DNA of 37,487 nt, taken from positions 1 through 37,487 of the forward strand of contig CAUJHW010000053.1 in the NCBI GenBank assembly GCA_963205005.1, in the 5' to 3' direction. Positions 1 through 37,487 of the stretch are shown here, one piece after another. Position numbers and translations under genes: made by a program. The notes beneath the pieces are model-generated. The model had not been told where the DNA came from. It did no database searches and was given only the letters and a program-made list of their open reading frames with translations. This stretch comes from Pseudomonadota bacterium. Its GTDB lineage: Bacteria; Pseudomonadota; Alphaproteobacteria; Caulobacterales; Caulobacteraceae. Numbering within the stretch: the first letter of the stretch is position 1; each line of letters opens with the position of its first letter.

Positions 1-40
1 TACGCTCACGCACTTCAACGTTCAAAACGATATCGGCCAT
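1..40 (-). CDS. rplY: 50S ribosomal protein L25 (start only, partial)
   Basis: Only the first 13 codons lie in the window, read leftward from an ATG at 38-40: MADIVLNVEVRER. This matches the usual alphaproteobacterial L25/Ctc start, in which a short beta strand leads into the 5S rRNA-binding domain. A GAGG Shine-Dalgarno sits about 7 bases upstream of the ATG. The neighbourhood supports the call, because rplY is commonly found near prs, which is present 1.5 kb to the right on the same strand. The identification rests on 13 residues plus context. Confidence 0.7.
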   Translation of the reverse strand, partial: MADIVLNVEVRER

Positions 41-60
41 GGCCTTGCCTCAAAACGAAG

Positions 61-85
61 CCGCCGCGCGACGCGCGCGCGGCGG
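61..85. repeat. GC-only inverted repeat between rplY and lipoprotein gene
   Basis: The two arms CCGCCGCGCG and CGCGCGGCGG face each other across a few bases. The hairpin lies in the short gap between the stop of the lipoprotein gene (170) and the rplY start (40), both on the minus strand. It has no T-run, so it is not a classical intrinsic terminator. It may act as a 5' UTR structure for rplY or a weak transcription barrier. Confidence 0.4.
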
Positions 86-169
86 GGAATTCACAGACCC
101 ATCGGGTCGAAAGGGTGCGCGTAGATACACAAAAGGTCCCGCCCGCGCAACGGGCGCCTCGCGCTGATC

Positions 170-1225
170 TCAGCTCTTCTTGCGCGGCGCGGGCTTCTTC
201 TTCACCGGAGGCTTGGTCACCATGCCCCTGGCGATGGACTTGGCGTCGGGAATGAAGCGGGCCTCATAGGGTTCGGGCAGGCCGGCGGCGCGGATCACGC
301 AGCGTCCGGTATCCATCATCGCGTGCTGGCCCAGGCAGAAGACATCCTCGTAGTGCGGACGGGCCACGGCCAGGCACTGGTAGAGGTTGAGCTTCGACGT
401 CGCCATGCAGCTGCCGATGTTCGGCTCGTTCATCAGGCCCAGAAGGGTGTCGAGGTTGGCGTCCCCCGCTTCGCCCAGCACGGCGAGGGCGGCGATCGCC
501 AGCCCGCGGGTCACGGTGGGCGAGTAGGGGGGCGTCGCCGGGGGCGCGGAGACGGCGTCGGTGGGCAGGGCCATCGAGGCCTGCTGCAGACGGGCGGTCT
601 CAGCCACGTCACCGGCCATGGCGGACACTGAGACCGACTTGGCGGCGGCGAGACGTTCGGCCCGCGCGGGGACCTCGGCCTTGGACCAGGCCTGTTTCTG
701 GATGTCGTAGGCTGCCTGCTTCACGGCCTTGCCGCCGTCGTAGAGCCGCTGGGCGTCGCCGCCCAGGTTGGCGATCACCAGGCCCGCGGCGCTGGCCGAG
801 CCGGCGATGCCGACCGCATAGGCCGGGTCCTTGAGCAGGCCATAGGTCACTTCCCGGCGCTGGGCCGGATCCTTCGCATAGACCCGGACGCCCTCGACGA
901 AGCTGCGGTCCTGCAGGGCGACGACCGCGGCATAGGCGATGGCGCCCTTGACCATCTGGGCGGGCTCGTAGGCTGACCCGGCCCGCAGCGAGCGGGCCAC
1001 CGACTCGCCGTCCGGGAAGGCCGGGGCGATCGCCGTGGTCTGGAGCATGTAGTAGCGATAGGCGCTGGCCATCTCGACGATCCGCGGCGACAGCCGCACG
1101 ACCGGCGGGGCGGATTTCGCCGGCGGCGGCGCGATCACGGGCGGCGGCTCGGCGCAGCCCGAGAGCATGGCAGCGGCCAGCAGGAAGGCCGGCAGGGCGC
1201 GGCGGGCGTTGAACTGGAGCGGCAT
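170..1225 (-). CDS. Predicted lipoprotein of unknown function
   Basis: A protein of 351 residues with a type II signal peptide: a basic start (MPLQFNARR), a hydrophobic stretch, then the lipobox LSGC with the lipidated Cys near residue 24. A proline-rich linker (EPPPVIAPPPAKSAPP) follows, then a mainly helical, Ala-rich body. Four Cys occur in the last third (SCMATS, YQCLAV, VFCLG, RCVIR) and could form disulfides in the periplasm. The tail is Lys/Pro-rich (KPPVKKKPAPRKKS). I do not recognise a catalytic motif. The gene lies between prs and rplY on the same strand, an arrangement that suggests a lineage-specific cell-envelope lipoprotein. It should be matured by Lgt, whose gene is also in this window. 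Confidence 0.75.
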   Translation of the reverse strand: MPLQFNARRALPAFLLAAAMLSGCAEPPPVIAPPPAKSAPPVVRLSPRIVEMASAYRYYMLQTTAIAPAFPDGESVARSLRAGSAYEPAQMVKGAIAYAAVVALQDRSFVEGVRVYAKDPAQRREVTYGLLKDPAYAVGIAGSASAAGLVIANLGGDAQRLYDGGKAVKQAAYDIQKQAWSKAEVPARAERLAAAKSVSVSAMAGDVAETARLQQASMALPTDAVSAPPATPPYSPTVTRGLAIAALAVLGEAGDANLDTLLGLMNEPNIGSCMATSKLNLYQCLAVARPHYEDVFCLGQHAMMDTGRCVIRAAGLPEPYEARFIPDAKSIARGMVTKPPVKKKPAPRKKS

Positions 1226-1348
1226 CAGGCGGCTTCCCCCTCTTTCGAGTGGTCTGGTCTACGTGGGCCCCCCGTAGACTTCCTGCCTTAGCCGGGTCCG
1301 TGCGATTTGGGCAAGCGTGGCCGTAGCCGGGCCCTAGGATCCGCACTC

Positions 1349-1485
1349 AATACCGCTCATCCCGGCGAATGCCGGGATCCAGATGGCGGGGCGCTGGTGG
1401 TGAATTCTACGCGCGATGAAGGTCTCCAAACCGCATTCCAGCCTTGAGATCTGGGTCCCGGCATTCGGCGGCATGAGCGGAAATT
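1349..1485. repeat. Palindrome-ended dispersed repeat, copy 1
   Basis: The element begins with ATACCGCTCATCCCGGCGAA and ends with the reverse complement of the same motif (CCCGGCATTCGGCGGCATGA then GCGGAAAT). Each end also carries its own small palindrome (CCCGG...CCGGG). It fills the gap between prs and the downstream lipoprotein gene. The interior right half (CCGCATTCCAGCCTTGAG) is the reverse complement of the left interior of copy 2 at 7375-7512, so the two copies lie in opposite orientation. This resembles a BIME/REP-type non-autonomous repeat. Confidence 0.75.
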
Positions 1486-1520
1486 ATTGGATTCGCTCGC
1501 GCGGAATCGAGTCCGCGGCC

Positions 1521-2456
1521 CTAGTCGAAGAGCTTGGAGACGCTCTCTTCGTTGGCGATGCGGCGGATCGCCTCGCCGATCAGGCGGTCGCAGCTGACAT
1601 AGCGGATCTTGCCGCCATCGGTGGCCCGGTCCGGCGGCGAGATCGAATCGGTCATCACCAGCTCTTTCAGGATCGAGCCGTTGACCCGCTCCACCGCCGC
1701 GCCGGACAGGACCCCGTGGGTGACATAGGCCGAGACCTCGGCGGCGCCGTGATCGACCAGGGCCTGAGCCGCGTTGGTGAGGGTGCCGCCGCCATCGATC
1801 ATGTCGTCGAACAGGATGCAGCGCCGGCCCTTCACGTCGCCGATGATGTTGGCGACCTCGCTCTTGCCCGGACCCGAGCGGCGCTTATCGACGATCGACA
1901 GCTCGGCGTTCAGCCGGGTGGCGACGGCAAGGGCGCGCACCACGCCGCCGACGTCGGGCGAGACGATCATCAGCTCGCTGGTCTTCTTGTGGTTTTCCTT
2001 GATGTCGGCGGCCAGGATCGGCGCGGACAGCAGGTTGTCGGTGGGGATGTCGAAGAAGCCCTGAATCTGGCCCGAGTGCAGGTCCATGGTCAGGACCCGG
2101 TCGGCGCCGGAGCGGGTGATCAGGTTGGCGACCAGCTTTGCCGAGATCGGCGTGCGGCCACCGGTCTTACGGTCCTGACGGGCGTAGCCGAAGTAGGGCA
2201 TCACCGCGGTGATCCGCTTGGCCGACGCGCGCTTGAGCGCATCGATGCAGATCAGCAGCTCCATCAGGTTGTCGTTGGCCGGATAGCTGGTGGACTGGAT
2301 CACGAAGACGTCCTCGCCGCGGACGTTCTCGTCAATGGTCACCCAGACCTCGTTGTCGGCGAACCGCTTCACCTGGGCCCGCGTCAGCGGCAGGTCGAGG
2401 TGGGATGCGACCGCCTGGGCCAATGCTCGATTCGAGTTGCCGGCCAGCAGCTTCAT
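1521..2456 (-). CDS. prs: Ribose-phosphate pyrophosphokinase
   Basis: PRPP synthetase of 311 residues, making 5-phosphoribosyl-1-pyrophosphate from ribose-5-phosphate and ATP for purine, pyrimidine, His, Trp and NAD synthesis. The start [14 protein letters not shown], the ATP-loop region ([10 protein letters not shown]), the catalytic His region ([15 protein letters not shown]) and the PRPP-binding loop ([14 protein letters not shown]) are all intact. Length matches the bacterial class I family. I use the ATG at 2454-2456 rather than an in-frame TTG six codons upstream, because family members begin MKLLAGN and a GGGGAG lies 10 bases before the ATG. The gene is followed on the same strand by repeat copy 1, the lipoprotein gene and rplY. 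Confidence 0.97.
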
Positions 2457-2572
2457 CGGATCCCGACTCCCCAAGGCGGATTTGGCGCGCTTGTAGCAGG
2501 GCGACGCGTCCGGACAAGGGCGCAGGCGTTTCCCCGTTCGCTTTGCGCCATCGGGCTCCCTAGATTGGGGAA

Positions 2573-3649
2573 ATGCGCAACCTGCCGAGACCCCTCTGGA
2601 CCTGGCTGGCGCCCCTTGCCGCCTGGGCCGCCCTGCCGCTGGCGGGACTGGGGAACGCCTTCAACCTGATCGTCGCCCTGGCCCTGGTCGGCGCCGTCCT
2701 CGCGGCGGTGCACCACGCCGAGGTGGTGGCCCACCGGGTCGGCGAGCCTTTCGGCACCCTGGTGCTGGCGGTGGCTGTCACGGTGATCGAGGTGGCCCTG
2801 ATCGTGTCGCTCATGCTTTCGGGCGGCGAGGCCGAGACGGCGCTTGCCCGCGACACGGTGTTCGCCGCGATCATGATCATCCTGAACGGACTGGTCGGCC
2901 TGTGCCTGCTGTTCGGCGCCTTCCGGCATCGGGAACAGCACTTCGGACAGGCCGGGGTCAGCGCCAGCCTGGCGACGATCACCGCGCTGTCGGTGCTGAC
3001 GCTGGTGCTGCCGAACTACACGACCAGCGTGCCGGGGCCGACCTATTCCGACGGACAGCTTGCCTTCGTGGGGCTGGTCTCGCTGGTGCTCTATGGCGTC
3101 TTCGTGCTCGTCCAGACCGTCCGGCACCGGGACTATTTCCTGCCGAAGGACGCCGGGCTGGACGACGAGGAGGCCCATGCGCCGCCGCCGTCCGACAGGG
3201 CCGCCCTGGCCAGCCTGACGCTGCTGGTGCTGGCGCTGGGTTCGGTGGTGCTGCTGGCCAAGGCGCTGGCTCCGACCATCAAGGCCGCGGTCAAGTCGGC
3301 TGGCGCGCCGGAGGCCGTGGTCGGAGTGATCATCGCCGGGCTTGTGCTGCTGCCGGAGAGCCTGGCGGCGGTGCGCGCGGCGCGGGCCAACCGGCTGCAG
3401 ACCAGCCTGAACCTCGGACTGGGCTCGGCGCTCGCCTCGATCGGCCTGACGATCCCGACGGTGGCGGTGGTGTCGCTGTTGATGGGCTGGCCGCTGGCGC
3501 TGGGCCTGGATGGAAAGGCGACGGTCCTGCTGGCCCTGACCCTGGCGGTCTCGACCCTTTCCCTCGGCGCCGGCCGCACGACCATCCTGCAGGGGGCCGT
3601 GCATCTGGTGATCTTCGCGGTCTACCTGTTCACCACCGTTGCGCCCTGA
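2573..3649 (+). CDS. chaA: Calcium/proton antiporter, CaCA family (ChaA-like)
   Basis: An inner-membrane protein of 358 residues with about 11 hydrophobic segments. Two inverted alpha repeats typical of the Ca2+:cation antiporter family are visible: [20 protein letters not shown] near residues 55-80, and [20 protein letters not shown] followed by [13 protein letters not shown] near residues 260-300. The acidic residues in GEPF/TVIEVAL and LLPESL are the expected ion ligands. A hydrophilic loop around residues 185-205 ([18 protein letters not shown]) separates the halves. It is divergent from prs, with only ~115 bases between the starts, and ends 3 bases from the convergent pgeF stop. It probably exports Ca2+, Na+ or K+ in exchange for H+; the exact ion is not readable from sequence. 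Confidence 0.93.
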
Positions 3650-3652
3650 GCC

Positions 3653-4420
3653 TCAGTCCGCGAGCATGATGCCGGAGAGCAGGCGGCCATAGTCCGGCTC
3701 GCCCAGCCTGAACGCCCGGCGGTTGGAGAAGAACAGGCCGGGCTCTGCGCAGGTGTCGCGGCCCAGGGCCTCGCAGGCGGCGATCCCGGCGGCCTCCAGG
3801 CGGGCCAGCACGAAGGCCGGCAGGTCGAACTGGCGCTTGTCGGCCGCCGCGCCCGCGGTGAAGAAGCGGTCGTAGGCCGGGTCGACGTCGACGAACCGCT
3901 GCACATATTCCATCCCGACCTCGTAGGACGCCGGGCCGATGCAGGGACCGACGACCGCGACGATCCGCGCGCGGTCCGCGCCCAGCGCCTCCATCCGCGC
4001 GATGGCGGCCTCGGCGACGCCGTGCAGGGCGCCCTGCCAGCCCGCGTGAGCGGCGGCGACGACCCGGGCCTCGGCGTCAGCCATGAGGATCGGCGCGCAG
4101 TCGGCGGCCAGCGCCCCGCAGATCACGCCGGGCGTGGCGCTGACCACGGCATCGGCCTGCGGCGGGTCATCCGGCCAGGACCCGGTGGCGATCTCGGCGC
4201 GGGGCGAATGGACCTGATAGGCGGTGACCAGTTCGCCGCCCAGGTGGGCGGCGGCCCGGCGGCGGTTCTCCCGCACGGCCTCGGGATCATCCTTCGAGCC
4301 GACGCCGACGTTCAGGCCTGCGTAGATGCCCCGGGAAACACCGCCCTGACGCGTGAAGAAGGCGTGGCGGACACCGGGCAGGTCCAGCAGGGGCGATGTC
4401 AGGACGGGCAGGGCTGTCAT
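3653..4420 (-). CDS. pgeF: Multicopper-type purine nucleoside phosphorylase (laccase-domain, YfiH/PgeF)
   Basis: A 255-residue member of the DUF152/YfiH family (peptidoglycan editing factor, purine nucleoside phosphorylase/adenosine deaminase activity). The three metal-ligand motifs are present: the His in YQVHS near residue 70, the Cys in AADCAPILMAD near residue 106, and the His in AAHAGWQGALHG near residue 124. The conserved GPCIGPASYEVG and LFFSNRR segments follow. Its ATG overlaps the stop of the upstream methyltransferase gene by 4 bases, so it is the last gene of the lgt-methyltransferase-pgeF operon. The same gene order is common in alphaproteobacteria. Confidence 0.93.
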   Translation of the reverse strand: MTALPVLTSPLLDLPGVRHAFFTRQGGVSRGIYAGLNVGVGSKDDPEAVRENRRRAAAHLGGELVTAYQVHSPRAEIATGSWPDDPPQADAVVSATPGVICGALAADCAPILMADAEARVVAAAHAGWQGALHGVAEAAIARMEALGADRARIVAVVGPCIGPASYEVGMEYVQRFVDVDPAYDRFFTAGAAADKRQFDLPAFVLARLEAAGIAACEALGRDTCAEPGLFFSNRRAFRLGEPDYGRLLSGIMLAD

Positions 4421-5469
4421 TCGGCGTCTTCAAATGCAGGAGGGATCCAGTCCGGCGAGAACAGGCAGCAGGCCTTGAACAGCTCGCCCATCTGGTCGCC
4501 GGCGATCAGGCGGTGGAGCTGGCGACCGATCACCGGAGCCTTGTCGGGCCGGGCGCGGACCAGGGCCTCGGCCCGCTCGCCGATGCCGAGGCGGGCCAGG
4601 AAGGCGGACTGGGTCAGCAGGGCCGTGCGGGCGCCGGCGGCCTCGGCGGCGGCGCGGACGGAGGGAAAGTCGGCGTGGACGGTCAGGTCGGCCTCGCCCG
4701 GGCAGTCCAGCGGATCGATCTTCTCGTGGCGCCGGAGCGCCTGCAGGGTGTCGCCATAGCCCGGCCGATCGTGGCCGTAGTCGATCAGCAGGGCCGCGCC
4801 GCCGTCGCGCACCAGCCGCTCGCCCAGGGTGGAGCCCAGCGCCTCCTGGGCGGCGGACTGTTCGAGCACCACGCCGTCGCGGGCGTCCGGCAGCGGCGCG
4901 CTGGCCGGAACCAGGCCGAAGCCCAGGGCGCCGTCGGGGCCAAGGCCCACCACCTGCTCGGCCCAGCCGGTCACCGTGCGCACGAACTGCCGCACGGGCA
5001 GGCAGTCCAGCAACTCGTTGGCCACCAGCAGCAGCGGGGCGCCGCCCGGGACCTCGTTCAGGGTCTGGGCCCAGCGGGCGGCCCCGCCGAGCTTCGCCTG
5101 CTGGCGGGCGGCCAGGGGCGCGGAGGTCTCCACCAGCCAGATGTCGGCGGCTTCGAGGAAGGCGGGCGACAGCTTCGCGGCGCGCAACAGGTCGCTCATC
5201 AGCGTCCCGTCGCCGGGGCCCATCTCCACGAGGCGGACGGTCGGCGGACAGCCCATGGCCTGCCAGGCCGAGATCGCCCAGACGCCGATCAGCTCGCCGA
5301 ACATCTGGCTGACCAGCGGGGCGGTGATGAAGTCGCCGGAATCGCCCAGGGCCGGACGGGTGGCGTAGTAGCCGTCCTGCGGATCGTGCAGGCAGGCGGT
5401 CATGTACTGGGCGATCGTCAGCGGCCCTGTCTGGGCGATCTGCGCCGCCAGCCGGTCACGCAGGGGCAT
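4417..5469 (-). CDS. Class I SAM-dependent methyltransferase, MidA/NDUFAF7 family
   Basis: A protein of 350 residues. The N-terminal signature LTIAQYMTACLHDPQDGYYA and GDFITAPLVSQMFGELIGVW is typical of the NDUFAF7/COG1565 family. The SAM-binding motif I (VRLVEMGPGDGTLMSDLL) and the downstream motif LLLVANELLDCLPVRQFV are clear. In mitochondria NDUFAF7 methylates an Arg of complex I subunit NDUFS2; bacterial homologues may do the same to NuoD, but this is inference. I choose the ATG at 5467-5469 (MPLRDRLAAQ), which overlaps the end of lgt by 14 bases. The longer open frame upstream is an Arg/Pro-rich reading of the lgt 3' end. The stop overlaps the pgeF start by 4 bases. Confidence 0.9.
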   Translation of the reverse strand: MPLRDRLAAQIAQTGPLTIAQYMTACLHDPQDGYYATRPALGDSGDFITAPLVSQMFGELIGVWAISAWQAMGCPPTVRLVEMGPGDGTLMSDLLRAAKLSPAFLEAADIWLVETSAPLAARQQAKLGGAARWAQTLNEVPGGAPLLLVANELLDCLPVRQFVRTVTGWAEQVVGLGPDGALGFGLVPASAPLPDARDGVVLEQSAAQEALGSTLGERLVRDGGAALLIDYGHDRPGYGDTLQALRRHEKIDPLDCPGEADLTVHADFPSVRAAAEAAGARTALLTQSAFLARLGIGERAEALVRARPDKAPVIGRQLHRLIAGDQMGELFKACCLFSPDWIPPAFEDAE

Positions 5470-6364
5470 CGGCCGCCCTGGAGGACGCCGCCGGCAGGGC
5501 CGGCGGCAGCGGCTCGCGCATCCCGCGCCAGATAAGGAAGACGCCACCGATCAGCATCGGGATCGACAGGATCATCCCCATGGTCAGGCCGAACGGGAAG
5601 TCGGGCATGCCCTGGTCGGGCTCGCGGACGTTCTCGATGGAGATGCGGAACAGGCCATAGGCCAGCAGGAAGATGCCGCTGACCACGCCGCGGCGGTTGC
5701 CCAGCTTCGCCCCGTTGGTCGCCCAGCGAAGGATCAGGAACAGGGCCAGGCCCTCGAAGGCAGCCTCGTAAAGCTGGCTGGGATGGCGCGGCGTCAGGCC
5801 GGCCGGGCAGCCGCCGTAGGTCTTCTCGATGACCTTGTTGCAGAACACCATGCCCCACGGCAGGTCGGTGGGGCGGCCCCACAGCTCGCCGTTGATGAAG
5901 TTGGCGACGCGGCCGAGGAAGTGGCCGATCGGATAGGCCGCCACGATCACGTCAGCCACCCGCAGCAGGTCCAGTTTGTTGCGCCAGGCGAACAGGATCA
6001 TGGCGATGGACACCCCGATCACTCCGCCGTGGAAGCTCATGCCGCCTTCCCACACCTGGAAGATGCCCACCGGGTCCTGCCAGATCATCGTCGGCGTGTA
6101 GAACAGCACGTGGCCCAGGCGGCCGCCGCCGATGATGCCGATAGCGACCCACAGGATCAGGTCGTCCATCTGCTCCGGCGTGAACGGCGCGGGCCGGTGG
6201 GTCCACAGCGCGGTGTTGCGCAGGAGGCTGTTGGCGTAGCGCCAGCCCAGCAGGATCCCGCCCACATAGGCCAGCGCGTACCAGCGGATGGCGAGGGGTC
6301 CGGCCTGCAGGGCCACGGACCCGATGTGCACGATCGGCTCGATCTCGGGATAGGGCAGCGTCAC
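5456..6364 (-). CDS. lgt: Prolipoprotein diacylglyceryl transferase
   Basis: An integral membrane enzyme of 302 residues that transfers diacylglyceryl from phosphatidylglycerol to the lipobox Cys of prolipoproteins. The family signature is intact (GHFLGRVANFINGELWGR, near residues 147-164), as are the HGG motif in MSFHGGVIG near residue 110 and the RWYALAYVGG segment near residue 27. Seven or so hydrophobic segments fit the family. It is first in a tightly overlapping operon with the MidA-like methyltransferase and pgeF. It faces the ubiK-like gene across ~108 bases that must hold both promoters. Candidate substrates in this window are the lipoproteins at 170-1225 and 18271-18621. Confidence 0.96.
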   Translation of the reverse strand: MTLPYPEIEPIVHIGSVALQAGPLAIRWYALAYVGGILLGWRYANSLLRNTALWTHRPAPFTPEQMDDLILWVAIGIIGGGRLGHVLFYTPTMIWQDPVGIFQVWEGGMSFHGGVIGVSIAMILFAWRNKLDLLRVADVIVAAYPIGHFLGRVANFINGELWGRPTDLPWGMVFCNKVIEKTYGGCPAGLTPRHPSQLYEAAFEGLALFLILRWATNGAKLGNRRGVVSGIFLLAYGLFRISIENVREPDQGMPDFPFGLTMGMILSIPMLIGGVFLIWRGMREPLPPALPAASSRAADAPA

Positions 6365-6472
6365 GGCGACTCCGGGGTTCTGAAGGCGATGTAGAGGAGA
6401 AGGCCTTCGCTTTCATCCCCCGAAGGGCCATATAGGGACATTGGAAGGGCTCATCCGGCCCAAGTAGATGAC

Positions 6473-6721
6473 ATGCAGACCCAGAATCCCATTCTCGACG
6501 AGATCGCCAAGCTGACCACCGCCGCCATGGGCATGGCCCAGGCCGCCGGCGAGGAAGCCAAGGCCGCCTTCCGCAGCCAGACCGACCGTCTGGTGGCGGA
6601 AATGGACCTTGTGCGGCGCGAAGACCATGACGCCCTCAAGGCCGAGGTTGCCGCCCTGCGCGCCGAAATCGACGCCCTGAAAGCCGCCGCCAAGCCGAAG
6701 AAAAGCGGCAAGACGGCGTGA
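6473..6721 (+). CDS. ubiK: UbiK-family accessory factor (BMFP domain)
   Basis: A small cytosolic protein of 82 residues. The N-terminal half (MQTQNPILDEIAKLTTAAMG) is an amphipathic helix, and residues ~45-72 form a heptad coiled coil (VRREDHDALKAEVAALRAEI). The tail is basic (PKKSGKTA). This is the layout of the YqiC/UbiK (DUF526, membrane-fusogenic BMFP) family. E. coli UbiK trimerises and helps the UbiJ-containing ubiquinone-biosynthesis complex. The gene is divergent from lgt, a pairing often seen in alphaproteobacteria. The family call is firm; the ubiquinone role is by homology. Confidence 0.85.
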   Translation: MQTQNPILDEIAKLTTAAMGMAQAAGEEAKAAFRSQTDRLVAEMDLVRREDHDALKAEVAALRAEIDALKAAAKPKKSGKTA

Positions 6722-6860
6722 TCACAACGCATGCCACGCGAATGCGGCTCGCCCCTCACAAGAACTCGCTGACACCCGGCTCAAGAAACGGTTTAGGGTT
6801 TGTTTTGCGGGCGATTCGGGGGCGGCGTTCCGCTCTCCGTCCGAGTCGAAAGGCGTCGTG

Positions 6861-7364
6861 ATGGACACCTCCCAGACGGACGAACACGTCATCCTGACGA
6901 ACGACCCGCTTGATGTGGTCGAACACGTCCTCACAGCCGAAAACCTGCCGTTCGACCGTACCGAGGAAGGCGATCTCGCCTTCACCCTGGCCGGCGACTG
7001 GAAGGACTATGAGCTCTGGTTCGCCTGGCGGCCCGAGGGCGACACCCTGCAGCTCTGCCTCTCCATGGACCTGGCGGTGCCGAAGTCCCAGCGCCAGACG
7101 GCGCAGGAGCTGATCGCCACCATCAACCCGCGGGTCTGGCTGGGTCACTTCGAGCTCTGGGACGAGGGCGAGATCATCTTCCGCCACGGCATGGCGCTGA
7201 TGACCAATGAGCAGCCCAGCCTGGCGCAGGCCGCGGCGATGATCGACGTGGCCGTCGAGGCCGCCGACCGCTTCTTCCCGGCCTTCGACTTCCTGCTCCG
7301 CGGCGCCAAGACCCCGCAGGAGGCGATCGCCGCCTGCATGTTCGAGACCGTCGGCGAGGCCTAG
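6861..7364 (+). CDS. YbjN domain-containing protein (type III secretion chaperone-like fold)
   Basis: An acidic cytosolic protein of 167 residues. It has the YbjN/CesT-like alternation of strands and helices: LTNDPLDVVEHVLTAENLPF at the N-terminus, FTLAGDWKDYELWFAWRPEG, then RQTAQELIATINPRVWLGHF and a C-terminal helix ending in AIAACMFETVGEA. YbjN proteins are chaperone-like or regulatory in E. coli, and no enzymatic motif is visible. Both GTG (6858) and ATG (6861) are adjacent. I choose the ATG because AAAGG lies 7 bases before it. The gene converges on the S9 peptidase gene, with repeat copy 2 in between. Confidence 0.88.
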   Translation: MDTSQTDEHVILTNDPLDVVEHVLTAENLPFDRTEEGDLAFTLAGDWKDYELWFAWRPEGDTLQLCLSMDLAVPKSQRQTAQELIATINPRVWLGHFELWDEGEIIFRHGMALMTNEQPSLAQAAAMIDVAVEAADRFFPAFDFLLRGAKTPQEAIAACMFETVGEA

Positions 7365-7374
7365 AGCCATCTTC

Positions 7375-7512
7375 AATACCGCTCATCCCGGCGAATGCCG
7401 GGAGCCAGAACTCAAGACTGGAACGCGGATTGGAGGCGCTCAGCGCCCTTGGAACACGCTTTCAACGCCAGGCCATCTGGATCCCGGCATTCGCCGGGAT
7501 GAGCGGAAATCA
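7375..7512. repeat. Palindrome-ended dispersed repeat, copy 2
   Basis: Begins ATACCGCTCATCCCGGCGAA and ends CCCGGCATTCGCCGGGATGA followed by GCGGAAAT, so the two ends are near-perfect inverted repeats of about 30 bases. Its left interior (CTCAAGACTGGAACGCGG) is the reverse complement of the right interior of copy 1. It lies exactly between the convergent YbjN and S9 peptidase genes and may act as a bidirectional transcription stop. Confidence 0.78.
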
Positions 7513-7568
7513 CTGAGCCGCGAGCTCTGTCGCAAGTCAGCGCACCGGCAAGGGGGAGGGGAGGGCGC

Positions 7569-9488
7569 CTACTCCACCCCCAGGACCTTCTTCAGGAACA
7601 GCACCTCCGTGGCGCGGACAGCTTCCTGGTTGGCCTTCTTGTAGATGCCGTGGCCCTCGTCCTTCGCCAGGACGTACCAGACCTCCGTGCCCTGGGCCCG
7701 CAGCTTCGCGACCATCTGCTCGGACTCGGTGCGTGGCACCCGTGGGTCGTTGGCGCCCTGGAAGACCATCATCGGCTTCTTCATCCGGTCGCTCATGCGG
7801 ATCGGCGCGATCGCGTCGAACACCGCCCGCATCTTCGGGTCGCGCTCGTCGCCGTACTCGGCGCGGCGGGCGTCGCGCCGGTAGCCCTCGGTGTTCTGGA
7901 GGAACGTCACCCAGTCTGAGATGCCATAGAGGTCGATCGCGCCGGCGATGCGGTCGTTGTAGTGACCGGCCACGGCCAGGACCATGTAGCCGCCGTAGGA
8001 CTGGCCGACGACGGCCACGCGGCCGGCGTCGAGGTCGGGCTGGGTGGCGATCCAGTCGAACAGGGCGCCGATATCCTTGACCGAGTCCTCGCGCTTCGCG
8101 GCGTTGTCGAGGCCCATGTAGGTCTTGCCGTAGCCCGAGGAGCCGCGAACGTTGGGTATGATCACCGCCGCCCCCAGTTCGTTCACCCAGGACTGGCGGC
8201 GCGGATTGAAGCTGGGCTGCTCCTGGCCCTCCGGCCCGCCGTGGATCTGGATCACCACCGGCCGCTTCCCGGACTTGCCGGCCGGGCGATAGATGAAGGC
8301 GGGGATCTGCCGGCCGTCGAAGGTGGGGTAGCGGAACAGCTTGGGCTCGATCAGGCCGGCCGGATCGAGGCCCGCCAGCTCACTCTGCGTCCAGCGGGTG
8401 AGCTCCGCGCTGGCCAGGTCGTAGCTCCAGGCGTCGCCGGAACTGGTCGAGGTTGAGAGGCTGAAGCCGATCCTGGTCCCGTCGGGCGAGAACCGGAAAC
8501 CGGTCAGCACGCCCTGCGGAAGCCGGGGGCCGGGCAGCCGCCGGCCGGTGGCCACGTCGCGCAGGACGAGGGTGGAATAGCCCTCCTCGTTCACCGCCAG
8601 GGCCACGGTCCGGCCATCCGGGCTCAGCTTGAAATTTTCCGAGCCCCAGGTGGCGCCGGGGTCGAGGTCGCGGACCTTGCCGCTCTTCACGTCGATCACG
8701 ACGGGGCGGGTGAATTCGGCGCCGTCGTCAGACAGGGTCAGCACCCCCGCGCCGCCATCGACGAAGGCGCCGCCGACGTAGCCGATCGGCCGCCTGGGCC
8801 CGAGCGGCGTCAGGGCGCCGGTCGCAACGTCCAGGGTGAACAGTTCGGTGAAGGTCGCCGCGTTCTGGCGCGCGGCCAGGATCGTCCTGCCGTCAGCGCT
8901 GATATCCAGGGGGGACATGCCGCCCTTGCCCTCCAGCACCACGCGGCGGCCGGAAGGGTTCGAGGGGTCGGCCAGCAGGATGTCGTAGTTGGGATCGCCC
9001 GGGGTCACCTGGGTCCAGGCCACCAGCTTGCCGTCGTCCGAGAAGACGAAGTCCTGGTTGCGGGTGCCCGGGGCGGTGAGCTGGGTCTCGTGGCCGGCAA
9101 GGTCGCGAAGGTAGGCCTGGTAATACTCGGCCCCGCCGACATCGCGCGGGTAGAGAAAGGTCGGGCTGCCGGGGCGGACGTGGGCCTCGGCGACCGGCTC
9201 GGCGAAGAAGGTCAGCTGGGTGCGGTCGGCGCCCGGCCGGGCCACCCGGTGGATCTGGGTGGTGTCGCCGAACCGGGTCGCGATCAGCATCGAGCCGTCA
9301 GGCAGCCATCCCTCGAACACCGCCGAGCGGGCGTTGTAGTAGGGGGCGATGGCCGCCTGAAGGGCCGGCGGGGTCGCGGGCGCGCCGTCATAGACGATGT
9401 TGCCCACCTCGCGCGTCGCCGGCTGGGCCATGGCCACGGCGCCCAGCGCGAGGGAGATGGCGGTTCCGATGAGCAGCGCGCGTGACAT
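7569..9488 (-). CDS. Secreted prolyl oligopeptidase family (S9) serine peptidase
   Basis: A protein of 639 residues. It has a Sec signal peptide (MSRALLIGTAISLALGAVAM ending AQPA), a beta-propeller region of repeated xSPDGxxI/ADG blades over residues ~40-370, and a C-terminal alpha/beta hydrolase domain. Catalytic residues are readable: Ser in GQSYGGYMVL (about residue 497), Asp in GANDPRVP (about 581) and His in KDEGHGIY (about 613). The oxyanion segment QIHGGPEGQEQP also fits the family. It probably cleaves peptides in the periplasm or outside the cell. The ATG at 9486-9488 is chosen because it opens the signal peptide and has GGGGA about 7 bases upstream. An in-frame start further upstream would destroy the signal sequence. 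Confidence 0.94.
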   Translation of the reverse strand: MSRALLIGTAISLALGAVAMAQPATREVGNIVYDGAPATPPALQAAIAPYYNARSAVFEGWLPDGSMLIATRFGDTTQIHRVARPGADRTQLTFFAEPVAEAHVRPGSPTFLYPRDVGGAEYYQAYLRDLAGHETQLTAPGTRNQDFVFSDDGKLVAWTQVTPGDPNYDILLADPSNPSGRRVVLEGKGGMSPLDISADGRTILAARQNAATFTELFTLDVATGALTPLGPRRPIGYVGGAFVDGGAGVLTLSDDGAEFTRPVVIDVKSGKVRDLDPGATWGSENFKLSPDGRTVALAVNEEGYSTLVLRDVATGRRLPGPRLPQGVLTGFRFSPDGTRIGFSLSTSTSSGDAWSYDLASAELTRWTQSELAGLDPAGLIEPKLFRYPTFDGRQIPAFIYRPAGKSGKRPVVIQIHGGPEGQEQPSFNPRRQSWVNELGAAVIIPNVRGSSGYGKTYMGLDNAAKREDSVKDIGALFDWIATQPDLDAGRVAVVGQSYGGYMVLAVAGHYNDRIAGAIDLYGISDWVTFLQNTEGYRRDARRAEYGDERDPKMRAVFDAIAPIRMSDRMKKPMMVFQGANDPRVPRTESEQMVAKLRAQGTEVWYVLAKDEGHGIYKKANQEAVRATEVLFLKKVLGVE

Positions 9489-9608
9489 TTCGAAGTCCCC
9501 TGGTTGGCCGGCGCCGACCGAAGCGCGCGCAGCCCCGGTCGTCAATTAGAGTCGGTGGATCGTCGTTCTGGGTTTTGCCGGAGCGGCGCGACCGCTAAAG
9601 CACCGCGC

Positions 9609-10406
9609 ATGATCACCCCGATACTGATGCTGGGCGCGGGCCGCATGGGCGGCGCCATGCTGGACGGCTGGCTTGCGGCCGGTGCGTTCGCGCCCGCCGA
9701 CCTGATGATTCGCGATCCCGCGCCCGGTCCCTCGGCCTTGGCGGCCCAGGCGGCCGGCGCGACCCTGAACCCGCCCGAGCCGGAGCTGGCGCGCGCCCGT
9801 ACGGTGGTGCTGGCGGTGAAGCCGCAGCTGTGGCGCGAGGCGGCGGCGGAGGCCGAGCCGCATCTCGCGCCGGACGCGGTGGTGGTCTCGATCGCCGCGG
9901 GCGTGAAGTCGGCCGACATCAGCCAGGCCTTCGGTGGCCGCGCGGTCGCCCGGGTGATGCCGACGACGGCGGCGGCCATCGGCCAGGGCACGGCCAGTCT
10001 GTTCGCCGACGATGCGGACGCCCTGGCGCGGGCCAGCGCGCTGTTCGCCCCGCTGGGCGTGGTGACCCCGCTGGCGGACGAAGGCCTGATGCATGCGGCG
10101 ACCGCCGTCTCGGGTTCGGCGCCGGCCTATCTCTACGCCTTCATCGAGGCCCTGGAGGCCGCCGGCATTACCGCCGGGCTGGCGCCGCAGGACGCCAGGC
10201 AGCTGGCCCGCTCGACCCTGACCGGGGCCGCGGCCCTGCTGGCCCGGACCGGCGAGGAGCCCACCGAGCTTCGCCGCCAGGTCACCTCGCCCGGCGGAAC
10301 CACCGAGGCGGCCCTGAACGTGCTGCTGGGGCCAAAGGGCCTGCAGGTGCTGATGCGCGAAGCCGTCGCGGCGGCCGTGCGGCGTTCAAAGGAGCTGGGT
10401 AGCTAG
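9609..10406 (+). CDS. proC: Pyrroline-5-carboxylate reductase
   Basis: A 265-residue enzyme of proline synthesis reducing 1-pyrroline-5-carboxylate with NAD(P)H. The Rossmann dinucleotide loop is MLGAGRMGGAML near residues 7-18. The conserved substrate region SGSAPAYLYAFIEALEAAG and the C-terminal signature RRQVTSPGGTTEAALNVL are present. Start at the ATG 9609-9611, where the family N-terminus (MITPILMLGAGRMG) begins; an earlier open frame is unrelated to the family. It is divergent from the S9 peptidase gene, and its stop overlaps the DUF2147 stop by 4 bases. Confidence 0.96.
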   Translation: MITPILMLGAGRMGGAMLDGWLAAGAFAPADLMIRDPAPGPSALAAQAAGATLNPPEPELARARTVVLAVKPQLWREAAAEAEPHLAPDAVVVSIAAGVKSADISQAFGGRAVARVMPTTAAAIGQGTASLFADDADALARASALFAPLGVVTPLADEGLMHAATAVSGSAPAYLYAFIEALEAAGITAGLAPQDARQLARSTLTGAAALLARTGEEPTELRRQVTSPGGTTEAALNVLLGPKGLQVLMREAVAAAVRRSKELGS

Positions 10407-10825
10407 CTCCGCTTCCAGGTCTGCGCCTGGCAGACCATCAGGATGCAGCCCTCGACCTTCAGGGCCCCGTTCGGGCTCAGCGAGATCTTGCTGTCATAGG
10501 TCTTACCCGTGTTGGGATCGTAGATCCGGCCGCCGGTCCAGCGGCCGGGGGCCGCCTGCCTGAAATCCCGGATCATCAGCAGGCCCAGGATCGGCCGCTT
10601 CCTCAGCGCCGGGTCGGGATTGTTGATGTCGGCAGCCCTGGCGTCGGCGGGGTCCCTCAGCCAGAAGATCGCGCCGCACAGGCGGTCGGGCCGCTGGGCG
10701 CAGGGGGCGATCCGGACCTTGCCGCTGCCGGTCTGGGTCAGCCAGTCGCCCTCCACCGGGTCGGCGGCGAAGGCGGGCGAGGCGCAGGCCGCGAACAGGG
10801 CGGCGGCGAGGGCGAGACGGCGCAT
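10403..10825 (-). CDS. Secreted DUF2147 family protein
   Basis: 140 residues with a clear Sec signal peptide (MRRLALAAALFAACASPAFA, cleavage near residue 20). The mature domain starts with DPVEGDWLTQTGSGKVRIAP and continues with WTGGRIYDPNTGKTYDSKIS and LSPNGALKVEGCILMVCQAQ, the hallmarks of the DUF2147 beta-barrel family (lipocalin-like). Four Cys in the mature chain may form two disulfides. The function of this family is not established. A GGAGAG ribosome site precedes the ATG. It lies directly downstream of the sensor kinase gene on the same strand (63-base gap), so the two-component pair could co-express it. Confidence 0.88.
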   Translation of the reverse strand: MRRLALAAALFAACASPAFAADPVEGDWLTQTGSGKVRIAPCAQRPDRLCGAIFWLRDPADARAADINNPDPALRKRPILGLLMIRDFRQAAPGRWTGGRIYDPNTGKTYDSKISLSPNGALKVEGCILMVCQAQTWKRS

Positions 10826-10888
10826 TCGGAGCTCTCCAGAGGCGTTGCCAAAGCTTGGCCGCAGCCGGTGAACCGTCGATGAACGCGG

Positions 10889-12252
<1,364 letters not shown>

Positions 12253-12253
<1 letters not shown>

Positions 12254-12960
12254 CAGTCCGGCGCCAGGCGGTAGCCGACGCCGCGGACGGTCTGGAGGTA
12301 GCGGGGGGCCTTGGGGTCGTCCTCGATCTTGCGGCGCAGACGGGTGACCTGGACGTCGACGGCGCGGCCGGACGGATCCACCGAATCACGGGCCAGCTCC
12401 AGCCGGTCCACCGCCTCGTGCGGCGTCCGCGCCAGCTGGCGCAGGAGCGAGACCTCGGCCTCGGTGAGCCGTACGGATTCTCCGCCGCTGGTCAGTTCGC
12501 CGCGCTCGGCGTCGAAGGCGCATCGGCCGAGCAAAAGGACCCCGCTGGCCGGCGGCGGGTCGCCGGCGCGGCGCAAGATCGCCTCGATCCGCAGCAGCAG
12601 TTCCTCGGGCTCGAAGGGCTTGCCCAGGTAGTCGTCGGCGCCGAGCCTCAGGCCCTCGATCCGGTCTCCGGCCTCGCCGCGGGCGGTCAGCATCAGCACC
12701 GGCGTCCGCCCCGGCGCGCCGCGCTGCTCGCGCAGCCAGCGGGTCAGGGAGAAGCCATCCTCACCGGGCATCATTACGTCGAACACCGCCAGGTCGAAAT
12801 CGAAGGCGCCCAGCAGCCGGCGGGCCGGCGCGCCGCCGGCGGCCGCCGTCACCCGGAACCCGGCGCGGGTCAGATATTCCTTCAGGAGCTCGCGGATCCG
12901 GTCGTCATCGTCGACCACCAGCAGGTGCCGGCTCCGGGGTGGCGCATCCGCAGGGCTCAT
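12253..12960 (-). CDS. OmpR-family response regulator
   Basis: 235 residues. The receiver domain has the acidic cluster VVDDDDR (residues 17-20), phosphoacceptor Asp61 in AVFDVMMPGEDG, Thr in LTARG (~92) and Lys114 in YLGKPFEPEEL. A winged-helix DNA-binding domain occupies ~130-235 (LTEAEVSLLRQLARTPHEAV and VDVQVTRLRRKIEDDP then YLQTVRGVGYRL). The start is the ATG at 12958-12960, because GGGAGG lies 6 bases upstream; an ATG two codons earlier is too close to that site. It is first gene of the pair with the kinase and divergent from ilvE. Confidence 0.94.
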
Positions 12961-13162
12961 CGGCATCCTCCCGCGGCGCGGCCGCGCATCGGCCCCCCGG
13001 CCGGGAGCGCCAGTATGGCGCGGGCGCCGCCCGTTCCGTCCAGTCCCCTCGTGCGCCGGCAAGGGCCAGTCATGCGGCAATGGCTCCGCTTGCGTCCAAT
13101 TCGTTTGACGTAGGCATGACGGAACGGTTCAAGGGAGCCTTCTGAAAGGAGGTCGACCCCTC

Positions 13163-14050
13163 ATGACTATTGTTCCCTTCGACGACCGCGATGGATGGAT
13201 CTGGCTGGATGGCCAGTTCGTGCCCTGGCGCGATGCGAAGGTGCACGTACTCACCCACGGCCTGCACTATGCGTCGGCCGTGTTCGAGGGTGAGCGGATG
13301 TACGGGGGCGAGATCTTCGAGCTGACGAAGCATACCGAGCGACTGTTCAAGTCCGCGGAAATCCTGGACTTCGAAATCCCGTTCACGGTGGCCCAGATCG
13401 ACCAGGCCTGCAAGGACACCTGCGCCCGGAACGGCCTGACCGACGCCTACATCCGTCCGATCGCCTGGCGCGGCACGGAGATGATCGGGGTGTCGGCCCA
13501 GAACACCAAGATCCACGTCGCCATCGCGGTGTGGGAATGGCCGTCCTACTTCTCCCCCGAGGAGAAGGCCAAGGGCATCCGCCTGACCTGGGCCAAGTAC
13601 AAGCGCCCGAGCCCCGAGACCGAGCCGGTCCACGCCAAGGCCACCGGCCTCTACATGATCTGCACCATCTCCAAGCATGCCGCGGAGAAGGAAGGCTACA
13701 CCGACGCGATGATGCTCGATTACCGGGGCTACATCGCCGAGAGCACCGGCTCGAACGTGTTCTTCGTCCGCGACGGTGTGATCCATACGCCGACTCCCGA
13801 CTGCTTCCTGAACGGCATCACCCGCCAGACGGTGATCCGGCTCGCGCAGGAAAAGGGCTTCGAGGTGGTCGAGCGGCACATCAAGCCGGAAGAGCTGGCG
13901 ACCTTCTCCGAGTGCTTCGTGGTGGGGTCCGCCGCCGAGGTGACCCCGGTGTCCGAGATCGGCGAGTACAGCTTCCGGCCCGGCAACATCTCGCTGAGCC
14001 TGATGGACGACTACGCCCGCTTGGTACGCCGCGAGCTGGTCGCGGCCTAG
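13163..14050 (+). CDS. ilvE: Branched-chain amino acid aminotransferase
   Basis: A 295-residue fold-type IV PLP enzyme interconverting Leu, Ile and Val with their 2-oxo acids. Family blocks are visible: WRDAKVHVLTHGLHYASAVF near residues 22-41, YIRPIAWRG near 94, the PLP-lysine segment EPVHAKATGLYMI near 153-165, and the cofactor-phosphate segment AESTGSNVFFV plus LNGITRQTVIRLA. A strong ribosome site (AAAGGAGG at 13145-13152) precedes the ATG by 10 bases. Length and motifs are complete. It is divergent from the two-component genes. Confidence 0.96.
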   Translation: MTIVPFDDRDGWIWLDGQFVPWRDAKVHVLTHGLHYASAVFEGERMYGGEIFELTKHTERLFKSAEILDFEIPFTVAQIDQACKDTCARNGLTDAYIRPIAWRGTEMIGVSAQNTKIHVAIAVWEWPSYFSPEEKAKGIRLTWAKYKRPSPETEPVHAKATGLYMICTISKHAAEKEGYTDAMMLDYRGYIAESTGSNVFFVRDGVIHTPTPDCFLNGITRQTVIRLAQEKGFEVVERHIKPEELATFSECFVVGSAAEVTPVSEIGEYSFRPGNISLSLMDDYARLVRRELVAA

Positions 14051-14053
14051 CTC

Positions 14054-14190
14054 TTCCCTCCCTCAATGGGGAGGGACAGACCGCGGAGCGGTCAGGGTGG
14101 GGAGGCCAAGATCAGGCGCGTAGCCTGATCGTGAGAACCCCACCCGTCTGTCGCTTCGCTCCAGCCACCCTCCCCATGAAGGGGAGGGAA
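14054..14190. repeat. Long imperfect palindromic intergenic repeat
   Basis: Fills the gap between the convergent ilvE and small membrane protein genes. The left arm (TTCCCTCCCTCAATGGGGAG then CAGGGTGGGG) is mirrored by the right arm (CCCCACCC then CACCCTCCCCATGAAGGGGA). The centre holds a perfect hairpin, GATCAGGC (14110-14117) with GCCTGATC (14123-14130). Elements of this look are scattered through caulobacterial genomes. It could also end transcription from both sides. No protein is encoded here. Confidence 0.75.
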
Positions 14191-14192
14191 CC

Positions 14193-14582
14193 TTACGCCA
14201 GGACCGCGAAGGGCCGGGGGTAGGCGTCGCCTCGGGCGCAGGCGACCAGGCCCAGGATGCAGCGCACCGCGTACCAGACGGTCAGAAGCGTTCCCATGGC
14301 GCCGGCCAGGAACAGGATCGGGATGCCGATCAGGATGATCGAGAGCAGGGCGCCGATCCCGGCGACGATGGCGGTCGCCACCATCACCACCAGGCCGATC
14401 CAGAAGGTGCGGATCAGGAAGACGTAGTGGCTGCGCATGGCCGGTCCGGCCGAGTCGCGCTGGGCGTAGGCGATGATCACGCCGACGACCGCGGTGATTC
14501 CGGTCAGGAACGCGCCCAGGTACAGCGCGTAGCAGATCGTCGCCATCGTGGTGTCTTCGCGTTCGACGTATTCGGTGGTCAT
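14193..14582 (-). CDS. Small polytopic membrane protein (COG3671/DUF4870-like)
   Basis: 129 residues with three or four hydrophobic segments. It runs [60 protein letters not shown], then a long hydrophobic stretch to VWYAVRCILGLVACARGDAY. The pattern of an early YAQR-x(7)-SHY loop between helices is typical of the COG3671/DUF4870-type small membrane proteins; no function is known. The ATG at 14580-14582 is preferred to one five codons upstream, because only the former has an AAAGG at proper spacing. Confidence 0.8.
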   Translation of the reverse strand: MTTEYVEREDTTMATICYALYLGAFLTGITAVVGVIIAYAQRDSAGPAMRSHYVFLIRTFWIGLVVMVATAIVAGIGALLSIILIGIPILFLAGAMGTLLTVWYAVRCILGLVACARGDAYPRPFAVLA

Positions 14583-14669
14583 CGGCAGGCCTTTCATCCC
14601 GTGTAACAGGATGATGTCCCTGATCGTTGCAGAGCGCCAATTAACGTGTGGACAGGTTACGCCCGCCGG

Positions 14670-15038
14670 TCAGGCCCGGCCCAGCACGATCTCCACCCCG
14701 GCGCCGACCGCGTCAGGTGCGAGCGCCAGCGGCTTTTCCACCCGGACGCGGGCGCGCGTGACGCGGGGGTCCGCAAGGCAGCGCTCGGCCAGACGGTGCG
14801 CGAAGGTCTCCACGAGAGCCAGATGTCCTCCGGAGGCGACCGCCTGTGCGGCCTCGAGGATGGCCTCGTAGTTCAGGGTATTTGAGAGCCGGTCCGAGGC
14901 GTCGATGGGGACATCGAGCTCCACATCCACGATCAGGGGCTGAACCCGTCCGATCTCGTGGCGGTAGACACCGATCTCGGCCTGGACCTTGACTCCGGTG
15001 ACGAAGACTTTCGAGCTGATCAGCGTGCTCCCGCTCAT
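14670..15038 (-). CDS. folB: Dihydroneopterin aldolase
   Basis: 122 residues; converts 7,8-dihydroneopterin to 6-hydroxymethyl-dihydropterin in folate synthesis. Typical FolB blocks: KVFVTGVKVQAEIGVYRHEI near residues 10-29, VDVELDVPIDASDRLSNTLN near 38-57, and SGGHLALVETFAHRLAERCL near 69-88 with the catalytic-site Glu. The C-terminal RARVRVEKPLALAPDAVGAG block fits the KPxA substrate loop. Its ATG overlaps the upstream SDR stop by 4 bases, indicating coupled translation with a folate/pterin reductase-like partner. Confidence 0.93.
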   Translation of the reverse strand: MSGSTLISSKVFVTGVKVQAEIGVYRHEIGRVQPLIVDVELDVPIDASDRLSNTLNYEAILEAAQAVASGGHLALVETFAHRLAERCLADPRVTRARVRVEKPLALAPDAVGAGVEIVLGRA

Positions 15039-15763
15039 GACAGGTGTTGCCCGGAATCGACGGCGATCATCTGGCCGGTCACGGCCGAAGCATCGATCAG
15101 ATAGCGCAGGGCGGCGCCCATATGGGCGGGCGACGACGGGCGGCGCAGGAGCGTCGAGGCGACCTCGGCGTCGAATGCGGCCTGGTCCTGGTGGATCGAG
15201 GGCAGGCTGGGGCCGGGACCGATGGCGTTGACCCGGATGCGCGGGGCCAGCGCCTGGGCCAGCATGCGGGTGGCGTCCCACAGCGCCGACTTGCTCAGCG
15301 AATAGGAGAAGAAGTCGGGACCGGGCCGCAGGACCCGCTGGTCCAGAAGGTTGACGATCAGCCCCTCGCGGTCGGCGGGCAGCCGCCGGGCGAACACCTG
15401 GGCCAGGACGAGCGGCGCGCGCAGGTTGGTCTCCATGTGGAGATCCCACGAGGCGCGGTTCATGTCGGCGAAGGCGTCCTGCTCGAAGACGCTGGCGCTG
15501 TTCACCAGCAGGGTGACCGGGCCGAGCTCGGCCTCGGCCTCACCCACCAGGGCCACCGCGGCGGGTTCCTGGCGCAGGTCGCAGGTGAGGATGACCGCCT
15601 TGCGCCCAAGCGCGCGCACTTCGCCGGCGGCGGCCTCGGCCGCATCGTCGATGCTGCGGACATGGATGGCGACGTCATAGCCGGCCTCGGCCGCGGTGGC
15701 GGCGAGGACGCGGCCGATCCGCCGCGCGCCGCCCGTCACCAGTGCTGCGCCGCGGCTGGTCAT
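15035..15763 (-). CDS. Short-chain dehydrogenase, pteridine reductase/FolM-like
   Basis: 242 residues, classical SDR fold. The cofactor loop is VTGGARRIGR (residues ~9-18), the structural motif is LVNSASVF (~86), and the active site is YSLSK with Tyr and Lys around residue 155. The segment IVNLLDQRVLRPGPDFFSYS resembles pteridine reductase/FolM enzymes, which reduce dihydromonapterin or dihydrofolate. The folB overlap supports a pterin role, but substrate cannot be proven from sequence. It sits 13 bases downstream of a 26-residue membrane microprotein gene and is probably co-transcribed with it. Confidence 0.85.
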   Translation of the reverse strand: MTSRGAALVTGGARRIGRVLAATAAEAGYDVAIHVRSIDDAAEAAAGEVRALGRKAVILTCDLRQEPAAVALVGEAEAELGPVTLLVNSASVFEQDAFADMNRASWDLHMETNLRAPLVLAQVFARRLPADREGLIVNLLDQRVLRPGPDFFSYSLSKSALWDATRMLAQALAPRIRVNAIGPGPSLPSIHQDQAAFDAEVASTLLRRPSSPAHMGAALRYLIDASAVTGQMIAVDSGQHLS

Positions 15764-15776
15764 CAGGCTTGCCCGA

Positions 15777-15857
15777 TCAGTCGAGGCGGCCGAACTCGAA
15801 CAGGTTCAGCGCGGCCATCACGACGAGGAAGACGGCGATGGGGATGATCCCGGACAT
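15777..15857 (-). CDS. Membrane microprotein, 26 residues
   Basis: A short frame with ATG at 15855-15857 and TGA at 15777-15779. The protein starts MSGIIPIAVFLVVMAALN and ends with an acidic amphipathic tail LFEFGRLD. One hydrophobic helix covers residues ~4-19. A GGAG ribosome site lies 5 bases before the ATG, and the stop is only 13 bases from the FolM-like gene start on the same strand. This suggests a real first gene of the microprotein-SDR-folB operon. I do not recognise a named family. Confidence 0.6.
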   Translation of the reverse strand: MSGIIPIAVFLVVMAALNLFEFGRLD

Positions 15858-16071
15858 GGAAGCTCCAAGCTGTGTGCGACCGGCTTTAGCGGTGTGGGCG
15901 GCGGGTCGCAAGCCGCCCGAAGCGGCATTGTCACCGGGTCCGCCGAAACTTCCTTCAGGGTTACGCGGCGCGGGGGCTTTCCCCCCTGAACAGTGATCAC
16001 TAAAATGAACATCTGAAGATCGGGGCGGACGGCTCCGTCAGCCACCAAGAAACGAAGGCCAGGAGGACGTC

Positions 16072-17514
16072 ATGCGCGAATACCTCAAGTTCTATATCGA
16101 CGGGGCGTGGGTCGATCCCGCCGAGGGCCTCAAGACGCTGGACGTCGAAAATCCCGCCACCGAGGAAGTCTGCGGCAAGATCGCCATGGGCTCCGCCGCC
16201 GACGTGGACAAGGCCGCCAAGGCCGCCCGCAAGGCGTTCGCCACCTGGAGCCAGACCAGCCGCGAAGAGCGCCTGGAGGTGCTGGGCCGCATCCTCACCG
16301 AGTACCAGAAGCGCTTCGGCGACCTGGCCACCGCGGTGACCGAGGAAATGGGCGCCCCGTCATCGCTGGCCCAGCGCGCTCAGGTTCCGATCGGCATGGG
16401 CCACCTGGCCACTGCCGTCGAGGTCCTGAAGACCTTCAAGTTCGAGGAAGACCGCGGCCCGACGATGATCGTCAAGGAGCCGATCGGCGTCTGCTCGTTC
16501 ATCACGCCGTGGAACTGGCCGCTGAACCAGATCGTCTGCAAGGTGGCCCCGGCCATCGCGACGGGCTGCACCATGATCCTGAAGCCGTCGGAAGTGGCGC
16601 CGTTCTCGGGCCAGATCTTCGCCGAGATCATGCATGCGGCGGGCGTGCCCGCGGGCGTGTTCAACATGATCCAGGGCGACGGCCCCACGGTGGGTTCGGC
16701 GATGTCCAGCCATCCGGAAGTCGACATGGTGTCGTTCACCGGCTCCACCCGCGCCGGCATCGAGGTGGCCAAGGCGGCCGCCCCGACCGTCAAGCGCGTG
16801 GCGCAGGAACTGGGCGGCAAGAGCCCGAACATCGTCCTCGATGACGACGCCTTCGCCAAGGGCGTTGGCCGCGGCGTGGCCACCATGATGACCAACTCCG
16901 GTCAGTCCTGTAACGCGCCGACGCGGATGCTCGTGCCGCAGACGCGCATGGCCGAAGCGATCGCGGTGGCCAAGGCGACGGCGGAAACCGTCACCGTCGG
17001 CGACCCGAACGGCAACGCCCAGCTGGGCCCGGTGGTCAACAAGACCCAGTTCGACAAGATCCAGAAGCTGATCCAGGCCGGCATCGACGAGGGCGCGACC
17101 CTGGTCATCGGCGGGACCGGGCGTCCGGAAGGCCTCGACAAGGGCTATTTCGTGAAGCCCACCGTGTTCGCCAACGTGAACAACGACATGACCATCGCCA
17201 AGGAAGAGATCTTCGGCCCCGTGCTGTCGATCCTCGGCTACGAAAGCCTCGACCAGGCGATCGCCATCGGCAACGACACCGAGTACGGCCTGGCCGCCTA
17301 CGTCCAGGCGGCCGACCTCGACGCCGCCCGCAAGGTGGCTTCGAAGCTCCGCGCCGGCCAGGTGTCGATCAACGGCGGCGGCGGCGACATGATGGCCCCG
17401 TTCGGCGGCTACAAGATGAGCGGCAACGGGCGCGAGTGGGGTGACTTCGCCTTCCACGAGTTCCTGGAAACCAAGGCGGTCCTCGGCTACGCGCCGAAGC
17501 CGGCCGCGGAATAG
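16072..17514 (+). CDS. NAD(P)-dependent aldehyde dehydrogenase
   Basis: 480 residues, full-length ALDH superfamily. TPWNWPLNQIVCKVAPAIAT (residues ~145-164) holds the catalytic Asn148. The cofactor motif FTGSTRAG is at ~222-229 and the general base is Glu246 in QELGGKSPNIVL. The nucleophile is Cys280 in NSGQSCNAPTRM. The C-terminal EEIFGPVLSILGY and GGYKMSGNGREWG blocks are intact. It oxidises an aldehyde to the acid; the substrate is not readable. A strong AGGAGG lies 7-8 bases before the ATG, and an intrinsic terminator follows immediately. It is divergent from the microprotein-SDR-folB operon across ~214 bases. Confidence 0.95.
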   Translation: MREYLKFYIDGAWVDPAEGLKTLDVENPATEEVCGKIAMGSAADVDKAAKAARKAFATWSQTSREERLEVLGRILTEYQKRFGDLATAVTEEMGAPSSLAQRAQVPIGMGHLATAVEVLKTFKFEEDRGPTMIVKEPIGVCSFITPWNWPLNQIVCKVAPAIATGCTMILKPSEVAPFSGQIFAEIMHAAGVPAGVFNMIQGDGPTVGSAMSSHPEVDMVSFTGSTRAGIEVAKAAAPTVKRVAQELGGKSPNIVLDDDAFAKGVGRGVATMMTNSGQSCNAPTRMLVPQTRMAEAIAVAKATAETVTVGDPNGNAQLGPVVNKTQFDKIQKLIQAGIDEGATLVIGGTGRPEGLDKGYFVKPTVFANVNNDMTIAKEEIFGPVLSILGYESLDQAIAIGNDTEYGLAAYVQAADLDAARKVASKLRAGQVSINGGGGDMMAPFGGYKMSGNGREWGDFAFHEFLETKAVLGYAPKPAAE

Positions 17515-17535
17515 GGCTTAGCGCCAGACTGAGTG

Positions 17536-17566
17536 AAAGGGCCGTCCTTCGGGGCGGCCCTTTTTC
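17536..17566 (+). terminator. Intrinsic terminator of the aldehyde dehydrogenase gene
   Basis: A GC-rich hairpin (AGGGCCGTC, loop CTTC, then GGGGCGGCCCT) followed directly by a run of five T. It starts 22 bases after the ALDH stop. Confidence 0.9.
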
Positions 17567-17579
17567 GTTGCGCTGTCCT

Positions 17580-17651
17580 TCACCGCCCCCGCCTGCGGGG
17601 GAGGGGGACCGACCGCCGAGCCGAAGGCGAAGAGCGGTTGGTGGAGGGGGC
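17580..17651. repeat. Left inverted repeat flanking the DUF559 gene
   Basis: A 72-base unit starting TCACCGCCCCCGC and ending GTGGAGGGGGC. It is nearly identical, in reverse complement, to 18048-18120. The only differences are CTG versus AACG in the small loop between CCCCCGC and CGGGGG, and one A/C change. Inside, CCGACCGC and GCGGTTGG can pair, so each arm also folds on itself. Confidence 0.9.
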
Positions 17652-17661
17652 AAGCCGCCGC

Positions 17662-18030
17662 TCAGGCGCACCCACCGCCCGACAACGCCGCCACCGTAAC
17701 CAGAATGTGGTCCATTACCCAGTCGATGTCCCGATAGACCTGCGAGGCCGGGATGCGGACGACGTGGATGCCTTGCGCCGCCAGCCACCGGTCTCGCGCG
17801 GCGTCTCGCAGCTGGGCCTCATGGTCCCAGTGTGTCGCGCCATCCACCTCGATCGCGAGCTTCAGCTTGGCGCAGTAGAAGTCCAGGATGATCGACCCGA
17901 TGGGGTGCTGCCGGCGGAAAATGGGTCGATTACCGCCGCCTCCGCGCAGGCGGCTCCAGAGGATCACCTCCGGCTCGGTCATCGTCCTGCGCATCGCGCG
18001 GGCGCGGGTTGTGATGACTGTGCGTCGCAA
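17662..18030 (-). CDS. DUF559 domain protein (Vsr/PD-(D/E)XK nuclease-like)
   Basis: About 122 residues from a TTG at 18030, or 110 from the ATG at 17994; the start is uncertain. The domain has ARAMRRTMTEPEVILWSRLR at the N-terminus, then FRRQHPIGSIILDFYCAKLK, LAIEVDGATHWDHEAQLRDA and ARDRWLAAQGIHVVRIP. The acidic residues in ILDFYC and IEVDG form the very-short-patch-repair-like nuclease core of this family. Longer frames extend through the flanking repeat as a Gly/Arg/Pro-rich tract that is unlikely to be real protein. The gene is alone between two 72-73 base inverted repeats, with an SOS-box-like site just outside the right one. Its biological role is unknown. Confidence 0.8.
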   Translation of the reverse strand: MRRTVITTRARAMRRTMTEPEVILWSRLRGGGGNRPIFRRQHPIGSIILDFYCAKLKLAIEVDGATHWDHEAQLRDAARDRWLAAQGIHVVRIPASQVYRDIDWVMDHILVTVAALSGGGCA

Positions 18031-18047
18031 GGCTGTGCCGGCCGCTC

Positions 18048-18120
18048 GCCCCCTCCACCAACCGCTCTTCGCCTGCGGCTCGGCGGTCGGTCCCCCTCCC
18101 CCGCGTTGCGGGGGCGGTGA
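18048..18120. repeat. Right inverted repeat flanking the DUF559 gene
   Basis: A 73-base unit beginning GCCCCCTCCACCAACCGCTC and ending GCGGGGGCGGTGA. It is the mirror of 17580-17651 at roughly 95% identity. With the left arm it encloses a 541-base unit carrying only the DUF559 gene. Confidence 0.9.
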
Positions 18121-18121
18121 G

Positions 18122-18136
18122 GAACGTATAGTGAAC
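18122..18136. promoter_or_regulatory. LexA (SOS) box-like site, GAAC-N7-GAAC
   Basis: The sequence GAACGTATAGTGAAC is a perfect match, on the minus strand, to GTTC-N7-GTTC, the SOS operator established for Caulobacter and other alphaproteobacteria. It overlaps promoter-like hexamers on both strands. On the plus strand TATAGT lies at 18127-18132, toward the lipoprotein gene. On the minus strand TATACG lies at 18125-18130 with TTGACC 15 bases upstream, toward the DUF559 gene. Which gene it controls is not clear. Confidence 0.55.
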
Positions 18137-18270
18137 ATTTATACGGGTCAAAGTCAGCTCGCGGCAAGCCGACGTTCGGAGGTCAGAGATGGGTGGCTTG
18201 CGGGCTTTCCCCTTAAAGAGAGAGATCGAAGCTTCACCGTATCTGCACCGCAGTTTGCTAAGTTTCGCCG

Positions 18271-18621
18271 ATGGCAGCCAGATCAGCCCGCAAGCTCGTC
18301 GCCGCAGTGGTTGCAATAGTGCTGGGCGGTTGCAGCGGAGAACGGACACTCCCGAATGGCTACAAGTGGATCTCGATCTATGGCGATAGCGGCGTCATCG
18401 TCGATGGCCAGAGCCGGGTGGTGGTTGACCTGAAGGTCTCCTCGACCGCGCTCAACGTTTCAGACGAGAGCGTCTACGGGGTGAGGGAGATTGAGGAGCC
18501 GATTGGAAATCCTCCAAGCCGCGTCTCACCGGTCGAAGGTCGCTACGGGCATTTTGTGCTGAATACCAAAACTGGCGCCGTCGGTTTCCCGTCCACAGCA
18601 TCGCGGAGTGATGTCCGCTAG
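18271..18621 (+). CDS. Small predicted lipoprotein
   Basis: 116 residues. The basic start MAARSARK leads into a hydrophobic stretch and the lipobox LGGC (Cys about residue 21). The mature part is short and beta-rich: NGYKWISIYGDSGVIVDGQS, VVVDLKVSSTALNVSDESVY, and a conserved-looking end GHFVLNTKTGAVGF. I do not recognise a family. Its base composition is slightly less GC-rich than its neighbours, and it lies downstream of the DUF559 inverted-repeat unit and the SOS-like site. It is probably an envelope protein acylated by Lgt. Confidence 0.65.
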   Translation: MAARSARKLVAAVVAIVLGGCSGERTLPNGYKWISIYGDSGVIVDGQSRVVVDLKVSSTALNVSDESVYGVREIEEPIGNPPSRVSPVEGRYGHFVLNTKTGAVGFPSTASRSDVR

Positions 18622-18704
18622 GGGTAGATCTCTGGCGTTGGCCGCCGACCTTAAAACCGACATTCGCCGGCGCTCCAAGGGCTGCTCCGGAGCGCCCCCG
18701 CCCC

Positions 18705-20963
18705 CTACCCCTTCATCGCCGCCTTCACGGCCGCTGACCGGATCGGTAGGTCGCGCACCCTTGCGCCCACTGCGCGGAAGATGGCGTTGCCGATGGCCGG
18801 GCCGACGACGGTGGTGGCGGGCTCGCCCAGGCCCACGGGGGCCTCGGTGGAAGGCACGAACTCGATGTCGAGGTCCGGCACGTCGCCCATCCGCAGCGGG
18901 GTGTAGCCGTCGAGGTTGGTGTCCTTCACCTGGCCGTTCTCGAACGCCGTGCCCTCGAACAGGGCCAGGCTCATGCCCCAGAGCGCGGCGCCCTCCACCT
19001 GGGCCAGGGCCCCGTCGGGGCTGACGATGGTGCCGGCGTCGGTGACCAGGGTCAGCTTCTCGACCTTCACCGCGCCTGTGGCCGGGTTGACGTTCACCCG
19101 GGCCGCGCAGGCGGTCCAGGTGGGCATGTCGCGTTCCTGGCCGAAGGTGGTTGCGAGTCCGAGGCCGGTGTTCTTTGGCCGCGGCTTGCCCCAGCCGGCC
19201 TTGGCGGCGAGGCGCTTGAGGACGGCGGCCTGCCGCTTGGCCCCGCCGACGGCATTGGGGGCGGAGCCGGCGTTGCGGCCCGTGGCGTCCAGCATCCGCA
19301 GGCGGAATTCCAGCGGATCGACGCCCGCGGCGAGCGCGGCCTCGTCCATGAAGCTTTCCACCGCCCAGTTGGTCCAGCCGGGACCCACCGAGCGCAGCCA
19401 GCCCGGCCGGAAGGTCTCATTGGCCAGGTCGTTGCCGATGGCCCGCACCCGCTGTGCGCCGACGTTGTACCAGTGGTTGGCGCCGCTGATCGCGAAGGGG
19501 TCGTAGGCGGCGCCGTTGGCGCCCTTGGGCATGAAGAACGGCGCCATCGCCAGCGTCGGCCAGCCGGCGCAGGCGGCGTGGTCCATGGCGGTGACGCGGC
19601 CGGCCTCGCCGAACGCCATTTTCACCACCTGGACCGAGGGGGAGCGGGGGCTGTCGAAGCGGCTGTCGTCGGCGCGCGTCATCACCATCTTCACCGGCTT
19701 GCCGCCGATGGCCTTGGAGGCGAGCGCCGCGCCGACTGCATAGTCGCCGTTGAGCCGCCGCCCGAACCCGCCGCCCAGCAGGTAGGTGCGCAGGACGATG
19801 GTCTCTTCCTTGCGCCCCAGCGCCTGGGCAAGCCACGGCAGCACCAGCGACTGCCACTGGTTGCCGGTGTGGATCTCGAACTTGCCGTCCTTCTCGAAGG
19901 CCAGCGCGTTCACCGGCTCCATCTGGAAGTGCAGGGCGGTGGTGGTGGTGTAGGTGCGCTCCAGGGTGGACTTCGCTGCGGCGAAGGCGGCGTCGACGCC
20001 GGGGTCCTCGACGGCTGTCGAGCCCGAGGCCTTGTCGGCAATCAGCGCGCGGGCGCGGGCCTGCAGGTCGGCTTCGGACACCTTCGCGGCGGCGGGCGTG
20101 GCCCAGGTGACCTTCAGGGCTTCCACGGCGCGGTCGGCGGCGACGAAGCTGTCGGCATAGACCATCACCCAGCCCGGAACGGTCCCGGACGGGTCTTCCA
20201 GTGCGATGGCCCGGATGTAGCCTGGGACAGCCTTGGCGGCCGTCTCGTCAATGGCGGTGACCTTGGAGCCGTAGCGTGTCGGCGGCAGCTTCGGCCGGGC
20301 GTAGACCATCCCCGGAACCTTGGCGTCGAGGCCGTAGAGCCCCTGGCCGTTGGTTTTGCCGGGAATGTCGCGGGCCTGGGCCGGCTTGCCGATCAGGCGT
20401 CGCTCGGCGACGGGCTTCATGGGTAGCTTGCCGAGCTCGGCCTCGGTGAACTTCCGGCTCAGGTCGCCCTTCGCGACGATGTCGCCGAAGCTGACCGAGC
20501 GCTTGCCGGCCACGACGGCGCCGTTGCGGGCGATGCAGTCGGCGGCGGGAACCCCCAGCAGCTTCGCGCCCGCCTCGATCAGGGCGATGCGGCCCGCGGC
20601 GCCGGCCTGGCTGTACTGCGGATAGCTCTGCCACACCGACCAGCTGCCGCCGGTGACCATCAGGCCCCACTTGGGATCAGAATCCACGTGATCGATCTTC
20701 ACCTTCGACCAGTCGGCTTCCAGTTCGTCGGCGACGATGCGGGCGATGGCGGTGCCCACGTGCTGGCCCATCTCGGCGCGGACGATGTGGACGGTGACAA
20801 TCCCGGTCCGGTCGATGTCGTACCAGAGGGTGGGGCCATAGCTGTCGGCGGCGTCGGCCGGCGCGGACAGGCCGAACAGGGCGCCGGCGGCGCTGACGGT
20901 GACAAGGAACCCGCGGCGGGAGGGCGCGACGCTGTCCTTGGCGCTGTCGAGGGAGACGCTCAT
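18705..20963 (-). CDS. Molybdopterin-binding large subunit, IorB-type aldehyde/isoquinoline oxidoreductase
   Basis: 752 residues. A twin-arginine signal is visible ([20 protein letters not shown]), so the folded Mo-enzyme is exported. Xanthine-dehydrogenase-family large-subunit blocks follow: [60 protein letters not shown] (Mo-pterin loop), and the C-terminal [20 protein letters not shown] holding the catalytic-site Glu. This is the single-chain IorB layout, with no FAD subunit. Electrons pass to the partner 2Fe-2S protein, whose stop overlaps this ATG by 4 bases. Substrates in this family are N-heterocycles or aldehydes; the actual one is not readable. Cofactor maturation and electron-acceptor genes are not in the window. 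Confidence 0.93.
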
Positions 20964-21415
20964 GCCCTGGCTCCCTGACCGGCGGCCAGCTTGATGGCCT
21001 TCTTGATGCGGACATAGGCCATGCAGCGGCAGAGGTTGCCGCCCATGGCCGCATCGATCTCGGCGTCGGTGGGATGCGGGGTGGTCTTCAGCAGGGCGGC
21101 GGCCTGCATGATCTGGCCCGACTGGCAGTAGCCGCACTGGGGCGCCTGGGTCTCGATCCAGGCCTTCTGCAGGACATGCTCGCCGCCCAGGCCCTCGATC
21201 GTGGTGACCGCCCGGCCGGCCACAGCGCCGGTGGGGACGGAGCAGCTGCGGACCGCCTCGCCGTCGATGTGGACCGTGCAGGCGCCGCACTGGCCGATGC
21301 CGCAGCCGAACTTGGTGCCGGTCAGCCCGGCCTCGTCGCGGATCGCCCACAGCAGGGGCGCGTCATCAGGACCCTTCACCGTGACCTCGCGGCCGTTCAG
21401 TCGGAAGGTGGTCAT
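20960..21415 (-). CDS. 2Fe-2S small subunit, IorA-type
   Basis: 151 residues. The N-terminal ferredoxin-like cluster is held by the Cys of [17 protein letters not shown] and RSCSVP (residues ~38-60). The C-terminal four-helix cluster is held by [11 protein letters not shown] and [12 protein letters not shown] (residues ~95-135). Both cluster motifs are complete. It relays electrons from the molybdenum site of the partner IorB-type subunit encoded immediately downstream with a 4-base overlap. Confidence 0.95.
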
Positions 21416-21501
21416 AGTGGTCCCCGCCCTTGTGTTTCGTCGCCGACATCGGACGCCAACTCGCGCGTCGCGGCAAGCGCCGCGTCACGTGCGTTGCCCG
21501 G

Positions 21502-22692
21502 TCAGGCCTCGGGCTCGCGCGTCCGGCGTGCGGCGCTGAATGACAGCAGGGCGATGCCCAGGAGGGCGGAGGCGACCGACCCCATCACAACGCCGGCCCG
21601 GACCTGGGTGTCGCGCAGTGCATCGGCTCCGGGAAAGGCCAGGGCGCCGATGTAGAGGCTCATGGTGAAGCCCACGCCGCAGAGGGCAGAGACGCCGTAG
21701 AGTTCGATCCACTTCGCCCCGGTCGGCCGCCGGGCCCACTTCAGGCCGATGGCCAGGGCCGCCGCGCCGAAGACGCCCAGCTGCTTGCCGAAGAACAGGC
21801 CCGCGGCGACGCCCAGGCTGACCGGCCCCAGCAGGGGCCCGGCCGCGGCCCCGACCAGCGAGAAGCCCGCGGCGGTGAAGGCGAACAGTGGCAGTATGAA
21901 GAAGGCCACATAGGGATGCAGCGCTTCCATCGTCTCGCTGAGCACGCCCTGGCCGCCCGGGCGCTTGGGCTCCATGGGCAGGCAGAAGGCGACGGCGATC
22001 CCGGCCAGCGAGGTGTTGATCCCGGACTTCAGGGTGAAGCCCCAGAGCAGCAGGCCGCCAAGCATCCAGAACATGTAGGGAGCCGCCCGCCAGCGCGACA
22101 TCGCCGCCAGCACGGCGATGGTCGCCACCGCGCCCGCCAGCATCGGCAGGTTCAGGTCGCGGGTGAACAGCAGGGCGATCAGCAGGACCGCCACAAGGTC
22201 GTCGGCGATGGCCAGCGTCAGCAGGAAGATCCGCAGCGACGAGGGCAGCTTCGGTCCTGCGACGGCAAGGGCCGCGAGCGCGAAGGCGATGTCCGTAGCG
22301 GTTGGGATCGGCCAGCCCTCGAGGCTTCCGCCCGCGCCGCCGTTCAGCAGCAGATAGACCCCCGCCGGCGCCAGCACGCCGCCAGCCGCCGCCAGAACGG
22401 GCAGGGCCAGCCGTCGCGGGTTGGACAGCTCGCCGCGCAGGATCTCGTGCTTGATCTCCAGGCCGACCACAAAGAAGAAGATCGGCATCAGCGCGGTCTT
22501 CACCCAGCCGCTCACCGTCATGGTCTCGGCGAAGGGGCCGAACTGGACGGCGAAATCCTGGTGGGTGAGATGATCGTAGGACGCCGCCCAGGGCGAATTG
22601 GCCCAGACGATGGCCGAGAGCGCCGCCATGGCCAGCAGCAGGCCAGAGCCGGTCTCGGTCTTCAGGAAGGCCAGTGTGGACCGTGTGGACAT
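21502..22692 (-). CDS. nhaA: Na+/H+ antiporter NhaA
   Basis: 396 residues, about 12 membrane segments. The family signatures are complete: FFFVVGLEIKHEILRGELSN near residues 72-91, PTATDIAFALAALAVAG near 130-146 with Asp134 (E. coli Asp133), and LLTLAIADDLVAVLLIALLF near 157-176. The paired Asp164-Asp165 are the ion-binding aspartates. It exports Na+ or Li+ in exchange for 2 H+ at alkaline pH. It lies upstream of the iorAB-type genes on the same strand (86-base gap) and is divergent from the CMD gene. Confidence 0.96.
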   Translation of the reverse strand: MSTRSTLAFLKTETGSGLLLAMAALSAIVWANSPWAASYDHLTHQDFAVQFGPFAETMTVSGWVKTALMPIFFFVVGLEIKHEILRGELSNPRRLALPVLAAAGGVLAPAGVYLLLNGGAGGSLEGWPIPTATDIAFALAALAVAGPKLPSSLRIFLLTLAIADDLVAVLLIALLFTRDLNLPMLAGAVATIAVLAAMSRWRAAPYMFWMLGGLLLWGFTLKSGINTSLAGIAVAFCLPMEPKRPGGQGVLSETMEALHPYVAFFILPLFAFTAAGFSLVGAAAGPLLGPVSLGVAAGLFFGKQLGVFGAAALAIGLKWARRPTGAKWIELYGVSALCGVGFTMSLYIGALAFPGADALRDTQVRAGVVMGSVASALLGIALLSFSAARRTREPEA

Positions 22693-22801
22693 GCCACATG
22701 CCTAACAACCCCGGCACGGGGGCTCTAGCGAAATCGGGTGGCGCCGGGCCTGCCCCCCACTATGCTGGCCCGTACAAACCGAGGTTTTGAGGGACTCCGA
22801 C

Positions 22802-23362
22802 ATGAGACTGTCCAAGGCGCGGATCTCGCCGCTGAGCGACGCCGAAATGGGCCCGGAGCAGAAGGAGGCCCTGAAGGAGTTCGGTCCCAACATCCTCAAC
22901 ATCTTCCGCACCCTGGTGCGCGCGCCCAAGGCGCTCACCCGGTTCAACGCCTGGGGCGGCTATGTGCTGTCGCGGCGCAACGACCTGCCGGCCCGCGAGC
23001 GCGAGATCGTGATCCTGCGCACCGGCTATCTCTGCAAGTCGGGCTACGAGTTCACGCAGCACACCCGGATCGGCCTGGAGGCGGGCATGACCGAGGCCGA
23101 GATCGAGGCGGTCAAGCGCGGGGCCGACGCGGGCTGGAGCGCGGCGGACGCAGCCCTGATCCGGGCGACGGACGAGCTGCACGCCGACCAGTTCATCAGC
23201 GACAAGACCTGGAACACCCTGAAGCAGCACTTCTCCGAAAAGCAGTGCATGGACGTGGTGTTCACCACCGGCCAGTACACCCAGGTGTCGATGATGCTGA
23301 ACACCTTCGGGGTCCAGCTCGACGCCGGCCAGACCCTCGATCCCGAGCTGAAGGCCTACTGA
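22802..23362 (+). CDS. Carboxymuconolactone decarboxylase (CMD) family protein
   Basis: 186 residues, all-helical AhpD/CMD fold. The family core is PAREREIVILRTGYLCKSGY then EFTQHTRIGLEAGMTEAEIE (residues ~62-100). The redox CxxC of AhpD is absent. Only one Cys is followed by the conserved Glu and His (C-x4-E-x3-H), the pattern of the non-thioredoxin-like CMD group. Start at the ATG 22802 with GAGGG upstream; the in-frame TTG five codons earlier lacks support. It is followed one base later by an SDR gene, so they likely act on a common catabolic substrate that I cannot name. Confidence 0.9.
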   Translation: MRLSKARISPLSDAEMGPEQKEALKEFGPNILNIFRTLVRAPKALTRFNAWGGYVLSRRNDLPAREREIVILRTGYLCKSGYEFTQHTRIGLEAGMTEAEIEAVKRGADAGWSAADAALIRATDELHADQFISDKTWNTLKQHFSEKQCMDVVFTTGQYTQVSMMLNTFGVQLDAGQTLDPELKAY

Positions 23363-23363
23363 G

Positions 23364-24164
23364 ATGGCGGGGCGCCTGGAGGGCAAGACCGCCGTTATCG
23401 TCGGCGCCGGGCAGACACCGGGCGAGACGCTGGGCAATGGCCGGGCCATGGCCCTGCTGTTCGCCGCCGAGGGCGCCAAGGTGCTGTGCGTCGACCGTAT
23501 CGGCGAGCGGGCCGAGGAGACGGCGGCGATGATCCTGGAGGCCGGCGGCGACGCCAGCGCCCTGCAGGCCGACGTCAGCCGGTCGAGCGAGGTTTCCACC
23601 ATGGTCGCCGAGGCGGTGCTGCGACTGCGCCGGATCGACATCCTGGTGAACAACGTCGGCATCGGCGGTGGCGACGGCCCGGCGCACAAGGTCGAGGAGG
23701 CGGCCTTCGACCGTATCCTGTCGGTGAACCTCAAGGGCACCTGGCTGGTGACCAAGGCCGTGCTGGCGGCGATGCGGACCCAGAAGTCCGGCGCGATCGT
23801 CAACATCTCCTCGCTGGCCGCGCGGGCCGGCGGCATCCAGGTGGCCTATGAGATATCCAAGGCGGGCGTGAACCGGCTGACCGCCGACGTCGCCATCTCC
23901 CAGGCCCGCTATGGCATCCGCTGCAACGCCGTGCAGCCGGGCCTGATGGACACGCCGATGGCGGTGGCCGGTATCGCCGGGGCCAGCGGCCGCACCCAGG
24001 ACGAGGTGCGGGCCGAGCGCGACGCCCGGGTGCCCCTGGGCGGCAAGATGGGCACGGCCTGGGACACCGCACATGCGGCCCTGTTCCTGGCATCCGACGA
24101 CGCCAAGTTCATCACCGGGGCGATCCTGCCGGTGGACGGCGGCATGGGTGTGCGGATCGGCTGA
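23364..24164 (+). CDS. Short-chain dehydrogenase/reductase
   Basis: 266 residues, classical SDR. The cofactor region is AVIVGAGQTPGETLGNGRAM, slightly longer than the usual TGxxxGIG. The NNVGIGGG motif is near residue 92, and catalytic Ser, Tyr and Lys are in NISSLAARAGGIQVAYEISK. LPVDGGMGVRIG ends the protein in the usual way. It oxidises or reduces a hydroxyl/keto substrate with NAD(P). It is probably co-transcribed with the CMD gene, whose stop is one base upstream. Confidence 0.92.
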   Translation: MAGRLEGKTAVIVGAGQTPGETLGNGRAMALLFAAEGAKVLCVDRIGERAEETAAMILEAGGDASALQADVSRSSEVSTMVAEAVLRLRRIDILVNNVGIGGGDGPAHKVEEAAFDRILSVNLKGTWLVTKAVLAAMRTQKSGAIVNISSLAARAGGIQVAYEISKAGVNRLTADVAISQARYGIRCNAVQPGLMDTPMAVAGIAGASGRTQDEVRAERDARVPLGGKMGTAWDTAHAALFLASDDAKFITGAILPVDGGMGVRIG

Positions 24165-24215
24165 CCGGGACCGATTTCGGTTGGACCGGGGGCGGTCGCA
24201 CCCTAAAATTGCGGC

Positions 24216-25535
24216 ATGCCAACATGGAAATCAGCTGCGCGGCGGACCCTGGTCCTGCTCGCGTGTGGACTGCCCGGCGTGGCGCATGCCGCGGCGCCCG
24301 GCGTCGCGGCGCCGGCGCTGTTCGGCGCGCCGGTGGAGTTCTACCTGTTCGGCGCGGTCCTCGCCGGCGTGGCGATCTTTCATCACCGCACGCTCCAGGT
24401 TGCGCTGATCGGGCTTGGGGTGATCCTGGCCTATCAGGGCTTCGTCAGTGGCTTTCCCACCGGCTTCGGCCTCGGCGCCCTGGGACAGCATCTGGCGCAT
24501 GAGTGGGTGATCCTCACCAACCTGCTGCTGCTGCTGGTGGGGTTCGAACTGCTGTCGAACCAGTTCGAGCAGTCGGCGTTGCCCGATCATCTGCCCAACC
24601 TGCTTCCGGACGACTGGACCGGCGGGCTGGTGCTGCTGGCGGTCGTCTTCGTCATGTCCAGCTTCCTCGACAACATCGCCGCCGCGGTGATCGGCGGGGT
24701 GATGGCGCGGCATGTCTACAAGGGGCGGGTCAGCGTCGGATTCCTCGCCGCCCTCGTCGCCTGCGCCAACGCGGGCGGGGCGGGCAGTGTGATCGGCGAC
24801 ACCACAACGACGATCATGTGGCTGAACGGGGTCTCGCCGATCACGGTGCTGTCGGCCTATGTGGCCTCGGTGGTGGCGTTCGTGGTGGTGGGCGTGTTCG
24901 GCGCCCTGGCGCAGCAGAAGTACGAGCCGATCACGGCCCATGACGAGCCGGGGCATCCCGTGCGGTGGCGGCGGGTGGGGATCGTGGCCTTCATCCTGGT
25001 GGCCGCCGTGGCGACCAACATCACCGCCAACGCGTTCACCCAGGGCGAGGAAACAGCGCCCTGGCTGGGCCTGGCGGTCTGGGCGGCGCTGCTGCTCACC
25101 TCCCTCGTGGCCCGACCCGACTGGTCCCTGGCCCGACCGGCGCTGAAGGGGGCAGTGTTCCTGGTCTCGCTGGTGGCGGCCGCCTCGCTGATGCCCGTCA
25201 ACGCCCTGCCGGAGCCGTCCTGGCAGAGCACCCTGGGCCTCGGCTTCCTGTCATCGGTGTTCGACAATATCCCGCTTACGGCGCTGGCGCTGGAGCAGGG
25301 CGGCTACGACTGGGCGCTGCTGGCCTATGCCGTGGGTTTCGGCGGCTCGATGGTCTGGTTCGGCTCGTCGGCGGGCGTGGCGCTCACCACGCTCTATCCG
25401 GAAGGCCGCTCGGTGTTCGCCTGGCTGAAGCAGGGATGGTTCGTGCCGGTGGCCTATGTGGCCGGGTTCTTCGCGATGCTGGCGGTGATGGGCTGGAATC
25501 CGACGGCGCTGCCCGGCGTCGCCTCGACGCTCTAG
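24216..25535 (+). CDS. NhaD-like sodium/proton antiporter (ion transporter superfamily)
   Basis: 439 residues, around 12 hydrophobic segments after an N-terminal signal-like helix (RTLVLLACGLPGVAHA). Two symmetrical half-signatures show the inverted-repeat fold: MSSFLDNIAAAVIGGVMA near residue 147 and LSSVFDNIPLTALALEQGG near 346. Between them is GGAGSVIGDTTTTIMWLNG (near 187), typical of NhaD and related citrate/arsenite-superfamily carriers. The Asp-Asn pairs in FLDNI and FDNI are the likely ion ligands. Na+/H+ exchange is the most likely role; organic-anion transport cannot be ruled out. Confidence 0.85.
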   Translation: MPTWKSAARRTLVLLACGLPGVAHAAAPGVAAPALFGAPVEFYLFGAVLAGVAIFHHRTLQVALIGLGVILAYQGFVSGFPTGFGLGALGQHLAHEWVILTNLLLLLVGFELLSNQFEQSALPDHLPNLLPDDWTGGLVLLAVVFVMSSFLDNIAAAVIGGVMARHVYKGRVSVGFLAALVACANAGGAGSVIGDTTTTIMWLNGVSPITVLSAYVASVVAFVVVGVFGALAQQKYEPITAHDEPGHPVRWRRVGIVAFILVAAVATNITANAFTQGEETAPWLGLAVWAALLLTSLVARPDWSLARPALKGAVFLVSLVAAASLMPVNALPEPSWQSTLGLGFLSSVFDNIPLTALALEQGGYDWALLAYAVGFGGSMVWFGSSAGVALTTLYPEGRSVFAWLKQGWFVPVAYVAGFFAMLAVMGWNPTALPGVASTL

Positions 25536-25590
25536 CCGGTCACGCGCAAAGCGGTTGCGGCCCGGGCGCGGGGGCGGCTAGGTGCGGGAC

Positions 25591-27006
25591 ATGCCCGTGT
25601 CGCCCGCCTACACGCCCGACCCCCAGCTCCCGGCCCTTGGCCCCGAGTTCGCGGACCCGGTGGCGGCGGCGGATTTTCCGCAGACCGTGCTGCGGTTCCG
25701 CAACGACCGCGCGGCGGCGACGGTGGGGCTCGACACCCTGAGCGATGCGGAATGGGTCGCTCACTTCGGCCGCTTCCAGCCGCTGCCGGGCAACATCGAT
25801 CCGCCGCTGGCCCAACGCTACCACGGCCACCAGTTCCGCTCGTACAACCCCGACCTCGGCGACGGCCGCGGCTTCCTGTTCGCCCAGCTGCGCGAGGCCG
25901 GGACCGGACGGCTGCTGGATCTCGGGACCAAGGGTTCGGGCCGGACGCCCTGGTCGCGCGACGGCGACGGGCGACTGACGCTGAAGGGCGGGGTGCGCGA
26001 GGTGCTGGCGACGGCGCTGCTGGAGGCGCTGGGCGTGCCGACCTCGCGGTCGTTCTCGCTGGTCGAGACCGGCGAGGCGCTGGTGCGCGGCGACGAGCCC
26101 AGCCCGACCCGCTCGGCGGTGCTGGTGCGGCTGTCGCACAGTCACATCCGCTTCGGGTCGTTCCAGCGCCACGCCTACCATGAGAGCGCAGAGCGGGTGG
26201 GCGCGCTCGTCGATCACGCGGTGACCAACTATTACCCGGACCTCGCCGGGACGAACGACCGTCCCGCCGCCCTGCTGGCCGCCGTCTGCGACCGCGCCGC
26301 CCGGCTGACCGCCTCGTGGATGGCGGCGGGTTTCGTGCACGGGGTGCTCAACACCGACAACATGAACATCACCGGCGAGAGCTTCGACTACGGCCCCTAC
26401 CGGTTCCTGCCGCACTCCGACCCCAACTTCACCGCCGCCTACTTCGACCACCAGGGCCTCTACGCCTTCGGCCGCCAGCCGGAGGCGGTGTTCTGGAACC
26501 TGCAGCAGCTGGCCGGCTGCCTGTCGCTGGTGACCGGGAACGATCCGCTGGTCGAGGCGCTGAACGGCTTTGGTCCGGCCTACCGGCGCGAGCTGATGCT
26601 GGCCATGCTGCGCCGGCTGGGGGTGAAGCCGCAGGACGCCGAGACCAACGCGGCACTGACCCAGGCCGCCTTCGTGGCCATGGCCGAGGGCGGCGAGCGC
26701 CTGCGCTGGGAGCCCTTTTTCTTCGACTGGTTCGGTGGCCGGGAAGACCGGGCGATGGCGGGGCCGCGCGCCGCCCTCTACGCCGAGGCCCCGTTCGCCG
26801 AGTTCCGCCAGCGGCTGGCCGACTATGCGCCGGAGCGGCCGGAGCGGCTGGCGCACCCCTACTTCTCAGGGGCCGAGCCCGAAGAGCTGCTCTACGACCA
26901 GATCGAGGCATTGTGGGCGGCCATCGCCGAACGCGATGATTGGGGGCCGTTCGCGGCAAAACTGGCGCGGATCGAGACGGCGCGGTTGGGGTGGGGGTTC
27001 AGCTAG
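25591..27006 (+). CDS. selO: SelO/YdiU pseudokinase, protein adenylyltransferase
   Basis: 471 residues from the ATG at 25591 (a GTG three codons upstream is also possible). SelO family blocks are clear: RYHGHQFRSYNPDLGDGRGF, TKGSGRTPWSRDGDGRLTLK, GGVREVLATALLEALGVPTS, and FVHGVLNTDNMNITGESFDY (active-site Asn/Asp). This pseudokinase flips ATP and AMPylates Ser, Thr or Tyr in other proteins during oxidative stress. The C-terminus (ETARLGWGFS) lacks the terminal Cys/Sec seen in some members. Its 3' end overlaps the convergent EamA transporter gene by 8 bases. Confidence 0.94.
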   Translation: MPVSPAYTPDPQLPALGPEFADPVAAADFPQTVLRFRNDRAAATVGLDTLSDAEWVAHFGRFQPLPGNIDPPLAQRYHGHQFRSYNPDLGDGRGFLFAQLREAGTGRLLDLGTKGSGRTPWSRDGDGRLTLKGGVREVLATALLEALGVPTSRSFSLVETGEALVRGDEPSPTRSAVLVRLSHSHIRFGSFQRHAYHESAERVGALVDHAVTNYYPDLAGTNDRPAALLAAVCDRAARLTASWMAAGFVHGVLNTDNMNITGESFDYGPYRFLPHSDPNFTAAYFDHQGLYAFGRQPEAVFWNLQQLAGCLSLVTGNDPLVEALNGFGPAYRRELMLAMLRRLGVKPQDAETNAALTQAAFVAMAEGGERLRWEPFFFDWFGGREDRAMAGPRAALYAEAPFAEFRQRLADYAPERPERLAHPYFSGAEPEELLYDQIEALWAAIAERDDWGPFAAKLARIETARLGWGFS

Positions 27007-27886
27007 CCCTCGCCCGCGACGCCCACTGGGCCAGGACCACGCCGCCCAGCGTCACCACCGCGCCCAGGGCCTGGATGTGCCCGATCGGCTCGGCGAACAG
27101 CATGTAGCCCAGCCAGGCGGCGACCACCGGCTGGACCAGCACCACCACCGAGGCGGTCGAGGTCGGCAGCCTTCCCATGGCCCAGGCGATGGAGCCCTGG
27201 CCGGCCACGTGCATCAGGCCAAGGCCCACCAGCGCGGCCCAGCCGGGCGCGGCGGAAGGGAAGACCGGTTCGCCCATCGCGATCGCGGCGATCAGGATCA
27301 TCGGCGCGCCGGTGATGCTGGCCCACAGCATCAGCTGGCTGGCGCCTTCGGTCTTTCGGCCTTCCGCCATGCACAGGAAGTAGAGCGCGTACCAGAGGGC
27401 GGTCAGCACCGCGAGCCCATCGCCGAGCGGCTGGTTGACCAGCGCCCCGCCGCCTTTCTCGAAGGCCATCAGCCAGGGACCGCCGGTGGCAAGCGCCACG
27501 GCCAGCAGGAACAGCGCGGCCGGCCGCTGCTTCAGGAAGATCCAGGCAAATGCGGTGACGACCACCGGGGTCAGGTTGGAGAGCACTGTGGCGTTGGTGA
27601 CCGAGGTGTAGTGGATGCTGTAGTGCCAGAACGCCAGGTCGAGGGCGAAGAACAGCCCGGCCAGCAGTGAGATGCGCGAAGGCCGCCCGATCCGCCCGGT
27701 GGTCCGCACGGTCAGCAGCGCCAGCAGGGGAAGGGCGAAGGCCAGCCGCCAGAAGCCGGCGGCGGCCGGGCCGGCGTCCGTCAGCCGCACCAGGATCGGC
27801 GACAGGCCGATGACGCAGGCGCCGAACAGCAGCACGCCCACGGCCTTCCAGTCGGTCCGCTCTGCGGATGCGGCGGCGTCAACCAA
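26999..27886 (-). CDS. EamA/DMT-superfamily transporter
   Basis: 295 residues with ten hydrophobic helices in two EamA halves: VGVLLFGACVIGLSPILVRL to LMAFEKGGGA, then GDGLAVLTALWYALYFLCMA to GVVLAQWASRARAS. The half-signature PVVAAWLGYMLFAEPIGHIQ in the second repeat is typical. It probably exports a metabolite or amino acid, with substrate unknown. It overlaps the 3' end of gluQ by 8 bases and is the last gene of the TetR-gluQ-transporter run. Confidence 0.92.
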   Translation of the reverse strand: MVDAAASAERTDWKAVGVLLFGACVIGLSPILVRLTDAGPAAAGFWRLAFALPLLALLTVRTTGRIGRPSRISLLAGLFFALDLAFWHYSIHYTSVTNATVLSNLTPVVVTAFAWIFLKQRPAALFLLAVALATGGPWLMAFEKGGGALVNQPLGDGLAVLTALWYALYFLCMAEGRKTEGASQLMLWASITGAPMILIAAIAMGEPVFPSAAPGWAALVGLGLMHVAGQGSIAWAMGRLPTSTASVVVLVQPVVAAWLGYMLFAEPIGHIQALGAVVTLGGVVLAQWASRARAS

Positions 27887-28700
27887 GACCCAGCTCCTCG
27901 CGCAGGCGGGCCGGGGTCAGGCCGGCCTCCCGCAAGGACCGGAGCGTCTCTGACTGGTCGCGCTTGGCCAGGCGACGACCATCGGCGCCGAGGATCAGAC
28001 GGTGATGCCGGTACACAGGCGTCGGCAGGTCCAGCAGCGCCTGCAGCAGCCGCTGGACGTGGGCCGCCTCGGCCAGATCCTCGCCGCGGATCACATGGGT
28101 CACGCCCTGCAGGGCGTCGTCGACCACCGCGGCGAGATGGTAGGCGACGCGGACATCCTTGCGCGCCAGCACCACGTCGCCGCCGACCTCGGGGCGGGCC
28201 CTGACCTGGCCAATCCCCTCGACCTCGAAGGCAAGGTCTTCGAACCCGCCCAGTCGGTGTGCGGCTTCGTCCAGGGAAAGCCGCAGGGCGTAGGCGTCTC
28301 CGGCGGCCAGGCGGCGAGCCTCCTCGTCCGCCGGCAGGGGACCGCCGCGATAGGCCTCCATCGGCCCGTGCGGCGCGGCCAGGAACTCAAGTTCGCTGCG
28401 GGTGCGGAAGCAGCGGTAGAGGACGCCCATGGCCTGAAGCCGATCGAGGGCCGCCTCGTAGTCGGCCATATGTTCTGACTGACGCCGCACCGGCTGTTCC
28501 CACCTGATGCCCAGCCAGGCCAGGTCCTCGAAGATGCCGGCTTCGAACTCGGGGCGGCAACGGGTGCGGTCGGTGTCCTCGATCCGCAGCAGGAACCGGC
28601 CCGGCGCCACGCACGCCGCCTCAAAGGCCGTCAGCGCCGAGAAGGCGTGACCGCGATGCAGGTAGCCGGTAGGCGAGGGGGCGAAGCGGGTGACGAACAC
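27879..28700 (-). CDS. gluQ: Glutamyl-Q tRNA(Asp) synthetase
   Basis: 273 residues; a truncated GluRS catalytic core that attaches Glu to queuosine of tRNA(Asp). The HIGH-type motif is APSPTGYLHRGHAFSAL near residue 7, RIEDTDRTR is near 39, and the KMSKS-type motif is RRLAKRDQSETLRSL near 245. Only the first Cys of the E. coli zinc site is recognisable (VLYRCFRTRSEL), so zinc binding is probably lost. It lacks the anticodon-binding domain, as expected. It begins with GTG at 28700, 9 bases after the TetR gene, and overlaps the transporter gene. Confidence 0.93.
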   Translation of the reverse strand: MFVTRFAPSPTGYLHRGHAFSALTAFEAACVAPGRFLLRIEDTDRTRCRPEFEAGIFEDLAWLGIRWEQPVRRQSEHMADYEAALDRLQAMGVLYRCFRTRSELEFLAAPHGPMEAYRGGPLPADEEARRLAAGDAYALRLSLDEAAHRLGGFEDLAFEVEGIGQVRARPEVGGDVVLARKDVRVAYHLAAVVDDALQGVTHVIRGEDLAEAAHVQRLLQALLDLPTPVYRHHRLILGADGRRLAKRDQSETLRSLREAGLTPARLREELGLG

Positions 28701-28709
28701 CCGGACCGA

Positions 28710-29339
28710 TTAGCAGCCGTCGTGGGCCTTGGGGAACAGGCCCATGTGGTTCAGCACCGCTTCCAGGAACGGTCGCTCGCCGCCGAGCTCTTCCTTGAGG
28801 TGGTCGAACTGCCTGAATCCGGCCATCTCGGCCAGACCATGGGCGCCGCACCAGGCCGCCACGCTGGCCAGCTCGAGGTGGCCGTCCTGGCTGGGATCGG
28901 CGCCGTTCTCGATCATGGTGTCGCGCACCATGCAGTAGGCGCTTTCCTTGTTGTCCTGCATGTCGCCCGGCAGGTCTTCCTTGTCGCGGGCGGCGTCGTA
29001 CATCACGCGGTAGAGGGCCGGATTGTCGCGGGCGAAGCAGACGTAGGCGATGCCGAGTGCGGTGAGCTGGTCGGGGCCGGTGGCGCCGGACTTGGCTTCG
29101 GACATCTGGGCGCCGAGGATCTCCCAGCCTTCATGGGCCACGGCGTCGAGCAGTTCGGCCTTGTCCTTGAAATGATGGTAGGGCGCAGCCGGGCTGACCC
29201 CGGCTTCGCGGGCCACGGCGCGCAGCGAGAGCGCACTCGGCCCCTCGGCCTCGAGCAGTCGGCGGGCGGCGTCCACCAGCGCGCGACGCAGGTCGCCATG
29301 GTGATACGGACGGGACTCGACGCGTTTAGCTTCGCTCAT
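28710..29339 (-). CDS. TetR-family transcriptional regulator
   Basis: 209 residues. The N-terminal HTH is RALVDAARRLLEAEGPSALS then LRAVAREAGVSPAAPYHHFK (residues ~18-60). The ligand-binding half contains ELLDAVAHEGWEILGAQMSE and AAWCGAHGLAEMAGFRQF, matching the WHG-type (TetR_C_13) C-terminal domain. It opens the operon with gluQ and the EamA transporter and faces the microprotein genes across 136 bases containing an inverted repeat. It may regulate its own operon, the microprotein gene, or both. Confidence 0.93.
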   Translation of the reverse strand: MSEAKRVESRPYHHGDLRRALVDAARRLLEAEGPSALSLRAVAREAGVSPAAPYHHFKDKAELLDAVAHEGWEILGAQMSEAKSGATGPDQLTALGIAYVCFARDNPALYRVMYDAARDKEDLPGDMQDNKESAYCMVRDTMIENGADPSQDGHLELASVAAWCGAHGLAEMAGFRQFDHLKEELGGERPFLEAVLNHMGLFPKAHDGC

Positions 29340-29380
29340 AGCATTACCATAATTTCACATCTGATCGGCGTAAAGATATC

Positions 29381-29412
29381 TTGACGGCGCTCAGATCGAA
29401 TCCTATCTGAGC
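29381..29412 (+). promoter_or_regulatory. Candidate promoter and operator upstream of microprotein 1
   Basis: TTGACG at 29381-29386 and TATCTG at 29404-29409 are separated by 17 bases. A perfect 8-base inverted repeat, GCTCAGAT (29389-29396) and ATCTGAGC (29405-29412), lies over the spacer and -10 region, as expected for a TetR-type operator. It is in the divergent region next to the TetR gene start at 29339. Confidence 0.4.
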
Positions 29413-29430
29413 ATCGTTCAAATAAGAAAC

Positions 29431-29450
29431 ACCCTCACTCCCCTGAGGGT
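29431..29450 (+). ncRNA. 5' leader hairpin of microprotein 1
   Basis: ACCCTCA, loop CTCCCC, TGAGGGT: a perfect 7-base stem ending 25 bases before the ATG. The loop is identical to that of the second leader hairpin although the stem bases differ. I see structure, not proof of a regulatory RNA. Confidence 0.5.
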
Positions 29451-29475
29451 TCATACAAACTGAAAGGTGTGTGTC

Positions 29476-29580
29476 ATGTCTCTCGTGAAGTTCGAACGTG
29501 TCTTCGATCGCTACGCTCCGGCGTTCCTCCTGTTCCTCGGCCTGATCGCGGCCGGTGCGACGGCGGGCCTGGGCGCCTAG
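29476..29580 (+). CDS. Hydrophobic microprotein 1, 34 residues
   Basis: Starts MSLVKFERVFDRYAPAF, then continues LLFLGLIAAGATAGLGA. A charged, amphipathic N-terminal part leads into one membrane helix ending in small residues. It is a paralogue of the 30-residue product at 29802-29894: MSL-x-KF, then LFLGLIAAG-x-TAGLG. The segment before the ATG (CTGAAAGGTGTGTGTC) is identical in both copies and holds the AAGG ribosome site. A strong terminator follows 33 bases after the stop. Coding is supported by the duplicated protein sequence with mixed codon choices. Confidence 0.8.
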   Translation: MSLVKFERVFDRYAPAFLLFLGLIAAGATAGLGA

Positions 29581-29613
29581 GTCTCCCCACCTGGTATTTG
29601 AAGACGACGAGGA

Positions 29614-29637
29614 GGGGGCCCGCGCGGCCCCCTTTTT
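29614..29637 (+). terminator. Intrinsic terminator after microprotein 1
   Basis: GGGGGCC, loop CGCGC, GGCCCCC, then five T. It makes microprotein 1 a self-contained transcript. Confidence 0.88.
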
Positions 29638-29745
29638 CGTGCGCGGTCATCGCATCGACCTGTGCGGAAACGCATAGCGGTCCGGCAAAATCGATGATCT
29701 GTGCAGTGTTCAGATAGTGCTATCCATTGGTTGTCCACAAGGACG

Positions 29746-29763
29746 GCCCCGCTCCCCCGGGGC
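29746..29763 (+). ncRNA. 5' leader hairpin of microprotein 2
   Basis: GCCCCG, loop CTCCCC, CGGGGC, ending 38 bases before the second ATG. It has the same six-base loop as the first leader, with wholly different stem pairs, which is compensatory change between paralogues. Confidence 0.5.
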
Positions 29764-29801
29764 TCACAAGACCAGAAACTGAAACCTGAAAGGTGTGTGT
29801 C

Positions 29802-29894
29802 ATGTCTCTCGCGAAGTTCGACCGTTTCGTTCCCGTGTACCTGATCTTCCTCGGCCTCATCGCCGCGGGCGGCACGGCGGGCCTGGGCATCTGA
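29802..29894 (+). CDS. Hydrophobic microprotein 2, 30 residues
   Basis: Starts MSLAKFDRFVPVYLIF, then continues LGLIAAGGTAGLGI. Same layout as microprotein 1 but four residues shorter in the amphipathic part. It shares an identical start segment and has its own terminator. A tandem duplication is the simplest origin. Size and hydrophobicity recall type I toxins or small membrane regulators, but no antisense RNA is demonstrated. Confidence 0.8.
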   Translation: MSLAKFDRFVPVYLIFLGLIAAGGTAGLGI

Positions 29895-29923
29895 AGCCCG
29901 ACCCGACCGGAACGATGCTGGAG

Positions 29924-29947
29924 AAGGGCCCCGTCGGGGCCCTTTTT
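29924..29947 (+). terminator. Intrinsic terminator after microprotein 2
   Basis: AAGGGCCCC, loop GTC, GGGGCCCTT, then three more T. It starts 30 bases after the stop. Confidence 0.88.
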
Positions 29948-30102
29948 CGTGGGCGCTGCCTGCGCCGCCGGCGGTCGTAGAGTTGTCTTCGAATCGGGCC
30001 TATAGTTTCTGCATCACGTCGATTTCCAGCTGAGGGTGTTCGTCTTCAGTCCCAGGTCGAAGTCCATCGCCGCGCCATTGCCGCCTCGCCGGAGGGCCTG
30101 TC

Positions 30103-30663
30103 ATGCAGGTGCTTAGGCAAGCGCCTTCGGGCTGGCCCTGCCTCGTGCTCAACGCCGACTTCCGGCCGCTCAGCTACTATCCCCTGTCGCTCTGGCCCTG
30201 GCAGGATGTGATCAAGGCGGTCTTCCTCGACCGGGTGGACGTGGTCTCCACCTACGACCAGATGGTCCGCTCACCATCCTTCGAGATGAAGCTGCCCAGC
30301 GTGGTCTCGCTGAAGCAGTACGTCACCCAGGACCGGCCCCCGGCTTTCACCCGCTTCAACCTGTTCCTGCGCGACAGCTTCGGCTGCCAGTACTGCTCGT
30401 CCTGCGACGAACTGACCTTTGACCACGTGATCCCGCGCTCGCGCGGCGGCCGGACGACCTGGGAAAACATCGTCACCGCCTGCGCGCGCTGCAACCTGGC
30501 CAAGGGCGGCCGAACGCCGGCCGAGGCCAACATGCACCCGCGCCTCAAGCCCCGCCGACCCTCCGCCCATGAACTCCAGGACCGTGGCCGCCGCTTCCCG
30601 CCGCACCATCTGCATGAGAGCTGGCTGGACTATCTCTACTGGGACATCGAACTGGAGGCTTAG
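30103..30663 (+). CDS. HNH endonuclease family protein
   Basis: 186 residues. An N-terminal domain of ~85 residues (WPCLVLNADFRPLSYYPLSL and FLDRVDVVSTYDQMVRSP) precedes an HNH nuclease: CQYCSSCDELTFDHVIPRSR then GGRTTWENIVTACARCNLAK. The CxxC pairs bind a structural zinc, and DHVIPRSRGG-x(4)-N is the HNH core. This architecture is a widespread chromosomal HNH family in alphaproteobacteria, so it is probably not part of the adjacent integrase module. TATAGT at 30001-30006 may be its -10 box. Its cellular role is not established. Confidence 0.9.
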   Translation: MQVLRQAPSGWPCLVLNADFRPLSYYPLSLWPWQDVIKAVFLDRVDVVSTYDQMVRSPSFEMKLPSVVSLKQYVTQDRPPAFTRFNLFLRDSFGCQYCSSCDELTFDHVIPRSRGGRTTWENIVTACARCNLAKGGRTPAEANMHPRLKPRRPSAHELQDRGRRFPPHHLHESWLDYLYWDIELEA

Positions 30664-30797
30664 GGCGCTTCACCTGTGCGCAACTGCGCGATGAGCCTTT
30701 GAAATACAAAGGTTCTGATGCCAGATGGCGACGCTGCTGTTCACACGGATGCGTCTGATTGTGATGACCGCGTGATGACCAGGCCAGCGGAGGGCTT

Positions 30798-32063
30798 ATG
30801 GCCGAGGCACCCCGCACGACAAAGCTGACCAAGCGCTCCGTCGACGCTGCAGCCGCTGAGATCGGCAGATATATTCTGTGGGACAGCGAACTGAAGGGCT
30901 TCGGCCTGCGGGTTGAGCCCACTGGGATCAAGACCTTCGTGGTGCGGTATCGTGTGGGTGGCGGGCGCCGTGGGACGCTTCGGCAATTCAAGGTTGGTCG
31001 CTACGGCAAGCTCACGCCGGATCGCGCACGCGAGCACGCCATCCGTGTGTTGGCCGAAGTTGAGCTTGGGAACGATCCCCAGACCGTGCGAACGCGCACT
31101 CGCGAGACTCTGACTGTCGCTGAACTTTGCGACCTCTACCTGCTGGAGGGTGTCGCCACGAAGAAACCTAGTACGGTCGCGCTGGACCGAATTCGCATTG
31201 CCCGACACATCAAGCCCTTGATCGGGACTGTGCGGCTTACCGCGCTCACAACGGGCATGGTTGAGCGAATGATGCACGACATCGCCGAAGGTAAGGTGAG
31301 GGCCGAAGCGACACCCCACACGCGCGGTGGCCCTGGCGCAGCATCCCGTACAGTGGGGCTTCTGAGCGGGATTTTCGCCTTTGCCATCAGGAGAGGCTTG
31401 TGTGCCGAGAGCCCGTCCAAAGGTGTGAAGCGTTACCGTGACCAAAGCCGCGAGCGCTTTCTGTCGCCGAAAGAACTCGGCCAGCTAGGCGACGCGCTGG
31501 CCGCGAGCGAGGCTAGCGGCGCGAATCCAAGCCATTTGGCGATCATTCGGCTACTCGCCCTCACCGGGGCTCGGAAGAACGAAATACGCTGCATCCGCTG
31601 GGCTGAAGTGGACCTAGAGGGTTACCGCTTGAACCTCGCGGATTCCAAGACTGGCAAACGAGCCGTTCCACTCGGTGCCGCGGCAGTCGAGGTTTTCGCT
31701 AGCCTCCAGCGAACGGGCGGCGGCTTTGTGTTTCCCGATCCGCGCTTCCCAGACGAGCCGATCCGCGGCCTCGATTGGGCATGGGTTCAAATTCGCAGTC
31801 GCGCCGGTCTGTCGGATCTGCGGATCCATGATCTCCGGCACTCCTTCGCGTCTATCGGGCTCGCGTCTGGCCATGCCCTGCCCATGATCGGGAAGATCCT
31901 GGGCCATGCGCATCAGTCATCGACGGCAAGGTACGCTCACCTAGCTGACGACCCCGTACGTGACGCCGTCGACCGAATCTCGTCGGCACTCGCGGGAGCT
32001 ATGACGCGTCGCGAGGCTGACGTAGTTGATCTCGCTGGACGCTTGCCCCGTGCTTACGGATGA
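30798..32063 (+). CDS. Tyrosine-type site-specific integrase
   Basis: 421 residues. An N-terminal arm-binding domain (KLTKRSVDAAAAEIGRYILW and LKGFGLRVEPTGIKTFVVRY) is followed by a core-binding SAM-like domain (~105-200) and a catalytic domain. Catalytic residues are complete: Arg259 in LTGARKNEIRCIRW, His344 and Arg347 in IHDLRHSFAS, His370 in LGHAHQSSTARYAHL and Tyr379 in the same segment. This is the DUF4102-type phage/island integrase family. The downstream gene starts inside its last codons, indicating coupling. It likely mobilised this region. Confidence 0.94.
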   Translation: MAEAPRTTKLTKRSVDAAAAEIGRYILWDSELKGFGLRVEPTGIKTFVVRYRVGGGRRGTLRQFKVGRYGKLTPDRAREHAIRVLAEVELGNDPQTVRTRTRETLTVAELCDLYLLEGVATKKPSTVALDRIRIARHIKPLIGTVRLTALTTGMVERMMHDIAEGKVRAEATPHTRGGPGAASRTVGLLSGIFAFAIRRGLCAESPSKGVKRYRDQSRERFLSPKELGQLGDALAASEASGANPSHLAIIRLLALTGARKNEIRCIRWAEVDLEGYRLNLADSKTGKRAVPLGAAAVEVFASLQRTGGGFVFPDPRFPDEPIRGLDWAWVQIRSRAGLSDLRIHDLRHSFASIGLASGHALPMIGKILGHAHQSSTARYAHLADDPVRDAVDRISSALAGAMTRREADVVDLAGRLPRAYG

Positions 32064-33024
32064 GGAGCACGCCCTGCTAGTCCGAGCTTCGCGCGACGGC
32101 CAGCGTGTTGTGGTGCAAGGAGTCGGGATTTCACTAGCCCATGAGTTGCTAGACAGAGGGGTGTGGCAGCCCGCGATACAGCTGGGGATCAACCACCCCC
32201 TAGGTGGAGGTCCGAGCCTCGTCTTGCCGTGGACACCCCCCGAGTACGTGCGCTGGATGGAGCTGAGCGGCACGGGCGACGTCATCACCGTTAGGACCGG
32301 CGACCGAGTACTTGTCAGTCACGTCCGGAGCGTATCGACCGGAAGTGCCTATGAAGACGACGACCACCCTCACAACCGCGAAATGAGGGTGGCTCATCTC
32401 TTTCTATGGCGCGCCGACGGAAGTGATGCAGATGCCGGTGTAGTTCTATTTCACGGCGTTCAGTCCACCGTCCGGCCAGGTGCCGCGGGGGATGAGAATG
32501 AGCGCATAGCGGAGGCGCTGTTCAGTCGACTTGCTGGGCGCTGCGGGTTTGATCCTCGAGACTATATCGGCGACGAGCCAGAGGATTGGCCTTCGATACC
32601 TTCGCAGCTGACCCAGGCTGAGCGGCACGCGCTCTTGTCACTCCTTGAGCATGGCGGTGATGCGACCGTCGGTTTTGGCTATTGGATGGCACGCGCGGAG
32701 GCCGAGGCGGGCATTGCCGTCCGAGCAACCAAGCTTCGCCGCAGGACCGCGAAGGCCGCATCGGATGCGCAGCCCCGAGCCCGCGCGAACAAGGCCGACG
32801 CTGACGCGCGTTGGAGGGAGCTCACGCTCGGCCTAGCGAACCGACTTAGGATGAAAGACCCCGCCATCGGGAGCCAGCCGCTTGTTGATGCACTGCTCCT
32901 GTCCGACGAGGCTCCCGAGGCTATTCCCCAGCCGGATACGCTCAAGAAGGCGATCAGAGCCTGGGAGAAGGCGGGACTCCTGCCTAGATCAACGCAGAAC
33001 CCCGCACGAAGGGGGGGGGCATAG
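32026..33024 (+). CDS. Unknown protein coupled to the integrase
   Basis: 332 residues from a TTG at 32026, with GAGG 9 bases upstream; a GTG at 32050 is an alternative. Both overlap the end of the integrase gene. I recognise no family. The N-terminal ~150 residues look beta-rich (LVLPWTPPEYVRWMELSGTG, GDRVLVSHVRSVSTG). The C-terminal part is helical and basic (KLRRRTAKAASDAQPRARAN), ending TLKKAIRAWEKAGLLPRSTQ, which looks like a DNA-binding or adaptor tail. A nine-G run at 33011-33019 lies just before the stop; losing one G would put it in frame with the next gene. Confidence 0.6.
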   Translation: MISLDACPVLTDEEHALLVRASRDGQRVVVQGVGISLAHELLDRGVWQPAIQLGINHPLGGGPSLVLPWTPPEYVRWMELSGTGDVITVRTGDRVLVSHVRSVSTGSAYEDDDHPHNREMRVAHLFLWRADGSDADAGVVLFHGVQSTVRPGAAGDENERIAEALFSRLAGRCGFDPRDYIGDEPEDWPSIPSQLTQAERHALLSLLEHGGDATVGFGYWMARAEAEAGIAVRATKLRRRTAKAASDAQPRARANKADADARWRELTLGLANRLRMKDPAIGSQPLVDALLLSDEAPEAIPQPDTLKKAIRAWEKAGLLPRSTQNPARRGGA

Positions 33025-33106
33025 TGGAGCCACCACCCCCCAGTTTCGGGCTCCAGGTGAGCGAAGCTGTGCGCAGCAGGTCGTGGTGATCTGTCTGCGA
33101 GGCGTG

Positions 33107-33331
33107 ATGAGCCAATCTGTGACCTCCACCCCAGCCGGGTTTGACCGATACATTGATGATCGCGCGGCGAGTGAGCTCTTGGGCTTGAGCCGTTCCTACA
33201 TGCGCCAATTGCGCGTGAAGGGCGGCGGGCCTCGGTTCAGCAAGCTGTCTGCGAAAGCCATCAGGTATCGTGTCGCCGACCTATTGAGCTGGGCCGAAGC
33301 GCGATCGGTAAGCAGCACCTCCGAGCTGTAA
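33107..33331 (+). CDS. AlpA/excisionase-like helix-turn-helix protein
   Basis: 74 residues from the ATG at 33107, with GAGG 4 bases before it. It has the MerR/AlpA-like winged HTH: YIDDRAASELLGLSRSYMRQ then LRVKGGGPRFSKLSAKAIRY and RVADLLSWAEARSVS. Such proteins direct excision or activate transcription in integrase modules. It is 82 bases downstream of the unknown gene, but the reading frame is open upstream back to the poly-G tract. Confidence 0.82.
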   Translation: MSQSVTSTPAGFDRYIDDRAASELLGLSRSYMRQLRVKGGGPRFSKLSAKAIRYRVADLLSWAEARSVSSTSEL

Positions 33332-33814
33332 CCTCTAGCCGCGGGTCTTCTACAGGTCTTGCCCCCGCCGCCGCCATTGAGCTCATGGTGCCGATGAACG
33401 ACCTTTCGGGCGTCAGACCGAACAAAACATCTGATTTGTCACCGGGCGAACTTTGCCAAGCCTGGACTTCCGAGCCCCCGACTGCGCCAGCGCGCTGAGG
33501 GAAAAGCGTCCCCACTATACCCCCGTTGCTGGCCCGGCATTCTCAGGGTGGGGAGCGGCTGGCCACCGATAAACGGCAGGACGCCTATACGGTGACTGAA
33601 AAGCTGGCCTTCAACCGCGTTCCTCCTGTGAAAGCGGGAGGGGAGGGTCGCGGAAAGCGGACTATTGTCCGTTTTGACGCGACTAAGTGCGAGGATCGGC
33701 TTCTGACTCGACGCAGTCATTCAGAGGCCGCATCGGACGCGCCGAACAGCGGAGTCGGCCACCCGTTACGCCGCTGGCCGGTGCCGAGGCCCCCTGCGAT
33801 AGGCGGCGACCGCG
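33332..33814. other. 483 bp with no convincing gene
   Basis: Short open frames exist on both strands, but none has a ribosome site, a family resemblance or coherent composition. No tRNA, long repeat or T-ended hairpin is evident. It probably holds the end of the integrase module and the 3' flank of the conflict operon. Confidence 0.5.
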
Positions 33815-35917
33815 CTAGAGCTCGCGAATGACCGCTGGCGCGCCTTCGATCTCCGCGAGATCGAGCTCGAGCTCGATCCGTTGATCGGCGATCCACACCC
33901 CGGCGGTGAAGCCGCCCCAGGTGGTGATCTCCAGCTGCGCGCGATCCCCGACGAAGGCCTCGACGTACCTGTGCGGCCGGAAGGTGTCGTGCAGGAAGAA
34001 CTCGGCGGTGAGACCCTCCGCGCTAGACGTCCTTCCGTCGGCGATGACGGTGAGCGTCATCCGCACCCACTCGCTGGTAACCTCGTCGAAGGTGGCGGAA
34101 AGCGTGAAGCCCTTGCGAGCGGCGCGGCGACCGAAGCGCCCCTTGTTGGGGTCATCGGGGCAGGTCACTGGCCGTTGCAGGGCAGGCGGATCGTCCGTCA
34201 GTCGCTGGCCGTCGCTCACGGCTGCAGTGAGCTCACGCTCGGCCGCCGCCGCCTGCGCCTGGACCACGAGGCTCGGGGCCGACAGGGCTGCCGATAGCCG
34301 GTTGAGCTTCTGCGTCAGGGTGCCGCCCTGGGCGCTTGCATTCTCGGTGTTGGCCATCAAACGGCGGGTCTCCACCGACAAGGTCGACAGGATTGCCCGC
34401 GACTGATCGGCATTCCGAGATGCGGACGCGTCCAGAGATCTGGCCGTCTCCGTTAGCCGCTGAACCAAGCTCTCCGTCCTCCCGGGGGCTGCGGGGCTGT
34501 AGTCCGGCGTCCCGTCGCGGACGCGCAGTTCCTTCGCCGCTGACGCGCGCCACGCGAGCCAGGGTCCCGCCGGTGTCCGCCCGCGTGACGGCGCGCGGAT
34601 ACTACGCGTGTTGGGCACGGCTTCGGGTCGGCTTGCGCTTTCGGCCACTGCCCATCGCCAGCAGGGCTCAAACAACGGCGGCTCGGAGAGCTGCGTTGGG
34701 ATCGGAGTGGACCACGGCCCTCCACCGGCTTTCAGTTTCCAAGCCATCACGATGGCGTCGGAGAACCCCCAGTCCGGGTCGGCCGCCTGGATGAGATCCC
34801 TGGCACGGCTGCGCCACCGTACGTCTCGCGCGCGCTTGGCGGTCTGCTCGAAGAGGTCGCGCACGATGTGGCGGAGGTTCAAAGTATGGCCAACGGCCGT
34901 CATCAACAGGGATCCAAGGCCGCCGCTCGCCACGGAGACGGCCTTGGCCGCAATCTTGATCATGTCGTCGGCGGAGAAGACCTCGTTCTCCAGTCCCGGG
35001 GTCTCCCCCTGCTCGAGCCGCAGCAGGATCAAGGCCGCGGCCGCCAACTTCATCAAAGGGTCGGTTTCAGATCGGGACAGGACCTCAAAGGTGCCGGCGT
35101 CCAACGGATTGCCGTTGGTCGCCAGCGCATGCTGGAGCAGCTCCGCCAGTCGGATTTGCTCGGCGCCCTCCAGCGCAGTGGTCCCCGACGCCACGGTGAC
35201 GATCCGCGTCGCTGCCTCATTCACGCCGACCCGCTTCTCTAGCCGCGGCGCCGCCGAGCCGGTTGCATTCAACTGCAGGCAGCTGGTGAGCTGCAGGAAG
35301 ACGAGGGTGCGCCGATCGGGCAAGGCGGGGATCGTCTGTTCGACAGAGGCCCCCGACATGGACCTGAAGCGGATGCGGTGGTCGCCGCGGCTCACATGGT
35401 AGAGGCGCACCGGGGTCGCCGAGAGGGTCCCGACGGACGTCGGCTCCGCGGAGAGCGCCACCGGATCGAAGCGCATGGCCACATCCTTGGCGTTGAACAC
35501 GCGGAGCGATTCGAGTTCCGCGGCGTCAAAGTCGACCCCGCGCTCAGCCCGGACGAAGACGACAATATCGGCCTCGCCGGCGCGCCAGGTGGCGCCGGAG
35601 GGTGCGCGCGGCGGCTGGCCGGCGACCGCGGCAACCGCGAGCGTGCCGCCCTGAATCTCCGACGGGAGGTCGCCCTGCGGTAGTCGCAGCGGCTCTGCGA
35701 TGGCGAACAGGCGGTGGATCTCCTGGTGCACCTGGCCGCCTGCGAGCCACTTGATCACATAGATGCCTTCCGGCAGGTCGGCCTTGAGGCTGTTGGAGCC
35801 GCGCGCGGCAAGGTTGAAGTTTCCGTCCAGCACCTGGATCTCCACTCCAGGCGGGCCTGTCACGATCAGGGAGCCTGTCGGGCGGGAGGCCGCGACCTTC
35901 GCGTCAGAAGGACTCAT
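33815..35917 (-). CDS. Large protein with C-terminal prokaryotic-YEATS-like domain
   Basis: 700 residues, no signal peptide or clear membrane helix. Residues ~14-75 form a small beta-sandwich (GSLIVTGPPGVEIQVLDGNF, LPEGIYVIKW), PEGA-like. A second beta-rich part (~100-230) and a long helical middle (~240-600, with LTETARSLDASASRNADQSR) follow. Residues ~602-700 read as a pYEATS-like immunoglobulin-type fold: FTLSATF, VRMTLTVIADG, EFFLHDTFRPHRYVEAFVGD and LEITTWGGFTAGVWIADQRI. The FxLHxTFxP and WGxFT signatures are the basis of this call. The start has GGAGG 6 bases upstream and overlaps the caspase gene by 14 bases, so the two proteins are made together. The protein may be the sensor or substrate of the protease; that is inference. 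Confidence 0.7.
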   Translation of the reverse strand: MSPSDAKVAASRPTGSLIVTGPPGVEIQVLDGNFNLAARGSNSLKADLPEGIYVIKWLAGGQVHQEIHRLFAIAEPLRLPQGDLPSEIQGGTLAVAAVAGQPPRAPSGATWRAGEADIVVFVRAERGVDFDAAELESLRVFNAKDVAMRFDPVALSAEPTSVGTLSATPVRLYHVSRGDHRIRFRSMSGASVEQTIPALPDRRTLVFLQLTSCLQLNATGSAAPRLEKRVGVNEAATRIVTVASGTTALEGAEQIRLAELLQHALATNGNPLDAGTFEVLSRSETDPLMKLAAAALILLRLEQGETPGLENEVFSADDMIKIAAKAVSVASGGLGSLLMTAVGHTLNLRHIVRDLFEQTAKRARDVRWRSRARDLIQAADPDWGFSDAIVMAWKLKAGGGPWSTPIPTQLSEPPLFEPCWRWAVAESASRPEAVPNTRSIRAPSRGRTPAGPWLAWRASAAKELRVRDGTPDYSPAAPGRTESLVQRLTETARSLDASASRNADQSRAILSTLSVETRRLMANTENASAQGGTLTQKLNRLSAALSAPSLVVQAQAAAAERELTAAVSDGQRLTDDPPALQRPVTCPDDPNKGRFGRRAARKGFTLSATFDEVTSEWVRMTLTVIADGRTSSAEGLTAEFFLHDTFRPHRYVEAFVGDRAQLEITTWGGFTAGVWIADQRIELELDLAEIEGAPAVIREL

Positions 35918-37025
35918 GGGTCACCTCCGGGCCGCTGTGCTGGAAGGCCGAGGCCTTCTTCTTGTCCGGGGTCTCGAGAGAATAGAAGGCGCCGGCCGGC
36001 AGGGGCACCTGCAGCGCCTGCCCCCGCGTCACACCGGTGAAAGTGCGGATCAGCCGGGCCTTCCCGTCGCGCAGTTCCACAACGGGATAGTCGGCGGTGA
36101 AGGTGATCTCGATATCGACGTCGGGATCGATGGGGGGCGCGGTGAGCAGCGGGAACTTCGGGTTGCGCGGGCTGATGTCGAACTGGGGGTACTGCTTCTC
36201 CGGCGCCACCACCTCGATGATCGCAGTCTCGACGTACGATTCGAGGCCGTTGAGCGTCAGGGTTTGGTTGTCGTCCCGATGCCGACGCAGGCCGTCGAGC
36301 AGGACCTTTGAAAAGGCGCCGCGTTGGGGGTCCGCGGCCGGGGCCTCAAAGGCCACCGCGCCAAAGTCGGCAGCGCGGCCGACGCCATAGTTTCGCTTCG
36401 CACCCTGTACCGCGCGCATCATCGCCAGGGACGGCGGCGTGGTGCTCGGGGTGATCTGGGCGCGGCAGCAATCCAGAAACATGACGACTTGGGTGAAGCC
36501 CAGCGCCAGCAGGCCATTGCGCAGGTCATCGCAAGGAAGCAGGCCCAGGGCGATCGGACTCTCGGGTTTGAATTCGGCGGTCACGAAGCAGGTCTGCGCC
36601 GCCTGCGCGCTTTCGATCGTCGTGGTCTGCAATCCGTGACCCGCCAAGAAGACGTAGAGGCGGTTTTCCGTCCGGGTGGCCTTCGCCACGCGAGCGGCGG
36701 CCAGAGCGGTCAAGGCGATCTCGGGCGTCCGGGGCGGACGACCCTGCGCCATCGGGTGCAGTTTGACCGGCTCGCCGTCCTCCTCCTCGTTCGCGGCGTC
36801 GGCCCAGGGACTCGGAGACGTCAGGAAGGTGGATAGGGCGGCGCTCGGTTGGGCGGGCGCCGGGTGGGTCCAGAAGAACAGGTCCTCGGGCGCTACGCCA
36901 CCGCCATTGGGATGCAAGGCCCAATCGGCGAAGTCGGCCGCATCGGCGACGGCGCCCTTCAGCTCCGTCTGCCGGCTGGCGGCCGGATAGGCGTTGATGC
37001 CGACGACGATGGCCCAGTTGCGCAT
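35904..37025 (-). CDS. Caspase-family (C14) cysteine protease
   Basis: 373 residues. The caspase-fold core is MRNWAIVVGINAYPAASRQT at the start, RLYVFLAGHGLQTTT with catalytic His130, and VVMFLDCCRAQITP with catalytic Cys187 (the Cys after Asp-Cys). Residues ~220-280 hold GAFSKVLLDGLRRHRDDNQT, the usual end of the p10-like part. A C-terminal ~90-residue beta domain (DVDIEITFTADYPVVELRDG, RGQALQVPLPAGAFYSLE) is added. The ATG at 37023-37025 follows the stop of the upstream hydrolase-like gene by 2 bases, and its end overlaps the YEATS-like gene by 14. No Shine-Dalgarno is evident, so translation is probably coupled. Confidence 0.9.
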   Translation of the reverse strand: MRNWAIVVGINAYPAASRQTELKGAVADAADFADWALHPNGGGVAPEDLFFWTHPAPAQPSAALSTFLTSPSPWADAANEEEDGEPVKLHPMAQGRPPRTPEIALTALAAARVAKATRTENRLYVFLAGHGLQTTTIESAQAAQTCFVTAEFKPESPIALGLLPCDDLRNGLLALGFTQVVMFLDCCRAQITPSTTPPSLAMMRAVQGAKRNYGVGRAADFGAVAFEAPAADPQRGAFSKVLLDGLRRHRDDNQTLTLNGLESYVETAIIEVVAPEKQYPQFDISPRNPKFPLLTAPPIDPDVDIEITFTADYPVVELRDGKARLIRTFTGVTRGQALQVPLPAGAFYSLETPDKKKASAFQHSGPEVTHESF

Positions 37026-37027
37026 GG

Positions 37028-37487
37028 TCAAGAGAGGAACACCGCGGCGCTGGCGAGGGTGCGCGTCTCGGAGTCAAAACCGCCGTGGCTGTCGCTGTGG
37101 CTGGAGAACCCCGGCGGCCCATCCTGCTTCGAGTAGATCACGTCGTGGTTTTTGAGGAACGCCTGCACCTGGTGCGTCGCCGCAATCTGCGAAGCGTCCT
37201 TCAACCAAGCGGGGTCCGGACCCAGGAAACGCTGCATGCCCAGGATCGGCGCGTCGACAAACCCTTCGTCGCCATCTTCCTCGAAGAGGGCCGAGACAAG
37301 GTACAGGAGAGACATCGGGTAGATGTAGCCCTTGTCGTGGCCCAGCACCGCGTCGGTCCGCTCCAGAGCGTCCGACATGGTGAACATGCGCAGTCGTCCG
37401 ATGTTCTGTCCGCCGACCTTCAGCGCCTGGGCGAAGCGGTCCATGCGGACGGCGGGCGCCAGGAGCACCAGGTCGATGGTCGGCGGC
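37028..37487 (-). CDS. Alpha/beta-hydrolase-like protein (C-terminal part, runs off the window)
   Basis: The reading frame is open to the right edge, with TGA at 37028-37030. The visible ~152 residues begin PPTIDLVLLAPAVRMDRFAQ and continue IGRLRMFTMSDALERTDAVL, GYIYPMSLLYLVSALFEEDG and FVDAPILGMQRFLGPD. The end, SSHSDSHGGFDSETRTLASA, places a His in a typical late catalytic position. The order (LLAPAV strand, SLLYLVS helix, APILGM strand, then DSHGGF) fits the C-terminal half of an alpha/beta hydrolase. The nucleophile region lies outside the window. It is the gene just upstream of the caspase gene, with 2 bases between stop and start. Confidence 0.6.
   Translation of the reverse strand, partial: PPTIDLVLLAPAVRMDRFAQALKVGGQNIGRLRMFTMSDALERTDAVLGHDKGYIYPMSLLYLVSALFEEDGDEGFVDAPILGMQRFLGPDPAWLKDASQIAATHQVQAFLKNHDVIYSKQDGPPGFSSHSDSHGGFDSETRTLASAAVFLS

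Follow-up and report, generated by a model that had tools for sequence, protein, structure and literature searches.

Operon layout and probable island setting

The window, meaning the whole stretch of DNA that was analysed (37,487 nucleotides, one entire contig), ends in a tightly spaced minus-strand operon consisting of a hydrolase fragment, a caspase gene and a gene for a 700-aa pYEATS protein, here called the third gene (Table 1). The open reading frames bear out the original prediction of three genes joined by 2-base and 14-base junctions, with a two-base gap from the hydrolase stop to the caspase ATG, and a 14-nt overlap between caspase and third gene that recurs in eight other loci. An alternative caspase start, TTG at 37031, gives 375 aa, and the catalytic residues His130 and Cys187 are numbered here in the 373-aa form. 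Since the window is the whole contig, sequence past 37487 is absent from the assembly there, and the remainder of the hydrolase gene was not found in the organism's own genome.

Table 1. Features of the operon and of the adjoining insertion edge in the window
Feature	Position	Strand	Basis and remarks
Candidate attachment repeat, 3' end of HNH gene	30629..30672	+	44-bp copy (91%) at G000:C72:22912-22955
Tyrosine recombinase (Phage_integrase + Arm-DNA-bind_3)	30798..32063	+	domain matches
Small HTH_17 protein	33107..33331	+	29.4 bits vs cut-off 27
Third gene, 700 aa	33815..35917	-	ORF and Pfam; two beta-sandwich domains, helical middle, C-terminal pYEATS
pYEATS domain, third protein residues 620-688	33854..34060	-	Pfam, PDB profile alignment, spacing check
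N-terminal beta-sandwich, third protein residues 13-86	35660..35881	-	CNA-B/gingipain-tail-like
Caspase stop / third-gene start overlap, 14 nt	35904..35917	-	ORFs
Caspase-family protease, 373 aa from ATG	35904..37025	-	ORF; all-beta C-terminal domain, about residues 292-373
Catalytic Cys187 codon (DCCR motif)	36465..36467	-	invariant, 27-caspase alignment
Catalytic His130 codon	36636..36638	-	invariant, 27-caspase alignment
Alpha/beta hydrolase, C-terminal fragment	37028..37487	-	full-length relatives; cut by contig end

The integrase beside which the operon had been placed is a tyrosine recombinase at the left edge of an insertion, accompanied by a small HTH_17 protein that is presumably excisionase-like. 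Beyond the integrase, the operon probably sits within this insertion at the HNH gene, and a defence-island setting is probable. The contig carrying the second repeat copy (C72), probably the far end of the insertion, encodes the known anti-phage system IetAS (IetS 5.5e-302, IetA 1.9e-153), and only 3 of 10 relatives match this contig beyond the repeat. The stretch from the HNH repeat to C72 may be one continuous island, though its far end lies on a separate contig and the sequence in between has not been assembled.

Distribution appears sparse: two of 36 genomes from the same genus gave a strong match to the caspase, and the third protein was present in 1 of 385 genomes of a class-wide sample (the organism's own), although the latter figure only suggests rarity, since at most three candidates per genome were scored among the matches listed. 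The caspase was found neither in 50,697 phage records nor in the viral contigs searched, and a plasmid collection held four records with it. On pSymA of S. meliloti, the trio adjoins a lysozyme-domain protein and a DUF2235 protein. Among neighbours picked by hand from other loci, Pfam identified one AAA ATPase (L010) in 20 proteins from 13 loci, while PADLOC returned no match for seven of ten, protease models for two and only weak ATPase models for one.

A co-inherited unit of three genes

A lack of co-occurrence of the three genes elsewhere had been named beforehand as the outcome that would count against the original prediction, and the genome-wide scan found the opposite. The third-gene family, which occurs across phyla, adjoins the caspase in 32 of 48 caspase loci, in one case as a fusion of the two (L031). 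Upstream, 25 of these 32 loci carry an alpha/beta hydrolase (22 detected with phmmer, plus L028, L035 and, recognised by eye, L037), and a matrixin-like metallopeptidase stands in its place in five. In an all-against-all comparison of the window and 23 loci (leaving out the third-gene loci L014, L015, L017, L018, L020, L022, L023, L026, L031, L035 and L037), antisense shadow frames apart, no families but the caspase (24/24), the third gene (24/24), the hydrolase (17) and the matrixin (5) recurred in more than three loci. Pairwise distances of the three proteins were correlated at r 0.955-0.978 across the 22 of 32 loci with a phmmer-detected hydrolase, a level reached in none of 2000 permutations and partly reflecting species relatedness. 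The co-occurrence counts show that the unit is real and beyond chance.

Properties of the three proteins

The caspase belongs to peptidase family C14 (caspase superfamily) by its Pfam score (Peptidase_C14, 32.5 bits vs a cut-off of 21.4), its His/Cys dyad and its fold, with a structure model that matches the MALT1 paracaspase. Both catalytic residues are invariant among 27 aligned sequences, chosen by hand out of 120 listed caspases. At the place of the Ig-like domain that follows the caspase domain in the Canu system, its residues from about 292 to 373 are all-beta, and the listed VIA matches cover only residues 1-297 of the model. An EACC1-caspase assignment was rejected, the score (NCBIfam NF047832, 38.9 vs 140 bits) lying below the cut-off. 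D28 is likewise invariant in the 27 sequences, and a single weak profile alignment, with 1.2 bits for this part, places it on the Asp of the metacaspase NDA stretch. MALT1 and metacaspases are arginine-specific, with a role for their S1 Asp, and the present caspase is predicted to cut after arginine.

The third protein was modelled with AlphaFold2 at a mean pLDDT of 82.5, and the YEATS-like C-terminal part attributed to it is a pYEATS domain (PF20305), scoring 45 bits vs a cut-off of 26.9. Prokaryotic YEATS domains were reportedly named in a 2020 J. Bacteriol. paper, and pYEATS is said to have once been proposed as an immune sensor domain. In a PDB profile alignment (E 0.40-0.43), where no PDB sequences other than YEATS2 reached E<=1, H643, T645, F646, W667 and G668 align with YEATS2 H259, S261, Y262, W282 and G283, so that F646/W667 would be the equivalents of the aromatic sandwich Y262/W282 (YEATS2 residues from the available part of PMC5651844). 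The HxSF/HxTF motif is present in 13 of 13 pYEATS domains and the second position is aromatic in 12 of 13 (V in P0003); at the level of sequence, the acyl-lysine cage positions of YEATS2 are retained. The domain occurs in all nine alpha/gamma-proteobacterial loci (L003-L011) and was missing from all 15 third genes that were scanned in other lineages, of which 14 are informative, as the L019 gene is cut off before the pYEATS part. It is hence a lineage-specific tail and not a constant part of the third protein. The domain is PF20305, but here it is one among several tails of a larger conserved protein. In L029, the third-protein tail is common to flanking NACHT-FGE-sulfatase proteins.

The window's hydrolase fragment, the C-terminal 152 aa, had no match in Pfam, and its assignment comes from full-length relatives of about 500 aa (55% identity to residues 356-508 of the L003 hydrolase). 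It retains the catalytic-His motif HGGF, while the part with the nucleophile Ser is cut off by the end of the contig. The full-length hydrolases have two isolated, near-invariant arginines 110-128 residues apart, which in L003 are R121 and R244, each in 22 of 23 sequences (the second is shifted by one residue in L004 and L030 is without the first), followed by G, A or S in 20/22 and 22/22 of the Arg-bearing rows. Of the five Arg columns among the 62 conserved ones, no others combine isolation with a small residue in the next place. They fall outside the window's own fragment and are candidate cut sites for an arginine-specific caspase, although seven other isolated conserved columns mean that they may be structural.

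Interpretation and alternatives

In Canu (caspase-nuclease, KaeCanABC), the caspase forms a complex that switches on a pro-nuclease bearing two gating insertions (PMC12799240). The likeness to the system described there lies in the set of three genes, in a MALT1-like caspase (the fold match also obtained here) with a beta domain on its C-terminal side, in a partner protein (CanB, likened by description) and in an effector enzyme that is a protein of its own and has two candidate cut sites. The Canu effector is, however, an MBL nuclease encoded downstream, whereas here an alpha/beta hydrolase or matrixin is encoded upstream and the partner carries pYEATS or other tails; Pfam detected no MBL fold in the three window genes or the 20 neighbours. 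Alpha/beta-hydrolase-caspase pairing with adjoining genes is also described in VMAP MoxR-vWA ternary systems (Kaur et al. 2020, PMC7159879, available part), the hydrolases being likened by description, but here the caspase is a free-standing protein whose partner belongs to a distinct third-gene family. The conserved unit of the 24-locus comparison contains none of the MoxR, vWA and VMAP core genes (the window itself ends inside the operon), nor did Pfam find vWA in the 20 neighbours. Type IV Thoeris, which kills by broad proteolysis, shares a caspase-family protease and a compact operon, yet no TIR match was found in the trio or the 20 neighbours and no additional family in more than 3 of 24 loci. 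PMC12799240 cites caspase-like immunity that depends on TIR signalling. Our searches, with subscription literature mostly outside them, yielded no paper on pYEATS, alone or together with a caspase, and none on prokaryotic YEATS; YEATS and caspase terms met only in PMC7159879, where at least two of the three YEATS occurrences are the author name Yeats. The module is thus undescribed only within the searches made.

We give a probability of about 0.5 to an island-borne, caspase-activated pro-hydrolase module for defence or cell death, Canu-like but without its nuclease. The third protein, with its double beta-sandwich, helical core and exchangeable tail, would sense or transmit a trigger and control the MALT1-like caspase encoded in the overlapping gene. 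The active caspase would then cut the adjoining hydrolase at the two Arg-small sites, freeing or removing the 110-128-residue segment and switching the enzyme on, and once released, the hydrolase would kill or arrest the infected cell, probably by acting on its lipid or on some other component. In alpha- and gammaproteobacteria, acylated lysine is the probable ligand of the pYEATS tail, and the tail would help to set the trigger. A role in phage defence is what this setting suggests.

The two conserved arginines in its relatives and the metallopeptidase in its place in five loci make the hydrolase look like the thing acted upon. With the hydrolase as the likely target, the caspase is more likely an activating protease than the effector. 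The earlier model of a YEATS protein as sensor and a caspase as effector is supported only in part: the trio, the caspase fold with its conserved His and Cys, the pYEATS tail, the integrase and the probable defence-island setting bear it out, whereas its role for the caspase seems less likely, and pYEATS is not constant. It is rather unlikely that, broadly as in that model, the caspase is unleashed on many host proteins as in type IV Thoeris, with the hydrolase or metallopeptidase as an accessory making, removing or cutting a regulator. The cited TIR-driven immunity would suit this, as would an upstream slot swapped between unrelated enzymes beside a constant caspase and third gene, but the MALT1-like fold and candidate double Arg sites fit a specific initiator-type endopeptidase. 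Swapped partners are usually effectors.

Less probable again is a stress, developmental cell-death or interbacterial conflict module without a phage role, which the caspase's absence from the phage and viral collections and the pSymA neighbours would favour, against the sparse distribution, the integrase at the insertion edge and IetAS in probably the same island. The most doubtful reading reverses the order, with the hydrolase or metallopeptidase processing or activating the caspase and the third protein delivering the output; the upstream gene is indeed first in the operon, matrixins are peptidases that could process a caspase, and the shared L029 tail resembles an adaptor to further effectors, yet the two Arg-small sites in the hydrolase would be left unexplained.

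More tentatively than the pro-hydrolase module as such, we suggest that the unit may be an undescribed immune module of wide occurrence, whose bacterial paracaspase is Arg-specific and turns on a pro-hydrolase by cutting an internal stretch out of it at two sites; in the alpha/gamma-proteobacterial version, a YEATS domain that reads protein acylation would control it. Bacterial caspases are increasingly recognised as parallels of animal cell-death proteases, and this compact, widely inherited unit has its predicted substrate encoded next door, with two explicit candidate cut sites. It bears on the purpose of the repeatedly noted hydrolase-caspase pairing, and on what a YEATS domain, known from human cells as a reader of acetylated proteins, recognises in an organism that has no histone tails. 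If the tentative reading is true, the bacterium would sense infection or metabolic disturbance as altered lysine acylation.

Co-inheritance of the three-gene unit

The trio of alpha/beta hydrolase, caspase and third gene with a pYEATS tail is a genuine module that is widely inherited. The three minus-strand reading frames of the original prediction were found by an ORF check of the window and are real. This window is the entire contig C53 of a genome in 183 contigs, and the hydrolase frame exits the contig with 152 aa remaining; the rest was sought in the remainder of the same assembly and was not found. The fragment had no match in a Pfam scan, shares 55% identity with the C-terminus of a 508-aa relative and retains the family's conserved C-terminal HGGF motif, which in the relatives is preceded by the nucleophile (GHSxG/AHSAG).

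A genome-wide scan using a caspase alignment as query returned 48 loci from Mesorhizobium, Bradyrhizobium, Azospirillum, Pseudomonas, Streptomyces, Planctomycetota, Acidobacteria, Chloroflexi and others. An iterative profile search, started from the third protein and run against all ORFs of at least 60 aa in these loci, converged on one family in 32 of them; its gene lies immediately downstream of the caspase gene in 31 and is fused to it in one (L031). No other ORF in the 48 loci reached E < 1, except the second frame at L020 and the window's own copy. The 16 loci without the third gene (L027, L032, L036, L038-L050) match the caspase less strongly (E no better than 2e-11). An all-vs-all comparison of 24 loci (the window and 23 others, 11 third-gene loci being omitted) recovered the caspase and third gene in 24, the hydrolase in 17 and a matrixin in 5, and no further gene in more than three, antisense shadow frames apart. 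Distances among the three proteins correlate at r 0.955-0.978 across 22 loci and at 0.80-0.92 in the 8 proteobacterial loci alone, and none of 2000 permutations gave values this high; shared species history contributes part of this correlation. The exact 14-nt overlap between caspase and third gene recurs in 8 loci besides the window, and the trio is also present on S. meliloti pSymA, annotated as hypothetical protein, caspase family protein and pYEATS domain-containing protein.

Strong caspase matches occurred in two of 36 same-genus genomes, namely our own and G017. The host is probably Phenylobacterium, because reading frames of the G017 locus (L054) match those of L004, from a Phenylobacterium MAG.

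Features of the window, of contig C72 (same genome, G000; locus L103) and of related loci
Feature	Location	Strand	Remarks
Third gene	33815-35917	-	700 aa; Pfam pYEATS at residues 620-688
Caspase gene	35904-37025 (from ATG)	-	Peptidase_C14 above Pfam cut-off
332-aa protein	window 32026-33024		integrase on one side, trio on the other; no family above cut-off
44-bp copy of HNH gene 3' end	G000:C72:22912-22955		91%
IetA and IetS	G000:C72, L103:11824-15556		anti-phage pair beside 44-bp repeat, inner side; PADLOC E 1.9e-153, 5.5e-302
Two RES-domain proteins	L103:10190-11440, L103:18991-19593		inner side of C72 repeat; one cut by contig end
PLD-like protein			inner side of C72 repeat; slightly below Pfam cut-off
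Caspase-third protein fusion	L031:2141-4630		one 829-aa reading frame
Split third gene	L020:10022-11668		two reading frames; draft genome
NACHT-FGE-sulfatase proteins	L029:4613-18751		two, flanking; share tail of third protein
Paralogue of these proteins	L029:15395-18751
776-aa protein	L003:14435-16765		near trio; PADLOC trypsin-like match, E 3.9e-22

The probable island and its ends

Of 10 same-genus loci inspected, 9 are colinear with the window to the left of 30.67 kb, the other (L101) lying near its own contig end and matching in the HNH gene alone, and in all 10 the similarity stops at 30659-30672, the 3' end of this gene. From about 2 kb past the 44-bp repeat, C72 is colinear at 78-80% with DNA that lies directly after the HNH gene in L093 and 0.8-1.1 kb further on in L098 and L102; the remaining 7 relatives match C72 only within the short repeat. 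The adjacent tyrosine recombinase could have left this pattern by inserting DNA at the HNH 3' end; about 2 kb are not accounted for. The repeat on C72 probably marks the island's other end; with the gap between C53 and C72 unassembled, the single island is inferred. Of the genes on the inner side of that repeat, ietAS is one of the defence systems that a table of PMC10286901 lists.

The pYEATS pocket

At E <= 1, a profile built from 11 pYEATS tails matched only three PDB sequences, each of them YEATS2 (E 0.40-0.43). In this profile alignment, window residues H643, T645, F646, W667 and G668 correspond to YEATS2 H259, S261, Y262, W282 and G283, with the two aromatic positions 21 residues apart in the window versus 20 in YEATS2. 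According to excerpts of PMC5651844, Y262 and W282 clamp acetyl-lysine and alanine substitution of the sandwich residues disrupts binding; the AF9 counterparts are F59 and Y78, and the WG motif is general to human and yeast YEATS proteins except AF9/ENL (excerpts of PMC6212594). The His-x-Ser/Thr-Phe motif is present in 13 of 13 pYEATS proteins and the second aromatic in 12, with Val in P0003. Acyl-lysine binding by pYEATS is a prediction.

The upstream slot and the hydrolase as candidate substrate

The hydrolase lies upstream of the caspase in 22 of the 32 third-gene loci (phmmer, window fragment as query), and a shorter hydrolase in L028, L035 and L037, the last judged by eye; the slot is lost at a contig end in L009 and holds a different ORF in L031. 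Above the Pfam cut-off, DUF900 was found in the full-length hydrolases of L010 and L008 and Thioesterase in that of L035; alpha/beta hydrolase families matched below cut-off in L006, L022, L028 and L033, and none matched in the full-length proteins of L003 and L024. In L012, L013, L016, L019 and L021, a matrixin-like metallopeptidase of 224-245 aa carrying HEFGHALGLIHEH replaces the hydrolase (L012, Pfam Matrixin E 6.6e-5, slightly under cut-off; the other four are its relatives).

In 23 aligned full-length hydrolases (L003 numbering), R121 and R244 are each kept in 22, inside otherwise variable linkers, 110-128 residues apart and between the catalytic part and the N-terminal part, where an H-x-H-G stretch is conserved. 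The first is absent from L030 and the second shifted one position earlier in L004. Gly, Ala or Ser follows the first Arg in 20 of 22 R-bearing rows (Asn and Thr in the others) and the second in 22 of 22; Arg with a small residue next to it fits cleavage by para- and metacaspases. Five of the 62 columns conserved at >=90% hold Arg, and R121 and R244 alone combine isolation with a small residue in the next position; seven further conserved columns are likewise isolated, so the pair may be structural rather than cut sites. As both lie outside the 152-aa fragment, they are only presumed for the window hydrolase.

In its logic the trio resembles both Canu and the hydrolase-caspase pairing described by Kaur et al. 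2020, yet it is without the defining core of either. In the literature searched, with subscription papers mostly outside its reach, no prior description of the free-standing unit, the metallopeptidase swap or the two Arg sites was found. In Canu, the caspase complex CanAB turns the pro-nuclease CanC, bearing two gating insertions, into an active nuclease, and in Hachiman a trypsin-type protease activates HamM, whose two insertions each contain a conserved isoleucine at the cleavage site (excerpts of PMC12799240). The function of the trio is a prediction from sequence; by analogy with these pro-enzymes, the caspase would cut the neighbouring hydrolase at the two Arg-small sites, switching it on. 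Alpha/beta hydrolases are membrane-lipid hydrolases in bacterial death-domain systems (excerpts of PMC8195603), an analogy by which the target of the hydrolase is suggested to be a lipid.
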